From: Luteolibacter sp. Y139
GTDB lineage: Bacteria; Verrucomicrobiota; Verrucomicrobiia; Verrucomicrobiales; Akkermansiaceae
Length of the DNA: 64,000 nt
Reading direction: 5' to 3'
Assembly: GCF_038066715.1 (NCBI RefSeq)
Contig: NZ_JBBUKT010000009.1
Coordinates: forward strand, 62,001 to 126,000
The translations under genes were made by a program, and so were the position numbers. The notes beneath the pieces were generated by a model, which searched no databases, was not told where the DNA came from, and saw only the letters and a list, made by a program, of their open reading frames with translations. Of this stretch, positions 1-64,000 are shown in pieces (the stretch's first letter is position 1; each line of letters opens with the position of its first letter).

Positions 1-1413
1 GGATGGCTGCTTTTCAGCTGGTTGGGCCCCGGGGCGAGCAAGCTGGAAGCGCTCTACCTGGCGGTGGCGGCGGCGATGAGCAGCACGGTCATCATCGTGA
101 AGCTGCTGCACGACAAGCGCGAGCTGGAGACCCTCGCCGGGCGTATCACGGTCGGCATCCTGGTGCTGCAGGACGTGTTCGTGATCCTGTTTCTCGCGGT
201 CCAGCCGAACCTGAAGGATCCCGCGTTCACGCCGTTGGCCGTCGCATTCGGCAAGGTGGCGCTGCTGGTGGGCGTGGCCTACACGGTCAGCCGCTTCGTG
301 CTGCCGCCGGTGTTCAAGCTGGTGGCCCGGCAGCCGGAGTTGGTGCTGGTGGGTGCATTGGCGTGGTGCTTTGCGATGGCCGGCTTCGCGAGCTACCTCG
401 GCTTGTCGCGGGAGATGGGTGCGCTGCTTGCCGGGGTCTTGCTGTCCACCTTCCCTTACACGCTTGATGTGGTGGCGAAGGTCACCAGCATCCGTGATTT
501 CTTCGTCACGCTGTTCTTCGTCGCGCTCGGGATGATCATTCCGATGCCGACATGGGACTACCTGTTGTGGATGCTGGTCTTCAGCGCGGTGCTCATCATT
601 ACCCGAGTGGTGAGCGTGATTCCAGTGCTGCTGAAACTGGGCCTGGGGCATCGCATGAGCCTGGTGCCGGCCATCAATCTCAGCCAGCTCAGCGAGCTGG
701 CGCTGGTGCTGCTCGCGATCGGCAAAGGGAGCGGCGATGTCTCCGAGCGGACCATCAGCATCACCGCCTTCGCCTTCGCCTTCCTCGCGGTGGGCTCGAC
801 CTATGGGATCTTGAGAAACGATGGCATCGTGCGGCGCGTCTCTCCATGGCTCGCGAAACTCGGGGTGCCGGACTTGCCGGAAGGCAGCGCTGAAGCGGGC
901 CACGACCATTCGGGAGGCACCATTTTCGTGCTCGGGTTCCTGTGGACCGCGAGTTCCATGGTGGAGGAGATCGAGCGCGAGCGGCCGACGCTGCTGCCGC
1001 GGCTGCGGGTGATCGATTTCAATCCCGAGACGGTGGCGAAACTGCGCGCGCGCGGGATCACGGTGATCTATGGCGATGTCAGCCAGCGCGATGTCCTGGA
1101 GCACGCCGGCATCGGCGATGCGGAGGTGATCGTCTGTTCGCTCTCCGACAGCGTGCTGCGTGGCTCGACCAATCTCCGACTGCTGCGGCAGGTGCGCTCG
1201 TTGAATGAACGCGCCGAGATCATCGTGCATGCCGAGCGGCTCGACGACGCGTCCACGCTTTACGCTGCCGGAGCCAGCTATGTGGTCTCTCCGCGGCTGC
1301 TGGAGGCGCGCGAACTGCTCGAGGTCTTGGATGCGGTGGACAACCACCTCATCGCCGAGAAGACATGCGAACAGCTTGCACGCCTGGAGAATCGGAGTGA
1401 AGTGATCCCCTGA
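1..1413 (+). CDS. Kef-type (CPA2) cation:proton antiporter with C-terminal TrkA-N-like domain, 5' truncated
   Basis: The frame is open from the first base, so the start lies upstream of the window; the TTG at 22 is only an internal codon. The visible part holds several hydrophobic segments of the Na+/H+ exchanger fold, up to about codon 285. A soluble Rossmann-like domain follows (about codons 305-425). The sequence matches CPA2 (KefB/KefC) antiporters, which exchange K+ or Na+ for protons across the inner membrane and are gated by a nucleotide-binding RCK/TrkA-N domain. The nucleotide loop here reads VLGFLWTASS rather than a GxGxxG loop, so NAD(H) binding may be altered. The metallophosphoesterase gene starts 17 bases downstream on the same strand and may be co-transcribed. 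Family is confident; the transported ion cannot be read from sequence. Confidence 0.85.
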   Translation, partial: GWLLFSWLGPGASKLEALYLAVAAAMSSTVIIVKLLHDKRELETLAGRITVGILVLQDVFVILFLAVQPNLKDPAFTPLAVAFGKVALLVGVAYTVSRFVLPPVFKLVARQPELVLVGALAWCFAMAGFASYLGLSREMGALLAGVLLSTFPYTLDVVAKVTSIRDFFVTLFFVALGMIIPMPTWDYLLWMLVFSAVLIITRVVSVIPVLLKLGLGHRMSLVPAINLSQLSELALVLLAIGKGSGDVSERTISITAFAFAFLAVGSTYGILRNDGIVRRVSPWLAKLGVPDLPEGSAEAGHDHSGGTIFVLGFLWTASSMVEEIERERPTLLPRLRVIDFNPETVAKLRARGITVIYGDVSQRDVLEHAGIGDAEVIVCSLSDSVLRGSTNLRLLRQVRSLNERAEIIVHAERLDDASTLYAAGASYVVSPRLLEARELLEVLDAVDNHLIAEKTCEQLARLENRSEVIP

Positions 1414-1430
1414 CCCTTCCTTCACTCCCC

Positions 1431-2150
1431 ATGAAGCTCCTGTTCGTCGCCGACCTGCACTATGCGCTCAAGCAGTTCGATTGGCTGGCCGCGAATGCCG
1501 CCGAGTGTGACGCGCTGATCATCGGCGGCGATTTGCTCGACCTCGCCGGGGCACTGGATACGGATCTCCAGGTGGTGGTGGTGGAAAAGTATCTCCATAA
1601 GCTCAGCAAGCTCACCCGCCTCATTGTCAGCTCGGGCAATCACGATGGAGACCACCACGATGCCAACGGCGAGTCGCGTGCGCACTGGATCGGCGAGATG
1701 AGAGGCGACCGGCTGCACGTTGATGGCGACTCGCTGGATGTGGCGGGCATGCGCATCACCGTTTGCCCGTGGTGGGATGGTCCGGTGAGCCGGGCGGAGG
1801 TGGAGCAGCAATTGATCGCCGCCGTGCCGCCACCGGGGACGCCGTGGGTGTGGGTCTATCACGCGGCGCCGGAAGGTCCGTTGAGCTGGACGGGCAAGCA
1901 GTTCATAGGCGACGCGACACTGACCGAGTGGATCGCGCGCTTTTCACCAAGCATTGTCCTATCGGGGCATATCCATAATGCGCCCTTTTATGCGCAGGGC
2001 TCGTGGATCGATCGGATCGGCGAGACGTGGGCCTTCAATCCTGGAAAGCAAATCGGGGCGAGCCCGACGGCGCTACGCTTTGACTTGGACCGGCAGGAGG
2101 TGAGCTGGCACTCGGTCGAGGGTGTGGAGGAGCGGAGCTTGGTGGGGTAG
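1431..2150 (+). CDS. Calcineurin-like metallophosphoesterase
   Basis: A 239-residue cytoplasmic protein with every motif of the calcineurin-like phosphoesterase fold in order: DLH near residue 8, GGDLLD near 32-37, GNHD near 70, a YHAAP histidine in the middle and GHIH near 180. These residues bind the two catalytic metals, so the enzyme should be active on a phosphoester. The substrate could be a nucleotide, a nucleic acid or a phosphoprotein; the sequence does not say. The ATG is preceded by a pyrimidine tract (CCTTCCTTCACTCCCC) and no purine-rich Shine-Dalgarno. The gene follows the antiporter closely and converges with the CNBD gene that ends at 2185. Confidence 0.85.
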   Translation: MKLLFVADLHYALKQFDWLAANAAECDALIIGGDLLDLAGALDTDLQVVVVEKYLHKLSKLTRLIVSSGNHDGDHHDANGESRAHWIGEMRGDRLHVDGDSLDVAGMRITVCPWWDGPVSRAEVEQQLIAAVPPPGTPWVWVYHAAPEGPLSWTGKQFIGDATLTEWIARFSPSIVLSGHIHNAPFYAQGSWIDRIGETWAFNPGKQIGASPTALRFDLDRQEVSWHSVEGVEERSLVG

Positions 2151-2184
2151 GAAGGAAGCGTATCGCGCAAGCAATTCGCTGGGA

Positions 2185-2640
2185 TCAGTTCTTCGTCTTA
2201 CGCTTTGGATGGCGGTGCATCAGGGTGCTGAGCACATCGTCCACCATGCCGATATGATCGTTGCCTTCGTACTGATGTTTCACGTCCACGAGGTAGTGAT
2301 TGAGCGCATCAATGCGATGGGCCAGCAGCTCCGCGATGTGCAGGCAGGCGGCCGGTGAGCTGGCGAGGAAGGCTCGGGGTTCGTCGACGGTGGTGATCCG
2401 TGCTGCGGTCAAGGTCCTCACGCTGGCGGTACAGGGACCACCGAGGAGCAGCGACATTTCCCCGAAGACGGCACCGACTTCGGAGATCTTCGCGACGCGG
2501 ACGTCGTCACGCAGCACTTCCACCTCGCCCTCAAGCAAGACGTAGAGGGAAGGGCAGGGTTCATCCTGCTTCAGCACGAACTCGCCCGCCGCGAGTTCGC
2601 GGACCGGGTGGCCGGCGATGATGTCGAGGAACGGGTTCAT
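2185..2640 (-). CDS. Stand-alone cyclic nucleotide-binding domain protein (degenerate phosphate cassette)
   Basis: This 151-residue protein is essentially one cNMP-binding (CRP/cap-like) beta-roll with a short C-terminal helix. There is no DNA-binding HTH and no membrane segment. The phosphate-binding cassette reads GEMSLLLGGPCTASV. The glycine-glutamate pair is present, but the arginine that normally contacts the cyclic phosphate is a cysteine. It may therefore bind a different ligand or act as a protein-interaction domain. It is the last gene of the minus-strand run glutaminase-CNBD-DUF3307-CNBD, 42 bases after the DUF3307 gene. The CNBD fold call is firm; a regulatory partner within the same run is inferred. 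Confidence 0.8.
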   Translation of the reverse strand: MNPFLDIIAGHPVRELAAGEFVLKQDEPCPSLYVLLEGEVEVLRDDVRVAKISEVGAVFGEMSLLLGGPCTASVRTLTAARITTVDEPRAFLASSPAACLHIAELLAHRIDALNHYLVDVKHQYEGNDHIGMVDDVLSTLMHRHPKRKTKN

Positions 2641-2682
2641 CGGCGGAAATGCAGCAAATCGGGGGCCAAGCCGGACGTTCGC

Positions 2683-3039
2683 TCAGACGGCGATCAGTCC
2701 TTTCGCCAGGAGGACTACGTAGATGGCCTTGCAGCTGATGTGGAGGACTTGATCGGTAACGTAGCCATACCATCCCTCGCCCTTGCCGAGATCGATGAGC
2801 CAGTGGAGCGCCAGCTCCGTCGCGCCGAGGATCACGCTGCCGGAGACGAGCCAGACGCCGCCTGCGTGGATGAGCGAGTGGGCCGTAAGGGAGATCAGCC
2901 ACTCGGCAAGCGTGCCCGCCTGCTTGCGCTGCTTGGTGCGGGCCAGGTAGTCGCCTTGGAGCGGGAAGTCCGCCAGCGCGTGCGAAATGGCGAACGCGAA
3001 AAACAGGGCGAGCGGTCCGCTCTGGAGGAGGATGCTCAC
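2683..3039 (-). CDS. DUF3307 family small membrane protein
   Basis: A 118-residue hydrophobic protein with about three to four membrane segments. An N-terminal SHALADFPLQGDYLA stretch resembles the conserved core of DUF3307 proteins, whose function is unknown. It contains further histidines in the second half (HSLIHAGG, LHWLIDLGKG). Its ATG overlaps the stop of the upstream CNBD gene by four bases (ATGA), which suggests translational coupling. The downstream CNBD gene follows after 42 bases. Being sandwiched between two CNBD proteins suggests a membrane partner for a signalling run, but that is inference from position only. Confidence 0.7.
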   Translation of the reverse strand: MSILLQSGPLALFFAFAISHALADFPLQGDYLARTKQRKQAGTLAEWLISLTAHSLIHAGGVWLVSGSVILGATELALHWLIDLGKGEGWYGYVTDQVLHISCKAIYVVLLAKGLIAV

Positions 3040-3524
3040 GCAGTCGGTCTCCAGAAGCTATGCAGCGCCGACTTCTCTTCCGAGTCGGCGAGTTTGGCAT
3101 TCATGGCGCGGATCCGCTTTCCTTCGAGGCGGAGCAGGCCCTTCATGAACTCGATGCCGACCACCGGGTCAGCCTCGAACAAGGATGCCAACTCGGTTTC
3201 CGAAATCTGCCAGATCAGGCACTCACTGCGCGCGATGACCGAAGCGCTGGCGGTGCCGGGATCGAAGACATTGACCTCGCCCAGCGAATCGCCCGATCCG
3301 AGCGTGGCGACGAGGATATTCCGGCCGCCCGCATGCGACACCACGTGCAGCATGCCGGACAGGATGAGGTAGAGATTGTGCTGTGGCTTGCCTTCTTCGA
3401 TCAGCGACTCGCCATCATGCGGGCGGACGAATTTACCGAAGGACGCGAGAAACTCGCGGTGGGAGGCATCCATCTCGGCGAGGAAGCCGATGGCGGGCAG
3501 TTCCGAAAGGGGAGACGAACTCAT
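3036..3524 (-). CDS. Cyclic nucleotide-binding domain protein (degenerate phosphate cassette)
   Basis: A 162-residue protein with a complete CRP-like cNMP-binding beta-roll (about residues 20-130) and a short helical tail, without HTH or catalytic domain. The cassette reads GEVNVFDPGTASASV. Aligned with the canonical cassette, the phosphate-binding arginine position is alanine, so classical cAMP binding is doubtful. It starts 54 bases after the glutaminase-STAS-CNBD gene and overlaps the DUF3307 gene by four bases, so it is almost certainly in the same transcript. The fold is clear; ligand and partner are unknown. Confidence 0.8.
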   Translation of the reverse strand: MSSSPLSELPAIGFLAEMDASHREFLASFGKFVRPHDGESLIEEGKPQHNLYLILSGMLHVVSHAGGRNILVATLGSGDSLGEVNVFDPGTASASVIARSECLIWQISETELASLFEADPVVGIEFMKGLLRLEGKRIRAMNAKLADSEEKSALHSFWRPTA

Positions 3525-3578
3525 GGGAATCGACCGACGTTGGCGTGTCGGACGGCCCTCGACTAGCAGGAAATTCGG

Positions 3579-5393
3579 TCAACCTCGTAAGGCGGAGATC
3601 TCGATATTGGCCTGCCGCAGCCGTTCGCAGAGCAGCAGGGCGAATTGTTTCAGGATCTTGGCTTTCAAGGCTGGATACTCGTGGCCCATCTCATCGAAGA
3701 GCGCGCGCTGGATGACGCGGCAGGTGACCGGTGCCGTGGTCACGACATCGGCCGAGCGCGGTGAGCCATCGAGGAAGGCGAGTTCGCCGAAGCTCATGCC
3801 GGCGGAGAAGACATCGAGACGCTGGTAGCGGTTGTTTCCTAACAGCAACCGGACTTCCACGGTGCCATCGGTCAGCACGAAAAGCTCATCGGCCGTGCCG
3901 CCGGTGTGGATGATCGTTTCGTCCGCCTTGAATTCGCGATGCTCCATGCGCTTTTCCAGAAGCTGCAGCTCCTTTTCATCGCAGGTCGAAAACAGCGAGC
4001 ACTTGGATAGAGGCACCGGTGGTGCGTCGGGCACGTGGTTCGGCATCACCCTCTCCAGCACGGCGTCCTCGCAGAACTCGAGCGCGGCGTCTTCGCTCGG
4101 GAAAAGCGCGTCATTGCCGAGCCCGGCGACCTCCAGTACCTTGCCGTGGCGACCGGCATGGCAGCAGAGCAGTCGCACGCCGACGTCTTCGAGCTGCGCG
4201 CGCACATCACGGAGCATGCGCAGCGAAACACCGTCCACGGAGAAGACATTGGCGAAGTTCAGGATGATGTGCTGGCAATAGGCGGCCTGCTTCACCAGCT
4301 CCCGGATCACGGGCTCGAAGGTCGAGAACAGCAGCGGCCCCTGGAGCTCCATGACGCGGATGCGGTCGCCGTAGCTGCGCAGGGCCTTGAAAACGGGAGC
4401 AGGCAAGCGCCGCCGCGAATTCACCTGCGAGGCATTGTAGCTGCGCCGCAGGGCTGGCTGCGGCACCGCGCTGGGATTGAACATGTGCAGCGAGAGCTCG
4501 CGGGCGAGGTCCATGCAGACCTTGATGCCGCGGACGCTGTTGCCCTGCTCATCGAGCGGCGGGGAAAAGACGCCGATGCCGAGCTGGCCGGGCAGCACCG
4601 CGAGGATGCCGCCGCCGACGCCGCTCTTGGCCGGTAGGCCGACCCGGTAGATCCACTCGCCGGACCAATCGTACATCCCGCAGCTCGCCATCACGCCGAG
4701 AACATTGTCCACATACTCATGGGCGATGGCCCGCTCGCCGGTAACGGGATTGCAACCCTGGTTGGCGAGCGTGGCACCCATCACCGCGAGGTCGGCGCAG
4801 GTCACGCGCAGCGAGCATTGTTGAAAATAGGTTTCCAGGATGTCGCGGGGTTCTTCGTCGATAATGTCGAAATTCCGCAGCATCCAGCCGATCGCCCGGT
4901 TGCGGTGGCCGGTCTGGCTTTCGGACTGATAGATCTGCTGGTCAATGTCGAGCTGGCCGATCGCGCAGCGAGACAAGTACTCGCGGATGCGGTCGATGCG
5001 AGACAGGCCGTCTTTCTTAAGGACCTGCCCGCAGGTCGCGATCGCCCCGGCATTGATCATCGGGTTGAAGGGCGCGCCGTTGCCGGGTTTCAGGCTGATG
5101 GCATTGAAGGCATCGCCCGAGGGCTCCACGCCGATCCGCGAAATCACATGTTCTTCACCGCGGTCTTCAAGGGCCAGGCCGTAGGACAGCGCCTTCGAGA
5201 TCGATTGGATGGTGAACTTGTGCCGCGTGTCGCCGACCTCGTAGAGGTGTCCGTCACGCGTCGCGATGCAGATGCCGAAGAGGTTCGGGTCGGCCTTGGC
5301 GAGTTCCGGGATATAGTCGGCCACCTTCCCCTCGCTGACCGGGGCGTAGCGCTGGTGGAGGGTTCTGAGAACTTGGGTTACAGGGGATTTCAT
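3579..5393 (-). CDS. glsA: Glutaminase A fused to STAS and cyclic nucleotide-binding domains
   Basis: A 604-residue fusion. Residues 1 to about 310 are a serine-type glutaminase, which hydrolyses L-glutamine to glutamate and ammonia. Visible motifs are the catalytic SxxK (S64-I-S-K67), NAGAI, a YQSE segment and VGLPAKSGVGGGI. Residues about 340-440 form a STAS domain (VFSVDGVS at the position of the usual phospho-serine loop). Residues about 465-595 are a CNBD with an intact cassette, GELAFLDGSPRSADV, including the arginine. Simple bacterial glutaminases are about 310 residues, so roughly half of this protein is regulatory. It is the first gene of a minus-strand run with two further CNBD proteins. 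Control of glutamine breakdown by a cyclic nucleotide and/or a STAS partner is inferred from architecture. Confidence 0.9.
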   Translation of the reverse strand: MKSPVTQVLRTLHQRYAPVSEGKVADYIPELAKADPNLFGICIATRDGHLYEVGDTRHKFTIQSISKALSYGLALEDRGEEHVISRIGVEPSGDAFNAISLKPGNGAPFNPMINAGAIATCGQVLKKDGLSRIDRIREYLSRCAIGQLDIDQQIYQSESQTGHRNRAIGWMLRNFDIIDEEPRDILETYFQQCSLRVTCADLAVMGATLANQGCNPVTGERAIAHEYVDNVLGVMASCGMYDWSGEWIYRVGLPAKSGVGGGILAVLPGQLGIGVFSPPLDEQGNSVRGIKVCMDLARELSLHMFNPSAVPQPALRRSYNASQVNSRRRLPAPVFKALRSYGDRIRVMELQGPLLFSTFEPVIRELVKQAAYCQHIILNFANVFSVDGVSLRMLRDVRAQLEDVGVRLLCCHAGRHGKVLEVAGLGNDALFPSEDAALEFCEDAVLERVMPNHVPDAPPVPLSKCSLFSTCDEKELQLLEKRMEHREFKADETIIHTGGTADELFVLTDGTVEVRLLLGNNRYQRLDVFSAGMSFGELAFLDGSPRSADVVTTAPVTCRVIQRALFDEMGHEYPALKAKILKQFALLLCERLRQANIEISALRG

Positions 5394-5431
5394 GCGGGAG
5401 GTCTTCGCCCGTGAGCAGGACGAATACCTAT

Positions 5432-5465
5432 CTCCGTTTTCCGGGCCGAAAATCGGCGAACGGAG
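5432..5465. other. Nested hairpin between the giant secreted protein gene and the glutaminase run
   Basis: An outer 7-base stem (CTCCGTT/AACGGAG) encloses an inner 5-base stem (GCCGA/TCGGC). It lies just past the 3' end of the 2689-residue protein gene on the minus strand and upstream of the glutaminase start. There is no clear T-tract, so it could be a weak terminator, an mRNA-stabilising structure or an operator for the glutaminase promoter. Confidence 0.35.
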
Positions 5466-5478
5466 TTGAGTAATCCTG

Positions 5479-8400
5479 TCATGGCGACGCCGACTCCACC
5501 GTCACCTGATAGAACCATCGGTCTCCAATGGCCGCGGGATCGGTGAGGGTAAGATTTCCATTCGCCACCGGCGGACCCACGGTGACGACGTCTTGCCAAG
5601 CTCCGGGTGTCAAATCCGTGCGACGCTGCAGGGTGTAGATCCGGCCGGTCTTGGCCGGCACCACGACGGAAACGGAGTTGCCCGTGCGCGTGACGGAGCC
5701 GACCCGGAAGACGTCGTTCGGATTGTTCGGATCGGTACCGGCGGTGTATTCGTCGATGTTGATGCTACCGTCGTGGTCAGGGTCCTCGCTGTCGGATGCG
5801 TTTCCTGCATTCGCGGTGGTGCCGAAGTGATCCGAGCGCCACGAGGAGATTGCCGAAACCTGCGGCGCGTAGGTGATCGTCACCGTCAGCAGGCTGCTCC
5901 CCAGCACGTTGACCGTCTGCATCGTCGGGGTGACGAAGCCGGGTGCATCCTTGAGCTGGATGTTGTAGGGGGCGACCGTGAGGTTGTTCTTGCGAGTGCC
6001 GGAGGCAAGGAAGCTGACCTCATTGTTCAGCTTCCAAAGTGCACCTGCGGCCCGTGCCTCGGCTGGCTCCAGAATGACCGTCAGGGCACCCTTGCTAAGC
6101 GTGGTCGAGATCGCCGTGTAGCTGGTCAGCGAAATCCCGCCCGAGGTGTTGTTGTTGCCGGTCTGCGCGGTGATCTCCGCACGGTTGAAGAGATCGATCA
6201 CGCTGGTGTCGATCGAGCGGACCAGATTCTGCGCATTGTTTCCGCCGACATAGATGCCAGCGGGGAAGTAGCTTCCGCCGTCGAGCTGGGCACAGACGGG
6301 TCCGCCGAGCATGCCGGAGAGGGCGTGAATCTTGTCCGTTCCGAAGACACCTTCGGTGACCGGTACATAGCCTGCCGCGGTGGCGCGGAACGCATTCATC
6401 TTGGCCCGGCCGTCAGCCGATCCGCTGCCGCGGAAAGGATAACCGACCACGGTCTTGAGAGTCGTGGCTGTCACCAGTGGCTGTATCGCGCCATCGGTGG
6501 AAAGGAAGCCGGAGTAGCCGCCTCGGCCTGCCTCCCCGGCGAAGTAAATGGCGGCGGCATTGTAGCGTTGTGAGGCGATCCCGGGCTGGCCGGGAGTATT
6601 CTCCGATGCACGCTGGGCCGCATAGCCATCGAAGACGTAGAAGCCACGAGGCACCATCGGCACCGGCTCATGCACCTCGCGCGAGCGCTGGAAGAGCCAC
6701 TGCGCGCCGGGAACCTGCGAAAGCGTCACCTCATCGAACATGGCCTGCGCCACCGTGGCGACGACCCGTGGTTTCACCACGAAGCCGCTGAAGGACCCCG
6801 AGTCCGTGCGCAAATGGCCGACATAGGCATAGGGGAGATTCCGGCGCGTCGAGATCGTGTCGAAGGTCAGCTCGCGGAGCGAACTTGCCTTGGTGGCATC
6901 GAGGTCGGGGTCGTAGGCGAACGTGTAGGTGCGGGTTTCGCCATCGGCCACCAGCACCTTCACCGGAGCGGGTGCGTCCAGATCCAGCGCCGCTTTGAAT
7001 TCCACCAGATGATTGCCCGGGGCGATGCCGGTGAGCGTGCCGCCCGACTCGGTCCACGGTCCGCCATTGAAGCCGGAGAGCCGCCACTGTGGCCGCTGCC
7101 CCAGCGGGACCGAAGGAAGGGTACGGCTCTTCGGCTCCATGAACACTTGAAGCGCACCACTGCGGGGAACGGTGGACTGGAGATAGTCGCGGGTGATTAC
7201 CACGCGCGGCGTTCCGCTGATGATGCCAATCAGTTCACGTCCGGGCTGAAGCCGACCGGGCTCGGGAAAGAATTCGATTTCGCGGTCACCTGTCGTGAGG
7301 CCCTTCGCCACTGCACCGGAGGCTTTCCATTCGATGTCCCCGACGAAGCGCCACTTGCCGAGACCGGTCGGTGTGAGGAACACCTGCAGCTCGCCCGAGT
7401 GAGCGGTCTCGTCAAGCTCGCGCGGGAACTTCTGGAACAAGCCCGCCAGTGCATCGCTGCGGAACGACTTCGTTTCGCCGATGCCGAACGAGTTGTTGTT
7501 ACCGGCCCGGATCGCGAGTGAGCGATAATAGTATGTCTGCTGCGGCAGCAGTCCATCGAGCGGGGCTGAGATCGGCTTGTCGTCATCACCGTTTACCGTG
7601 AGTTCCGTCGCTCGAACGCGGTTCGGGAAAGAAACGCCATCGGTGCCATATTCGAAGTAAACTTCCGCCGGACCACCGCGTGCGCGGGCGGTGCCGGTGA
7701 CGCGAATGCCTCCCGCTTCAAGCGGCGAGGCCGCGAGGGTTGTTGCAATGGGTGTTTGCAGGCCGGTGGCGAAAGTGCGATCTTCACCGTAGGTGATACC
7801 GAGACTGTTGAAGGCGACGACACGATAGTGATAGGTCGATCCGGGAAGCAGGCCCGAAGCGGTCCGCACCACGGTGGCGTCTTCGGTCCCGCTGCCGATT
7901 CCGCTGGCCGGTGTCGAGCTTCCGTAGCCGGTCGTCAGGCCGTATTCGAAGCGGGTGAAGGTCGTGCCGCCCTGGGGATTCACCGTGCCCTGCAGCAGCG
8001 CGCTCGTATCGGTGACATCCAGGGCCTCCTCCGTGGTGGCGACTGGCAGTGTGGTCGGGATCCCGGTGCCGGATCCGCTTTGGCCGACCACGAAGTAAAC
8101 GAACTCGCCGGAGGTCTGCCCGAAGCTGCTGATGCCGATCAGCCGGTAGGCGTAGGACCCACCCACGTGCAACCCGGTCAATGTGGCCTCGATGTCCACC
8201 ACCGAGCTGCCGCCGGGGACTTGTTGCGTCGGCGTGTTTTGGGGGTACCAGGATGGCCCGACGAATTCCCCGCACTCGAAATACACCGAAGTGGCCGTGC
8301 CATTCGGATCGACCGCACCCACGAGCTTCACGCTGCCTTCCGCCACATCGACCGCTTGGCCGGTGGCGACCAGCGGCGGCGATTGCTTGGTCGTGAAGTT

Positions 8401-11400
8401 CTTCGTGGTGCCGAAGATGGTTCCCGCCGAAGTGGTGAGACCGATGCGATAGTAGTAGGTCACCTCCGGCAAGAGGCCAAAGAGTCCGCCTTGGATGCCA
8501 AGCGCTGAATTGCCGGAGATCACCTGCCCGGCGGTTGCGTTGCCGAAGGTTGGCGTGGTGCCATATTGGAAGAACACGGTCGCCGGGCCGTTCGGCGTCG
8601 CTGTGCCGGTCAGGGTCGCTGTCTTGTCACCGCCGTCCGCCACCGTGCCGGTGACGACGGAAGGCGGCGCCGAGCGCGTCACGGTCAGCGTGTAGCGCTT
8701 GGTGGTGCTTCCGTTGCCGGACGTCACGTCGATCGGAATGACGGTGCTGGTCGGACTCAGCGTGACCGGATCGCTGGCGGCATCTGCCGGCACGAGTTGA
8801 TTGGCCACTTTCACCGTGGACTGCAGTACTTCGGCGATCGGCGTGATCTGGATCGAAGGCACATCATTCGGCACCGTGATGAAATAAGCGGTGATGCCGA
8901 AGTTGAAGATCGGGCTGACGTCACCCTCGCTCGTGTAGAGGCCGATCAAGTTGGCATTTGAGGAAGGCAGCACGGTGATCACCGTCGCCGAGCTGTCGGC
9001 AGATCCGCTGATGCTGGAGGCGCGTGCCCAGAAGCGGGTGTTGACCGTCACCGGCGGCGTCATGAAGAGCGGCGAGGTGGCTCCCAGCACTGGTGCGTCA
9101 GTGTTTCCGGACGGGCCTTCATACCATTGGAAGGTCGGCTCCGGCAGACCGGTGGCCGCGACCGTCAGCGTGGTGGTGGTGCCATACTGGAGACTGCGCG
9201 AGGCCACCGGGTTCTGGGTGATGTGCGGAGCGATGCCTTTGACGGTGATCGTCACCGTGGCATGGGCGGAAGCACCGCGGGTCGTGACCGTCACCACCGC
9301 GGGATACACTGCCGGTGTCGTCGGAGTGCCGCTGATAATGCCGGTCGCAGGATGAATACTGGTGCCGGGTGGCAAGCCAGTGGCCGACCATTGGGCACCT
9401 GCGCTTTCACTCGAAAGCACCTGATAGCTCATTGGCACCAGGTAGTTCACGGCGACCGCCTGATTGGCGATCAGCGGCAGCGTGGTGATGACGAGCGGGC
9501 GGCTATCCGCACCGCCCGAGTTGCTGGCGCCGATCACCACCGGGAAAACGCCCGCTTCGGTTGGGATACCCGAGATCAGGCCGTTCGAGCCATCAAAGCT
9601 GAGGCCCTGCGGCAGCACGCCGCGGAGTGTGAAGAGCACCGCCGAATGATCCGCCGTGATCTGGTAGGAAAGCGCCTCGCCGCGATTGCCGGAAACGGTC
9701 GCCGCCGAGGTGATCACCGGAGCAACTACCACCGATTCGTAGGTGAAGGTCAGTGTGGTGAGCTTGCCTTCCTCCAGAGTCACGGACTCGGTCACCGGCG
9801 GCACGAAGCCGGCGATCGTCGGGAAGCTCACCTCGTATTCAGCGGGCGAAAGGTCATCGAGCTGCGAGCCGGAGGGTTGATAGGCCGCCGCCGGATTGAT
9901 GCGCCATCCGGCACCGGCATTGCGGGCTGCGGCGGGCTCGATCACGACTTTCAGTCCGCCGAGCGTGGGCTCATCATAGTCCTCCACCAAGGTGCTGGTG
10001 CCTCCACCGCCGCTAGCTCCGACGCCATCGCCCGAGCTATCGCTGGCGAAGCCGATCATTTCCACCACGTCGCTATCGAAGGATCGCACGACCGTCTGGC
10101 CGGTGCCGCCGAGATAAACTGCGGCCGGATAATAGGCACCATTCGAGAGAACGCACAGCGGTCCGCCCGAAGCACCACCGCTCGCACGGATGTCCGAAGT
10201 CGTGTAAGTACGCTCGAAGCCCTTCGCAAAGGTCACGGCCGCCGGTGGCGTCGCGTGCATCCGGTCGAGGTCGGCTTCGGAAGTGCCGTCGATGGGATAA
10301 CCGGTGAGCGTCTTGAGCGAATCGGAGAGCAGGAACTCGTTCGTCAGGTTGTCACTGGCGAGGAAACCGCTGAAGCCACCGCGGCCCACGTCTTCGAGGA
10401 AGAACATCGTCGCCACGTCGAGATTCTGCGACTGCGGGGAAGAAACGCCGGGCGAGTTGTCGAGCGCTCGCTGTGCCGCGTAGCCGGTCATCAGGTAGTG
10501 ACCGCGCGGAATCTTCGGCACCGGAGAGTGCACGCCACGATCATGTTGGAACAGCCACTGCAAACCGGTGGCGATCGAAAGCGTGCCGTCGTCGAACACC
10601 GCGTGGCCGACCGTGACGACCACCTTTGGACGAACCACGAAGCCAGTGCCCGATCCTGCGTCGCTGCGGATCTGCCCGACAAAGCCATTCGGCACCGAGG
10701 CGTCGGTCGACACCGCCTCAAAGGGAACCATCGTGGGCGCCGTTCCGATCGCTTCTTCGGCGATGTAGTAAGTGATGGTAACCGCAGTGTTCTGGCCATC
10801 GTCCACCGTCGCGGTGACCGGTGCCGGCGTGGCTCGACCGGTGATCGGCTTGCAAAGGATCACGTATTCTCCAGGGACGAGGTCGGCAACGGTGACGCCA
10901 CTCTCTCTCCAGGCGGTGTCATCTTCTCCGTAGAATTTCCAGCGCGCGGGAGCTTCATCTTCGGTCAGGTTCTGTGGCTTGAGAGTCACCGTCACGCTGC
11001 CGCTGCCGGGCGTGCCGGAGGGAGTGTAGGTGCGGGCTAGAGCAAGCGGCGTGACCACGCTGGCCACGGCGACTGCTTCAGTGGCCGGTTGGACGTAGCC
11101 TGCGACAGGACGGTATTCGATCACTCGGTCGCCCGTCGTCAGCCCCGTCGCGGGAACACCGGAGGCACGCCAGAATTGCTCACCGGCGAAACGCCAACCG
11201 CCGCCGATGTCGGCCGGGCTCAACGTCACGTCCACCGAGCCGCGGCGATCCGCGAGCGGCACGCCGGGTGGGAATTGTTGGATCAGGCCGGAGAGTGATT
11301 CGACATCGAAGGTCTTGGTTTCGCCGTTACCGGTGCCGCCCGGCCCCACCGCGCGCACGCGGTAGTGATAGGTCACGCCTTGCGCGAGTTCATCCAGTTC

Positions 11401-13548
11401 CGCGCTGATCGGGATCACGCCATCGCCGCTCACCGTGCCGGGAGTGGCGCGCACGCTATCGAAAATGATGCCGTCCGTGCCGTAATCGATCCACACCTCG
11501 GCATCGGCACCACGGGCACGGGCAGAGCCATCGATGCGGACGGTCGTGGTGGTCAGCACCGTGGATTCGCCGGTCACCGCGGTGGGTGCGGGCGAAGCGG
11601 TGGTGAAGGTTAGCGTGTCGCCATTGCTCGCTCCGAGCCCGTTTGAGGCGGAGACGCGATAGTAGTAGAGAGTGCCTGGGAGCAGGCCAGTGATGGAACG
11701 CGCCACGTCTACCGGATCGGTGCCGTTGCCAATGCCCTGTTGCGAGGTAGAGGTGCCGAGCGACGCGGTGAGACCGTATTCGAACTTCACCAGCGTGGTG
11801 CCGCCATTCGCATTCACACTGCTCTGAAGGATCGCGGACTCGGTGGCGACTCCACCCGCAGCACCGGTCGTGACGGTCGGAACCGCGCTGGCGGTGCCAC
11901 TGCCGCCGCCGGTGGTGACCGTGAAGATCACATCATTGCCGAAGGCGGTCCCGGCGGTGTTGCTGGCGACGAGGCGGTAGTGATACGAGGCACCGGCGAT
12001 CAGCGAGAGGTTCGGTGCCTGCACGGCCACCGTATTGAAGCCCGCCGTGATCTTCTGCACCGGCGTGGATTGGCCGTAGGCGGTGGTGAGGCCGTATTCG
12101 AAATAGGCCGATGCTTGCACGCCATTCGGATTCACCGCACCCACCAGCGTGGCGGTGGAAGTCGTGATGTTCGCCGGCGAGCCGGTCGCGGCCACCGGCG
12201 GATTCGGTGCGGTGGTGAATTGGCGCGTGTCGCCGTAGATAGTACCCGCGGGGTTCACCAGCACGGAGCGGAACTGATACGTCGTCGCGCCGCTCAGGCC
12301 GTTCACGCTGGCGGCAAAGGTCCGCAGCGTGTTTCCGGAAAGATCGCGGTCCGGCGTGCGGCTGCCGAAAGCGGCGGTCGGGCCATATTCGAAATAGACC
12401 GTGGCGGCACCGAAGGGATTGGTAGTGCCGTTCAGCGTGGCGCGCGTCGCATCAATGACCACCGCAGGGGTGGTGGCCACCGTCGCCGCCGAGCCGCGGT
12501 TGACGTTGACCGTGTAGGTCCGCGTGGTGACGCCGTCCTTGGCGCGGACCAGTGTGGTGATGAGGTTCGGTCCCACGGCGAGGCCGATGGGATTGCTGGT
12601 GGCACCGGAAGCGACGTTGTTGCCGTTCACGGTGATGGTCGCGTCCTCGCCGGAAGCGGTGGGCTTCACCGTGATGGTGGTCACCGTGTTGGCGACCGTG
12701 GTGGAATACGTGCCCGTCAGCGGACTGAAGGCCGGTGACAAAACGGAGCTGCCGATGATGAAGGAAGAGAGCTTTGCATCCGCCCATGTCGGTGGAGTCA
12801 CGACTAGCAAGGAGCCGGTGCCGGTGATCGCGCCGCCCGTGTTCGCGGCATTGTAGAGGCCGTCCAGTTGCGGCACCCCGCCGAGAACCAGTGTCGCCAC
12901 CGTGTCGCTGCCGATGAAGTTCAGATCGAGCGTTGCTCCTGCCGCGATCGAGACCACGGATTTGTCATTGCCGGTATTCGGTTGGGCGAGCCGCAGCGTG
13001 CCCTCGGTGATGGTGGTGTTGCCGCGGTAGCTATTGGCACCGGTGAGGGAAAGTAGGGCGGCGCCATTCTTGGTGAGGGCACCATTGCCGGTGAGAGCGC
13101 CATTCAGGGTCACCGTTGCGGTGCCAGTGCCGCCGAAACTCAGATCGGCACCGAGGCCGAGTGGCACATCGACGATCGCTTCCGCATCACCGTTCTGACG
13201 GATCTCCGGAAGCGATGCACCATTGGTGGTGAACTGCAGCGCATTTCCCGAGACGGTCACCGTGGAGCCGCCGAAGGTCAGGCGATTGAGAAGGAAGCCC
13301 GCATTCTGGTCCTGATTCGCGGTGTAGGTGCCGACGGGAGAAAACTCGATCTCATAGGTAGCGAGACCGGCGGCGGCGGGGGCGCTGCTGTCGGCGCTGG
13401 TCCATTTCGTGGCGTCGCTCCAAGCGCCATCGACGGCGTCGGTCCAAGCGAATGGCACTGGCTCGGCAGCCGATGCTGCGGAGGCGAGCAATGCCGCGCA
13501 TCCGATGGCGGTGCGGAAGGCACGCGGGATGTGGGGGAATTGGAGCAT
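5479..13548 (-). CDS. Giant secreted multidomain protein: beta-strand repeat, duplicated FN3/PEGA/trypsin-like modules, Ca-binding C-terminus
   Basis: Start chosen at ATG 13548, giving 2689 residues with a signal peptide ending near ASAASAAEP; an in-frame ATG at 13602 would overlap the upstream gene. Order of domains: an autotransporter-associated beta-strand repeat (GALTKNGAALLSLTGANSY); module 1 with a cadherin-like sandwich, four FN3-like repeats (xxYFEYGxT), two PEGA-like domains, a trypsin-like domain and a further PEGA-like domain; Ig-like putative domains; module 2 with the same order; then a DPDHDG calcium-binding type-3 repeat and a C-terminal sandwich domain. The modules are about 1285 residues apart. 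Trypsin 1 has TVGHA, NLDVA and GGASGGP, a complete triad. In trypsin 2 these are TVAQA, YNAAA and SGMLGGP, so it is predicted dead. Probably exported to the surface; the substrate is unknown. Confidence 0.85.
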   Translation of the reverse strand: MLQFPHIPRAFRTAIGCAALLASAASAAEPVPFAWTDAVDGAWSDATKWTSADSSAPAAAGLATYEIEFSPVGTYTANQDQNAGFLLNRLTFGGSTVTVSGNALQFTTNGASLPEIRQNGDAEAIVDVPLGLGADLSFGGTGTATVTLNGALTGNGALTKNGAALLSLTGANSYRGNTTITEGTLRLAQPNTGNDKSVVSIAAGATLDLNFIGSDTVATLVLGGVPQLDGLYNAANTGGAITGTGSLLVVTPPTWADAKLSSFIIGSSVLSPAFSPLTGTYSTTVANTVTTITVKPTASGEDATITVNGNNVASGATSNPIGLAVGPNLITTLVRAKDGVTTRTYTVNVNRGSAATVATTPAVVIDATRATLNGTTNPFGAATVYFEYGPTAAFGSRTPDRDLSGNTLRTFAASVNGLSGATTYQFRSVLVNPAGTIYGDTRQFTTAPNPPVAATGSPANITTSTATLVGAVNPNGVQASAYFEYGLTTAYGQSTPVQKITAGFNTVAVQAPNLSLIAGASYHYRLVASNTAGTAFGNDVIFTVTTGGGSGTASAVPTVTTGAAGGVATESAILQSSVNANGGTTLVKFEYGLTASLGTSTSQQGIGNGTDPVDVARSITGLLPGTLYYYRVSASNGLGASNGDTLTFTTASPAPTAVTGESTVLTTTTVRIDGSARARGADAEVWIDYGTDGIIFDSVRATPGTVSGDGVIPISAELDELAQGVTYHYRVRAVGPGGTGNGETKTFDVESLSGLIQQFPPGVPLADRRGSVDVTLSPADIGGGWRFAGEQFWRASGVPATGLTTGDRVIEYRPVAGYVQPATEAVAVASVVTPLALARTYTPSGTPGSGSVTVTLKPQNLTEDEAPARWKFYGEDDTAWRESGVTVADLVPGEYVILCKPITGRATPAPVTATVDDGQNTAVTITYYIAEEAIGTAPTMVPFEAVSTDASVPNGFVGQIRSDAGSGTGFVVRPKVVVTVGHAVFDDGTLSIATGLQWLFQHDRGVHSPVPKIPRGHYLMTGYAAQRALDNSPGVSSPQSQNLDVATMFFLEDVGRGGFSGFLASDNLTNEFLLSDSLKTLTGYPIDGTSEADLDRMHATPPAAVTFAKGFERTYTTSDIRASGGASGGPLCVLSNGAYYPAAVYLGGTGQTVVRSFDSDVVEMIGFASDSSGDGVGASGGGGTSTLVEDYDEPTLGGLKVVIEPAAARNAGAGWRINPAAAYQPSGSQLDDLSPAEYEVSFPTIAGFVPPVTESVTLEEGKLTTLTFTYESVVVAPVITSAATVSGNRGEALSYQITADHSAVLFTLRGVLPQGLSFDGSNGLISGIPTEAGVFPVVIGASNSGGADSRPLVITTLPLIANQAVAVNYLVPMSYQVLSSESAGAQWSATGLPPGTSIHPATGIISGTPTTPAVYPAVVTVTTRGASAHATVTITVKGIAPHITQNPVASRSLQYGTTTTLTVAATGLPEPTFQWYEGPSGNTDAPVLGATSPLFMTPPVTVNTRFWARASSISGSADSSATVITVLPSSNANLIGLYTSEGDVSPIFNFGITAYFITVPNDVPSIQITPIAEVLQSTVKVANQLVPADAASDPVTLSPTSTVIPIDVTSGNGSTTKRYTLTVTRSAPPSVVTGTVADGGDKTATLTGTATPNGPATVFFQYGTTPTFGNATAGQVISGNSALGIQGGLFGLLPEVTYYYRIGLTTSAGTIFGTTKNFTTKQSPPLVATGQAVDVAEGSVKLVGAVDPNGTATSVYFECGEFVGPSWYPQNTPTQQVPGGSSVVDIEATLTGLHVGGSYAYRLIGISSFGQTSGEFVYFVVGQSGSGTGIPTTLPVATTEEALDVTDTSALLQGTVNPQGGTTFTRFEYGLTTGYGSSTPASGIGSGTEDATVVRTASGLLPGSTYHYRVVAFNSLGITYGEDRTFATGLQTPIATTLAASPLEAGGIRVTGTARARGGPAEVYFEYGTDGVSFPNRVRATELTVNGDDDKPISAPLDGLLPQQTYYYRSLAIRAGNNNSFGIGETKSFRSDALAGLFQKFPRELDETAHSGELQVFLTPTGLGKWRFVGDIEWKASGAVAKGLTTGDREIEFFPEPGRLQPGRELIGIISGTPRVVITRDYLQSTVPRSGALQVFMEPKSRTLPSVPLGQRPQWRLSGFNGGPWTESGGTLTGIAPGNHLVEFKAALDLDAPAPVKVLVADGETRTYTFAYDPDLDATKASSLRELTFDTISTRRNLPYAYVGHLRTDSGSFSGFVVKPRVVATVAQAMFDEVTLSQVPGAQWLFQRSREVHEPVPMVPRGFYVFDGYAAQRASENTPGQPGIASQRYNAAAIYFAGEAGRGGYSGFLSTDGAIQPLVTATTLKTVVGYPFRGSGSADGRAKMNAFRATAAGYVPVTEGVFGTDKIHALSGMLGGPVCAQLDGGSYFPAGIYVGGNNAQNLVRSIDTSVIDLFNRAEITAQTGNNNTSGGISLTSYTAISTTLSKGALTVILEPAEARAAGALWKLNNEVSFLASGTRKNNLTVAPYNIQLKDAPGFVTPTMQTVNVLGSSLLTVTITYAPQVSAISSWRSDHFGTTANAGNASDSEDPDHDGSINIDEYTAGTDPNNPNDVFRVGSVTRTGNSVSVVVPAKTGRIYTLQRRTDLTPGAWQDVVTVGPPVANGNLTLTDPAAIGDRWFYQVTVESASP

Positions 13549-13552
13549 GGCG

Positions 13553-14680
13553 CTATTCTGCTGGGGGAGGAGTGGGGGAAGTGCGGGTGCCGACAAAGCC
13601 ATTGAGGCGGGAGACCATCGCCGTGAGGTGTTCCTTTACGGCGGAAAACGCGGGGTCGTTTTGCCAGGAGGTGAGCACCGTCAGGGCCTCGCGATCATGC
13701 GCGGCGAGATCGTCGCCGGTCTGCGCGGCCTGGCGGGTGAGGAGGTTATTCGAGACGAACTGGTTGTTGTTCGGATACACGCCGGCAAAGGCGCGCAGCT
13801 CGGTGGGCTTGCGGGCGGGATCGAGCAACCACGCTTTCACAAGCGTTTGCTGCGCGGGATCACGGAGATCAGCGCGGGCGAATTGCTGGGCGACCATTTC
13901 AGGGCGGCTTTGTTGCAGCGCCGTGTCGGTGGCGAGTCGCGTGAGCTCATCCACCGGCTGACGCTGCACGAGGCGGTCGAGCGTGAGGAAACCGGCGTGA
14001 GCGAGATCGCGCCGGTCCTTGCGCTGGATCAGTGACGACAGCAGCGGCGTGCTCCCGGTGGCGTCGACGTGGACGAGAACATCGAAGGCATTCAGATAGC
14101 CGATCGATGGGTCCGCCTGCCACGCGGGGTTGGTGATGAGTTCCTCGGCCTTCGAGCGGAGGAAGGTGGGATCGTTCTCGGCCCGCCCGATATTTCGCAG
14201 GGCCAGTGCCCACTCGTCCGCGGTGGTCGGCGTGGTGAGGATCTCGCGAGAAAGGGCTGCCGCCGCCGCGGGGTCGATGGAGAGCAGTGCATCAAGCAGG
14301 AAGGTCCGGAACGTCGGCCACTCCTTCATTAATCCGTCCCCATTGATTTCGAAGGAAAGTCCGGTGGCTCGATCATTGCCTGAGGCGAAAAACTGACGAA
14401 TGAACGCAACTGCTTCATCCTTTGGCATCGCAGCCAGCGATCGCTTCAGCTCTTGGAACTTGTTCTGGACTTCAGTGGCGTCAGGCGCACCGCCCAGGAA
14501 ATCCATCACTGGGGAAATCGGATCGGCGGACAGCTTGGAAGATTCGGTCTTGGCCGGCGGTGAAGAAGACGCGGCGACCGTCGGAGACGGATTCCGGGTT
14601 TTGGCTTTCCACGCCCATACCGCGAGCAGACCCGTGGCAAGCAGGGTCAGCGCGGCCAGCGTGATGGGGATGCGGCGCAT
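13553..14680 (-). CDS. Membrane-anchored protein of unknown function
   Basis: Start chosen at ATG 14680, which opens directly with an N-terminal hydrophobic segment (ITLAALTLLATGLLAVW). The longer frame from 14779 has an implausible cysteine-rich leader. The 375-residue product has one membrane anchor, a proline/serine-rich linker, and then an alpha-helical region of about 300 residues resembling TPR/HEAT-type helical repeats, with no recognisable catalytic motif. Its stop lies four bases before the chosen start of the giant secreted protein, so the two are very probably one operon, and this protein may assist its export, folding or anchoring (inference). The start is preceded by a CU-rich tract (CCCTTTCCCCTCCCCGATCC). 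Confidence 0.7.
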   Translation of the reverse strand: MRRIPITLAALTLLATGLLAVWAWKAKTRNPSPTVAASSSPPAKTESSKLSADPISPVMDFLGGAPDATEVQNKFQELKRSLAAMPKDEAVAFIRQFFASGNDRATGLSFEINGDGLMKEWPTFRTFLLDALLSIDPAAAAALSREILTTPTTADEWALALRNIGRAENDPTFLRSKAEELITNPAWQADPSIGYLNAFDVLVHVDATGSTPLLSSLIQRKDRRDLAHAGFLTLDRLVQRQPVDELTRLATDTALQQSRPEMVAQQFARADLRDPAQQTLVKAWLLDPARKPTELRAFAGVYPNNNQFVSNNLLTRQAAQTGDDLAAHDREALTVLTSWQNDPAFSAVKEHLTAMVSRLNGFVGTRTSPTPPPAE

Positions 14681-14958
14681 GGATCGGGGAGGGGAAAGGG
14701 GATTTCTAACCAGCAACGAGCGACAGCAATGTGTCTGCAAACCAGCGGCGCATCTCGCCGGTTGCGGCACATGCCTCAAGCAGAGTCGGAGCGATGCGGT
14801 GCATCGCGAAGAAGGAGTCGGGGTGATTCATCGGCCTGGGGGAGCCGGGGGGTGAATTGCCGGGGCTTTTGAATACCAACGGTCAGCAACGGGAAGTTTC
14901 AGAAACTTGCATGATCTTACAAGTTCAAAACCCGCATCCCTAGATGCTTAAGTGGGGC
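14681..14958. other. Intergenic region between the CHASE2 cyclase gene and the membrane-anchored protein gene
   Basis: 278 bases without a convincing gene. The only structure I see is near 14891-14932. The self-complementary AAGTTTCAGAAACTT is followed by a second short inverted repeat (ACTTG...CAAGT). It lies upstream of the minus-strand membrane-protein/giant-protein operon, so it could be an operator or promoter region. No promoter boxes can be assigned with confidence. Confidence 0.4.
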
Positions 14959-17052
14959 TCATTTCTCAGTCATCTCGACGATACCGCCGGGGATAGCCTC
15001 TCCGGCATCAAGCCGCTTCATGAAGAATGAGCTGGGTCCATCCTTCTCGCCCTTGCTGGCGGAGGTCTTCATGAACAGCTCGCATGCCTGATGGGGTTGA
15101 TCCTCTGCGAGTGCCGCGAGCGCCTGGTGATAAATGCCGATCCATTCCGGGGTTCCATGGACCGCCGGACCGAGCAGTTCGTGGATGATCGTAATCTCCC
15201 GACGACCCTTCACCCGGAAGTGGCCGACCTTGCGGGTGACGAATTCGTCACCGAGACGGCGCTGGACCTCATCGCTCATGAGGATCGAGGTGCCGAGCAT
15301 CTTGTTCAGCGACTCCAGACGTGCGGCCAAGTTCACCGCATCGCCGATCATGGTGTAGTCGACGCGCCGCATGCTGCCGATGTTCCCCGCCACGACTTCG
15401 CCGAAATGCAGTCCGATGCGGGTATTGAGGCGCTCGCCATTGATGATGTCCTTGCTGCTCTGGGAGAGCTTCCAAGCGGCGCGGGCGGCCTTGGGTGCTG
15501 ACTGTGGCTCTGGAAGAGGCGCGCCCCATGCGGCGAAAATCGCGTCGCCGATGAACTTGATGACCACGCCATCGTCGTCGAACACGTGGCTGGTGGTGCG
15601 CTCGAAGTACTCGTTGAGCGTGCTCACGATCTTCTCCGGATCGCCGACGCGCTCGGACATGTTCGTGAAGTCCTCGATGTCGGTGAAGAGGATCGCTGCC
15701 TCGACCTTCTCGCCGCCGACCTTCATGCGGAAACCCTCCGCGGTGAGGCGGTCGAGCATCTGCGGCGAGAGATATTTCGCGAAGGCCTCGCGGAGCTGGC
15801 GCTGTTCCTCGGTCAGCTTCGCGCGGAAGAAGCGCTCGATGTAGAAATGCGACGCCGTGCCCCAGACGAGCGCCACCGGGATTTGGAGGAAGGCGAGGAC
15901 GCTCCAAGGGAACCAGAAGCGGTGGAAGTGCACACAGAGGGTTCCGGCGGCGATCAAGGCCACGATGAGCAGTGCCGCGGTGAGAAACCCGCGTGCCGGA
16001 CGCAGCCAGGCGAAAAGGGCGCCGGCGAGTAGGCCGGCGATCTTGATCAGCCACAGGTCGCTTCCCTCCGAGGAGCTGACCAGCCAGTTGTTCCGGAGCA
16101 GGTTTGCCAGCAGCGTCGCCTGCACTTCCACGCCGCTCATCAGGGCAAGGTTTCCGCCCACGTCGAGGCGGTGAAAGGGAGTTGAGAAAAGGTCGATCCC
16201 CGCGGCAGCTCCCACCATCCCTGGCTTCGCCCCCACGACGACGACCTTGTCACGGAGGAAGGATGGAACACCGCCACGCACCAAGTCGGAGGCATTGTAA
16301 GAGGGAATGGAGTTCGGTGGCCCCGCGTAGTTCACCCAGCGCGGTCTTTGGCGGATCGGCTCGGTCAGAGGTGCTCCCAAGGCGACTGCGGCCTTCCATG
16401 TCAGGGATGGTTCGTCGGGGGTGCCGGTGCTGAGTTCGCGCACCGTGAATTTCTTATCGTGGGAAAGTGCCACGAGGCCGAAGTCATCGGCCGCGGCCAG
16501 CAACTCGTCGTTGGGCGGGATCAATTGTTCGCCGATAACGTCGAACTTTTGGGTGTTGTCGCCGGTTTGGTTCAGCAACTTCCGTCCACAGGCGAGCAAG
16601 ACGGGCCGCTGAATCTTGCCCGGAACCGGCGTTAGATTTTCGTCCACTCCTCGGAACCGCAGCATCGCCGCGGCGAATTCACGATCGATTGCCGGATCAT
16701 CCGAGGGGCGATCGAAGATCAAATCATAGACCACGGCGCGTGCACCCGCCTCGTTCAGGAGATCCAGCAGCTTCGATTGCGCGCTGCGGTTCACGAAGGA
16801 GCCGTCGAGCTCATCGATGTAGACGATGCGCACGTCGTCAAAGCTCGCGCTTCGGTGGCCCGCGGTGAACGGGATGTCAGAGCGCAGTGTGAACGGAATG
16901 TCATAGCTCAACGTCCGGACATCTCCGCCGAGCCGGAACAGGGCCAGATAGCCAGCAAGGACCGCAAGAACGACGCCAACGAACCCCGTGGCGAGGCGAA
17001 GCAGCCGCTCGGTCTTGTTCGCGACTGCGGTCGACGTGACTCCGTCTAGCAT
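14959..17052 (-). CDS. CHASE2 domain class III adenylate/guanylate cyclase
   Basis: A 697-residue inner-membrane sensor. It has an N-terminal membrane segment (about 20-42), a periplasmic CHASE2 domain (about 45-335), three closely spaced membrane segments (about 345-415) and a class III cyclase catalytic domain (about 450-640). Catalytic features visible: LFTDIEDFT with the first metal aspartate, VIKFIGDAIFAAWG with the substrate lysine and second aspartate, and MIGDAVNLAARLE with the transition-state asparagine and arginine. It should make cAMP or cGMP in response to an extracytoplasmic cue. The lysine in KFIGD favours ATP, but this is not proof. It starts 10 bases after the FecR-TPR-barrel gene and is probably co-transcribed with it. 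Confidence 0.9.
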   Translation of the reverse strand: MLDGVTSTAVANKTERLLRLATGFVGVVLAVLAGYLALFRLGGDVRTLSYDIPFTLRSDIPFTAGHRSASFDDVRIVYIDELDGSFVNRSAQSKLLDLLNEAGARAVVYDLIFDRPSDDPAIDREFAAAMLRFRGVDENLTPVPGKIQRPVLLACGRKLLNQTGDNTQKFDVIGEQLIPPNDELLAAADDFGLVALSHDKKFTVRELSTGTPDEPSLTWKAAVALGAPLTEPIRQRPRWVNYAGPPNSIPSYNASDLVRGGVPSFLRDKVVVVGAKPGMVGAAAGIDLFSTPFHRLDVGGNLALMSGVEVQATLLANLLRNNWLVSSSEGSDLWLIKIAGLLAGALFAWLRPARGFLTAALLIVALIAAGTLCVHFHRFWFPWSVLAFLQIPVALVWGTASHFYIERFFRAKLTEEQRQLREAFAKYLSPQMLDRLTAEGFRMKVGGEKVEAAILFTDIEDFTNMSERVGDPEKIVSTLNEYFERTTSHVFDDDGVVIKFIGDAIFAAWGAPLPEPQSAPKAARAAWKLSQSSKDIINGERLNTRIGLHFGEVVAGNIGSMRRVDYTMIGDAVNLAARLESLNKMLGTSILMSDEVQRRLGDEFVTRKVGHFRVKGRREITIIHELLGPAVHGTPEWIGIYHQALAALAEDQPHQACELFMKTSASKGEKDGPSSFFMKRLDAGEAIPGGIVEMTEK

Positions 17053-17062
17053 CGCGATTTTG

Positions 17063-20000
17063 TTAGAACGTGAAGCGGCAGCGGATCACCGCGGTGCGGT
17101 CGCGCACGATTTCCGAGTAGGGATTGAGCGAGCTCAATTGATAGTCGGTGTCGCCGATGTTGAGGATGCCGGCGCTGATCTCGCATTGGTTGTTGTAAAA
17201 GCGGTAGCCGGCCAGCGCATTGAATTGCCAGAACGAGTCGCCCGGATGATAGGGTGTGCGCGACAGGTCTTCTTCCAGATCCTGCGAGTAGTAGTTCGCC
17301 TCAATTCGTGCGAAGAGGCCGGTCGGCGAATTCCAGTTCGCGCTCAACATCACCTCGGTCAGCGTGGCCTCGTCGTCGAGATTCGCGAATGGCGTCGAGC
17401 CGACGAGTTCCGGCAAGGTGGTCTCCAGCTCCGAGTGCGTGACGCGCAGGCCGGCACCGACCGAGAACTGGCTTCCGATCAGCTGGTTCAGCGTGAAGGC
17501 CACCGACTGCTCCTCGTAGTCAAGCCGCTCCGAGGTGCTGTCGGCGAAGTAAGCCGGCGTCGAGGGGAACACGCCCGCGTCGTAGCCGGTGAAGATGCCG
17601 CGGGTGCGATCCACGCCTTCCTCGATCATATTGAACGAGGCACCCCACCACGTCCGCGTGGCGAAGTTCCCTTCGGCGCTGAGTCCCCAGATTTCATACT
17701 CCGGGGCTTCCACCGAGCCGGCGATCGATTCGGAAATCACGGTCCGGTAGGCTTGGTTGAAGCCGGCGAGCTGGACCGGCTCCAGGCGCACGCTTTCATC
17801 GAAGGTCACGCCGCCGAGGCCCTCGCTGTACATCCCGCGTAGCGTCACCCAGCGCGCCGGGGCGTAGGTGAAGCCGACCTTGCCGGAAAACTTGTCGTCA
17901 TCGCGCTGGAGGTTGTTCGTCGGCGGGTTCCGGAAGTTGTCGGGATACTCGAGGCTGTCCCACGTCGCGCCGCCGATCAGGGTCAGGCAGGGCGTGACCT
18001 TCCAGTAGTCGTAGGCGTAGAGGCTCAGCCGGTCGAAATCGACCGAGGTGTGCTGATTCACCGCGGGCGTCTCGAAGCCGCCGTCGAAATTCGGGCGCCC
18101 GGCGAACATCCGCGTGTCGGTATCGAATTCGCCCGATTGCCAGCGGCCGCCGGCGATGAGCAGGTTCGTTTCCGTCTGCCAGATGTGCTGCAGCTCGGCG
18201 GTATCGATGTCGAAGTTCCGCCGCGTCTCGAGGGAAAAGGGAGCGCCGCTCACGCCTAGAACGGCGCCGCGGCCGAGGTAGGGCCGGATCGCCTTCAGCA
18301 GATCGCTGGAGTAAACGAGCGACTCGCCATCGGGGCCGATCGTGACCGAGCCATTCAGCGAGGGATCGGTGAACTGATCCGTGCCATTGACATTCTCGAT
18401 GAAGCCCGGCCGCAAGCCATCGGCATCGCGCTGGACGAGCAGCTGGGTTGCCTGCGGGTTGCGGAAGACCTGCTCCGCGCTCAAGTGGCCTCCGAGGAAC
18501 AGCGTGTTCGAACCCGGTGCCCAGCGGTGGTTCCAGCCGGCGAGCAGCAAGCCCGGCGATTGGGTTTCGCTGAAGTCGACGTAGGGCTCGAGCGGCTTGT
18601 TATCGTAGGTATCGAAGTTGTCGCCGGTCTGCGCGTCCTGCCACTTGCCCAGGAAATAGAAGATGTCGTCCGGCGTGACCTGCCACTTGAACTGGCCGTA
18701 GAGCTCCGAAAGTTCGCCGCCGTTGTTGAAGCGGTCACCGCCGTTGTTGTCGCGGTAGTAGGCGTCGATGCCGTAGCTGAAATTGCCGGACTGCCCGAAG
18801 ACCGATGCCGCGGTGCGGGATTCGCCGTCACTGCGGATCTCGCTGATCAGGCTCCCGCCGATGCCGTCCGACTCCAGCAGCTTCGAGTATTCCTGCTGCG
18901 AGACGAATTGTGAAAGCGGTCCGCCGCCGACCGGCGAGAGCAGGTTCGACAGCAGCAGTTCATTGAACCACGGCGTCTCGTAGCGGAGCTGGACGCGCTT
19001 GGGATCGCGCAGCGCATCGAAGGAGTTCGCGAGGAACAGGTGCGCGGAGGGATTGGTGTAGTCGCTTTCCACCGCGCGGGTCGCCTCTCGCACGGCCACG
19101 TCCTGCATGCCGGCGTTCTGATAGATCTTCGCGAGGTTCGAGCTGCGCACCGCCTTGTCCTGATCGAGCAAGAGCTGCGAGCGATAGACGCGGCGGTTGT
19201 CATTGAGATCGATCGATCGCTCCAAATCGGCGATCGCCTCGTTCGGCCGGTTCTGCTGCTGGAGTTCGATCGCCGAGTAGAGCCACGGCGTCGGGTCGTT
19301 CGGGTCGAGCTGCTTGGCCAGGTCCAGGTCCTTGCGCGCTTCGACCGGCTTGTGCTCCATGCTCAGTGCTTTGCCGAGATAGCTGTGGAAGAGCGATTGT
19401 GTCGGCTCCACGGTCGTGGCGGTCTGGATGTCCGCCCGGCCTCCAGCAAGATCGCCTTTCTTGGTTTTCGTCAGGCCGAGGCCCAGCCAGCCATTGCCGA
19501 AGGAGCCGTCGAGTTGCACCGATTGCTCGAACGACTGCCGGGCCTCATCAATCTTGTTGTCGGCGGCGAGGACGAAGCCCTGCAACGCATGCGCACGGGC
19601 ATTTCGCGGCGTCAGCTCAAGGCCCTTGGCCAAGGCCTCGCTGGCGCCCTTGGTATTACCGAAGGAAAACTCCAGCTCCGCCAGCCGGGTCCATGCGTAG
19701 CCATTGTTCGGCGCTCGTTCGGTGGCGATTTTCGCGGCTTCGCGAGCACCCTTCAAATCGGAACGGGACTGGCGGTAGTAGCTCTCCGCGATCGCTTCGC
19801 CCGCGGTATTGAGGCTTTCATTCGGCCATGCCTCACGTTCGCGGAACTTCACCGCGTCGATCATCCGCTCCAGCGAACGACGTCCGGCGCTGTCTGCGGG
19901 CACGCCTTTCAGGTCGCGCTCGGCTTCGTCCAGACGACCGACTGCCAGCAAGACGGAGGCGCGATACAGCTTGCCGCTCGTGCCCTGTCCGCTGCCGGAG

Positions 20001-20671
20001 TGGCTTTCGAGAGCTTCTAACAAATCACCCTGGCGATACGCCGCGACTGACTTCGCCTCGCCCTTCACCCCGAGTTCATCGGCATCCAGCACCGCGGGAT
20101 AGTAGAGCGCCCACTGGAGAAGATTCGTCGCCTCGATGACCGCCGTGCGTTTCGGCGCGCGACCATGAGCGGTTTCGCCCGCTTCACCGGCGCTCAAGAG
20201 CAGCTTCCCGTGCGGGTTCTGCAATTCGACCTGACCTTCCAGCACCTGAAAGTGCGAGGTGCCGTCGGCGGAGACCGAAACATACAGCTGAGTGCCGCGC
20301 ATCGCGCCGTTGGCGGAGGGCGTCTTGATGTCGATCTCGCCGCTTTTCTCACGACTGAAGATGAAGGCTGCGCCCGCACCGACATCGAGCCGCGGCTTGC
20401 TATCATCAAAGAGGCTCGGCGCGATTTCGACGGTGGAGAACTGCTCCAGCCGCATCGTGTAGAGCTCGGTCAGCCGCAGCGTGGCGCGGCTCTTCTGGCG
20501 GGTGCGGATCCGGTCGCCGATGGACAGGGCCTGATCCTTTGCGGCCGCTCCCCAGTTTCCCTGAGCTCCCTTGGACGACTGCACGATGTTCTCGATTTCG
20601 AGAACCTTCGCATCTTGTCCGGCCGCAGCGGCGGCAAGGCATGCCCACAGAAAGACGGCGCGGCCATTCAT
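17063..20671 (-). CDS. FecR-TPR-outer membrane beta-barrel fusion protein
   Basis: Start chosen at ATG 20671, giving 1202 residues and a clear signal peptide (MNGRAVFLWACLAAAAAGQ). Residues about 25-165 are a FecR-type domain, as found in periplasmic sensors. Residues about 185-560 are tandem TPR repeats (AWTRLAELEFSFGNTKGASE and similar). Residues from about 600 to the end look like a TonB-receptor-type beta-barrel with many alternating aromatic strands, ending in CRFTF with the terminal phenylalanine expected for barrel insertion. No plug domain with a TonB box is evident, so transport is uncertain; a sensory or structural outer-membrane role fits better. The CHASE2 cyclase gene begins 10 bases downstream, suggesting a paired envelope sensor and second-messenger output (inference). 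Confidence 0.75.
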   Translation of the reverse strand: MNGRAVFLWACLAAAAAGQDAKVLEIENIVQSSKGAQGNWGAAAKDQALSIGDRIRTRQKSRATLRLTELYTMRLEQFSTVEIAPSLFDDSKPRLDVGAGAAFIFSREKSGEIDIKTPSANGAMRGTQLYVSVSADGTSHFQVLEGQVELQNPHGKLLLSAGEAGETAHGRAPKRTAVIEATNLLQWALYYPAVLDADELGVKGEAKSVAAYRQGDLLEALESHSGSGQGTSGKLYRASVLLAVGRLDEAERDLKGVPADSAGRRSLERMIDAVKFREREAWPNESLNTAGEAIAESYYRQSRSDLKGAREAAKIATERAPNNGYAWTRLAELEFSFGNTKGASEALAKGLELTPRNARAHALQGFVLAADNKIDEARQSFEQSVQLDGSFGNGWLGLGLTKTKKGDLAGGRADIQTATTVEPTQSLFHSYLGKALSMEHKPVEARKDLDLAKQLDPNDPTPWLYSAIELQQQNRPNEAIADLERSIDLNDNRRVYRSQLLLDQDKAVRSSNLAKIYQNAGMQDVAVREATRAVESDYTNPSAHLFLANSFDALRDPKRVQLRYETPWFNELLLSNLLSPVGGGPLSQFVSQQEYSKLLESDGIGGSLISEIRSDGESRTAASVFGQSGNFSYGIDAYYRDNNGGDRFNNGGELSELYGQFKWQVTPDDIFYFLGKWQDAQTGDNFDTYDNKPLEPYVDFSETQSPGLLLAGWNHRWAPGSNTLFLGGHLSAEQVFRNPQATQLLVQRDADGLRPGFIENVNGTDQFTDPSLNGSVTIGPDGESLVYSSDLLKAIRPYLGRGAVLGVSGAPFSLETRRNFDIDTAELQHIWQTETNLLIAGGRWQSGEFDTDTRMFAGRPNFDGGFETPAVNQHTSVDFDRLSLYAYDYWKVTPCLTLIGGATWDSLEYPDNFRNPPTNNLQRDDDKFSGKVGFTYAPARWVTLRGMYSEGLGGVTFDESVRLEPVQLAGFNQAYRTVISESIAGSVEAPEYEIWGLSAEGNFATRTWWGASFNMIEEGVDRTRGIFTGYDAGVFPSTPAYFADSTSERLDYEEQSVAFTLNQLIGSQFSVGAGLRVTHSELETTLPELVGSTPFANLDDEATLTEVMLSANWNSPTGLFARIEANYYSQDLEEDLSRTPYHPGDSFWQFNALAGYRFYNNQCEISAGILNIGDTDYQLSSLNPYSEIVRDRTAVIRCRFTF

Positions 20672-20895
20672 GATTCGGGGAGGGGATCGGGAGATGAGGG
20701 GGCGACTGGGGATGCTCTGGGAAAGCGAAATATCCCGGGTTTCGCGGGGATAGCGGATCCGCCACGAAGTTGGAGCACGTTGATGGCCAACTATTCGGAC
20801 GGGGACGAACAAACAAGCTGAAACTAAGTGCCCAAAGTTGTCACAAAGCGGCTTTGGAGAGTGGCGGACGCTGGATTTCCGTTCATCTTCGGCGT

Positions 20896-21939
20896 GTGCT
20901 GAAGCCACTCGCCCGCCAGTCCCCGACCGACGATCCCGCGGCGTTTCGCTCGGCCCTGCGCGACTGGTTCAGCCGGAATGGGAAGGACTACCCGTGGCGC
21001 AGAACAAGCGATCCCTATGAGGTGCTGGTGTCGGAGGTGATGCTCCAGCAGACCCAGATCGCCACGGTGCTCGGGCGGGGCTTTTATAGCCGCTTCCTGG
21101 AGCGCTTTCCCGATGTCGCCACGCTGGCCGCGGCCGAGGACGACATCCTGCTGAAAACCTGGGAAGGCCTCGGCTACTACCGCCGTGCACGGATGCTGCG
21201 GGAATCGGCGAAGGCCGTGCTGGAGCGCCACGACGGCGTCTTCCCCGCGGACTTGGTGGGACTGCTCGGCCTGCCGGGCATCGGCCGCTACACCGCCGGT
21301 GCGGTGATGTCGTTTGCCTTCGACCGGCCCGCGCCGATCGTCGATGGCAATGTCGCCCGCGTGCTGGCCCGGCTCTTCGACCGGGCCGATCCGATCGATG
21401 CCACGCCGATGCAGAAGTGGCTGTGGGAAACCGCGGACGTGCTGCTCGATCGCGAGCACCCCCGCACCTTTAACTCCGCGCTGATGGAACTCGGCCAGAC
21501 GCATTGCCGGCCGGGGGTGCCGGATTGCCTGTCCTGCCCGGTGGCCAGTTTCTGCGTTACAAAGGATCCCGCAACGCTGCCGGTGAAGGCGAAGAAGCAG
21601 GCGATCGAAGAAATCGACGAGCACACCGCTCTCGTCCGGAGGGACGGGATGATCCTGCTCTCTCGCCAAGGCCGCGGCCGGCGCGAGGGAATGTGGCGCT
21701 TGCCGGTTCGCGAAAAGGCCGATCTTTCACCGCTGCCGCTGCTGCACCGGCGGAAGTATGGCATCACTCGCTACCGGGTCAGCCTGCACGTTCACGACTG
21801 CCCGGCCGGGCATCCTGCGGCAGCGGAAACAGAGGGCGACGAGTGGATCTCGCTCGACCGCTGGACGGAATTGGTGATCCCACCCGCCGACCGGGCGGCC
21901 TTGGAGGCTGTTCTTGGAGAGATAAAAGAAATCGCGTGA
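20896..21939 (+). CDS. mutY: A/G-specific adenine DNA glycosylase MutY
   Basis: Base-excision repair glycosylase that removes adenine mispaired with 8-oxoguanine. Motifs visible: SEVMLQQTQIATV with the catalytic glutamate, the helix-hairpin-helix LLGLPGIGRYTAGAV, the catalytic aspartate in VDGNVARVLARL, and the iron-sulfur ligands C-x6-C-x2-C-x5-C (CRPGVPDCLSCPVASFC). A C-terminal NUDIX-like MutT recognition domain follows (about the last 110 residues). The start is uncertain. I take GTG 20896 (347 residues) because MutY homology begins just after it. An ATG at 20770 in the same frame would extend into the divergent promoter region of the FecR gene. Confidence 0.9.
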   Translation: MLKPLARQSPTDDPAAFRSALRDWFSRNGKDYPWRRTSDPYEVLVSEVMLQQTQIATVLGRGFYSRFLERFPDVATLAAAEDDILLKTWEGLGYYRRARMLRESAKAVLERHDGVFPADLVGLLGLPGIGRYTAGAVMSFAFDRPAPIVDGNVARVLARLFDRADPIDATPMQKWLWETADVLLDREHPRTFNSALMELGQTHCRPGVPDCLSCPVASFCVTKDPATLPVKAKKQAIEEIDEHTALVRRDGMILLSRQGRGRREGMWRLPVREKADLSPLPLLHRRKYGITRYRVSLHVHDCPAGHPAAAETEGDEWISLDRWTELVIPPADRAALEAVLGEIKEIA

Positions 21940-21972
21940 GCGGCGGCAGGTCTTTTGCTTCATTGAGTCCGG

Positions 21973-22737
21973 ATGCCTTCGCTTGCCCGCCTGTTCTCGA
22001 TTGCCCTCGCAGCAATGCTTTTTCCGGCGTGTGGCCCGGACCTGTCGCAAGCCCCCCCGCCGGACACCACCGCCCCTACCCGCGCGATCCGCCGCCTCGC
22101 CGCCTCCCGCCTGACCGCGGTGGTCATTTCCTCGAAGGCTGAGCTCTCCCCATGGGTGGAAAGCCGCTTCACGCAGGGCCAAGGGCCCGAGGATGCCGAT
22201 GGCGGCTCGGCGGTGCCGATCGCGCCGGATGGATACTTTATTACCGCTGACCACGTCTTGAGCCGTTCGGCAGGGCGGAATGTGTTCATCATCCATGGCC
22301 AAGAGGGCGGCTTGAAGGCGGCGAAGGCCCGCATCGTGTGGAGATCTTCGTCCACCGACCTCGCGGTGATGCACATCCCGGTCGCCACGCCGAACTACTA
22401 CACGTGGACCCCGCAGGACCAGTGGCTGCCGGCGGGCACACCGTTGATTCATTCCGGAATTGCCACCGGCTTCCGCAGCGAGCCCGGCAAACTCGTGACC
22501 ACCATTCCTCCGGGCTCCCACAATGCAGCGCGGTTCAAGCACGATATCCCGCTCGAACCAGGTGACAGCGGCGGCGCGGTGATCGATGCCCGCGGCCAGC
22601 TTGTCGGCGTGAATTCGGCGGTGGAATTCCTGGTGCCGCTTGAGACCGCATTTTTCATTGAATCCGAAGCAAACCGTCCGAACGTGCGGGCGTTGCAACG
22701 GATGATCGAAGCAGATCGCCGGAGCAATCCGAACTGA
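21973..22737 (+). CDS. Trypsin-like serine protease, probable lipoprotein
   Basis: 254 residues. The N-terminus is hydrophobic and ends in FPAC, a plausible lipobox, so the protein is probably lipid-anchored in the periplasm or outer membrane. The chymotrypsin-fold triad is complete: histidine in ITADHVLS, aspartate in SSTDLAVMHI and serine in PGDSGGAV. There is no PDZ domain, so it is a short DegP-like protease without substrate-recruiting domains. It starts 33 bases after mutY and is followed 21 bases later by another small lipoprotein gene. The protease call is firm; the substrate is unknown. Confidence 0.85.
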   Translation: MPSLARLFSIALAAMLFPACGPDLSQAPPPDTTAPTRAIRRLAASRLTAVVISSKAELSPWVESRFTQGQGPEDADGGSAVPIAPDGYFITADHVLSRSAGRNVFIIHGQEGGLKAAKARIVWRSSSTDLAVMHIPVATPNYYTWTPQDQWLPAGTPLIHSGIATGFRSEPGKLVTTIPPGSHNAARFKHDIPLEPGDSGGAVIDARGQLVGVNSAVEFLVPLETAFFIESEANRPNVRALQRMIEADRRSNPN

Positions 22738-22758
22738 TCTGTCGACGTATCCCTCTCC

Positions 22759-23154
22759 ATGAAGCTCGCCGCCCTCGCCGCCCTTTCGCTTTCCTCCTGT
22801 GTCCCGGTGACGCAGGGCTGGAATGCCGGCTGGACCGAGCGTGCCGCCCAGGACCGGATCATGCTGGTGCGGAACACACCGGAGACCCTCGGGCACCGTC
22901 GCTTGATTTATCAATCCGCGGCGCATCCGGACCTCGGCACCTTTCTGAAATCCCGTGGCCTGCCGGATTTCATCGCTGAGACTTCCAGTGAGGACCGGCA
23001 GTACCTGATTCTCTACTATCTCGATTCGAAGCGAGCTTTCGCCTGCCGGACGCATCGCACGACCGGTAGCACCATCGATTTCGCCGGTCCCTATCACATG
23101 ACTGACCGGGAGACCAAGGTGCTGCGAGACCTGCAGAAGGAAAGCGGAACTTGA
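22759..23154 (+). CDS. Small putative lipoprotein of unknown function
   Basis: 131 residues with a very short signal sequence ending LSLSSC, a good lipobox. The mature part is polar, with no family I recognise. It contains a DRQYLILYYLDSKRAFACRTH stretch typical of a small beta-sheet domain. The ATG follows a pyrimidine-rich leader (GTATCCCTCTCC). It sits between the trypsin-like lipoprotein and the TonB-dependent receptor on the same strand. A role with either neighbour is only positional inference. Confidence 0.65.
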   Translation: MKLAALAALSLSSCVPVTQGWNAGWTERAAQDRIMLVRNTPETLGHRRLIYQSAAHPDLGTFLKSRGLPDFIAETSSEDRQYLILYYLDSKRAFACRTHRTTGSTIDFAGPYHMTDRETKVLRDLQKESGT

Positions 23155-23237
23155 TAACTGTACGAAGAATCAGTGGATTGCGCCTTTGAGCAAAATTCTT
23201 TCTAATAATTCCCCTGCTCGTCCGTTTGAGGGGATTC

Positions 23238-25331
23238 ATGCGAAAAATCCTGCTCTTGCCTCTGGTTCCTGTGGCGGTTCACGCCCAGGATCTCCTTGAT
23301 CCTCTCATCACCACTGCCTCCCGTATCGAAACTCAGGAGAGCGATACTCCCTATACGGTCAACGAGATCACGGAGAAGTACATCGAGCAAAACACGCGCC
23401 GCACCCTTCCGGAAGCGCTCCAGTTCACACCCGGCGTGCTGGTGCAGAAGACGGCGAATGGTCACGGCTCGCCCTATGTCCGTGGCTTCACGGGTCGTCA
23501 GAACCTGCTGATGATCGACGGCGTCCGCGTGAACAACTCGGCATGGCGCAGCGGCCCGGTCCAGTACTGGAATACCATCGATCCCTACTCGATCGATCAC
23601 GTGGAGTTGGTGAAGAGCCAGGGTTCGGTGCTCTTCGGCTCGGATGCGATCGGCGGCACGGCCAATGTTTTCACCAAGTCCTCCAACTTCCAGGACCAGA
23701 CCGATGGAACCTTCTTCACCCATGGCGCTGCCTACTACGAATACCGTAGCAATGGCGACGACTCGCACATCGGCCGGATCGAAAGCTCCTTCGGCGTCGG
23801 TGGCAAGTATGGGGTGATGTTCGGCCTGACGGCGAAAGACTTCGGCGACGTGCGCGATTCCGCAGTCGGGCTGATGCGCAATACCGGCTACCCCGAACAG
23901 GATCTCGATTTCCGTCTCGACTACGCGCTGAACGATCAGACCACGCTGACCCTGGTCCATCAGTATGTGAACCAGGACGCGATCTCGCGCTGGCACTCGA
24001 CTGTCTTCAACCCCGGCTGGCAGCACTCCGGCCACGTCATCCAGCCTGGCACCTGGATCGCCCGCACCTATGATCAGGAGCGCTCGCTGACCTATGCCCG
24101 CATCGAGCAGGAAAACGACGACACTTCCTTCATCAAGCGCTGGAACGCCACCGTGTCCTATCAGACCACGCGTGACTCGGAGGCGCAGTATCGCACGGCC
24201 ACCGACCGCCGCTATCAGATTTCGGAAGTCGATACCGCCGGCTTCGACATTTCCTTCGAGTCCCCGATCGGCGACGGCGAGCTGGTGTACGGCCTCGACT
24301 ACTATCAGGACACGGTCGAATCGGAAGGCTATCGCAAGCGCGGCGCGAACCCGCTGCTCTACGATATCACCAACCGGCCAATCGCGGACGATTCCACCTA
24401 TGATCTGTTCGGTGCCTTCGCCCAATACGTGTGGCGGCCGGTGGATGCGTTCGAACTCACCGCCGGTGCGCGTTACACCTACGCCAAAGCCGAGCTTGGT
24501 CGCTACTACGATACCGTGGCCGCCGCCGATGTGTATGGTGCGGAGCGCGATTGGGACCATGTCGTCGGTTCGATCCGTGCGCTCTATCACCTGAATCCCT
24601 GCTGGAGCATCTATGGTGGTGCCTCGCAGGCCTTCCGCGCGCCGAACCTGGATGACCTTTCGGGCAACCTGACCTCGCGCTCCGGTGTAGCGTCCAATGG
24701 TTCGGTCGATGTGGATCCTGAGGAGTACATCACCTACGAAATCGGCACCCGGTATACCACGGATGATACTTCGCTGAATCTCGCGTTCTTCTACACCGAC
24801 GTGGATGACCTGATCGTCGGTGTCCCGGTTAGCTCTGGTAGTGCCACCACCGTGGCGACCAATGGCCGTGACGGCTACGTCTATGGCGTGGAACTCGAAG
24901 GCGCGTGGCGCTTCCATCCGCAGTGGACGGTGTCCGGCTTCGCCGCTTGGCAAGATGGCCGCACCGAAACGAGTGCCTTCCTCGGCGGTCCGCTCGTGGA
25001 TGAGCCCGGCTCACGCTTGCTGCCGCTCACCGGCTCGCTGGCGCTGCGCTGGACCCACTCGTCCGAGAAGTTCTGGGTGGAAGGCCGTGTGCTGGCCGCT
25101 GGTGAAGAAGATCGCCTGACGGCTTCGGATCGCGCGGACAACCAGCGCATCCCGTCGCTCGGCACGCCGGGTTACGTCAGCTACATGTTGCACGCCGGAT
25201 GGCAGGCGACGGACCACCTTGAGTTCACCGGTGGTCTCGAAAACATCACCAACAAAGACTATCGCAATCACGGCTCCGGCCAGAACGAGCCGGGCTTCAA
25301 CGCCATCCTGGGCGCCAAGGTGATGTGGTAG
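23238..25331 (+). CDS. TonB-dependent outer membrane receptor
   Basis: Start chosen at ATG 23238 because a good Shine-Dalgarno (GAGGGG, 23228-23233) precedes it and a signal peptide follows (MRKILLLPLVPVAVHAQ). The 697-residue product has an N-terminal plug domain (about 25-145, with TPGVLVQKTANGHGSPYVRG and LMIDGVRVNN) and a 22-strand-type barrel ending in GAKVMW, an aromatic C-terminus. It should import a scarce ligand across the outer membrane using TonB energy. The plug resembles haem/siderophore-type receptors, but the ligand cannot be assigned. The 83 bases upstream are AT-rich (…TTTCTAATAATTCC…) and probably hold its promoter. A strong terminator follows at 25383. Confidence 0.9.
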   Translation: MRKILLLPLVPVAVHAQDLLDPLITTASRIETQESDTPYTVNEITEKYIEQNTRRTLPEALQFTPGVLVQKTANGHGSPYVRGFTGRQNLLMIDGVRVNNSAWRSGPVQYWNTIDPYSIDHVELVKSQGSVLFGSDAIGGTANVFTKSSNFQDQTDGTFFTHGAAYYEYRSNGDDSHIGRIESSFGVGGKYGVMFGLTAKDFGDVRDSAVGLMRNTGYPEQDLDFRLDYALNDQTTLTLVHQYVNQDAISRWHSTVFNPGWQHSGHVIQPGTWIARTYDQERSLTYARIEQENDDTSFIKRWNATVSYQTTRDSEAQYRTATDRRYQISEVDTAGFDISFESPIGDGELVYGLDYYQDTVESEGYRKRGANPLLYDITNRPIADDSTYDLFGAFAQYVWRPVDAFELTAGARYTYAKAELGRYYDTVAAADVYGAERDWDHVVGSIRALYHLNPCWSIYGGASQAFRAPNLDDLSGNLTSRSGVASNGSVDVDPEEYITYEIGTRYTTDDTSLNLAFFYTDVDDLIVGVPVSSGSATTVATNGRDGYVYGVELEGAWRFHPQWTVSGFAAWQDGRTETSAFLGGPLVDEPGSRLLPLTGSLALRWTHSSEKFWVEGRVLAAGEEDRLTASDRADNQRIPSLGTPGYVSYMLHAGWQATDHLEFTGGLENITNKDYRNHGSGQNEPGFNAILGAKVMW

Positions 25332-25382
25332 TCCATCCATTCGATTTTCTCCCCCAAAAGCGCAGAGGTTGATCGGTAAATG

Positions 25383-25414
25383 AAGGGCCGCGGGAGGCAT
25401 CCCGCGGCCCTTTT
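25383..25414 (+). terminator. Strong intrinsic terminator
   Basis: A perfect 13-base stem (AAGGGCCGCGGGA / TCCCGCGGCCCTT) with a GGCA loop ends in a short T run (25411-25414). It lies between the convergent TonB-receptor gene (plus) and the PBP1C gene (minus) and can serve both. Confidence 0.85.
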
Positions 25415-25436
25415 CATTGAGGGGTGTCGACGTTCC

Positions 25437-27686
25437 TTATCGCTGCTCCACCTTGATCGTCACGTCATGCTTCCCGCCATTGCGTTTGTCCGTGGCGATG
25501 AGGATGTGGTTGCCCGGCTTCAATTTGACGATCGCTTCCGCGCCGCCGGAGGAAACCTCCAGCGTGTCGCACGACCAATCCGCTTGTCCGGGCAAATTGG
25601 TGGCGAGGTGAAGGGTGCCGCCATTCGGTAATTCAGGATCGAGCACGTAGGTGGTGCCATCGCGCGGGGCGAGGATGCGCAGTGGCGATTCCGCCGGAAT
25701 GCCGGACGCAAGGGCGAAGACATCGCGCCGCCGGTTGTAGGGCGAGGCGAACCATTCCGAGTACGATGAATCCAGTAGCACGTGTCCTGAGGAATCCCGA
25801 TCCGCCGGCGAGGCGAATAGCGGCGGGCGATCCGCGGGAACCAGCGCCGTCTGCTTTTGCTCTGCCGTGCGTTTTCCCGTGAGTGGATCGATCCCGAATT
25901 CGATCAAGCCTTCCGGCCGCTCCAGCCACCGCGGCGAATGATCGCGATGCAGGCGCAGCATCGCGCGGTGGAAGATCGGCCCGGCACCGGCGACGCCGGA
26001 GACGCCCTTCATCGGCGAGTTGTCAAAGTTCCCCGCCCACACGCCGACGGTGAAGTCGCGAGTGAAGCCGAGGCACCAGTTGTCGCGGAAGTCGGAAGAG
26101 GTTCCCGTCTTCGCCGCACAACGGAAAGGAAGCTCCAGCGGCCCGCCTCGACCGAAGGAAGGTGCGCGGGCAATCGGATCTGAAAGAATGTCGGCGATGA
26201 GAAAGCAGGAAGCTGCAGAGGGTGGATGGGAAATGGCGGGGGAATCTTCCGTGCCATCATCTTTCCAAAGTCTCGTTTGATGATATCGACCGCTTTCCGC
26301 CAGCGTGGCGTAGGCATTGGTTAGATCCAACAAGCGCACCGGCGCATTGCCGAGCGTGAGGCCTAGGCCGTAGGGAGCCGGGTCAGGACCCAACGTGCCG
26401 ATTCCCAGTTCTGACAGGAGGTCATACAGCGGCCGTGGCCCGCCGATGTCATTGAGGGCCCGCATCGCGGGAACATTCAGCGAACAAGCCAGTGCCTCGC
26501 GGACGCTGACGGGGCCGCGGAAGGTGCGATCGTAGTTCTCCGGCACATCGAGCCCTTCCTTGGTGCGGAAGCGTGTCGGGATGTCGGCGACGATGGACGC
26601 GGGATGCAGCCCGCCCTTGTCGAAGGCGAGCAGCCACGTGAAGGGCTTCAGCGCGGAGCCCGGTGAGCGCGGAGTGAGGGCTCCATTGATCTGGCCGCCA
26701 TTCGGATCGCGCCAATTCCCGGAGGAGACGAGCGCGAGAATCTCCCGGGTGCGGTTGTCGAGAACCACCACCGCCGCGTGCTTGATGTGTGAGTCCGCCA
26801 GCTTGGCGAGCTCTTCGCTGACGATGCTTTCGAGATCGCCCTGGATGTCGGCATCGATCGTGGTGAGCATCTGGGTGATCGGAAGATCATTGGCGAAGGA
26901 TGATAGCCACGGTGCGACCTCCGCCTCCGGCAAGGGGCGAAGTGCGAGCGATTCGCCGCGCGCGGATGAAATACGGGAGGCATCGTAGTTCTTTGCGAGG
27001 CGCGCGAGGACCACTTCGCGACGGGCGAGCGCCCGGGCGGGATGCTTGACAGGATTGAGCCGGCTCGGTGCCTGCGGCAGACCGGCGAGCAGGGCGCTCT
27101 CCGCGAGCGAGAGATCGGCGAGCGGCTTCTGAAAATAGAAGCGGGCTGCCTCGGCGGGGCCTGTACGATGGTTGCCGTAGGGAAGCCGATTGAGGTAGGC
27201 GACGAGGATCTGGTCCTTGCTCCACGTCATCTCCAGATGTCGGGCGAGCAGGGCTTCGCGGAGCTTGGTGCTCAGGTTGCGCTTTGCCGGCGGGGAGGAG
27301 AGTTTGATCAGTTGCTGGGTGATCGTGGAGGCACCGGAGACGGTACGGCGATGAAGGATGGCGTCCTTTGTCGCTCGCATCGTCGCAAGCAGATCGACCC
27401 CACCGTGATCACGAAAGCGCCGGTCTTCCACGGCAATGGTGCAGGCGATCAGGTCATCCGGCACCTCCGCCAATGATACCGGCTCACTGCGGGTGAAGTC
27501 CGGCAGCACGAGGTGGTGGAGCGGCTTGCCATTCCGATCGAGCAGGACTGGCGAAGCGGGGGCTTCTGTTAGACCGGCAGGCAGGGGGATGCACCATGGT
27601 AGCACGAACCACACGAAAAGCCCTGCCGCCACCAGCGCCGCGGGAATCGCGAGGCGCTTGCGACGAAGGAGACGGCGGGCTTTCAC
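25437..27686 (-). CDS. pbpC: Penicillin-binding protein 1C (bifunctional peptidoglycan synthase)
   Basis: 749 residues from a GTG start. Order: one N-terminal membrane anchor, a family 51 glycosyltransferase domain (AVEDRRFRDHGGVD, GASTITQQLIKL), a transpeptidase domain with SxxK (SALK), SxN (SLN) and KTG (AAKTGTSSDFR), and a C-terminal PBP1C-type domain ending in IKVEQR. It polymerises and possibly cross-links peptidoglycan at the outer face of the inner membrane. The gene lies 19 bases after the alpha-2-macroglobulin gene, the same pairing as in Escherichia coli (yfhM-pbpC). The macroglobulin is thought to protect the periplasm from proteases when the wall is breached and PBP1C to repair it. 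Confidence 0.93.
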   Translation of the reverse strand: MKARRLLRRKRLAIPAALVAAGLFVWFVLPWCIPLPAGLTEAPASPVLLDRNGKPLHHLVLPDFTRSEPVSLAEVPDDLIACTIAVEDRRFRDHGGVDLLATMRATKDAILHRRTVSGASTITQQLIKLSSPPAKRNLSTKLREALLARHLEMTWSKDQILVAYLNRLPYGNHRTGPAEAARFYFQKPLADLSLAESALLAGLPQAPSRLNPVKHPARALARREVVLARLAKNYDASRISSARGESLALRPLPEAEVAPWLSSFANDLPITQMLTTIDADIQGDLESIVSEELAKLADSHIKHAAVVVLDNRTREILALVSSGNWRDPNGGQINGALTPRSPGSALKPFTWLLAFDKGGLHPASIVADIPTRFRTKEGLDVPENYDRTFRGPVSVREALACSLNVPAMRALNDIGGPRPLYDLLSELGIGTLGPDPAPYGLGLTLGNAPVRLLDLTNAYATLAESGRYHQTRLWKDDGTEDSPAISHPPSAASCFLIADILSDPIARAPSFGRGGPLELPFRCAAKTGTSSDFRDNWCLGFTRDFTVGVWAGNFDNSPMKGVSGVAGAGPIFHRAMLRLHRDHSPRWLERPEGLIEFGIDPLTGKRTAEQKQTALVPADRPPLFASPADRDSSGHVLLDSSYSEWFASPYNRRRDVFALASGIPAESPLRILAPRDGTTYVLDPELPNGGTLHLATNLPGQADWSCDTLEVSSGGAEAIVKLKPGNHILIATDKRNGGKHDVTIKVEQR

Positions 27687-27705
27687 GGCAGACCGCTAGA
27701 TGGAG

Positions 27706-30700
27706 TTAGAACTCCCGCGAGGCCGAGAGCGCGGTGTTGTCCGGATTGTACATCGACTCCACCTTGGCTGGCGGAGCTACGGCCTTGCCTTCCATGGTGC
27801 AGCGGGCGAGGTAGGTGATCTTCGTCTGACCCGCCTTCCAAATGCGGTCGTAGAAGAATACCGCACGGTCGGAGCGCAGCTCGCTGTGAGAGATGGTCCA
27901 GTCGTTCTCGCTGGTGCCACCGGCATTCGGGTTGGCCGATTGGCTGGCGAAGTCATTGTTCACCGCTTCCAAGATGGCGGGCAAATGATCCTCGACCACC
28001 AGGTAGCGCGAGTCGTCCTGCGGCAGATTGACCTCCAAGGTCACGCGAACCAGATCGCCGAGCTTGGCCGCTTCCAGTGGCTCGGAGGTGCCATCGGATT
28101 TCACGCGTTCGTAGAAGCGGGTGATCTCCAGGCCGTTCTTCGCCACCGGCTTCTGCGGAGCGATCGCTGGCTTCGAGGCGAGCTTCACGCGGACATAGGC
28201 CGTCTTGTCCGAGATGGCGGAAAGCGCGAGCTGGCCGCCGAGCGGGAAGTCGAAGGATACGGCAGGCTTGCCGGCTTCCAGCGTGACCTTTTGCGGGCCA
28301 TCGGCGCTGGTCAGCGTGACGGTGGCGGGTGTCTTCTCGTCATGGTGTTCCGCGTAGGTCGCCAAACCAAGCAGCGACCATGCATTGACCCACGTCGTGC
28401 GCCAGTGACCGTAAGGGTTGCGTTCCTGGATCAGCTTCTCCAGCGCTTGATCGGCTTCGCCGCCGTTGGGGTCGACCGTAGACCACGCGAGCAGCGAGAG
28501 CGCGTCGTCGTTTTCCCAATACATCCAGCTGTCGTCTTTCAAGCGCAGCTTGGTCTTGTCACGCAGGATGGCTTTCGGGTCGCTGGTGCCAGAAGCCTTT
28601 GCCGCCAAGGCAAGCAAGCAACGGGCACGCGGCGTGAGGTCCGCCATGCGATCCTTCAAGGCGTTGACGTAGGCAGCGGGCTTCTTCTCGGTCATCGCGA
28701 GAATCCAGGTCGCGCGGCAGGCGTTTTCCAGTTCGAAACTGGAGTTCGACTTGCCGATCCCGCGCAGCCCGGCTTCGAGGTGATTGCAGAGCGAGGCAAT
28801 CGCGGCGTCCGGAACTTCCGCACCCGCTCCTTTCGCGAGGATCAGGCCGAGGCCGGCATAGGACGATGCCCATGGCACCGCTTCACGATCGCCCGGCCAG
28901 TAGCCGAAGCCGCCGTCCTGGGTCTGCATGGTGAGGAGGCGGTTCACGCCTTTTTGCAGCGCCTTCTTCACCTCCTGAGGCGAGTGCTTGGCAAACGCCG
29001 GCACCACGTCACGGAGCTGATCGACGGCCAGCCATGGCATCATCGAAGAGGTGGTTTGCTCAACGCATCCATAGGGATAGTGGAGCAGGTAATCGACCGA
29101 GCCGCCTGCTTCCATCAAGCGCGAGCGGGAAAGCTCGAGCTCCAGATTGCCACGGCCCTCCAGCAGCGCTGGATCGAGTCCATCGAGCAGGTTCGCATTC
29201 TTGTTATCGAGCTTCACCAGCTTCGCTTGGCGCAGCAGCGGAACGGGATACTCGACTTGGAAGCGGGATTCGACGCGGTCGGCCAGCTTGTTCGCGAGAA
29301 CGGGAGTAAGTTGCGCGCCATCCAGCGAGACGGGCTCGGCCTTCCATGAGAAGACCGCTTCGCCGGTGTTCTTGAAGGTGACTGGGAAGATCACCGTGGC
29401 GGATCCACCGGCGGTGAGGGTGATGGTTTTCGCGGCCTCGCCGCCAGCGAGCACAGCGACCGGTTCGGAGGCCGGCGGGTTCGGCGTGAAGGTGATCTTC
29501 CAGGTACCGTTGAACTCCGAGGCGTTCTGGACCAGCGCGCGGATGTCGAGCGTGTCGCCTTCATTCGCGAAGCGCGGCGCCTGCGGTTCCACCATCAGCG
29601 GCTTGTTCACCACCAGGTCGGCCTGCGAGTGGCCGAAGCGGCTTTCGCCATGCTGGGCGATCGCGATGACGCGGTAGCGGGTCAGCGTGTCGGGCATCTT
29701 GAAGGTCGCGGTGAATTTGCCCGCGGCATCCGTGACCAATGTCGGCTGCCAACCGGCACAGGGATTGAAGTCACGGCGCATGGAGGGGGGCATGCCGCCG
29801 AGCTCGCCGTCACCGCCGCCGATGAAGAAGCCCTTGTTGTAGAAGCTCTGTTCCTCGGGGGATTCAGCGACGAAGTGGTCCAGCGTGGTGCCGCAGTCGA
29901 CCCGCAGGCTGCGGGGATCGTAGAAGTGCGCCATCGGGTCCGGCGTTTCGTAGCCCATCACGGCGAGCGTTCCCTCGTCTTCGGCATAGAGCGTGACCTC
30001 AGCATTCGCGGCGGGCTTGCCGTCGGCAAGTACGACGCTTCCCGTAAGTGCGACGTCTTCGCCGGGTAGCACGCTATCCTTCGGCATGGCGAGATTCACG
30101 GCCAGCTTGTCGCGGCGATTTTCCACCGTCAGATCGCAGTAGCCGAGGCGAAGCTGCGGCTCCTTGTACTGTCGTCCACTGTCCTGTGCACCCTTGATGA
30201 CCAGCACCGACACGTAGGCATTCGGCGCGTCATCGTCGCTGAGCGGGATCTCGATCACCGGCTTATCCGCCTTCAGCTCGATCATGAACGAGCGCAGCAC
30301 CTTCTCGCGCTCGACGGTGACCAATGCGGTGCCATCGATGGGGGAAAGCACCAGCACGCGGGCGGTATCGCCGGGCTGATAGACTTTCTTCTCGGATACC
30401 AGCTTGATCCGCACGCCGTCCTCGTAGGCCCAGGGATACTCGTCGCCGCCGTAGACGTGGATCGAAGTCACGGTGGCAAACGGGTGCCCCTCGTCATCGG
30501 TGCCGCGCAGCTCGATCTGGTGGAGACCAGCCTGCTGTGGGGCGAAGAGGAACTCGGTGCCCTTGCCGCCGGAAAGCGTCAGATCGGTGGTGGAGAGATC
30601 CTCACGGCGGCTTTCGTTGCGGACGGCTGTTCCTCCCTGTTCGTCGGCGAGCCGCACCTGGTCATTGACCTCGCGCGAAAGCTTCGCCGTCAGTTTGAGG

Positions 30701-33489
30701 TCACCATCGAAGGTCTCGCCTTGCGTGGTGACCGCGACAATGCCGAGTGGAATGCGATCACCCGCACGCACCAGCCGGTCGAGTCGCGAGATGCCGACAT
30801 AGACGGCGGCCGGATGCACGACGGTCTCCGTACGTTCATTCAGCGTCTGGCGATTTGCATCGGTCACTTCCGTGGCGATGGAAACCTCGCGCGCCATCGG
30901 GAATTCGCCATCGGGAAGCTTGGCGACGATGCGAGCGGTGCCATCGGCGGCGAGTTCGGCCTTGTCCGACTTGCTGTCGGAATGGCGCGATCCATTGTCA
31001 TCATCCCAGCGGTAGCCGAAGTAGTGATACCAGTAGCCGAAGTCCTGCGTGCGGTGATCGCCGAACAGGAAGTCGCGGAACTTCTCCGGATAGAAGTTCG
31101 TCTCGCTGATGGTGGTGAAGGTTTCCACGCCACCCTTCGCCACGGGCTGGCCTTGGTAGTAGCCGGCCTTCACTTGCAGGGCGACTTCCTTCGCGCCGAT
31201 GGCCGGCTTCTCAAGCGTGTGGGTGACCTCAAACGCATTCCGGCGGAATTCCTCGACGCGGATGCCGAGGGCAAAGCTGGCGTTTTCCTGAAGCTGGGAA
31301 CGCTCCGACCAGTCCTCCATGTTTTCGAGTTTCGCGAGTTCGTCGGGATACTCGAAGGCGATGCGGTGGTAGCCGGTGGTCTCGGCTGGAAGTTCGAAGC
31401 TCACGTCGAACCCGCCGGTCGGCGAAACCTTCACATCGCGGCGGAGGATCTCCTTGTTCTTCGGATCATTCACCACGAGCTGCGCCGGCTTGGCGGCATC
31501 GGCGACGATGGCATTGCCATTCTGGTGGCGGACGATGCCCTTCAGGTGAACGGTTTCACCCGGGCGATAGAGCGAGCGGTCGGTGAAGAGGAACACGCGG
31601 CGCTTTTCCAGCGGCGTCTCTTCCCACGAGTAGCGGACCGGAAAGCGCCAGAGGCCGACGGTGGGCAAGGTGCTATCATAGGCCACGCTGAAGCGGTCTT
31701 CGCCGAGCTTTGCTTCCAGGTGGCGGGCGGCTTTCTCCCGCGGGATCACCGCCATGCCATCGGCACCGGTCTTCGCCTGCTGCAGGCCCTTGGCGTCTTC
31801 GCCGAAGGTGGCAAGTTCGACATTTGGAAGCGGCTTGCCGGTCAGGCAGGAGAAGGCGAGTACGCGCGCTTCGCCATCGATGATCTTCCACGCGAGGCCG
31901 ATGTCGGTCAGTTGCACGAGCGCCTGCGCTACGGGCGACTTCGCCATCTCCTCATCCGAGTCTTCCTCGCCGCGGTCTTCCTTCGCGAGCGGGATGCCTT
32001 CCTTCGGCGTGCCGGCGATCTCGATGAAGAAGGCCGCGGGCGTCTTCATCGCCGGTGAGACGGGCTCATCCTCCTTCGGGAAGCCGAGCGTGTAGGGCTT
32101 GGCATCGCCAGCCAGCACCTTGTCCCAATCCAGCACCAGCGGCTGGGTGGTATCGAGCGCGGTGTCGAAGGGGATATCAAAGTCCGCGACCGTCTCGCCG
32201 CCGAGCATTTCATAGGGGAGCAAGTGGGTCGGCTTGACCTCTTTCCCATCGTGTCCGACGCCGGTGTAGTGGCGGTAGCCCTGCTGGGCGCGGATCAGCT
32301 CGGTGCCGCTCAACCGCTTCACCCGGACCTTTACCGAAGCGAGGTTCACCGTCTGGACGCGATACTTGCGATTCCCGGATGCGAGCTGGCTTTCGTCCTG
32401 GCTGGGCAAGGAGAGTTCGGGCTTGAGCGGGGCGAAGGTCACTTTCTTGGAAAAGACCTGTCCTCCCAGCGCACGGCCGTCCTGGGAGGCGATGGCGGGA
32501 TCCAGTGTGACCGTCCACTCCTCGTCACCGGAGAAATCGCCGAGCACGTGGAGCTCGTCATTGCGCACCTCCACGCGCATGTCCTTCGGTTCCGGCTCCA
32601 CCTTCACCAGCGATGGCGGCAGATCGATTGGCAGCTTCGCGTTGAAGTCCGCCACGATCTTGCGCGGCTCATCTGCAATCACGCGTGCGACGAGCTCCTC
32701 GACTTTCAAGGGCTCGATATCGCCGATCTGGCGCGTGGCATCGGCCGGAAACTTCGCCTTCCCGCTGGCATCCGGCAGGCCGGCGAGCATCGAGAGCCGC
32801 CAGTTGTCTCCCACCGGCAGCGGCTGGAGCGGTGTGACGATCAAGCCATTGGGCAGTTCCAGTTCCGGCTTCAACTCCGGCTCCTTGGGAGAATCCTGAC
32901 CGCGGCGTGCAAAGCGCTCGCTCCACGACGCACCGAGATAGCCCGGCTGCTTCAGCTTGCCGAAGGTAGCGCGCTCGGTTTTCGCGGCGACGCGCTTTCC
33001 ACCGTCCGCCTCGTAGAAGAGGAATGGCGCGGCCTTGTCAGGGGCCACTTCGCCATTGAAGCGCAGGAAGAACGCGGCGGTGCGCGGCGACCAGTCATCC
33101 ACATAGCGATCGAGCAGCGCGGCGTAGTCGACTTGAAAGGCTTGGCTCGCGACCTTCGCCAACTCGCCGGTCGGGATTTCCGAGCCGTCGAGGTGGGCGT
33201 GCTTGCCGGTCAGCTTGAAGACATACGTGGTGCCGAGCGCGGGCGGACCGGTCGGGCGGAATTCGAGCACGTTGGCCTCTTTCCAGAAGAGGGTGCCAGT
33301 CCACGCCGGCTGGATGTCCAGCCAGGGCGACAGGACTTCCTTGCCGATCCGGTCGGGGCCGGCGACGGCTCGGTCGAGGACCAATTCGATCGTGCTCTCG
33401 GGAGTCAGGGACTCCGTCGAGACGTGGAGACGGGGTGCGGCGGTGGCACTGGTAACAAGGCCCGCCAACAAGACGGCAATGGGGCGCAT
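27706..33489 (-). CDS. Bacterial alpha-2-macroglobulin with intact thioester
   Basis: Start chosen at ATG 33489 (1927 residues), which gives the signal peptide MRPIAVLLAGLVTSATA; the frame can extend to 33516. It shows MG-type beta domains, the MG2/bait region in the first two thirds, and a thioester motif, GCVEQTTSSMMPW, near residue 1470, followed by the alpha-helical thioester domain with an alpha/alpha-toroid (GGFGYWPGDREAVPWASSY). The CxEQ motif means it can covalently trap attacking proteases. Unlike the E. coli YfhM lipoprotein, no lipobox cysteine is visible, so it is predicted to be soluble in the periplasm. It is about 270 residues longer than the E. coli protein. It is immediately followed by pbpC in one operon. 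Confidence 0.93.
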   Translation of the reverse strand: MRPIAVLLAGLVTSATAAPRLHVSTESLTPESTIELVLDRAVAGPDRIGKEVLSPWLDIQPAWTGTLFWKEANVLEFRPTGPPALGTTYVFKLTGKHAHLDGSEIPTGELAKVASQAFQVDYAALLDRYVDDWSPRTAAFFLRFNGEVAPDKAAPFLFYEADGGKRVAAKTERATFGKLKQPGYLGASWSERFARRGQDSPKEPELKPELELPNGLIVTPLQPLPVGDNWRLSMLAGLPDASGKAKFPADATRQIGDIEPLKVEELVARVIADEPRKIVADFNAKLPIDLPPSLVKVEPEPKDMRVEVRNDELHVLGDFSGDEEWTVTLDPAIASQDGRALGGQVFSKKVTFAPLKPELSLPSQDESQLASGNRKYRVQTVNLASVKVRVKRLSGTELIRAQQGYRHYTGVGHDGKEVKPTHLLPYEMLGGETVADFDIPFDTALDTTQPLVLDWDKVLAGDAKPYTLGFPKEDEPVSPAMKTPAAFFIEIAGTPKEGIPLAKEDRGEEDSDEEMAKSPVAQALVQLTDIGLAWKIIDGEARVLAFSCLTGKPLPNVELATFGEDAKGLQQAKTGADGMAVIPREKAARHLEAKLGEDRFSVAYDSTLPTVGLWRFPVRYSWEETPLEKRRVFLFTDRSLYRPGETVHLKGIVRHQNGNAIVADAAKPAQLVVNDPKNKEILRRDVKVSPTGGFDVSFELPAETTGYHRIAFEYPDELAKLENMEDWSERSQLQENASFALGIRVEEFRRNAFEVTHTLEKPAIGAKEVALQVKAGYYQGQPVAKGGVETFTTISETNFYPEKFRDFLFGDHRTQDFGYWYHYFGYRWDDDNGSRHSDSKSDKAELAADGTARIVAKLPDGEFPMAREVSIATEVTDANRQTLNERTETVVHPAAVYVGISRLDRLVRAGDRIPLGIVAVTTQGETFDGDLKLTAKLSREVNDQVRLADEQGGTAVRNESRREDLSTTDLTLSGGKGTEFLFAPQQAGLHQIELRGTDDEGHPFATVTSIHVYGGDEYPWAYEDGVRIKLVSEKKVYQPGDTARVLVLSPIDGTALVTVEREKVLRSFMIELKADKPVIEIPLSDDDAPNAYVSVLVIKGAQDSGRQYKEPQLRLGYCDLTVENRRDKLAVNLAMPKDSVLPGEDVALTGSVVLADGKPAANAEVTLYAEDEGTLAVMGYETPDPMAHFYDPRSLRVDCGTTLDHFVAESPEEQSFYNKGFFIGGGDGELGGMPPSMRRDFNPCAGWQPTLVTDAAGKFTATFKMPDTLTRYRVIAIAQHGESRFGHSQADLVVNKPLMVEPQAPRFANEGDTLDIRALVQNASEFNGTWKITFTPNPPASEPVAVLAGGEAAKTITLTAGGSATVIFPVTFKNTGEAVFSWKAEPVSLDGAQLTPVLANKLADRVESRFQVEYPVPLLRQAKLVKLDNKNANLLDGLDPALLEGRGNLELELSRSRLMEAGGSVDYLLHYPYGCVEQTTSSMMPWLAVDQLRDVVPAFAKHSPQEVKKALQKGVNRLLTMQTQDGGFGYWPGDREAVPWASSYAGLGLILAKGAGAEVPDAAIASLCNHLEAGLRGIGKSNSSFELENACRATWILAMTEKKPAAYVNALKDRMADLTPRARCLLALAAKASGTSDPKAILRDKTKLRLKDDSWMYWENDDALSLLAWSTVDPNGGEADQALEKLIQERNPYGHWRTTWVNAWSLLGLATYAEHHDEKTPATVTLTSADGPQKVTLEAGKPAVSFDFPLGGQLALSAISDKTAYVRVKLASKPAIAPQKPVAKNGLEITRFYERVKSDGTSEPLEAAKLGDLVRVTLEVNLPQDDSRYLVVEDHLPAILEAVNNDFASQSANPNAGGTSENDWTISHSELRSDRAVFFYDRIWKAGQTKITYLARCTMEGKAVAPPAKVESMYNPDNTALSASREF

Positions 33490-33610
33490 GGACGTGTGGA
33501 TGAGGTTCCAGCCCATGATACGAAATCAGGGCCGGGAGACATGTCATGCCCGGCGGGAAAATTTTGCAATGAAAGGCTGTGTGAAGATTTCGAGAAACGC
33601 GCGAATGCAG

Positions 33611-33694
33611 TCGGGATTTCCCGGGGTGGCCATGGGAGAAATCCCGAGGTTTCGAATGCGTCAGAGCTGTTTCGGCCGCACACGGCGTGTGCGG
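33611..33694. other. Two hairpins upstream of the alpha-2-macroglobulin operon
   Basis: Hairpin A has a 9-base stem TCGGGATTT/AAATCCCGA (33611-33619 with 33639-33647). Hairpin B has an 8-base stem CCGCACAC/GTGTGCGG (33676-33694) with a 3-base loop. Both fall between the stop of the beta-helix gene (33706) and the start of the macroglobulin gene (33489), both on the minus strand. Neither has a T-tract, so they could act as leader structures, operators or a repeat element. Confidence 0.4.
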
Positions 33695-33705
33695 ACCACC
33701 TTGCC

Positions 33706-35637
33706 TCACTGGGAGACTGACAGCCGGACGAAGCGCTTGCCGTCCGTCAGCGGGAAGTCCCGCCAGTAGCTGCCGCTGCCATCGCTTTGCTCGGATGGGA
33801 TCGCTGCGGGCCAAGCACCGAGATTCACGGACGACTGCACCTCGTAGGCGAGTTCGGGGGCCTGCTTGCGATAGCGGAAGCGGAAGACATTGCCCGTCTT
33901 TCCGCCCGTCGGGGCCAGGTTGGCATCTGGCAACGCGGGATTCATCCCCTGCGAATACTCCACCAGGTTGCGCACGCCGTCCGCGTCAGGATCATCGTCA
34001 TTTCCTGCGGGAGGGCCGCCGTCAGGCAAGCTGAAGTGCACATCGCGCCATGATTGCAGGTTCGTCATGAATTCATGCGCCCCGGCATCCACCCGGCCAT
34101 TCGCCTGGCGCGAGGCTCCGAAGAAATCCTTCTCCCCGGTGTGAGGAATGAACTGGGGAGAGGTGCGGTCGCGGGCAAACGAAGTCTCGGTGATCTTGAA
34201 GTCGGCCGCGGCGGGGGTCGCACTTGGCACCGCCACTACGAAACCCGGATCGTGAAAGGTTGAGTTCGCGTCGCTACCGATCGCCGTGCGCCACGCGGCA
34301 AGGCCATTGTAGGACTTGTTTCCCTGATTGCTGCCACTGCCGGTCGGGTTCAGGCCGAACTCGATGTCCGCCTCGTTGCCCTCGCAGAAGTAGATGTTCC
34401 AATCGAAGACATTGCTCGGCCCAAAGGCACGCTGCGCCGCCGTGCCACCTTCGACGTAGTGGATGATCATCTGCTTCGTTGTCGCGTTTGCCCAGATGAT
34501 GTTGTTCCTGAATAGGTTCTTCTCCAGGTAGAACTGCAGCGTGATCTGTCCACCTCCCGTTTCCTCGGTGTCGTTGCGGAAGAGGGTATTGTTCTGCACC
34601 TCGCAGGCCCGGGTCTTGCCGCGGTTCGAGTCGTAGCCACCCATGATGATCCCGGCGGCGTGATTGTGGTGCAGGAGGTTGTTTCTCAGCAGGATGCCTT
34701 CGGTGAAACCGGCGGCGTTCTCGCTGGCGAGCTCGATGCCGAAATTGGAGCCATACACGTGGTTGCGCTCCACGGCGATGTTGGCGCCGCCGTCGATGTA
34801 GATGCCCGCCGCCGAGCGCTCTCCTCCGCCGGTGGTGAAATTGCCGCCGTAGCCGGGGTTGTAGGCGCTATCGATCCCGTGGACCAGATTCTCTCGCACC
34901 ACGCCACCGCGCGCGCGGTCCGTGGCCGTGGTGGGAGCGGAGCCCTCGTAGCCGATCAGGTCGATGCCGATGTTGTTGCAGTTGTAGACGTGATTCCGGC
35001 TTACCACGAAATTCGTCACATTGCCATTTAGCACCACGGATTCGCTTTGGCCGGTGCGGAGGTCATGGACCTCGTTGTTGTCCAGCACCAGGCCATCGAT
35101 GGGCGTGGTGGATGTGCCGTAGACGCAGATCCCGAAGCCGTTCCCGTTCTTGGTGGTATTGCTCTGCCAGATGTCGTGGACCTTGCAGTCCAGCACTTTC
35201 AAGCCGCTCCCGCTGCCCTCGATCTGGATGCCCGCTGGCAACTGCGCTGCAACCGTGGTCTTGAAGTTCCGCACCTCCAGCCCGCGCAGGTGGACGTGAT
35301 TGCAATTCACCACCGCCACCAAGCCTGCCCTGTCGCCGGCAGGGACGCTGAGTGTGGCACCATCAATTATAGCGACTTCGCTTTGATACGCTTGAATGAC
35401 GATGGGTGCCGCCGCCGTGCCGCTCTTGTCGGAAAGCATCAGCCGCTCGGGATAGACTCCGGCATGCAGATACAGAGTGTCGCCGGCAGCGAGCAGCGGC
35501 GCCGCGTGCGAAAAGGTTTTCCATGGCTGTGCAAAGCTGCCCGGCCCTGCGTCGCTTCCGGTGGGGCTCAGGTGGTAGTCCGCCGCCGCAAGAGGAAGGG
35601 CGGATAGGAAGATCATCGGCGAGACCCGGAACATCAT
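33706..35637 (-). CDS. Secreted right-handed beta-helix protein with Ca-binding C-terminal module
   Basis: Start placed at ATG 35637, preceded by CGGAG; the adjacent ATG 35634 is equally possible. A signal peptide follows (MIFLSALPLAAADYH). Residues about 20-480 form a parallel beta-helix of the pectate-lyase/DUF1565 type, opening with HLSPTGSDAGPGSFAQPWKT. Many coils carry asparagine-rich turns (RNHVYNCNNIGIDL). The C-terminal about 120 residues hold a DDDPDADGVRNLVEY calcium-binding repeat and the sandwich domain (YEVQSSVNLGAW … FVRLSVSQ) also seen in three other secreted proteins here. It is probably a carbohydrate-active or carbohydrate-binding protein; catalysis is not provable from sequence. 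Confidence 0.8.
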   Translation of the reverse strand: MMFRVSPMIFLSALPLAAADYHLSPTGSDAGPGSFAQPWKTFSHAAPLLAAGDTLYLHAGVYPERLMLSDKSGTAAAPIVIQAYQSEVAIIDGATLSVPAGDRAGLVAVVNCNHVHLRGLEVRNFKTTVAAQLPAGIQIEGSGSGLKVLDCKVHDIWQSNTTKNGNGFGICVYGTSTTPIDGLVLDNNEVHDLRTGQSESVVLNGNVTNFVVSRNHVYNCNNIGIDLIGYEGSAPTTATDRARGGVVRENLVHGIDSAYNPGYGGNFTTGGGERSAAGIYIDGGANIAVERNHVYGSNFGIELASENAAGFTEGILLRNNLLHHNHAAGIIMGGYDSNRGKTRACEVQNNTLFRNDTEETGGGQITLQFYLEKNLFRNNIIWANATTKQMIIHYVEGGTAAQRAFGPSNVFDWNIYFCEGNEADIEFGLNPTGSGSNQGNKSYNGLAAWRTAIGSDANSTFHDPGFVVAVPSATPAAADFKITETSFARDRTSPQFIPHTGEKDFFGASRQANGRVDAGAHEFMTNLQSWRDVHFSLPDGGPPAGNDDDPDADGVRNLVEYSQGMNPALPDANLAPTGGKTGNVFRFRYRKQAPELAYEVQSSVNLGAWPAAIPSEQSDGSGSYWRDFPLTDGKRFVRLSVSQ

Positions 35638-35701
35638 GCTCCGATCACTGTACACCAATCGCGGGGAAGCGATCCTCTTTTCCCGAACTCCAAATTTTGT
35701 G

Positions 35702-36307
35702 TCAGGAATTCCAAGTGGCGTATGCCTTGTGCCGATAATATTTCGGCCGGGAGTCGAGGCGGAGATGCAGCCAAGAGACACCCATGCCGGCTGTGCTCAG
35801 CCAGAGCGGTGAACTTGAGATGCGCTGCTTCATGCTCCTCCCCACGGTGTGCCAAAAGGCATCGACTTGGGCAGACGGGGCCTCTCGCAGGAACCTTCCC
35901 AAGTGAGTGTAGCAGCCCACGTCGGCGGCAACAGGCGCTGGAACCACCAGCATGGCGTCTCCACCGAGATTCGGGAAATCGATCACGCTGGCACCGGTTC
36001 GGGCCGCGAAGTGCCCGGCGAATGGCTCGGGATCGGGCCGGAGGAATTCCAACGAAGCGCCTTCGACCACCACAAACTCGAAAGGCTGGCCTATTGTGGA
36101 AGAGGTGACCGGCGGCACCTCCCAGAAATAGGAATTGTAGCCTGCTTCTTGAAGCGAGCGCGTGAAGAACCCTCGGAAGTCCACATCACTCTCTAACAAG
36201 CCGATCACCTCGCCGAACGTCAGCGGAGCTTCCGCCATCAACTGGACCTTGATCGTCCGATGGTCCAACTGCCGGGCCTCGCTTTTCCAAGGATATCCAT
36301 CAGGCAT
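35702..36307 (-). CDS. DUF6940 family protein
   Basis: 201 residues, cytoplasmic, with no signal peptide or membrane segment. From memory, the conserved blocks FWEVPPV, PFEFVVVEGASLEF, VIDFPNLGGDAMLVVPAP and WLSTAGMGVSWLHLRLDSRPKYYRH fit the DUF6940 family, whose function is unknown. The near-invariant C-terminal block with histidine, arginine and tyrosines suggests a binding or catalytic site. The gene lies between the beta-CASP nuclease-like gene (16 bases upstream) and the beta-helix gene, all on the minus strand. Confidence 0.65.
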   Translation of the reverse strand: MPDGYPWKSEARQLDHRTIKVQLMAEAPLTFGEVIGLLESDVDFRGFFTRSLQEAGYNSYFWEVPPVTSSTIGQPFEFVVVEGASLEFLRPDPEPFAGHFAARTGASVIDFPNLGGDAMLVVPAPVAADVGCYTHLGRFLREAPSAQVDAFWHTVGRSMKQRISSSPLWLSTAGMGVSWLHLRLDSRPKYYRHKAYATWNS

Positions 36308-36322
36308 GGCACGTAGAGGGCG

Positions 36323-37690
36323 TCAATCGATCCGGTAATCCGTTCCCGGCTGCGGGATGATCGTCTCGGTCTTCGGCAGCTTTTCGCGGAGCTGATCGAC
36401 GAACCAATTGCTCGCCTTGGGATCGCCGTGGACGAGGAAAGCCTTCTTCGGACGGACCTTGAGAATGAACTCAAGCAGCGACTCGCGCGTGGCGTGGCCG
36501 CTGAAGTCGAAGATTTCCATCTCGCACTTGCGGGCGACCGGCCCGTAGCGCGAATCAAGCACCACCTTGTCTCCGGTCTGCCCGGCGCGGAGATGCCCTG
36601 CGGGGGAATCGGGATCGGCGTAGCCGACGAAATGAAGGCCGTTCTTCGGGTTCTCCAAGAAGCCGGCGCGGGCGAATTGGTTCGAGACCGTGTTTTCGCT
36701 CATCATGCCGCTGGAGAGGCAATAGATGGCGCCGGGATTCAGCGGGATCGGGCCTGCTTTCTTGCGGTTCCCGGCTTGGAGATCCATGTCCTCCAGGATG
36801 CGGAAGCTGTCGTCGCTGCGGCGAGTACGGCCCTTGGCATACTTGTCGTAGATCACCGTCATCTTGGTGCTGAGGCCGCCGATGAAGATGGGTGTCTTCT
36901 TCGGAATCAGGCCGGCCTTCTTGAAGCGATGGAGCATGGTCAGCACCTCCTGGGTCTTGCCCATGGCGAAAACCGGGATCAGCACGCTACCACGGCGGTG
37001 GAGGGTGCGGGCGATCGCATCGGCGAAGCGCAGCTCCTCGTTCTCCCGGGTGTAGTCCGCCGGTCGCACACTGTCGCCGCGGGTGGTCTCGATGATCAGG
37101 GCATCGACATGATCTTCGGGAAAACGTGCGCCCTTGATCAGGGTGGAGTCCTCGAAATTCACGTCGCCGGTGTACATCACGCGATGGCCATTCGCCTGCA
37201 GGGTGATGCCGGTGGAGCCGAGCACGTGGCCGGCGTCATGAAAGGTGCCGATCAGGCTGCCATCGGGATCGAGTTCGAAGGGCCGCTCCAAGGGGCGGGT
37301 TTCGAAGACGCGCTCGAGTTCATCGATGCCGCGGTGGGTGAAGAGCGGATACTCGACGATGCCGAGCTCGGTGCGCTTCGCCTGCATCACGTTCACCGAG
37401 TTATGCAGCATCGCGGTCGAAAGCTCGGCGGCGGCTTGGGAAAAGAACGCCTTGGCCTGCGGCTGGCGATTGAGCAGCACCGGCAGCGAGCCGATGTGAT
37501 CGAGGTGGGCGTGAGTCACCACCACGGAGTCGATCGAGCCGTCTTCGAGCAGATCGTAGCGTGGCACTCCTTCAAGGCCGTCGTGCTTGGGATGGAGTCC
37601 GGCATCGAGGACCACACGAGCCTTTCCGGTGTCGAGCAGATAGGAATTCGCGCCGATTTCGGCGTTGCGGCAAAGGCTGCGAAAAAGCAT
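36323..37690 (-). CDS. Beta-CASP metallo-beta-lactamase fold RNA-processing exonuclease
   Basis: Start taken at ATG 37690 (455 residues), where homology begins and a CU-rich leader (GTTTTCCTTC) precedes it. The N-terminus is a metallo-beta-lactamase domain with THAHLDHIG. The middle is a beta-CASP insertion (ALIIETTRG, VLIPVFAMGKTQEVL). The C-terminal RMMBL part has DFSGHATRESLLEF and VHGDPKASNWF. The family contains CPSF73-like and YSH1-like RNA nucleases and is cytoplasmic. It is expected to bind two zinc ions and cleave RNA (or DNA). No bacterial RNase J-specific C-terminal domain is seen. Confidence 0.85.
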   Translation of the reverse strand: MLFRSLCRNAEIGANSYLLDTGKARVVLDAGLHPKHDGLEGVPRYDLLEDGSIDSVVVTHAHLDHIGSLPVLLNRQPQAKAFFSQAAAELSTAMLHNSVNVMQAKRTELGIVEYPLFTHRGIDELERVFETRPLERPFELDPDGSLIGTFHDAGHVLGSTGITLQANGHRVMYTGDVNFEDSTLIKGARFPEDHVDALIIETTRGDSVRPADYTRENEELRFADAIARTLHRRGSVLIPVFAMGKTQEVLTMLHRFKKAGLIPKKTPIFIGGLSTKMTVIYDKYAKGRTRRSDDSFRILEDMDLQAGNRKKAGPIPLNPGAIYCLSSGMMSENTVSNQFARAGFLENPKNGLHFVGYADPDSPAGHLRAGQTGDKVVLDSRYGPVARKCEMEIFDFSGHATRESLLEFILKVRPKKAFLVHGDPKASNWFVDQLREKLPKTETIIPQPGTDYRID

Positions 37691-37842
37691 GAAGGAAAAC
37701 GGAAGCCCCGGAACCATGGGGGGCGTCCGGGAAAAGTCGATGGCTGATTTTCAGCGGGATGCGGCAGGAATTGGACCGCAACGAGCGCGAAGAGACAATC
37801 TGTAGGGGAATCCCGCCGGTTTTTGTCATCCTCGCAGAGCAC

Positions 37843-39462
37843 TCAGACTCCTGCCGCGGCAGCCACAGGCAAAACCTCCACACCGAGCAGGCAGACGTCG
37901 TCGTCGAAATGGTGGCTATCGGAATACTGGAGGACGCGGTTGAGGACCAGATCGAGCATCTGCTCCAGCGTCTCGCCATTGGAGCTGGCGGCGGTTTCCA
38001 TCAGGCGCTTTTCGAGGAAGGGTTCGCCGTCCGGATTTTCGGCTTCGAGGATGCCATCGGTGAAGAGCAGCAGGCGCCTCACGCCCTCGAGCGGGATTTC
38101 GCCCGAGGGGTAGTCGGCCTTGGCAATGAGACCGAGGCCGGGGCCCTTTTGCTTTTTCCCGGAGGCGAGTTGCTGGACTCCGGCGGGGCCGGTGGCGATG
38201 CCGCCGGGATGCCCGGCACTGGCGTAGCGCAGCGTGCCCTCGCCGAGATCGATGACCGCATAGAAAGCGGTGGCGAACATGGTCGCTCCCGCACGGTCGA
38301 GAATGGCGTGCAGGCCATTGTTCAGGCCGCGGAGGAAGGCGGACGGGTCGCTGGCACTGCGGCGCTGCTTTTCCAAAAGACCGCGTAGCATCGCGACGAT
38401 CAGCGCGGAGCGGACGCCGTGGCCCATCACGTCACAGATCAGCATGCCGACCGAGTCGTCGGAAATGCGCAGCACCTCGAAGAAATCACCCGCCAGGCCG
38501 GAGATCGGCAGGTAGCGCGCGCCGAAACGAAGTGCCGCGCGCTCGGTCGAGACTTCTGGAAAGGACGAGCCGGCAAGGGCGTGCTGGATCTCCCGGGCGA
38601 GCTGGAGTTCCTCCTCGTAGGCTTGGTTGCGGATCTGGAGTTCAGCGGCCAGGTCGGTGGCGGCCTGCTTGGCGGTGACGAGTTCGGTGACGTCGCTGGA
38701 GACGCCGAAAGTGCCCTTCACATGGCCGCTACGATCGAACCACGGGAACTTCGAGGTCAGCACCCAGGTCACCTTCCCGTCCTCGCGCTCCTCGCGCTCG
38801 ACCTTTTCGGTGACCGCTTGGCCGCTCGTCATGATCTGCTTTTCATCCGCCTCCGCCTCCTGCCAGTGGGCCGAAGCGAAGAAATCCCGGTCGTGCTTTC
38901 CGATCACCGACTCGGGGCTCGGCTGGCCGTTCCACTCGGCCATTTGGCCATTCACCAGCACGAAGCGGGAATCGAGGTCCTTGAAATAGATCTGCAGTGG
39001 CACGCGATCAATCAGCGAGCGCAGGATGTGGCGCTCGTCCTCGATCTGCCCTTCCGCCTGCTTGCGCAGGGAAATATCGATCATCGAGCCGGCGATCCGC
39101 ACGGCCTCGCCGTTGCGGCCGCGGACCACGGTGCCGCGGATGCGCAGCCAGCGCCAGTGGCCGCCGCCGGTCTGGAGCCGGCAATCGATGGCGAAAAGCT
39201 CCGGGCCGGCGGGGTTGAGGACATTCGCCAGCGCGCGGGTGAAGCGGTCGCGGTCGTCCGGATGGATTTCCCCGTGGGGCGGCAGGAAGATATTCGGCGC
39301 GGCGATTTCGCTGCACTCGAGGAATTCCAGGATGCGGCGCGAGTAGTGGACGTCCGGCTTGCCGACCCACCAGTCCCAGATTCCTTCATTGGAGGCCTTC
39401 AGGGCGAGGCTCAGGCGCTCAGTATCCTCGGGGGTGAATCCGCTGCTTTCCGGCGAGGTCAT
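37843..39462 (-). CDS. PAS-domain PP2C (SpoIIE/RsbU-type) serine phosphatase
   Basis: 539 residues, soluble. Two PAS domains come first (about 20-135, with DWWVGKPDVHYS; and about 150-270, with YFKDLDSRFVLVNGQ), then a short coiled coil (about 275-300) and a SpoIIE-type PP2C phosphatase domain (about 315-530). Phosphatase motifs: SGLAGDFFEV, ICDVMGHGVRSAL, YASAGHPG, LLFTDGILEA and FDDDVCLLG, which contain the metal-binding aspartates. Such proteins usually dephosphorylate STAS-domain anti-anti-sigma factors. The only STAS domain seen in this window is in the glutaminase fusion, so a link would be speculative. It is transcribed divergently from the secreted-protein gene at 39552. Confidence 0.88.
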   Translation of the reverse strand: MTSPESSGFTPEDTERLSLALKASNEGIWDWWVGKPDVHYSRRILEFLECSEIAAPNIFLPPHGEIHPDDRDRFTRALANVLNPAGPELFAIDCRLQTGGGHWRWLRIRGTVVRGRNGEAVRIAGSMIDISLRKQAEGQIEDERHILRSLIDRVPLQIYFKDLDSRFVLVNGQMAEWNGQPSPESVIGKHDRDFFASAHWQEAEADEKQIMTSGQAVTEKVEREEREDGKVTWVLTSKFPWFDRSGHVKGTFGVSSDVTELVTAKQAATDLAAELQIRNQAYEEELQLAREIQHALAGSSFPEVSTERAALRFGARYLPISGLAGDFFEVLRISDDSVGMLICDVMGHGVRSALIVAMLRGLLEKQRRSASDPSAFLRGLNNGLHAILDRAGATMFATAFYAVIDLGEGTLRYASAGHPGGIATGPAGVQQLASGKKQKGPGLGLIAKADYPSGEIPLEGVRRLLLFTDGILEAENPDGEPFLEKRLMETAASSNGETLEQMLDLVLNRVLQYSDSHHFDDDVCLLGVEVLPVAAAAGV

Positions 39463-39551
39463 TGACCTTCAAGACAAGCATCCCTCTCCGGCGGCGGCAA
39501 CCTGTTTTCCCGCCCGCTTGCTTTCCACGCCGCCTCTTTCATGGTCGGGGC

Positions 39552-40241
39552 ATGAAAGCTGCCGCCTTGTTTTCCCTGCTTGCTGCCGCCCCGCTGGTCG
39601 CCGCCGAAAAAGCACCCGAGGTGGAGGTTCCGCCGTGTTGCGCGTCAAACAGCCGCACCGCAGCGATGGAAAATGACCTTTTCACCGATCCCGCCAAGTG
39701 GACCTTCGGCGATGCCAAGGCGTGGAAATGGAGCGGGGAGGGGAAGGACCGCGTGCTCCAGCTCATCTCGCAAAGCACGGTGAAGCCCAAGTACCGCAGC
39801 CCCTTCAATCTGGCGTGGTTCGAGGGGAAGGAGTGGAAGGACTTCACCCTGACCGCGGAGCTGCGGCTGACGAAGTTCGACGAGGGGAACAATGACCTGT
39901 GTATCGCTTTCGGCCGCGCCGCCGAGAACCGCTTCTACTACGCCCACCTCGGCGAAAAGGCGGATGAACCGCACCACCAGATCCACATCGTGGACGAGGC
40001 CGACCGCAAGCCGATCACGACCTTCCGCACCGCTGGCACACCGTGGAAGGAAGGCACCTGGCACCAGGTGAAGATCGTCCGCAACACCGCCACCGGCGAT
40101 ATCGGCGTGTGGTTCGATGACATGGAGAAGCCGGTCCTAACCGCGAAGGACAAGACCCTCGACTGGGGAAAGATCGGGCTCGGCTCCTTCGATGACCTCG
40201 GGGAGTTCCGCCATGTGAAGGTGAAGGGTACTTCCCGGTGA
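39552..40241 (+). CDS. Secreted LamG/DUF1080-like jelly-roll protein
   Basis: Start at ATG 39552 gives a signal peptide (MKAAALFSLLAAAPLVAAEK) and a 229-residue product. The mature part is one concanavalin-like beta-sandwich: DFTLTAELRLTKFDEGNND, a central FYYAHLGEK strand, and a W-x-QVKIVRNTATGDIGVWFDD strand typical of DUF1080/LamG folds. Two adjacent cysteines (PPCCAS) follow the leader. Such domains bind or, in DUF1080 relatives, act on sugars; no catalytic residues are evident. It is the first of six secreted-protein genes on the plus strand. Confidence 0.75.
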   Translation: MKAAALFSLLAAAPLVAAEKAPEVEVPPCCASNSRTAAMENDLFTDPAKWTFGDAKAWKWSGEGKDRVLQLISQSTVKPKYRSPFNLAWFEGKEWKDFTLTAELRLTKFDEGNNDLCIAFGRAAENRFYYAHLGEKADEPHHQIHIVDEADRKPITTFRTAGTPWKEGTWHQVKIVRNTATGDIGVWFDDMEKPVLTAKDKTLDWGKIGLGSFDDLGEFRHVKVKGTSR

Positions 40242-40469
40242 TTGGGCCACGGTTCGGTCCAACCGGGGCAGGGAGGGCTGAGCCGCTCATTATGCACTCT
40301 TCCGTATTTCCTTGAGCTTTAATTTCGGAGGTCCTTAGATATCTCGCCCTCCCCGCCCGATCACCTTTTCCGCCTTCGTGGCGTATCTGAGGCGGTCCCG
40401 GACGTGCATTGATCATCTCCTGTGCCGTCCGTCCAAATGGGACGGAGGCGAAGGTTTGTTTCCCCTCCG
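40242..40469. other. Leader/intergenic region upstream of the LamG gene
   Basis: 228 bases without a convincing gene. It includes a short self-complementary stretch near 40427-40446 (CCGTCC…GGACGG) shortly before the CU-rich leader TTTCCCCTCCG of the next gene. Probably the promoter region for the secreted-protein cluster; no boxes assigned. Confidence 0.35.
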
Positions 40470-42038
40470 ATGAAAGCCTCTCTTTTCCTCCTCGCCCTCA
40501 TTACATCCGCCCACGCCGGTCTTTCCGATCCGAAAGGCGTCTGGCAGCTCGATGTCGGACTTGGCGGCACGCTTCCCTCCTACACGGCGCTGGATGCCTC
40601 CTCGCTGACTTACCCGGCGGACTACAGTTTCGCCACCGACGGCACCTACCAGTTCCTGCAGACCCAGGCGTTCAACTCGCCGGCAAAGCGTCTCACGGTT
40701 ACCAATCCCACCGGTCCGAATGGCGGTCCGGGCGCGACCCGCACCAACCAGTGGACCGTGGTGATGGACGTGAAGTTCGATGCCTTCCAGCCCTACGCCG
40801 GCATCCTCCAGTTCAATCCGGCCAATAACACCGACGTCTCGATCTACCTGTTCTCCGCGAACAATCTCACTGCCACCCTCAACGCGGGCCTGAGCTCCAC
40901 CGGAGCCATCGCGGTGAATACCTGGTACCGCCTCGCGATTACCTGCGGCAACAATGGCACAGGTGGCCCCACCGCCATGAAGTTCTACCTCAATGGCGTC
41001 CCGAATGGCACGCCGCGGACGAGCACCTTCGATGGCGGGCTTTCGCTCCAGTCCACCTTCCATCTCTTCTCGGACGATGGGAATGGCGGCGATCTGAAGC
41101 CGGCCAAGCTCAGCTCCTTCGGCCTGTGGGGCGAGGAACTCAGCGCCGCCGATATCGCCAGCCTCGGCGGCCCGCAGGCCGGCGGACTTCCATCCCCGCC
41201 GCTGCCGAGCACGATCGCAGCGGGATCGCCCTATGCCCATGGGGCGAACATCGGCTGGATCCACGCCAAGCCTGCTACCAACGGCGTGGTGATCGGCGAG
41301 TATGCCTGCTCCGGCTACGCCCACAGCGCGAATTGCGGGTGGATCAACTTCGGCGACGGGACGCCCACCAATGGCTTCCGCTATGCGAACACCGATGGCA
41401 GCGACAGCGGCGTGAATCACGATGGCGCGGGCAATCTCTCCGGCCTCGCGTGGGGAGCCAATATCGGCTGGATCAACTTCGGCACGGGATCGAACGGAGC
41501 GCCTCGCCCGCTTTCAGACCCGGATCGCCCGCGCTTCGACCTCATCACCGGCCAGTTCAGTGGATACGCCCATGGGGCCAATGTCGGCTGGATCAACCTG
41601 AGCACGCTGCAAGCCGCTTCCATCTACAGCGTGGATGACGATGGCGACGGAATCGCCGATCTATGGGAGCGCGAGAACTTCGCCAATCTCACCACGGCAA
41701 CCGCATCGACCGATACGGATCACGATGGCGTTTCCGACAAGGACGAATACCTCGCCGACAGCGATCCGAACGACCCTAACAGCCGCCTGCGGATCATTGA
41801 TCACCTCGTCCAGTTCTTCCCTAACGAAGGCTACAATAGTTGGGACGTTTCCTTCACCAGTTCGCCACGCCGGCTCTACCGCATCGAGACTTCCACGGAC
41901 CTCGGGGCTACTCCGTGGCAGGACGCCAGCGGACTGTTTCCGGGGTCTTCCGGCACCTCGACCAGCCACGGGATTTCCGCCCAGCCATCGCCCAGGAATT
42001 TCCTCCGGGTGTCGGTCGCCAAACCTCTTCAACCATGA
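40470..42038 (+). CDS. Secreted LamG protein with GANIGWI repeats and Ca-binding C-terminal module
   Basis: Start at ATG 40470 gives MKASLFLLALITSAHAG, a clean signal peptide; 522 residues. Residues about 20-240 are a LamG-like lectin sandwich. Residues about 250-380 carry four copies of a motif G-[YL]-A-[HW]-[GS]-A-N-[IVC]-G-W-I-[NH], at about 41229, 41311, 41441 and 41562. A calcium-binding type-3 repeat follows (TDTDHDGVSDKDEY). The end is the sandwich domain YRIETSTDLGATPWQD … FLRVSVAKPLQP shared with other secreted proteins in this window. The stop overlaps the ATG of the next gene by four bases (ATGA), implying translational coupling with the first propeller protein. Confidence 0.8.
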   Translation: MKASLFLLALITSAHAGLSDPKGVWQLDVGLGGTLPSYTALDASSLTYPADYSFATDGTYQFLQTQAFNSPAKRLTVTNPTGPNGGPGATRTNQWTVVMDVKFDAFQPYAGILQFNPANNTDVSIYLFSANNLTATLNAGLSSTGAIAVNTWYRLAITCGNNGTGGPTAMKFYLNGVPNGTPRTSTFDGGLSLQSTFHLFSDDGNGGDLKPAKLSSFGLWGEELSAADIASLGGPQAGGLPSPPLPSTIAAGSPYAHGANIGWIHAKPATNGVVIGEYACSGYAHSANCGWINFGDGTPTNGFRYANTDGSDSGVNHDGAGNLSGLAWGANIGWINFGTGSNGAPRPLSDPDRPRFDLITGQFSGYAHGANVGWINLSTLQAASIYSVDDDGDGIADLWERENFANLTTATASTDTDHDGVSDKDEYLADSDPNDPNSRLRIIDHLVQFFPNEGYNSWDVSFTSSPRRLYRIETSTDLGATPWQDASGLFPGSSGTSTSHGISAQPSPRNFLRVSVAKPLQP

Positions 42039-43246
42039 CCTCCCGGCTTCTCACTCTTGGCGCGTGCTTGATGCCGGTCGTCGTCTTCGCGCAAGGACCC
42101 TTGGCCCCTCCAGCTGGTGCGCCTGCTCCGACGATGAAGTCCCTGCAGGAGCTCTGGGACCGGATCGGCACGGTGGAATCCCAGCTCACCCAGCTAAAGG
42201 CGCAGAACCGGGTGCTTTCCGGCTTGCTGTCATCCTCGTCCGTCAATTTCGCGTGGATCGTCACTGCCGTCGACAGTTCGGTGAACGTGGGCGCGACCTC
42301 GCTCAGGTTCGGGAAGGATGGCGAACCCGCCATCGCCTACAACGACGCCACCAATTTCGATCTCCGCTTTGCTCGCTATAATGGCAGCACATGGACGACC
42401 ACCCCGGTCGATGTGGCGGGCTCGGTCGGTAGCTACTGCTCGCTCGCCTTTGCACCGGATGGCCAGCCGGCCATCGCCTACTACGACTTCACCAATACCA
42501 ATCTCAAGTATTCGAAGTTCAACGGCTCCACCTGGCAATCCGTCACCGTCGAGAATAGTGCCGGGGACGTCGGCCGGTATCCTTCGCTGGCCTTCGGTCC
42601 GGATGGGCAGCCTGCGATTTCATACTACGATCTTAGTAATTCCAATCTCAAGATTGCCCGTTTCACTTCCGGCTGGGTGGCGACGACGGTAGACAACAAC
42701 GCGGCCGACGTCGGCTCTTATAGTTCGCTCGCTTTCGGTCCCGATGGCCAACCCGCGATCTCGTATTTCGATGGAACGAACTACGACCTCAAGTTCGCAC
42801 GATTCAACGGAGCATCCTGGAGTATTGAGGCGATTGACGCCAGCAACGCGACCGGCCAATCCACCTCGCTCGCCTTCGGCCCCGACGGCCAGCCCGCCAT
42901 CGCCCACTACTATGTGGCGGCGGAGGCCATCCGGATGGCACGCTACAATGGCAGCACTTGGACGGTCACAGGGATTGGCAGCACCGGAAACACCAGCGGC
43001 AGCACCTCCCTTGCCTTCGGCCCCGATGGCCAGCCGGCGGTCGCGTATTCGGTGACACCTTTGATTCATCTAGATTTCGCCCGCTACGACGGAAGCACTT
43101 GGAAGATCTCAAGCGTGAACAGCCCGAGCCAAGGCGGCACGAACCCCTCGCTCGCGTTCGGTCCTGACGGCCAGCCAGCCATCTCCTACTCTAACAACTC
43201 CTCCCTGATCTTCGTTCGCAAGGGCGTCTTCCAGCCCGCACCGTAA
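42035..43246 (+). CDS. Secreted seven-repeat protein, predicted beta-propeller, with N-terminal PPxGxPxPxMKxL module
   Basis: 403 residues from ATG 42035, which overlaps the preceding stop (ATGA). A signal peptide ends at VVFAQ. Directly after comes GPLAPPAGAPAPTMKSLQEL and a short coiled coil (about 40-65). Seven repeats of about 47 residues follow, consensus SLAFGPDGQPAIxYYDxxNxDLKFARYNGSTW. The seventh lacks its last strand, while an unpaired strand (FAWIVTAVDSSVNVG) sits before the first, the classic closure of a seven-bladed propeller. The C-terminus is RKGVFQPAP. Probably secreted or surface-bound; function unknown. Confidence 0.75.
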   Translation: MTSRLLTLGACLMPVVVFAQGPLAPPAGAPAPTMKSLQELWDRIGTVESQLTQLKAQNRVLSGLLSSSSVNFAWIVTAVDSSVNVGATSLRFGKDGEPAIAYNDATNFDLRFARYNGSTWTTTPVDVAGSVGSYCSLAFAPDGQPAIAYYDFTNTNLKYSKFNGSTWQSVTVENSAGDVGRYPSLAFGPDGQPAISYYDLSNSNLKIARFTSGWVATTVDNNAADVGSYSSLAFGPDGQPAISYFDGTNYDLKFARFNGASWSIEAIDASNATGQSTSLAFGPDGQPAIAHYYVAAEAIRMARYNGSTWTVTGIGSTGNTSGSTSLAFGPDGQPAVAYSVTPLIHLDFARYDGSTWKISSVNSPSQGGTNPSLAFGPDGQPAISYSNNSSLIFVRKGVFQPAP

Positions 43247-43267
43247 ACCCGCTTCATCTCCTCTCCC

Positions 43268-44959
43268 ATGAAACGACTGATCCTCCTGTTGCTGGCCGCT
43301 GTTCCGGCCTTCGCCCAAGGTCCGCTGATCCCGCCGGTGGGTCCGCCTGTGCCTTCGATGAAGACGCTCGATCAAATCGAAGCGCGTACGCCGATCGAAT
43401 CGTTGCCCATTACCATCAGTGCTCCAGGGAGCTACTACTTCACGAAGAACCTCCAGCATACTGGAGCAGGCCATGCCATCACGATCACCTCTAACAACGT
43501 CACGCTTGATCTCGGTGGCTTCACCTTGAGCTCCACCGCTGCTGTCAGCGGCAGGGGCATTGTCGTCAACGGCGGTCTCAACAACATCACGATCAGGAAC
43601 GGCAACATCACCGGGACCACCACGGTCTCCATCTCCGGCGCCCCTCCCAGTCAGACGTGGACAGCGACCCCCGGTGGGTTTGAGACCGGGCTGTATGCCG
43701 ATGCCGCCTCCGGTATCCCGTTTGGCGCCTTCCGGAACATGACGGTGGAAAACCTCCAGGTAAGCGGCTGCCGCACCTGGGGAATTGTCGCCTACTATGC
43801 GACAGTCACCAACTCGTCGGTCGCGTCAAATGGCAGCGAGGGACTCATCGTCTCGGAAGGCACCGTCAACAATTGCATCGCCAAATACAACGGCAGCTCT
43901 GGAATATCCGGGGCCACCGTCTATGGCTCCAGCGCCCAGCACAATGGAGGCAGAGGGATCTTCGGCACTACCGTCACCAGTTCGGCATCCATGTTCAATG
44001 CCCAGGACGGGATCCTTGCTTCCTCGGGAAGCGTCACTGCTTGCACAGCTCTATACAACCACGCCTCGACGGGGACCTATTACGATCTCAATGCCACCGA
44101 CGCCGTGATCGCCTCCACGAAGTACGGGACAGGCAATGTGACCGGCAGTTCCATCGATGGCGAGCGGCGCACGGCGATCGACTCGCTGCCCGTTACCATC
44201 AGCACTCCCGGAAGCTACTACTTCACCAAGAACCTCGAGTCCACCGGTGGAGGGCATGCCATCACCATCACCTCTAACAACGTCACGCTCGACCTCGGCG
44301 GCTTCACCCTGAGTTCCACCGCTGCAGTGACCGCCAGGGGTATCGTTGTGAACGGTGGTCTCACCAACATCACGATCAAGAATGGCAACATCACCGGGAC
44401 CACCACCGTCTCCGTCTCCGGTGCCCCTCCCAGTCAGACCTGGACAGCGACCCCTGGCGGGTTCGAGACCGGACTGTATGCCGACGCCAGCTCTGGCTAT
44501 CCGTATGGCGCCTTCCGGAACATGACCGTGGAAAACCTCCAGGTCAGCGGCTGTCGAACCTGGGGAATTGTCGCCTACTACGCGACCGTCACCAACTCGT
44601 CGGTCGCGTCGAATGGCAGCGAGGGACTCATCGTCTCGGAAGGCACCGTCACCAATTGCATCGCCAAATACAACGGGAGTTCCGGGATATCCGGGGCAAC
44701 CGTCACCGGCTCCAGCGCCCAGCACAATGGAGGCAGAGGAATGTTCGGCAATACCATCACCAGTTCGGTAGCCATGTTCAATGGCCAGGACGGCATCCTT
44801 GCCTCTTCGGGAAGCGTCACCTCCAGCACCGCTTTATACAACCACACCTCCACCGGAACCTACTACGATCTCAACGCCACCGACGCCGTGGTCGCTCTCT
44901 CCAAATACGGTACGGGCCTCACCACCGGCAGCACGCTTACCGGAAACAAGACGCCCTGA
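43268..44959 (+). CDS. Secreted beta-helix protein with internal tandem duplication
   Basis: 563 residues. The signal peptide (RLILLLLAAVPAFAQ) is followed by GPLIPPVGPPVPSMKTLDQI, the N-terminal module shared with three neighbours. The remainder is two almost identical copies of a 261-residue right-handed beta-helix. Each begins SLP[IV]TIS[AT]PGSYYFTKNL, includes TLDLGGFTLSSTAAV, and ends near ATDAV[IV]A. There is no catalytic motif, and the coils are rich in serine, threonine and asparagine. The ATG follows CATCTCCTCTCCC. It lies 21 bases after the propeller gene and 28 bases before the next beta-helix gene, so it is likely part of one transcript. Confidence 0.8.
   Translation: MKRLILLLLAAVPAFAQGPLIPPVGPPVPSMKTLDQIEARTPIESLPITISAPGSYYFTKNLQHTGAGHAITITSNNVTLDLGGFTLSSTAAVSGRGIVVNGGLNNITIRNGNITGTTTVSISGAPPSQTWTATPGGFETGLYADAASGIPFGAFRNMTVENLQVSGCRTWGIVAYYATVTNSSVASNGSEGLIVSEGTVNNCIAKYNGSSGISGATVYGSSAQHNGGRGIFGTTVTSSASMFNAQDGILASSGSVTACTALYNHASTGTYYDLNATDAVIASTKYGTGNVTGSSIDGERRTAIDSLPVTISTPGSYYFTKNLESTGGGHAITITSNNVTLDLGGFTLSSTAAVTARGIVVNGGLTNITIKNGNITGTTTVSVSGAPPSQTWTATPGGFETGLYADASSGYPYGAFRNMTVENLQVSGCRTWGIVAYYATVTNSSVASNGSEGLIVSEGTVTNCIAKYNGSSGISGATVTGSSAQHNGGRGMFGNTITSSVAMFNGQDGILASSGSVTSSTALYNHTSTGTYYDLNATDAVVALSKYGTGLTTGSTLTGNKTP
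43388..44953 (+). repeat. Tandem direct repeat, two 783-base units, inside the beta-helix gene
   Basis: The unit at about 43388-44170 is repeated at about 44171-44953 with an in-frame offset of 783 bases (261 codons). Long stretches are identical at DNA level, for example around the CACCTCTAACAACGTCACGCT segment. The high DNA identity indicates a recent duplication or ongoing homogenisation. Confidence 0.85.
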
Positions 44960-44987
44960 GGCGGATACATCGCGAATCCAATAGCCC

Positions 44988-46793
44988 ATGATCCCACAAA
45001 CGATGCCGTCGAGACGGTCCCACTCTACGGCCCTCCTGCTGGGTATCACCGCTCTGGTATTTTCTTCAGCTGCCTTCGCCCAAGGCCCGCTCGCTCCGCC
45101 CGCGGGCCCGCCGGTGCCGAGCATGAAGACCCTCGATCAGATCGAGGCGCGTATCCCAATCAACGCCACCACGGCACCCGGCAATGCGAATGCGGTCCAC
45201 GTCATTTCCACCCCCGGCTCCTACTATCTGACGGGTGATGTGCAGGGTGTCGCGTCGAAGGATGGTATCCTCATCGAGGCAAGCAATGTCACCCTCGATC
45301 TCAATGGCTACTCGCTCAAAGGATTGGGGAGTTCGTTGAATGGCATCGGCATTTCACGCAGCGGAGCGGCACTTACCGGCCTCACCATTCGGAATGGATT
45401 CATCACCGGCTTCGGCCAGCGCGGCATCTACACCGTCGGCACCGGTGCCATCCACGGGCTGACCATGGAGGACCTCACCATCGCCTGCGTCGGCACCGGC
45501 CTCCGGTCGGATGTGGCGGGCTCCACCATCGTGCGCCGGGTTCTCGTTCGCGGAGGGTCGGGCGGCATTCAGTGCGCCGGTGGAAACAGCTTGGATCAGA
45601 TCGAGGACAGCATGGTGAGCGGCATCACCGGCGAGGCCATCGTCGGCGATGTGGTGGAACGTTGCCAAGTCGGCCAGGTGACCAACTCCGGCCTGGTCGT
45701 CATCAGCGGCAGCCGGATTTCCCACTGCCGCGTTGCATCCGTCAGCGGCACAGTCGGCCTCGTCGGGATCTACGGCGAAGAGGTGAACGATTGCGTGGTT
45801 TCCGATCTCACCCTCACGGCAGCAGGGCCGGTCGATGGCGTGACAGGGGATCTCGTCACTGCCACCCGCGTGCAGAACCTTATTTCCGCCGGCGGAAATG
45901 TCCGCGGCATAGCCCAGCGCAACGCACCCCAAGGCATCGTGAACGGCTGCTCGGTGGCCAGCCTCAAGACCACCGGGAGTGGCACGGTCACGGGCATCGA
46001 TGCTGACTCGGTGACCGCCAGCCAGATCTCCCGCATTGGCTACGAAAGCTCCACCGGAGTAGTCACCGGAATCAACTTTGGCTCTCTGGTGAGCGACTGC
46101 TCGCTCCAGACGATCGGCCACGCCGGCGTCACCTCCTCGGTGAACGGCATTTATAATTCCGTCACGAACACCGGCACTGTCACCAAGGTGACGCTCCAGA
46201 CATTCAAGGGCGCCGGTACCGTGGTGGGCATTCGCTCCGGAATCGTGGACCATGCCAACGTCACGGGATTCGTGCAGAATGGCAGCGGATTCACCGGCAA
46301 CCAAGCCATTGCGGCCCAGAGCGTCTCGAACTGCACCGTCTCCAATCTGGTGGCGAACACCTCCATCGCCATCTACGCGATCTTCGCCGAGAATGTGACC
46401 GACACCCGCGTCGACCTGGTCTCAAACGACGGCGGAACAGCGAACGGCATCAACGGCACCAGCATCGTGAATTGCTCCGTCAGCAATCTCGATGGCATCG
46501 GCATCGGGGGCACCACCACTACCACCCGCATCAGCGGCTGTTCCGTGGCTAATGCCGGCGTCCTCGGCATCCAATTCGGCGGCTCGGGCGGCGTCCTGGA
46601 CGACAATACGGTCACTGGATGCCCCACCGGCATCCAGACCCTCGCGGGTTCCGGCCGGGTCGTCGTCCGCGGCAACAGCGTCAGCACCTGCACGACCCGC
46701 TACAGCATGAGTGCCAACTCGGCGGTCGGCCCGATCGTCACTGCCACCGGAATCATCGCGAGCACCAATCCATTCGCGAATTTCTCCGATTGA
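44988..46793 (+). CDS. Secreted beta-helix protein with N-terminal PPxGPPxPSMKTL module
   Basis: 601 residues. The start may be ATG 44988 or 45003; both keep the signal peptide that ends VFSSAAFAQ. GPLAPPAGPPVPSMKTLDQI follows, and then SYYLTGDVQGVASKDGILIE, closely related to the previous protein's first coils. The rest is a long right-handed beta-helix of irregular short coils (GNSVSTCTTRYSM near the end), with no internal duplication. A secreted structural or binding role is likely; no active site can be named. It is third of four adjacent genes sharing the N-terminal module. Confidence 0.78.
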   Translation: MIPQTMPSRRSHSTALLLGITALVFSSAAFAQGPLAPPAGPPVPSMKTLDQIEARIPINATTAPGNANAVHVISTPGSYYLTGDVQGVASKDGILIEASNVTLDLNGYSLKGLGSSLNGIGISRSGAALTGLTIRNGFITGFGQRGIYTVGTGAIHGLTMEDLTIACVGTGLRSDVAGSTIVRRVLVRGGSGGIQCAGGNSLDQIEDSMVSGITGEAIVGDVVERCQVGQVTNSGLVVISGSRISHCRVASVSGTVGLVGIYGEEVNDCVVSDLTLTAAGPVDGVTGDLVTATRVQNLISAGGNVRGIAQRNAPQGIVNGCSVASLKTTGSGTVTGIDADSVTASQISRIGYESSTGVVTGINFGSLVSDCSLQTIGHAGVTSSVNGIYNSVTNTGTVTKVTLQTFKGAGTVVGIRSGIVDHANVTGFVQNGSGFTGNQAIAAQSVSNCTVSNLVANTSIAIYAIFAENVTDTRVDLVSNDGGTANGINGTSIVNCSVSNLDGIGIGGTTTTTRISGCSVANAGVLGIQFGGSGGVLDDNTVTGCPTGIQTLAGSGRVVVRGNSVSTCTTRYSMSANSAVGPIVTATGIIASTNPFANFSD

Positions 46794-46821
46794 TCGCCCG
46801 GTCATTGCTACCTGCCCTCTC

Positions 46822-48090
46822 ATGAAACTCCTCGCTTTCGCCATTGCTCTCGTTCCTTTTCCCCTGCTCGCCCAAGGCCCGCTCGAGCCACCCGCCGGGC
46901 CACCGGCAGCGAGCATGAAGACGCTGCAGGAACTTTCGGATCAGATCGCGCAGCTCGGCACGCAGCTTTCCACGGCTCAATCCGATCTCGTGAAAACCCG
47001 CGCCGCCTTGGGCCGGGTTCAGGCCGACCAGCAGCTTCTAACGGGCCTGCTCTCGACCTCGGCGGCAAGCCTGAGCCTGCCTTGGAACATCGGAATTGTG
47101 GAGAGCGCGAATTCTGTCGGCACTTTCCACTCCATGACCCTCAGCCCGGAGGGGCAGCCTGCCGTTGCCTACTACAAGCTCACCGGCACGGATTTGAAAT
47201 ACGCCATCTACGATGGCAGCTCCTGGCACATCGAAACCGCGAGCGGGTTTGGCGGCGTGGACACGTCCATCGCCTTCGGTCCCAATGGAGAACCTGCCAT
47301 CTCAAGCTGGAACGTCATCCTCGGCGCCACCAGTGCGGTGCAGTACTCCACTCGCGACGCAGGAGTATGGACCACGGTGGAAGTTGACGTCGGCAATAAC
47401 ATCGGACGAAACACCTCACTTGCCTTCGGACCCGATGGCCAACCCGCCATCGCCTACTACGATCAGCCCAACGGCAACCTGAAATTCGCCCGTTACAACG
47501 GCGTCACCTGGACAATCGTCACCGTTGACAATAGCGCTGCGGACGTGGGGGGTGTGGACAACTCCCTTGTCTTCGGTCCCGATGGCCAGCCTGCCATCGC
47601 CTACTACGACGCGACCAATCAAGATCTCAAGTTCGCTCGCTACAATGGCAGCACCTGGACGCTGACCACGGTGGACAGCACCGGCTCGGTCGGCGTCGAT
47701 CCTTCGTTGAAATTCGGCCCTGATGGCCAGCCCGCCATTGCGTATTTGGATCTTGGTAATCTCGATCTCAAGATCGCCCGCTACAACGGCACCACCTGGA
47801 CCCCGGCGACGGTTGAAAGTGCGGGTGCAGTGGGCCGCTCCGCCTCGCTCGCCTTTGGCCCCGACGGCCAGCCGGCCATCTCCCATCACGATCAGGGCAC
47901 TCAGGACCTCCGCTTCACCCGCTACAATGGCAGCTCATGGACGGGCGGCACGGTTGATACTCCGGGCAATGTCGGCTCGTTCTGCGCCCTTTCCTTCGGC
48001 TTCGATGGCCAGCCGGTGATCTCCTACTACGATCAGACCAATGAGGATCTGAAGTTCGCCCGCAAAGGCGTCTTCAAGCCCGCGCCCTGA
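46822..48090 (+). CDS. Secreted seven-repeat protein, predicted beta-propeller, with N-terminal PPxGPP module
   Basis: 422 residues from ATG 46822, after the CU-rich leader ACCTGCCCTCTC. Signal peptide ends FPLLAQ. GPLEPPAGPPAASMKTLQEL follows, then a coiled coil (about 40-80), then seven repeats of about 47 residues of the SLAFGPDGQPAIAYYD type with an extra strand (PWNIGIVESANSVG) before the first. The C-terminus is RKGVFKPAP, nearly identical to the protein encoded at 42035, so the two are paralogues at opposite ends of the four-gene cluster. Function unknown; propeller fold predicted from repeat number and strand permutation. Confidence 0.75.
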   Translation: MKLLAFAIALVPFPLLAQGPLEPPAGPPAASMKTLQELSDQIAQLGTQLSTAQSDLVKTRAALGRVQADQQLLTGLLSTSAASLSLPWNIGIVESANSVGTFHSMTLSPEGQPAVAYYKLTGTDLKYAIYDGSSWHIETASGFGGVDTSIAFGPNGEPAISSWNVILGATSAVQYSTRDAGVWTTVEVDVGNNIGRNTSLAFGPDGQPAIAYYDQPNGNLKFARYNGVTWTIVTVDNSAADVGGVDNSLVFGPDGQPAIAYYDATNQDLKFARYNGSTWTLTTVDSTGSVGVDPSLKFGPDGQPAIAYLDLGNLDLKIARYNGTTWTPATVESAGAVGRSASLAFGPDGQPAISHHDQGTQDLRFTRYNGSSWTGGTVDTPGNVGSFCALSFGFDGQPVISYYDQTNEDLKFARKGVFKPAP

Positions 48091-48149
48091 CGATTCCAGT
48101 CAAGGGACAGGCAAAGTCCTCGCCGCCGGATTGAAGGATGGGTGGCGGT

Positions 48150-48689
48150 TCACGGATGCGGCCTCGGCTTGGGCAGCAGCTTGGTCGTCAGCTCGCCGAA
48201 GTAGGTCTTGTCCTCGATGTCGGTGTGGACGGTGCCGCCGGGGCCGAAGTACTTCCACTCGTGGCAGCCGTAGCAGATCTGGAGCACGCGGCGCTTGCCG
48301 CCCTTGCTCCACACCAGCGCATAGTCTGGATGGAAGCCGGCGCAGGTGGTCTTGGTCGCCAGTGCCTCGTGGGAAGCGGAGCGCTTGTAGATGTCCAGGA
48401 CCTTTTCCGCGGTGCCGGCGGGCAGGGAGAGGGGCTCGGCCTTGAACTTGAAGCCCTCGAACTCGACCCAGCCGCCCTTCTTCACCTGGCTGTCATAGCG
48501 CGCCTTGTCCGCGATAGGGTGGTTGAGGCCGCGGTAGATTTTGACGTTGTTGGCGGACTGGTTGATGTCCACCTCGGCACCCCACTGGGCGTGCATCTCG
48601 GTCTCGCGCATCGGGATCCCGCCTTTCCAACAGGAGGTGGTGGTGCAGGAGGCGAAAACAAAAGCGGCGAGCGCGGCGAGGGCTTTCAT
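48150..48689 (-). CDS. Putative lipoprotein with a CxxCH motif
   Basis: Start taken at ATG 48689 (179 residues), where a lipoprotein signal begins (KALAALAAFVFASC). The mature region is mostly polar. A CYGCH sequence in VLQICYGCHEWKYFG fits the CxxCH haem-attachment pattern, but the surrounding sequence does not look like a cytochrome c and it may be a metal site or structural. No family recognised. It converges with the propeller gene ending at 48090 and lies downstream of the NPYAAP membrane protein gene. Confidence 0.65.
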   Translation of the reverse strand: MKALAALAAFVFASCTTTSCWKGGIPMRETEMHAQWGAEVDINQSANNVKIYRGLNHPIADKARYDSQVKKGGWVEFEGFKFKAEPLSLPAGTAEKVLDIYKRSASHEALATKTTCAGFHPDYALVWSKGGKRRVLQICYGCHEWKYFGPGGTVHTDIEDKTYFGELTTKLLPKPRPHP

Positions 48690-48720
48690 GGGCGAGAGGC
48701 TAGCAGTCGAAAACGCGGTG

Positions 48721-49416
48721 TCACGAGGGCTTTCGGGAAAGCGGAAGCTCGTCGAGGCGGCTCTGGATTTCTTCAAGCCGGGCAATCGCAGAGGGGTGGA
48801 CGTTGGCCAGCTCGAACCAGCCGGAATCGAATCCGTTGGGCCTTATTTGCCGTAACCTTCCGAGACTTCCGGAAAGGTAAATGGAAATACCCCCGATCAA
48901 ACCAGCGCCTCCTCCCGGGAAGCGACCGGGAGAGATCCTGTTTAAGACAATACCGCCGCCTAATACCAACGCCAGAACCGTCAGCCTCTCAACCCAATCC
49001 CGCCGGTTCTCGTCTCGTTTGGCTTGGTCGGACCGGAACATGTGAAAGCGCCCGCGCTTGCTCACGCCCCGGACAAGCCAGATCAGCGCGACGGTTACGG
49101 CCGCGATGGCCACGAATGTGGAAGGCTCGGGTGGATCGGAAGATCCCTCCAATGACATGAAGGCCCAGATGAGAAAGCCGATTAATGCGACGGATGGCAG
49201 ATGTCGTATCCAAGCGGGACACCAAGAAATCTCCAAGGAGTCCCGTTCCCCGGGTTCGCCAGGTGGCATGCCCGAGAGACAGACATCCGGCAGGCTCGCC
49301 CCGTCGCGGACTTGAAGAACCCCTTCCGAGACATACCACAGCGCTCCTTCCCGGGGCTCCGCCTTCGCCAAGCCGGGCGCCTGCGGTGCCGCGTAGGGAT
49401 TTTCCTCCGCACTCAC
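48721..49416 (-). CDS. NPYAAP-motif membrane protein of unknown function
   Basis: 231 residues. The N-terminus (SAEENPYAAPQAP) carries the NPYxAP motif common at the start of small membrane proteins in Planctomycetota and Verrucomicrobiota. About three hydrophobic segments follow (SVALIGFLIWAFM, FVAIAAVTVALIWLV, LTVLALVLGGGIVL), then a charged helical tail. No function known. Its ATG overlaps the stop of the MlaD gene by four bases (ATGA), so it is translated with the MlaF-MlaD pair. It might act with that system, but this is only positional. Confidence 0.7.
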   Translation of the reverse strand: MSAEENPYAAPQAPGLAKAEPREGALWYVSEGVLQVRDGASLPDVCLSGMPPGEPGERDSLEISWCPAWIRHLPSVALIGFLIWAFMSLEGSSDPPEPSTFVAIAAVTVALIWLVRGVSKRGRFHMFRSDQAKRDENRRDWVERLTVLALVLGGGIVLNRISPGRFPGGGAGLIGGISIYLSGSLGRLRQIRPNGFDSGWFELANVHPSAIARLEEIQSRLDELPLSRKPS

Positions 49417-50417
49417 CGCCGTCTCCCCCGGAACCGGTTCCGCGGATCGTCCTCCGGCGTTTCCTTGTCGCGGTAGCGGAGGATGCCTTGCTGGCGCAGG
49501 TTGCGGATGAAGACCTTGGCATCGTCCGAGACGTCATGGTCGTAGGCGAGCGTGCCTAACAGGCCGTTGCCCTGCTCGGCGCGGTCGATCGCGTTGCCAG
49601 CCTTGTCGGCGGCGCGGGAGATCGAGGCCACGGCCTTCGGCACTTCCTCCAGCGCGGGCTTCAGCTCCTCGATGCGCTTGTCGGCATTGGCGAAGGTTCC
49701 CTGGGCGCTGTTAGACGCCTTTTCGAAGGCGGCGATTGCGTCGCGAGCTTCAGCGACGGTCGGCGTCAGCTCGGCAGAGGCTTTCTCGAAGTTCGTCAGG
49801 GTGCTGCTGAGACTCTTGAGATTCTCTTCGGACAAGAGGGAGCCATTGACCTTGTCCATGGTCGTGGTCAGCCGGTGGGCCACCGAGCGGATGTCATCGA
49901 CCGCGGCGTCCACCTTCTTGAAGGTCGCGCCGGCATCTTCCATCAGCTTGCGCGCGTCGCGGCTGATCGATTCGGCATTGTTCTGAATGGCGTCCAGTCC
50001 CGACGCTCCACCGCCGCGAACGACCGCACCGGGCTCGAGAAAGCGGCCGGTGGACTCCGACTTCGGCGGCGGGGTGATGACGATCATCTTGTCACCGAGC
50101 AGGGTGGCGGAGGCGATCTGGATCATCGAGTTCTCCGGGATGTGGATCGGCTCGTTGATGCTCATGACCACCTGCACCTTCACTTCCGAATTCAGCTCGG
50201 GATGATCGTCCACCTTGCCGATGCGGGCACCGCCCATGCGGATCTCGGAGCCCTTGATCAGACCGGACGCATCGTCAAAGACGACCAGGATCTGGTATTT
50301 CCCGTGGAGCTTGTCGCCGAATCGCCCGAACTGGACGATCAATGCCCCGAGCAGGGCGAGACCGATGAACACGAACAGCCCCACCCAGAGCTCCGTCTTC
50401 TTGGAAGATTCTCCCAT
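49413..50417 (-). CDS. mlaD: MlaD-type MCE domain lipid transport protein
   Basis: 334 residues with one N-terminal membrane anchor (about 11-31, LWVGLFVFIGLALLGALIVQF), an MCE/MlaD domain (about 38-118, with VFDDASGLIKGSEIRMGGARIG) and a long helical coiled coil (about 145-290). MlaD-type proteins form periplasmic rings that carry phospholipids between membranes for an ABC transporter. The gene follows the ATPase gene (mlaF) after 27 bases. The permease MlaE is not seen adjacent. The C-terminus is basic (RFRGRRR). Confidence 0.87.
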   Translation of the reverse strand: MGESSKKTELWVGLFVFIGLALLGALIVQFGRFGDKLHGKYQILVVFDDASGLIKGSEIRMGGARIGKVDDHPELNSEVKVQVVMSINEPIHIPENSMIQIASATLLGDKMIVITPPPKSESTGRFLEPGAVVRGGGASGLDAIQNNAESISRDARKLMEDAGATFKKVDAAVDDIRSVAHRLTTTMDKVNGSLLSEENLKSLSSTLTNFEKASAELTPTVAEARDAIAAFEKASNSAQGTFANADKRIEELKPALEEVPKAVASISRAADKAGNAIDRAEQGNGLLGTLAYDHDVSDDAKVFIRNLRQQGILRYRDKETPEDDPRNRFRGRRR

Positions 50418-50444
50418 GCGTGGCGGAAGCTTCCACGGGCGGGC

Positions 50445-51212
50445 CTAGGCGCGCAAGGGCGATCCTGACCACGGCTCGCCGGAATCGCCATCGATGAATG
50501 GCCGCAGGATCGGGTCCTCGGTGGCCTTCAGCTCCTCGGGGCTGCCCACCCAATGAACGCGGCCCTCCTGGAGAAACATGACCCGGTCGGCGATGTGGAA
50601 GACGCTGCGCATCTCGTGGGTGACGACCACATTGGTCATTCCGTGGCAGGTCTGGAGGTCCTTGATCAGGTGATCGATCGAGTCCGCGGTGATCGGGTCG
50701 AGTCCGGCGTGGGGCTCATCGTAGAGCACGCAGGCGGGCCTGCCGACCACGGCGCGGGCGAGGGCGACCCGCTTGCGCATGCCTCCGGAGAGCTCGGAAG
50801 GCATTTTCTTCTCCTGCCCCGGGAGGCGGACGATTTCCAGCGCCTCCGATACCCGTTCGCGGATCTCGCTCTTCTTCGCGTGAGCTTCCTGCAGGGAAAA
50901 GGCGACGTTTTCCCCGACGGTCATCGAGTCGAAGAGGGCGCCGCCCTGGAACATGATGCCGACCTTCCGGCGGTAGGGGGCGAGTTGGCGCTCATTGAGG
51001 TTGGAAATATCCTCGCCATCGATCTCCACGGTGCCTTTCCAAGGGCACAGCAGGCCGGGCAGGTGCTTGAGCAGCACCGACTTGCCGCCGCCCGAGCCGC
51101 CGAGGATCACCAGCGTCTCGCCGCGGAAGATGTCGAGATCCACGCCGCGCAGCACATGCTGGGAGCCGAACTTTTGTTCGAGCGCGCGGACGCGGATGAA
51201 GGGCTCGGCCAC
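50445..51212 (-). CDS. mlaF: MlaF-type ABC transporter ATP-binding protein
   Basis: 255 residues with Walker A (GGSGGGKS), the ABC signature (LSGGMRKRVALARA), Walker B (ACVLYDEPHAGLDP) and the switch histidine (VVVTHEM). The family is the ATPase of the Mla lipid-transport system. It precedes mlaD on the minus strand. A permease gene (mlaE) normally accompanies mlaF and mlaD, but the 430 bases upstream (51213-51643) hold no gene, so the permease must be elsewhere in the genome. The Walker B aspartate-glutamate pair is intact. Confidence 0.88.
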   Translation of the reverse strand: MAEPFIRVRALEQKFGSQHVLRGVDLDIFRGETLVILGGSGGGKSVLLKHLPGLLCPWKGTVEIDGEDISNLNERQLAPYRRKVGIMFQGGALFDSMTVGENVAFSLQEAHAKKSEIRERVSEALEIVRLPGQEKKMPSELSGGMRKRVALARAVVGRPACVLYDEPHAGLDPITADSIDHLIKDLQTCHGMTNVVVTHEMRSVFHIADRVMFLQEGRVHWVGSPEELKATEDPILRPFIDGDSGEPWSGSPLRA

Positions 51213-51643
51213 GGGAGGAGAGTCGGCAGCGTGGCTGCTGCTGGCAAGCCTGGGTGCGGGACGCGTCAGGGGATGCGAAATGCATCTCTGTTTTACTAAT
51301 GGAACAACTACCCTGTGAAAAAATAGAGGATAGACGTCTCCGCTAATAAAACGGTTTAGTAAAGGGGCTCAGAATTATTTTCAAAGCCGTCGTCCCTACC
51401 GAAATTGTGTCAGCACCCCTGTCCCTTGATTGTGGGACAGGACGGCGCGATAAGCTATGTTTCATCCAAAAAATGGAGCCGAATTAGTCATTTTTGGCTC
51501 TTTTCCCCGATTTTGGCCTTTTTGGGTGAACGAAAAAAGATGCAAGCCTGCCGCAAAAGTATGCGACTAGTGAGGTCGATTCTCGCGGAGGCCCCTCTCC
51601 GCCACGCCACCCAAGAGGCGTTGGATCGCAACCCAAGAACCCA
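51213..51643. promoter_or_regulatory. AT-rich intergenic region between divergent mlaF and LamG/PA14 genes
   Basis: About 430 bases without a convincing gene, visibly more AT-rich than the rest. Visible structures: an 8-base inverted repeat TTTACTAA…TTAGTAAA (51292-51299 with 51356-51363), a 15-base palindrome-like GATGCGAAATGCATC (51272-51286), and a 7-base hairpin CTGTCCC/GGGACAG (51419-51440). A later stretch has runs of T (GTCATTTTTGGCTCTTTT). It presumably holds promoters for both divergent genes and possibly a small RNA; no boxes are assigned. Confidence 0.55.
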
Positions 51644-54600
51644 GTGAACAATATAACTATTACGTATCATCGCGGCGTCGCATTGGCCCTCATGTCGACC
51701 GCCTTGAGCCTCCCCGTTGTCGAAGCCGCTCTCGTCGGTCAATGGCGGGGAACGGATTACGTGGACGGCCAGAATTGGACCTCCACCCCCGCCACGGGAA
51801 GCAAAGTCGCGACTCTCAGCGGCTCCGGCACGCCCGTTGCAGTGACTTCCGGATATGCTCCGGGAACCAAGGCCGTCGACATGCCGGGGTCGCCGTACTT
51901 CGTCGTTTCGCAAGCCAACAACCCGATCAACGGGGCGACCGCGATGTCGCTGGTGGCGATTTTCAAGCCCAACGGGCTCGGTTCCAGCGGGGGCGGCTTC
52001 TACAACGGCAGCGGCCTGATCGGAAACGAGGTCGGAGGAGTCACGGAAGACTGGGGATTCACTTGGAACGGCAGCCGCGTGAGCGGCGCAGCTCCGGGAA
52101 ACGGCGTCATGGAGCGGACGATCTTTTCCGATCCCGTGAGCGACAGTGAGCTGAAGGTGGCGATGTTCACCTGGAGCAATACCGGCGTGCAGCAGATCTA
52201 CGTGAATGGCGTGCTCGTTAGCAGCCAGAACACCGGGGTCATGGCTCCGCGCATCTCCTCTTCCTTTGCCCTCGGAGCCAGCACCAGCGGGGGGAGCAAT
52301 CCCTTCAACGGCCAGATCGCCGAGCTGCGGATGTACAATTCGGACGAGTCCGCCAATGCCGCGACCATCGCCAGCGACCTGAGGAATACCTACGCCACCG
52401 ACGTGATGCTGGAGAGCGCTGCGCTCAACCCGGCGGGCGGTCGCTTCGTGCTGGTGGACACCACCGCCGGCCAGATCAATGCAGCGGGCACCTTCACCTT
52501 CCTGCTGGACGGAAATCCGACCCCCGTGACGGTATCGAAATCGGGCGCCCGCACGACTGTCACTTTCGCCGCCACCATCGACGCCGCGACTTCCTACGCC
52601 TATGACCTGACCGTGCCGAAGGTCGGCGGAGGTTCGGCGAATTACTTTTCCGGTTTCACTTCGCATCGCTTGCCGGTGGCGCTTCCCGGCCTCGCCGGCA
52701 GCGTCGGCACCTGGGGCATTCGCGAGATCTCCACCGGAGACACCCCGCTGCCCCCGAATGTCGGCAACATCGTGGCTGCCGTGTCTTCCGTGCTGAACAA
52801 TCCCGCCACCGTGGAAGGATCCGCCCCCGTCTTCAACCACGCGGACCCGGACACCAACGACCAAGGCGGCGTAGGCAACTTCAACAACGACTTCAACATC
52901 CTGACGAATGCCGCCGGAGAGCAGAACTTCGTCGTGGTGGGCAAGACGAAGGTCACCATCACCACTCCCGGCGAGCTTCGCACCTTCTCGATTCACAGCG
53001 ATGATGGCTTCATCATGCGCGTGACCGGACCGGGCGGCGGTCGCTTCGTCCATGTCGGCGGCGACGCCCAGATCGATGACGGCGATTTCCAGTCACTCTA
53101 CCGTGATGGTGGCACCGGCGACTCGAACTCGCGGGGCACCTTCCGCTTCGATGCGGCCGGCACCTACGACATCACCTACCTCGGTTGGGACGGGGGCGGC
53201 GGCGGCTACTATGAAGTCGCCTGGGCACCCGGCACCTATTTCGACGATCGAGACACGAACCTGTGGCGCCTGATCGGAAACGACACGGACCCATCCATCC
53301 CGCCCTTCCGCGAACGGTGGGCGATCAATCCTCCGGGACCGCTCGCAGGAAACGGCACCTTCGGCGTGCGGACTTTCCTTAACGCCGCGGGGGTTACCGG
53401 TATTGGCAACATGAGCACGTTCCTCGATACGACCACCCGGACCCCGGCGAACGATGCGGCGAACACCGTCGATGCCCAGGTGCCCTACCTGAACCATCGC
53501 GACCCGAACAATGGCGGGTTCAACCGGTTCATCGATGACAGGCCGTTCCCCGGCAACAACAACGGTGTGGACGAGAACAACGTGGCGACCGTAGCCAAGG
53601 GCCGGATTTCCATTCCGACCACTGGCACCTACACCTTCATCACGACCTCGGACGATGGCTTCGTCTTCCGCCTCAAGGGCACGAATGGAGCACCCGATCC
53701 CTCCTTCCGTCGCGTGACCTGTGGAGGTGGTGATCCGCGCTTCCAGATGTCGAATCCCAATGAGGTCTACTTCGATCAGGCCAACCAGGAGACCCGGTGC
53801 ATCGTGGACCTCGCGGCTGGATCGTACGACATCGAATACCTCCAGGTGGAGAATGTCGGCGGCTTCTGCTATGAGCTCGGTGTTGCCGCCGGCGAGTGGC
53901 CTCACCAGACCACGCCTCCGGGTGGCTTCCAGCTCGTCGGCGTACCTGCTTCGACGGTGCTGTTCCCGGCGATTGCCGCTCCCGGCTGGACTGTGGAAAG
54001 CTCGATCCCAGGGCTGAACCAGTTCGCGAGTAACATCGCCGGAGCAGAGGCGAAGATCAGCTACACGCAGGGGCTGGCCACGAATGATCCCGTCTGGACC
54101 ACGCTCGGACTGAATCCCGCCAATCGCACGACCACTTGGGCTTCGCTCGACTTCAACGATCCGCAAGACGGTTCGGCTGGAAGCTTCTCTCCGACGAATC
54201 CGTGGCCGCTCAACACGACGAATGCGGACAACGACTATGCGATCCGTGCCACCGGCAACATCATCATCACCCAGGCTGGCTACTACCACCTCGGCTTCCA
54301 AGGCGATGACGGCGGCTATATGTATATCTATGGCGTGGGTGGGAACACCGACCCGGCGATCGATTCGATCGTCTTCACCCACCACCCGCAGCAGGCGGCA
54401 ATTGGAACCGCCCCCGGCAGCACCGTGAACAACGCCGTCCGCACCGACGTGGGCACCGGCAACAGCCGCACGATCGTCCGCGTCTTCCTGCAAGCCGGCC
54501 AATACCAGATCAAGACCCTCTTCTTCGAGGGCGGTGGCGGCTCGTGGTGGGAAGTCATCGGCAGCTCCGAGACGGCGGCTTACAATTACCCGCTGCTGAC

Positions 54601-54916
54601 GACCACCGCTGGCAGCGCTCCGGTCAATGGCGGCCTCGCCCTGATCGAGCAGACGGTCATCCCGAACAGCCCGGGCTTCCAGATCAACCAGATCGTTCTG
54701 ACCGGCCATCCGGTGACCTCGGTCTCGTTCAATATCGCGGGCCAGCCCGGCCAGACCTACACCGTCCAGGGTTCGACCAATCTGACCAGCTGGGTCGACC
54801 TCACCAACAGCCTGCCTGCCACCGGCAACAGCACGCCGTTCTCGGTGAATCTGTCCAGCTTCCCGGCGCTGAGCGGCCAGCAGAGGGTGTTCTTCCGTGC
54901 CACGGTGAACCCGTAA
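51644..54916 (+). CDS. Large secreted LamG/PA14-like protein
   Basis: 1090 residues from a GTG start with an N-terminal signal peptide (VALALMSTALSLPVVEA); start confidence is moderate because no Shine-Dalgarno is visible. Residues about 30-260 are a LamG-like sandwich. Three PA14/GLEYA-type segments follow, each around a conserved SDDGF or DDGGY core (FSIHSDDGFIMRV, FITTSDDGFVFRL, LGFQGDDGGYMYIYG). These folds bind sugars or act as adhesins. The C-terminus has the sandwich domain YTVQGSTNLTSWVDL … VFFRATVNP shared by three other secreted proteins in the window, here without the calcium-binding repeat. Surface adhesin or binding protein is the best guess. A strong terminator follows at 54938. 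Confidence 0.75.
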   Translation: MNNITITYHRGVALALMSTALSLPVVEAALVGQWRGTDYVDGQNWTSTPATGSKVATLSGSGTPVAVTSGYAPGTKAVDMPGSPYFVVSQANNPINGATAMSLVAIFKPNGLGSSGGGFYNGSGLIGNEVGGVTEDWGFTWNGSRVSGAAPGNGVMERTIFSDPVSDSELKVAMFTWSNTGVQQIYVNGVLVSSQNTGVMAPRISSSFALGASTSGGSNPFNGQIAELRMYNSDESANAATIASDLRNTYATDVMLESAALNPAGGRFVLVDTTAGQINAAGTFTFLLDGNPTPVTVSKSGARTTVTFAATIDAATSYAYDLTVPKVGGGSANYFSGFTSHRLPVALPGLAGSVGTWGIREISTGDTPLPPNVGNIVAAVSSVLNNPATVEGSAPVFNHADPDTNDQGGVGNFNNDFNILTNAAGEQNFVVVGKTKVTITTPGELRTFSIHSDDGFIMRVTGPGGGRFVHVGGDAQIDDGDFQSLYRDGGTGDSNSRGTFRFDAAGTYDITYLGWDGGGGGYYEVAWAPGTYFDDRDTNLWRLIGNDTDPSIPPFRERWAINPPGPLAGNGTFGVRTFLNAAGVTGIGNMSTFLDTTTRTPANDAANTVDAQVPYLNHRDPNNGGFNRFIDDRPFPGNNNGVDENNVATVAKGRISIPTTGTYTFITTSDDGFVFRLKGTNGAPDPSFRRVTCGGGDPRFQMSNPNEVYFDQANQETRCIVDLAAGSYDIEYLQVENVGGFCYELGVAAGEWPHQTTPPGGFQLVGVPASTVLFPAIAAPGWTVESSIPGLNQFASNIAGAEAKISYTQGLATNDPVWTTLGLNPANRTTTWASLDFNDPQDGSAGSFSPTNPWPLNTTNADNDYAIRATGNIIITQAGYYHLGFQGDDGGYMYIYGVGGNTDPAIDSIVFTHHPQQAAIGTAPGSTVNNAVRTDVGTGNSRTIVRVFLQAGQYQIKTLFFEGGGGSWWEVIGSSETAAYNYPLLTTTAGSAPVNGGLALIEQTVIPNSPGFQINQIVLTGHPVTSVSFNIAGQPGQTYTVQGSTNLTSWVDLTNSLPATGNSTPFSVNLSSFPALSGQQRVFFRATVNP

Positions 54917-54937
54917 GCCTTCGCGCATTCAATCCCA

Positions 54938-54970
54938 GCCGCCGCCGGAGTTCTCCGGCGGCGGCTTTTT
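54938..54970 (+). terminator. Strong intrinsic terminator
   Basis: Perfect inverted repeat GCCGCCGCCGGAG (54938-54950) / CTCCGGCGGCGGC (54953-54965) followed by five Ts (54966-54970). It ends transcription of the LamG/PA14 gene and insulates gltX. Confidence 0.9.
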
Positions 54971-55023
54971 CGTCTGCACGAAGCTCTTGGCGGAGCGCCG
55001 GACTGCCCTACACTCCGCCTCCC

Positions 55024-56370
55024 ATGTCCGTCCGCACGCGCTTCGCCCCATCGCCCACCGGCTACCTCCACGTCGGCGGCGCCCGTACTGCCTTGTTCAA
55101 CTACCTCTTCGCCCGCAAGCACGGCGGCACCTTCGTCCTGCGCGTGGAAGACACCGATGAGGCACGCAATACCCAGCCTGCCCGCGATGCGATCTTTACC
55201 GGGATGCACTGGCTCGGCCTCGATTGGGATGAGGGCGAGGGCAAGGGCGGCGACTACGGTCCCTACAACCAGAGCGAGCGCACCGCGATCTACGACAAGT
55301 GGTTCGAAGTGCTGCGCGAGAAGGGCCGCGTCTACGAAGAGGAAGGCGCGTGGCGTTTCCGCTTCGAGCGCAAGCCCGTCACCATGAACGACCTCGTCTG
55401 CGGCGAAGTCACCATCGACTACCGCGATGAGTCGAACACACCGGACATGGTGATCCGGCGGTCCGATGGCTCGTACGTCTTCCACTTCGTCAACGTGGTG
55501 GACGACCTCGAAATGAAGATCACCCACGTGATTCGCGGCGAGGACCACCTCATGAACACGCCGAAGCACCTGCAGCTTTTCGAAGCGCTCGATGCTCCGG
55601 CTCCGCAGTACGCGCACATCCCACTCATTCTGAATCCAGACGGTTCAAAGATGTCGAAGAGCGACAAAGGCGCATCGATCGGTGATACCCCACCCGTTGG
55701 TGAAATTCCAGCGAGCCCGGGTTACGAGCGACAGGGTTTCCTCGCCTCGGCAGTGGTGAACTTCATCGCCCTGCTCGGCTGGTCGTCGAAGAGCGACGAT
55801 GAAATCTTCACCATGGACGAGTTGATCGAGCGCTTCTCGCTCGAAGCGGTCAATCGTGCTCCGGCCCGCTTCGATCACGAGAAATGCGCGTGGGTGAACC
55901 AGCAACACCTGCTCAAGCTTTCCCCGGAATCATTCGCCGAAGCCGCCAGGCCCTTCGTTGCCGAAGCCGGCCTGCCCATCGACGACCGCTACCCCGCCGT
56001 CGCCGCCGTCGTGCGTGAGAAGGTCCGCCTGCTTTCTGAAGTCCCGGCAGCGATTGGCTTCCTGCTTGCCGATAGTTTCGACCTCGACCCCGAGGCCGTC
56101 GAAAAGGTCCGCGGCAATGCCGCCGCGAAGGATCTGCTCGCCGCCTTGGCAAACGACTTCGCCAAGCTTTCCGAGTGGTCCGCTGATGCAGCGAAGCACC
56201 AGATCGGCGAGACCGCCAAGGCCGCCGGCGCCAAGCCGGGCCAGCTCATGTTCCCGGTCCGCGTCGCCCTCAGCGGCAAGTCCGGCGGGCCGGATCTGGG
56301 GGATATCCTCGGCTTGTTAGGCCAAGAGAAGTGCGTGGCGCGGTTACGGGCGTTCGTGGCCTCTCTCTAA
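55024..56370 (+). CDS. gltX: Glutamyl-tRNA synthetase
   Basis: 448 residues from ATG 55024, preceded by the pyrimidine tract CACTCCGCCTCCC. Class I synthetase motifs: the HIGH-like PSPTGYLHVGG near residue 9 and the KMSKS loop GSKMSKSDKG in the middle. The C-terminal anticodon-binding part is slightly shorter than usual (about 465-490 residues). It charges tRNA-Glu with glutamate in the cytoplasm; some bacteria use the same enzyme for tRNA-Gln, and the sequence here does not decide which. An inverted pair of GTAG-headed hairpins follows the stop. Confidence 0.95.
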   Translation: MSVRTRFAPSPTGYLHVGGARTALFNYLFARKHGGTFVLRVEDTDEARNTQPARDAIFTGMHWLGLDWDEGEGKGGDYGPYNQSERTAIYDKWFEVLREKGRVYEEEGAWRFRFERKPVTMNDLVCGEVTIDYRDESNTPDMVIRRSDGSYVFHFVNVVDDLEMKITHVIRGEDHLMNTPKHLQLFEALDAPAPQYAHIPLILNPDGSKMSKSDKGASIGDTPPVGEIPASPGYERQGFLASAVVNFIALLGWSSKSDDEIFTMDELIERFSLEAVNRAPARFDHEKCAWVNQQHLLKLSPESFAEAARPFVAEAGLPIDDRYPAVAAVVREKVRLLSEVPAAIGFLLADSFDLDPEAVEKVRGNAAAKDLLAALANDFAKLSEWSADAAKHQIGETAKAAGAKPGQLMFPVRVALSGKSGGPDLGDILGLLGQEKCVARLRAFVASL

Positions 56371-56376
56371 GTCTTC

Positions 56377-56412
56377 GTAGCGGAAGCGCTGCGCGCTTCC
56401 GGGTGGGGCGAG
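56377..56412 (+). repeat. REP-like palindrome unit, copy 1
   Basis: GTAG head, a 9-base perfect stem CGGAAGCGC/GCGCTTCCG with TGC loop (56381-56401), and a G-rich tail GGTGGGGCGAG. The form, a tetranucleotide GTAG followed by a short hairpin, matches bacterial REP elements. It starts six bases after the gltX stop. Confidence 0.65.
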
Positions 56413-56449
56413 CTCTCTCTTGGAATCGTCACTCCGATTCGCAAGGTGT

Positions 56450-56485
56450 CTGCACCCCGCCGGAACGGCGCAGCCGTTCCGCTAC
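56450..56485 (-). repeat. REP-like palindrome unit, copy 2 (inverted)
   Basis: On the minus strand this reads GTAG, a stem CGGAACGGC/GCCGTTCCG in either orientation with a 3-base loop (56461-56481), and a tail GCGGGGTGCAG, matching copy 1 beyond the hairpin. The two units are inverted, 37 bases apart, like a bacterial interspersed mosaic pair. The TAG of its head is the stop codon of the methyltransferase gene. Confidence 0.65.
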
Positions 56486-57084
56486 CTCACAAACAGCGCC
56501 AGCCGCCGGTCCACGGACTTGTTCGGCGCGTCGTCGAGCGGGCGACTGTGAGGATTACGCAGGTCGGCCAGTTTCCGCCCGCCGCATTGGGACAGGCACG
56601 CCATCGCCAGCTCGTGCTCGCGGTCGAAGTAGGAAGTGATCGCCAGCAGACCACCCGGCTTCAGCCCATCGAGCGCATTGCGATACAGCACCTCCCACAC
56701 CGCCGCGTCGTGCCAGTAGTTCTGGTGGCGGATGAAGGTGAAATCGAAGGGCGGCAGCTGCTTCATCCGATCCGTCCGCGAGGCATCCCCCGCGCGGAAA
56801 TCGAGCTGCCACCCCGGCGGCGCATTCGGGATCCAGCGCGACCTCGCCTCGGCGATTTCCGGCGGCCGCAAATCGATCCCCAGATAGAATAACTCCGTCG
56901 CCTGGGGGGCGACCGCGCCCAACAAGACCCCGGTCTCATCCGCCCGCCCGCAGGCCAGATTCAGCACCGCCACTTTCTCCGGAGCCTGCCATTCCGCCGC
57001 CCGCAGGCCCAGCGCCAGCAAGTCCCCGAGACGACGGACATCCGCCGCAATCCCCGGGAAGCTGAATGGCACGGCAGGCGTCAC
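56482..57084 (-). CDS. Class I SAM-dependent methyltransferase
   Basis: 200 residues with a Rossmann-type SAM-binding fold: motif I VLNLACGRADETG near residue 40, an acidic GIDLRPPEIAEARS segment for the ribose, FDFTFIRHQNYWHD after the fourth strand, and GLKPGGLLAITSYF typical of class I enzymes. The substrate is unknown. Transcribed minus, divergent from the kinase gene at 57253. Its stop codon lies inside the GTAG head of the inverted REP-like unit, so that element lies directly at its 3' end. Confidence 0.78.
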   Translation of the reverse strand: MTPAVPFSFPGIAADVRRLGDLLALGLRAAEWQAPEKVAVLNLACGRADETGVLLGAVAPQATELFYLGIDLRPPEIAEARSRWIPNAPPGWQLDFRAGDASRTDRMKQLPPFDFTFIRHQNYWHDAAVWEVLYRNALDGLKPGGLLAITSYFDREHELAMACLSQCGGRKLADLRNPHSRPLDDAPNKSVDRRLALFVR

Positions 57085-57252
57085 GCGCGGGGAGAAATGC
57101 GTTCTCCTCCGGATCCCGGCAAGGCTTTCCCGTTCTGAGTCTTATCCTCCAAAATGAGGGGTCCCCAGCGGCAACACCTCCGGGAATTCCAGTTTGTCTT
57201 TGTCACAAATCGCCGTTACAACCATCCCTTTCCGCCCCGAAACCTGCGCCAC

Positions 57253-58407
57253 ATGGTCCCCAGTACCTCGCCCGTCCATCCCGTCGATCCGGCTCTACAA
57301 GAATCGATCGCCCGCATTTCCAACCAGTTCGCGATTGAGGGCGAGTTCATCGAAGGCGAGGAAATCGAGAGCGGTCATATCAATTCGACCTACCGGGCTA
57401 CCTTCGAGACCTCGTCCGGAGCCCGGCACCGCTACATCCTCCAGAGGATCAATGAGAAGGTCTTCAAGGACCCGGTGGCGGTGATGCGGAACGTGGAATG
57501 TGTGACCCGTCACATCAACTGGAAGGTGCTGCGGGTGAAAAAGGACCTCGGCGGCCAGACGCTCAGCCTCTATCCCGGCCGCGGCGGCCGGTCATGGGTG
57601 GTGGGACCGAATGGCGGGATCTGGCGTTGCTACAATTCCATCGAAGGCTGCGTCACCTACGACATCATCGAAAACACCCGCCAGGCTTTCCAGGCGGCGC
57701 GCGCCTTCGGCTCGTTCCAAGATCTGGTGAGCGATCTGCCGGCGAGTGAGATCGAGGAGACCATCCCGGATTTCCACCACACAAGGAAGCGCTTCGAGCG
57801 GTTGATGCGGGTGGCGGATGCCGACCCACATGGTCGCGCCGGATCGGTGGGAGCCGAGCTGGAATTCGTGCGGCAGCGGGAAAAGGACGTGGGCGTGATC
57901 ATCGACCTGCTCGCCACGCATTCCATTCCGACGCGCATCACTCACAACGACACCAAGATCAACAACGTGATGATTGATGCCGACACGGATGAGGCGGTCT
58001 GCGTGATCGACCTTGATACCGTGATGCCCGGCGCCTCGCTCTACGATTTCGGCGACCTCGTCCGCACCGCCACCAGCCCGGCAGCGGAAGACGAGCGGGA
58101 TCTCTCCAAGGTGGTGATGCAGATGCCGATGTTCGAGGCGCTGGTGGATGGCTACCTCGATGCGGCCGACGATTTCCTCAACGACGCCGAGATCGAGCAC
58201 CTCGCCTTCAGCGGCAAGCTGATCACCTTCGAAACCGGCATGCGTTTCCTGACCGACTTTCTTGAGGGCGACGGCTACTTCAAGATTCACCGCGAAGGCC
58301 ACAACCTCGATCGCTGTCGCACCCAGTTCAAGCTGGTGGCGGAGATCGAGCGCCAGCAGGAGACGATGGAGAAATTCGTGCGGAAGGTGCGGCGCGGGAA
58401 GCGCTGA
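57253..58407 (+). CDS. APH-family kinase, NahK (N-acetylhexosamine 1-kinase)-like
   Basis: 384 residues from ATG 57253. The kinase fold of the aminoglycoside-phosphotransferase superfamily is clear: a nucleotide-loop region SGHINSTYRATF near residue 40, the catalytic loop THNDTKINNVM (HxDxxxxN type, here HNDTKINN), and the metal-binding CVIDLDTVMPG and YDFGDLVR. The wording of the catalytic and metal loops is very close to N-acetylhexosamine 1-kinases, which phosphorylate N-acetylglucosamine or N-acetylgalactosamine at C1. The substrate is an inference. It converges with the SMR gene only five bases away. Confidence 0.78.
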   Translation: MVPSTSPVHPVDPALQESIARISNQFAIEGEFIEGEEIESGHINSTYRATFETSSGARHRYILQRINEKVFKDPVAVMRNVECVTRHINWKVLRVKKDLGGQTLSLYPGRGGRSWVVGPNGGIWRCYNSIEGCVTYDIIENTRQAFQAARAFGSFQDLVSDLPASEIEETIPDFHHTRKRFERLMRVADADPHGRAGSVGAELEFVRQREKDVGVIIDLLATHSIPTRITHNDTKINNVMIDADTDEAVCVIDLDTVMPGASLYDFGDLVRTATSPAAEDERDLSKVVMQMPMFEALVDGYLDAADDFLNDAEIEHLAFSGKLITFETGMRFLTDFLEGDGYFKIHREGHNLDRCRTQFKLVAEIERQQETMEKFVRKVRRGKR

Positions 58408-58411
58408 GCGG

Positions 58412-58738
58412 CTAGTGCGCGGTCGAGGTGAACTTCAGGCCAATGATCGCGACCACCAGCAAGCCGAGGAACAAGGCCCGGGCCGGAGTCATGGTTTCGC
58501 CGTGGAGAAAGACCGCCGCGATGGCGGCTCCCGCGGCGCCGATGCCGACCCACACCGCATAGGCGGTCCCGACCGGCAGGTTCTTCACCGCAAGTGAGAG
58601 AAGCACGAGGCTGGCAACGAGCGCACTGCCGACAAAGACAGAGGGCCAAAGGCGGGTGAAGCCTTCAGTGGATTTCAGGCCGAGGGCCCAGCAAATCTCC
58701 AGCAAGCCGGCGAGAACGAGTAGGATCCAGGAATTCAT
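58412..58738 (-). CDS. gdx: SMR family transporter, Gdx (SugE)-type guanidinium exporter
   Basis: 108 residues, four membrane segments, from ATG 58738 (a GTG two codons earlier is possible). The signature LVLAGLLEICWALGLKSTEGFTR with the essential first-helix glutamate fits the Gdx/SugE branch better than EmrE. Later segments read VGTAYAVWVGIGAAG. Gdx proteins export guanidinium in exchange for protons and are often under guanidine riboswitches. An imperfect 9-base hairpin (58741-58764) directly precedes the start, and a second stronger one lies further upstream. Confidence 0.82.
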   Translation of the reverse strand: MNSWILLVLAGLLEICWALGLKSTEGFTRLWPSVFVGSALVASLVLLSLAVKNLPVGTAYAVWVGIGAAGAAIAAVFLHGETMTPARALFLGLLVVAIIGLKFTSTAH

Positions 58739-58740
58739 GT

Positions 58741-58840
58741 GCACTTGAAGCAGGGTTCAGGTGCGTCGTCTTTTCCTTCAACCGGGTACGGCGCGTCTCG
58801 TCCGGGCGGCGGGACCAAAGCCCCGGGGCGGGCTTTGGTC
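58741..58840 (-). other. Leader hairpins upstream of gdx
   Basis: Two hairpins on the gdx leader. The proximal one has a 9-base stem with one mismatch (58741-58764), directly before the start. The distal one has a perfect 10-base stem GACCAAAGCC/GGCTTTGGTC with an 8-base loop (58813-58840). They could form a regulatory leader, but I cannot match ACGR loops of the guanidine-II class, so a riboswitch is not claimed. Confidence 0.35.
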
Positions 58841-58896
58841 AAGTGGAGAAGAGCTAGCGTTTGACGGAGAACGGTGGGGGAGATGATCCTGCGCGC

Positions 58897-59496
58897 GTGA
58901 AGATCACGCTGTGTTATCGCGATGAGCCCTTGGGTGAGGCTTGGAGACATTGCTTCGAAGGGCTCAATGAGGTGGCCATCCTCGAAGGCGACATTTGCCA
59001 GCTTTCCTGCGATGCGGTGGTCAGTCCCGCCAATTCCTTCGGCTTCATGGACGGAGGGCTGGATCATTTGCTCTCGGAGCGCTTCGGATGGGATTTGCAG
59101 GATCGCGTGATGAAGGCGATCCAAAGTCGGCCGATGCGCGAACTGCTGATCGGCGAAGCGATTGTCGTAGCGACGGAAGATGTCCGGGTCCCTTGGCTCA
59201 TCGCCGCCCCGACGATGCGGGTGCCCATGCGCATCCGGAACAGCATCCACGCGTATCTCGCCATGAAAGCGATCTTGATTGCTGCCAAGTCGCATCAAGA
59301 AGAGATTCCGATCACTCATGTCGCGGTTCCGGGACTGGGCACAGGCGTGGGGCATCTGGCTCCGCAAGTCGCAGCGGCTCAAATGGCCAAGGCCTATCGC
59401 GAGGTGATGCTCGATGAGCACAAGTATCCCGGCAGCTTCAATGAGGCTCAGCGCATGCATCTCGACCTGAACCGCAGCGCCATGCTGTACGACTGA
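58897..59496 (+). CDS. Macro domain protein
   Basis: 199 residues from GTG 58897, just before the conserved KITLCYRDEP; the frame extends to 58861. The macro fold motifs are present: ILEGDICQLSCDAVVSPANS, the FGFMDGGLDHLL glycine loop and HVAVPGLGTGVGHLAP. Macro domains bind ADP-ribose or related nucleotides and some hydrolyse ADP-ribosyl bonds; this subtype resembles those with a GGLD loop. Cytoplasmic. It is transcribed divergently from gdx, with the intervening hairpins between them. Confidence 0.82.
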   Translation: MKITLCYRDEPLGEAWRHCFEGLNEVAILEGDICQLSCDAVVSPANSFGFMDGGLDHLLSERFGWDLQDRVMKAIQSRPMRELLIGEAIVVATEDVRVPWLIAAPTMRVPMRIRNSIHAYLAMKAILIAAKSHQEEIPITHVAVPGLGTGVGHLAPQVAAAQMAKAYREVMLDEHKYPGSFNEAQRMHLDLNRSAMLYD

Positions 59497-59648
59497 GAGA
59501 GGTGGACGGCGCAAGATGCATCCGCCTCGTCGCAGGGTGCACCCGTTAGAGACGTGCCAGGGCGGGCATGCTGTAGGAAATCCTTGGAGGGAGCGGGATC
59601 GGCGCGGAATCACGTCGTGGCACAGGCTTCGCTAAAACGCGCGCCATC

Positions 59649-59747
59649 ATGATCTCTCGCTTCACCGCACTACTATCGCTCTTCAAGCGCCGCCAACGCT
59701 CTCTGCCTCCCCGCCGTTTCCGCCGCGTGCGGATGTTCAATCTGTAG
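59649..59747 (+). CDS. Possible very basic microprotein
   Basis: A 32-residue open frame starting MISRFTALLSLFKRRQRSLP and ending RRVRMFNL, with about nine arginines and a hydrophobic N-terminus. Its end overlaps the 3' end of the opposite-strand methyltransferase gene by 11 bases. No Shine-Dalgarno is evident. It could be a genuine small protein or chance; there is no family support. Confidence 0.25.
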   Translation: MISRFTALLSLFKRRQRSLPPRRFRRVRMFNL

Positions 59748-60960
59748 TCCTGCGTGTGAGCGTCATCACACACTCCAAATGCCGGGTGTGCGGGAAGAGA
59801 TCGAAAGGCTGCACCTTCTGAAGCTCGAAGCCGCCTTGCTTGAGGATGGCGAGGTCGCGGACCTGGGTCGCGGGGTCGCAGGAGACATAGACGACCCGGG
59901 ACGGCGCGAAGGCGATGAGCTGCTCGAGGAACTCCGGCGAGCAACCCTTCCGCGGCGGGTCGATGAGCACCGCGGTCTCGTTCGCGGGAAACTCGATGTC
60001 GGCGAAGATCGTCTCGGCCGAGGCAGCGAGGAAGCGGGCATTGGTGATACCATTTGACTCTGCATTGCGCCGCGCCCAATCGGCGGCGGCTTCGCTGACT
60101 TCCACGCCGGCGACTTGCTCGAAGTTTTTCGCCAAGGTCAGCGCAAACAGGCCGGAGCCGCAGTAGGCATCGACAAGGAAACGCGCGCCACCCGCCTTCG
60201 CCTCTTCCGCGGCATGGCCGGTGAAGGCGGGCAGGATGAAGGGATTGTTCTGGAAGAACTCACCGGCGAGGAAATCGAAGGACAACTCGCCGACATGCTC
60301 GGTCACCACCGCATTCGGATTCGTTTCCACGCGCCCCTCGGTCGCGCGCAGCAGCAGCGTGGCGCCTTTTTTGAATTGCTTGGCGCGCTGGCGGGCCGAC
60401 TCGCGCTCGCGAGGGAGGGCGGCATTGATCTCCTCCATCGCGATCGGGCATTGCGGGACATCGATGATGCTGCGCCGGCCATTCGGCAGGAAGCCGATCG
60501 GCCCGATGACGCCATCCTTTGGGCGGTCAAAGTGCGGCGTGATCTTTGAGCGATAGTTCCAGATCTTCGGCGAAGGGATGCAGGGCAGCACCGGGAACTC
60601 GATGCCCGCCATATGCTGCAGCAGTTCGCCCACCTGGCGCGTCTTCCAATCGAGCTGCGCCTGATAGGAGAGATGCTGGTACTGGCAGCCGCCGCAGGTG
60701 CCGAAGAGTGGGCACTTCGGCTCGCCACGTTCGGGCGAGGCTTCGAGCACCTCGAGCAGGTCCGCGTTCGAGCAATTCTTGTCGTTGCGGAAGACGCGCG
60801 CCTTCACCAATTCGCCCGGCAGGCAGAAGGGGACGAAGACTACCCAGCCATCGATCCGGCCGATGCCCACGCCGAGGTTGCTGAGCGCGTCGATGCGCAG
60901 CTCGATCTCCTGATGGTAGGCGAACGGGTGGGGGTGGAACTTTTTCGGCGGACGCTGCAC
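59737..60960 (-). CDS. TRAM-domain 23S rRNA/tRNA (uracil-5-)methyltransferase, RlmD/RlmC/TrmA family
   Basis: 407 residues. An N-terminal TRAM RNA-binding domain (about 15-75) is followed by iron-sulfur cysteines in CPLFGTCGGCQYQHL and a later QCPIA. The SAM domain has VDAYCGSGLFALTL, LIDPPRKGCSPEFLEQL and the catalytic cysteine in VVYVSCDPATQVRDL. It methylates C5 of a uridine in rRNA or tRNA; which site cannot be decided. The gene is convergent with the possible microprotein at 59649 and divergent from the alcohol dehydrogenase gene. Confidence 0.9.
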   Translation of the reverse strand: MQRPPKKFHPHPFAYHQEIELRIDALSNLGVGIGRIDGWVVFVPFCLPGELVKARVFRNDKNCSNADLLEVLEASPERGEPKCPLFGTCGGCQYQHLSYQAQLDWKTRQVGELLQHMAGIEFPVLPCIPSPKIWNYRSKITPHFDRPKDGVIGPIGFLPNGRRSIIDVPQCPIAMEEINAALPRERESARQRAKQFKKGATLLLRATEGRVETNPNAVVTEHVGELSFDFLAGEFFQNNPFILPAFTGHAAEEAKAGGARFLVDAYCGSGLFALTLAKNFEQVAGVEVSEAAADWARRNAESNGITNARFLAASAETIFADIEFPANETAVLIDPPRKGCSPEFLEQLIAFAPSRVVYVSCDPATQVRDLAILKQGGFELQKVQPFDLFPHTRHLECVMTLTRRTTD

Positions 60961-61046
60961 GGAGCGGGGTTACGGGGCAGAACGGAAATTGCCAAGTCGT
61001 CATCATCGCGGACTTGCGAAATCAGCCGGGGCTGCGATGGGAGAAT

Positions 61047-62057
61047 ATGGCCGAAACCTTCCACGCATGGGCTGCCGCCGACCGCGGAGCAAAACTCCAG
61101 CCGTTCGATTATTCGCCGGGCCCACTGGGTCCAGAGCAGGTGCAAATCCGCGTCGAGAGCTGCGGGCTGTGCCATTCGGACCTCTCGATGCTCGATAACG
61201 ACTGGGGAAACTCCGTCTATCCGCTCGTCCTCGGCCATGAAGCGATCGGGATCGTTGAGGCGGCGGGAGATTTCGCGAAGGGCGTGAAGGTCGGCGACCG
61301 CGTCGGCCTAGGCTGGTTCGCGGGGTCATGCATGCATTGCCGCCCCTGTCTCTCCGGTCGTCATAACCTCTGCGCCACGGCCGAGCAGACGATCGTAGGC
61401 CGCCACGGCGGCTTCGCGGATCGCGTGCGCTGCCACTGGAGCTGGGCTCTGAAGTTGCCGGAGGGCATCGACCCGAAAAAGGCCGGGCCGCTGTTCTGCG
61501 GCGGCATCACCGCCTTCGGGCCGATCGCCGACTTCGGCGTGAAGCCGACCCATCGCGTCGGCGTGATTGGCATTGGGGGGCTGGGTCACCTCGCGCTGCA
61601 ATTTCTTTCAAAGTGGGGCTGCCACGTGACGGCTTTCACTTCGAGTGACTCGAAGTCGGCGGAAGCCAAGGCGCTCGGCGCGAATGCAGTCCTGAACTCC
61701 CGCGATAGTGCAGCCATGAAATCAGCGGCGGGCAGCTTCGACTTCATCCTCTCCACGGTGAACGTGCCGCTCGATTGGAGTGCCTACATCAACCTGCTCG
61801 CTCCGGACGGCCGGCTGCATTTCGTCGGTGCCGTGCTGGAGCCCATCGAGGTGCAGGCCTTCTCGCTGATCGGCCAGCGCAAGCGCATCTCCGGCTCACC
61901 GCTCGGGGCACCCGCCACGGTCCTTGATATGCTCGATTTCTGCGCCCGCCACGGCATCGCCCCGCAAACGGAAACCTTCGCGATGGCGGATGTAAACGAT
62001 GCGCTGGAACACCTCAAGGCGGGCAAGGCACGCTATCGCATCGTGCTGGAGAACTGA
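61047..62057 (+). CDS. Zinc-dependent alcohol dehydrogenase (cinnamyl-alcohol/YahK type)
   Basis: Start at ATG 61047, preceded by GGGAG; 336 residues. The catalytic zinc site is ESCGLCHSDLSM with a following GHEAIG histidine-glutamate. The structural zinc site is GSCMHCRPCLSGRHNLC (C-x2-C-x2-C-x7-C). The coenzyme fold has GVIGIGGLGHLALQF. This arrangement is typical of NADP-dependent medium-chain alcohol dehydrogenases acting on aldehydes. Substrate unknown. A hairpin at its 3' end separates it from the converging ABC-transporter genes. Confidence 0.9.
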   Translation: MAETFHAWAAADRGAKLQPFDYSPGPLGPEQVQIRVESCGLCHSDLSMLDNDWGNSVYPLVLGHEAIGIVEAAGDFAKGVKVGDRVGLGWFAGSCMHCRPCLSGRHNLCATAEQTIVGRHGGFADRVRCHWSWALKLPEGIDPKKAGPLFCGGITAFGPIADFGVKPTHRVGVIGIGGLGHLALQFLSKWGCHVTAFTSSDSKSAEAKALGANAVLNSRDSAAMKSAAGSFDFILSTVNVPLDWSAYINLLAPDGRLHFVGAVLEPIEVQAFSLIGQRKRISGSPLGAPATVLDMLDFCARHGIAPQTETFAMADVNDALEHLKAGKARYRIVLEN

Positions 62058-62066
62058 ACGATCCCT

Positions 62067-62110
62067 ACACGAAAAAGCCGCCATCTCACGCGGGATGCCG
62101 GCTTTCGTGT
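62067..62110. terminator. Probable bidirectional terminator
   Basis: Inverted repeat ACACGAAAaaGCCG (62067-62080) / CGGCTTTCGTGT (62099-62110) with an internal bulge and a roughly 18-base loop, between the convergent dehydrogenase and ABC-transporter genes. Confidence 0.5.
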
Positions 62111-62122
62111 GAATAGGATTTG

Positions 62123-63121
62123 TTAGAAATCGAACTGGTCGATGTTCTCCTTCGTGAACGCGAATGGCGTGCCGAGCAGGATGTTGTCGCCTTCGATCTT
62201 CATCGCACCGAGCTTACCGGCCTTGAATTCGGTGGCCCCTGACTTGAGCTCGCCCTTCGCCAGCGCGGCCGCGGCTTGGATGGTGAGGTAACCGAGGTCT
62301 TCGACCTTCCAGAGGATCACCGCCTGGGTGACGCCTTCCTTCACATAGGCCTTGTTTTCGCTTGGCAGGCCGAGGCCGACGACTTTCACCGCGCCGGTCT
62401 TGCCGGCTTGCTTCACGGCTTCGGCCGCGCCGGGAACGCCCGGCGAGCAGACGGAGATGACCGCCTTGAGATTCGGATGCGCGCTGAGGAGGTTGGTGGT
62501 TTCCTGCTGGGCCTTGTCCTTGAGGTCGTCGCACGGCTTGATGTCGACGAGCTTCATGTTCGGATACTTCTCCGCCTGGCGTGCCTTGATCGCTGCGATC
62601 CAAGCGTTCTGGTTCGCAGCGGTGAGATTGGCGGTGATGATGGCGAACTCACCCTCGCTGCCTACCAGCGTGGCGGCGTTGTCGAGCAACGCATCGCCGA
62701 TGCCCTTTTCGGTGGCTTGGTTGACGAAGAACGAACGGGCGTCGGTCTGCGCGTCCGCATCATAGGTGACGACCTTGATGCCCTTCTCTTGGGCCTTGCG
62801 CAGTGCGGTGGAAAGGCCGTCCTTGTTCTCACAAGCGGCGGCGATCACATCCACGCCGAGCGAGATCCAGTTCTCGACGATCTCGTTTTGCTTCGCCGGA
62901 TCGGAGTTGGTCGGGCCGTCGAAGAGCATCTCGATGCCGAGGTCCTTGGCCGCGGCACGGGCACCCTTCTCACAGGTGACGAAGTACTGGTTGCCCTTGC
63001 TCTTCGGCAGGAAGCCGATGGTGAGATTGCCACCTTTGCCACCAGCGGATTCACCGGATGGCTTGCAAGCGGTAAGGAAGGGGACGGCGCAGAGCGCGAG
63101 CGAGCAGAGGATGCGTTTCAT
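62123..63121 (-). CDS. Sugar ABC transporter substrate-binding lipoprotein (RhaS/LsrB-like)
   Basis: 332 residues. Signal with lipobox FLTAC, so lipid-anchored. Periplasmic binding protein type I fold of the ribose/autoinducer-2/rhamnose branch: LTIGFLPKSKGNQYF, YDADAQTDARSFFVNQATEKG, GLGLPSENKAYVKEGV and ILWKVEDLGYL. The last blocks resemble RhaS and LsrB proteins, which bind rhamnose or autoinducer-2; which ligand is undecided. Its ATG overlaps the permease stop by four bases. The importer's ATPase would lie past the window end. Confidence 0.87.
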   Translation of the reverse strand: MKRILCSLALCAVPFLTACKPSGESAGGKGGNLTIGFLPKSKGNQYFVTCEKGARAAAKDLGIEMLFDGPTNSDPAKQNEIVENWISLGVDVIAAACENKDGLSTALRKAQEKGIKVVTYDADAQTDARSFFVNQATEKGIGDALLDNAATLVGSEGEFAIITANLTAANQNAWIAAIKARQAEKYPNMKLVDIKPCDDLKDKAQQETTNLLSAHPNLKAVISVCSPGVPGAAEAVKQAGKTGAVKVVGLGLPSENKAYVKEGVTQAVILWKVEDLGYLTIQAAAALAKGELKSGATEFKAGKLGAMKIEGDNILLGTPFAFTKENIDQFDF

Positions 63122-64000
63122 GGGTTAGACTGCTTTGAAATCTGCCGGCGAGATCGCCGGGTGGCGAGGTTTTTGGAGATGGGACCGACGGCCAGGGCTA
63201 GCAGGAGCAGCACGCCGGTGAGCACGCCGGAGAGCTCGCGTGAAATGCTGGCAATCGGCTGGTCGAAGAGCTTGTAGGCGGTGATGCGGCTGAGGCCGTT
63301 GTTGAGAATGGCGATGGCGAGGTAGCCGAGGAAGGTTCCGCCAACGGTGCCGGAGCCGCCGAAGATGCTGGTGCCGCCGAGCACCACCGCGGTGATCGCG
63401 AGCAGCTCGTAGTTGATGCCCGCGTTTGCGCGGGCTTCGCCGAGACGGGCGACAAGAATCACCGCGGCAAGCCCGGCCACTGCGCCCGCGAGGATGTAGG
63501 CAAGGCTCAAGTTCCGCTCGACCGGGATGCCCGCGTAGCGCGAGCCCTCCGGCGAGTAGCCGATGGCGCGAAACGAACGGCCGATGGTGGTGCGATGAAC
63601 GAGCAGCCAGATGCCGATCGCCACCGGGATGAAGATCCACATCTGCGCTGGGATGCCGGCGACGTCGGAATTGCCGAGATTGAGGAAGGATTTCGAGAAG
63701 CCGGAGTAGGACTTGGATCCTTTTGTCAGGGCCTCGGCCAAGCCGCGGAACAAGGAGAAGGTGCCGAGCGTGACGATCAGCGGCGGCAGCTTGAAGCGTG
63801 CGATGAGCAGCGCATTGATGCCGCCACCCACCATGCCGATGACGACGGAGAGGACGCCCGCGACCAACGGTGACAGCGACGCGTCATTCACCAGGATCCC
63901 GAAGCAGACCGCGCAGAGACCCATCATCGAGCCGACGGAAAGGTCGATGCCACCGGTGAGGATGACCGGCGTCATCGCGAGCGCGAGCAGGCCGACCTCG
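63118..64000 (-). CDS. Sugar ABC transporter permease, 5' truncated by window edge
   Basis: The gene continues beyond the right edge; the open frame runs to the last base. The visible about 294 residues have eight or so membrane segments and the RbsC-type signature VILTGGIDLSVGSMMG, then PLIVTLGTFSLFRGL and LLAITAVVLGGTSIFGG, typical of ribose/rhamnose/AI-2 permeases. It forms the channel for the lipoprotein encoded at 62123 and is translationally coupled to it. The partner ATPase is expected further upstream on the minus strand. Confidence 0.9.
   Translation of the reverse strand, partial: EVGLLALAMTPVILTGGIDLSVGSMMGLCAVCFGILVNDASLSPLVAGVLSVVIGMVGGGINALLIARFKLPPLIVTLGTFSLFRGLAEALTKGSKSYSGFSKSFLNLGNSDVAGIPAQMWIFIPVAIGIWLLVHRTTIGRSFRAIGYSPEGSRYAGIPVERNLSLAYILAGAVAGLAAVILVARLGEARANAGINYELLAITAVVLGGTSIFGGSGTVGGTFLGYLAIAILNNGLSRITAYKLFDQPIASISRELSGVLTGVLLLLALAVGPISKNLATRRSRRQISKQSNP

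Follow-up and report, generated by a model that had tools for sequence, protein, structure and literature searches.

What does a short N-terminal sequence do when four adjacent secreted proteins carry it in front of bodies of different folds? The question is raised by a locus at 42035-48090 of the window (the whole stretch of 64,000 nucleotides of Luteolibacter sp. Y139 DNA that was analysed), where four genes lie on the same strand, each coding for a signal peptide, a segment of the form QGPLxPPxGxPxxxMKxL (further called the tag) and a body, and where the bodies of genes 1 to 4 follow one another as propeller, beta-helix, beta-helix and propeller. The original prediction for this DNA was that of four adjacent secreted proteins with a common N-terminal tag, the first gene being coupled by an ATGA overlap to an upstream LamG gene. 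The open reading frames, signal peptides and tags are all present, and the ATG of gene 1 at 42035 indeed lies on the TGA that closes the gene before it (40470-42038), here called the partner gene. Of its LamG assignment, a ConA/LamG-like N-terminal part is discernible by eye, while the Pfam LamG models leave it unmatched at E <= 1. The idea of a tag survives; what the prediction missed is a domain of this coupled neighbour, named GWIN, which is the companion of the tag across phyla. The features of the locus are as follows.

40470..42038, + strand: partner gene; open reading frame with a signal peptide, a ConA/LamG-like N-terminal region (by eye), GWIN, a TSP3-like linker and a C-terminal 'RLYRIETSTDL' domain
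41193..41636, + strand: GWIN domain; four N-x-G-W repeats, from the alignment, conserved across phyla
42035..43246, + strand: gene 1; open reading frame with a signal peptide, tag, coiled-coil helix and beta-propeller, from the alignment with gene 4 and the heptad pattern
42089..42166 (contig C9:104089-104166, window offset 62000), + strand: tag 1, AQGPLAPPAGAPAPTMKSLQELWDRI, profile E 7.1e-17
43268..44959, + strand: gene 2; open reading frame with a signal peptide, tag and right-handed beta-helix, the body duplicated internally
43313..43390, + strand: tag 2, AQGPLIPPVGPPVPSMKTLDQIEART, profile E 3.7e-17
44988..46793, + strand: gene 3; open reading frame with a signal peptide, tag and right-handed beta-helix, from the AF2 model and the alignment with 76 relatives
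45078..45155, + strand: tag 3, AQGPLAPPAGPPVPSMKTLDQIEARI, profile E 2.3e-17
46822..48090, + strand: gene 4; open reading frame with a signal peptide, tag, 50-residue helix and 7-bladed beta-propeller, from the AF2 model
46870..46947, + strand: tag 4, AQGPLEPPAGPPAASMKTLQELSDQI, profile E 2.9e-16

The tag and its place in the protein

The sequence AQGPLxPPxGxPxxxMK[ST]L stands directly after the signal peptide in all four proteins. A four-tag profile run against the whole 7.1 Mb genome returned the window tags at E values from 2e-17 to 3e-16, far beyond chance, and two other real matches only, both in secreted beta-helix proteins on contig C3 (E 4e-11 and 2e-9); the next best match, at E = 0.24, was to a 33-aa frame. 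The beta-helix body of gene 2 is doubled internally (84% DNA identity of 43385-43600 and 44167-44382), a recent event inside the gene, and since the second copy of the body is devoid of the tag ('GERRTAIDSLPVTIS' versus 'MKTLDQIEARTPIESLPITIS'), the tag and the beta-helix are distinct units. A promoter and terminator scan gave no signal exceeding the shuffled expectation.

The tag is about 20-25 residues long, with the consensus G-x-L-x-P-P-G-x-P-x-P-T-M-K-[TS]-L-x-[QE]-[IV]. As the DNA pattern used in the wider scan fixes several tag residues, conservation was counted in tags selected by profile only. With 111 of these aligned on their MKTL, P is found at -8 in 95% and at -4 in 97%, T/S at -1 in 85%, the M in 91%, K in 80%, T/S and L in 100% each and Q/E at +5 in 98%, figures that are upper estimates, since the selecting profile itself favours those residues. 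A signal peptide immediately precedes the tag in 112 of 114 distinct profile-selected proteins, the two exceptions, both secreted, being one protein whose hydrophobicity falls under the cut-off and another whose tag has diverged. Occurrence of the tag in cytoplasmic proteins, one of two outcomes that the original prediction had set against itself, is thus rejected; the non-secreted pattern matches, L093/L112 and L178, are due to chance.

The tag belongs to no known family in Pfam or NCBIfam, and PDB sequence searches with the tag and with GWIN returned antibody fragments and other chance matches. The PHROGs matches of the window proteins are weak and lie within the bodies. The motif strings of both the tag and GWIN are absent from the open-access papers searched.

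Spread of the tag and of its companion domain

The tag was matched in 17 of 57 related genomes, convincingly in 13 of the 18 belonging to the same genus. A profile search of 289 genomes of the phylum, the survey of Verrucomicrobiota that the original prediction had proposed, found it in 28 genomes from 22 genera, a single genome having as many as 12 copies, and with tandem arrays such as the five on G303:C17 and the six on G229:C23. When about 85,000 species genomes were scanned with a DNA pattern, 111 stretches were obtained, nearly all of which translate to a signal peptide followed by the tag, three being clear chance matches. They come from Verrucomicrobiota (including Kiritimatiellae and Lentisphaerae), Planctomycetota, Chloroflexi, delta- and gammaproteobacteria, Nitrospirae, Acidobacteria, Auribacterota and a Yanofskybacterium, with the phyla taken from the record titles and many of the records being MAGs. 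These surveys are limited by MAG contamination and by the sensitivity of a search with a 25-residue profile. The spread over many phyla rejects a recent duplication confined to the locus, the other outcome that had been set against the tag.

In one Auribacterota genome double tags are found also at the C-terminus, so the tag is not strictly N-terminal. That genome (G338, a Candidatus Auribacterota MAG of 3.8 Mb; L232-L235) holds at least 96 tag and at least 53 GWIN matches in tandem arrays. Its tags are doubled (GMYTLxQIYDYL ... PGxTMKTxxEIY), stand behind the signal peptide or at the C-terminal end, and accompany fibrinogen-like, LamG and DUF1566-like bodies.

The partner protein of the window matches TSP3_bac only in Pfam, with an E value of 0.011. 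When its residues 248-523 are compared with all open reading frames of the retrieved loci, homologues are found adjoining tag genes in most of these loci, in all phyla. GWIN is the domain of 130-150 aa common to such partner proteins and comprises four N-x-G-W repeats; with a loose pattern, exactly four repeats are counted in 72 of 99 extracted domains, and the median repeat spacing is 29/43/30 in the 77 domains having four strict N-x-G-W cores. Minimal GWIN proteins are barely more than a signal peptide and the domain (167 aa in L247). No Pfam, NCBIfam or meaningful PDB match was found for GWIN.

Among the 57 relatives GWIN is present in 15, and the tag in 15 of these 15; the two relatives with the tag only are G014, with a weak 14-residue match, and G046, an 82% complete genome with the tag on a 4.6 kb contig. 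In the 289 genomes of the phylum 28 carry the tag, 31 GWIN and 25 both (Fisher p ~3e-27, a value that overstates independence, the genomes being related and phylogeny uncorrected). GWIN was also found in 23 of 23 genomes picked solely for the tag outside the focal set of the phylum, mostly from other phyla, and in a sample of 246 Planctomycetota genomes GWIN occurs in four and the tag in three, all three within the four. Moreover, a diverged type II tag (AMYTLxDLYxRL) was discovered beside GWIN in G193 and G202. Its profile matches 7 of the 289 genomes, with GWIN in 7 of 7; five of them already had the type I tag and the others are G193 and G202, owing to which the overlap rises to 27 of the 31 GWIN genomes. 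GWIN was not detected in the tag genomes G169, G289 and G046, all of them fragmented, and no tag was detected in the GWIN genomes G212, G199, G234 and G329. There are usually one or two GWIN copies per genome for one to 12 tags. The tag and GWIN very probably form a two-component system.

The genes of the two components are often neighbours. A tag gene lies within 3.5 kb of 60 of 83 GWIN loci, on the same strand in 60 of 60 (binomial p 2e-18), and of 39 tag genes situated no more than 600 bp from a GWIN domain in genome-contig loci, 30 are upstream of GWIN. Such tight same-strand linkage, together with the patchy spread (28 of 289 genomes of the phylum, 3-4 of 246 Planctomycetota) and the presence of the pair on one IMG/VR contig, would fit a pair of adhesins spreading together by horizontal transfer, co-expressed and non-interacting. 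However, the association holds where the two are unlinked (G303, G217, G305, G345 and G354), and the tag and GWIN stay constant while the bodies vary. The unlinked many-to-one cases, with 12 tags for one GWIN in G303 and eight for one in G217, favour dependence over mere gene linkage and are hard to reconcile with operon hitch-hiking; joint spread of two non-interacting adhesins appears quite improbable.

A third conserved partner was sought by neighbour clustering of the tag loci, which gave sporadic families only and no conserved enzyme beside the pair. A secreted family, DUF4412/LolA-like by eye, is seen in nine tag loci (L071, L088, L101, L126, L133, L137, L176, L194 and L200), in L088 directly after GWIN. 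A phage origin of the pair was considered and rejected: phage and plasmid records contain no match to the GWIN queries, viral contigs nothing with the first tag pattern, and the GWIN search gave the pair on one IMG/VR contig. On this contig (L266, 2589-4810), which is labelled viral and may be a provirus or misclassified host DNA, a tagged propeller gene is followed by a GWIN gene.

Bodies and structural models

The tag is carried by at least six unrelated bodies: beta-helix, 7-bladed propeller, Lcl_C, FGE-sulfatase, Laminin_G_3 and Hcp; those confirmed by Pfam are Lcl_C, Beta_helix, Laminin_G_3, Fibrinogen_C, FGE-sulfatase and T6SS_HCP. One N-terminal module with exchangeable bodies, as originally foreseen, is thus borne out on at least six unrelated folds; the anchor, assembly or sorting role proposed along with it is a putative one. 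In the window, gene 2 matches Pectate_lyase_5 with an E value of 4.3e-5, slightly short of the cut-off, and gene 3 has no Pfam match, while a tagged relative matches Beta_helix at 1.8e-23.

The AF2 prediction for gene 4 (mean pLDDT 82) comprises an unstructured arm with pLDDT below 50, a helix of 50 residues (32-81) whose first residue is the M of MKTL, and 28 strands that form seven four-stranded blades, most of the propeller having pLDDT values over 80. Its best PDB matches are the Photorhabdus PLL/PHL lectins (Foldseek E ~1e-14, TM to target 0.69-0.78), which are likewise seven-bladed; the likeness concerns the fold of the propeller body, the identity being 12-14% and the match covering the propeller only, without tag or stalk. 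In the AF2 model of gene 3 (mean pLDDT 70) a four-residue helix is found at the tag and the beta-helix starts from residue 55; its PDB matches, to alginate epimerases and tailspikes, are weak (TM ~0.2-0.3). The right-handed parallel beta-helix proteins (Pfam Beta_helix and NosD, phage tailspikes, alginate epimerases) probably have the same fold as most tagged relatives and the bodies of genes 2 and 3, but neither the tag nor the GWIN partner belongs to these families.

In both the gene 3 and the gene 4 model the Pro arm of the tag has low confidence and does not pack against the body that follows it. Being conserved yet unpacked, it suggests, as far as the models go, a binding motif. In 21 propeller proteins strong hydrophobic residues occupy 76% of the a/d positions versus 14% of the others, a count in which the first two a/d positions (0 and 3) are fixed by the selection pattern, and 3.5 is the strongest of the periods tested for the stalk. 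Most of the tagged beta-helix proteins have no coiled coil, so that oligomerisation is not a necessary function of the tag.

It is nevertheless conceivable that the tag is a structural neck, with a rigid Pro arm and a helix start nucleating oligomerisation through a coiled coil or capping the N-terminus of the beta-helix in the absence of any dedicated receptor, and that GWIN is just another adhesin of the operon. This would agree with the perfect heptads after the tag in the propeller proteins, the coiled-coil-like inserts between tag and body in some Kiritimatiellae beta-helix proteins, and the helix of the gene 4 model beginning at the tag. A neck of this kind is unlikely, however, as the Pro arm (P at -8 and -4, M and K at the upper-estimate frequencies of 95%, 97%, 91% and 80%) is kept beyond the needs of a helix start and is unpacked in the models, the Lcl_C, Hcp and FGE bodies come after the tag without a coiled coil, and the coincidence of tag and GWIN in genomes, including the unlinked many-to-one cases, is left unexplained.

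A candidate docking system and its likenesses

The four window proteins are probably cargo of a two-component extracellular tag/GWIN system. In the mechanism that we propose, Sec would export both the tagged protein and the GWIN protein, and signal peptidase would cut before or near QG, so that the mature protein would begin with the tag. The tag would consist of an exposed Pro-rich arm and a helix start, its T/S-L-x-E/Q resembling a capping box; the helix would continue as a coiled-coil stalk in the propeller proteins and be short in most beta-helix proteins, and the bodies, largely of ligand- or surface-binding fold, would serve as interchangeable display heads. The GWIN protein, presumably secreted and with its gene either in the operon of the tagged proteins or at another place of the genome, would recognise the tag by its GWIN domain and dock the tagged proteins on the surface or in an extracellular assembly.

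Trp-rich surfaces bind Pro-rich peptides, as in WW and SH3 domains. Together with the distribution of the two components and the exposed conserved arm, this makes physical docking of the tag by GWIN outside the cell the mechanism with the best support, at odds slightly better than even. The tag genomes in which GWIN was not detected, the GWIN genomes with no detected tag and the tags, around 40%, that are not near any GWIN speak against it. The fuller picture, that of an undescribed docking or sorting system of many phyla in which the Trp repeats of GWIN grip the exposed polyproline arm and display interchangeable heads, is tentative, its chances falling a little short of even. Direct binding of the tag by GWIN, the surface location and the purpose of the assembly are what we infer; as the bodies are mostly ligand- or surface-binding folds, the purpose is likely the display of adhesins or glycan binders.

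The tag/partner system is made of parts without a described family, and its logic resembles those of PEP-CTERM/exosortase and of dockerin-cohesin. In PEP-CTERM/exosortase (EpsH), too, one genome codes for many unrelated secreted proteins with a short homology tag and for a single partner gene, and the link of tag to partner was likewise made by phylogenetic profiling (PMC1569441). However, the PEP-CTERM tag stands at the C-terminus and includes a TM helix and a basic tail, whereas the tag described here is N-terminal, soluble and Pro-rich; the window proteins end with PAP, KTP, NFSD and PAP, and match no PEP-CTERM-type NCBIfam model. Exosortase is an integral-membrane transpeptidase, while the GWIN partner, rather than being a multi-pass membrane protein, has a signal peptide and a secreted repeat domain. 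The similarity of logic and the location of the tag exactly at the mature N-terminus could also indicate a processing or export signal, read by a protease, a transpeptidase or an export device, with GWIN as an accessory or a substrate. Yet neighbour clustering shows no conserved enzyme at the pair, the GWIN repeats contain no recognisable catalytic motif, and we regard such a signal as highly improbable.

The dockerin-cohesin likeness of the putative docking system lies in exchangeable tagged modules that would dock on a secreted partner containing repeats. The systems differ in that Pfam shows no sequence relation, with no match to the dockerin and cohesin families in the tag or partner proteins, and in that docking is here a predicted activity. 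Moreover, the usual number of four GWIN repeats with fixed spacing suggests one closed domain, unlike an expandable scaffold.

If true, the tag/GWIN system would give a common role to many unannotated secreted proteins of Verrucomicrobiota, Planctomycetota and candidate phyla, and two new sequence models, of the tag and of the GWIN domain, are ready for annotation libraries. Should GWIN dock the tag, the two would constitute a new genetically encoded docking pair, extracellular and found on unrelated folds, and the way in which these bacteria hold their surface proteins would become directly testable.

Two minor observations concern the tagged proteins themselves. In Planctomycetota (L218:619-1323 and L226:626-1333) a Sec-type signal peptide and the tag are found on Hcp (T6SS_HCP, E 2e-35), the type VI secretion Hcp being unusual as the body of a protein exported by Sec. 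Many tagged beta-helix proteins have a [DNHS]PWANF[ST][YF]-like end, which in gene 3 reads NPFANFSD (window 46770-46790); this conserved C-terminus is perhaps a second shared signal.
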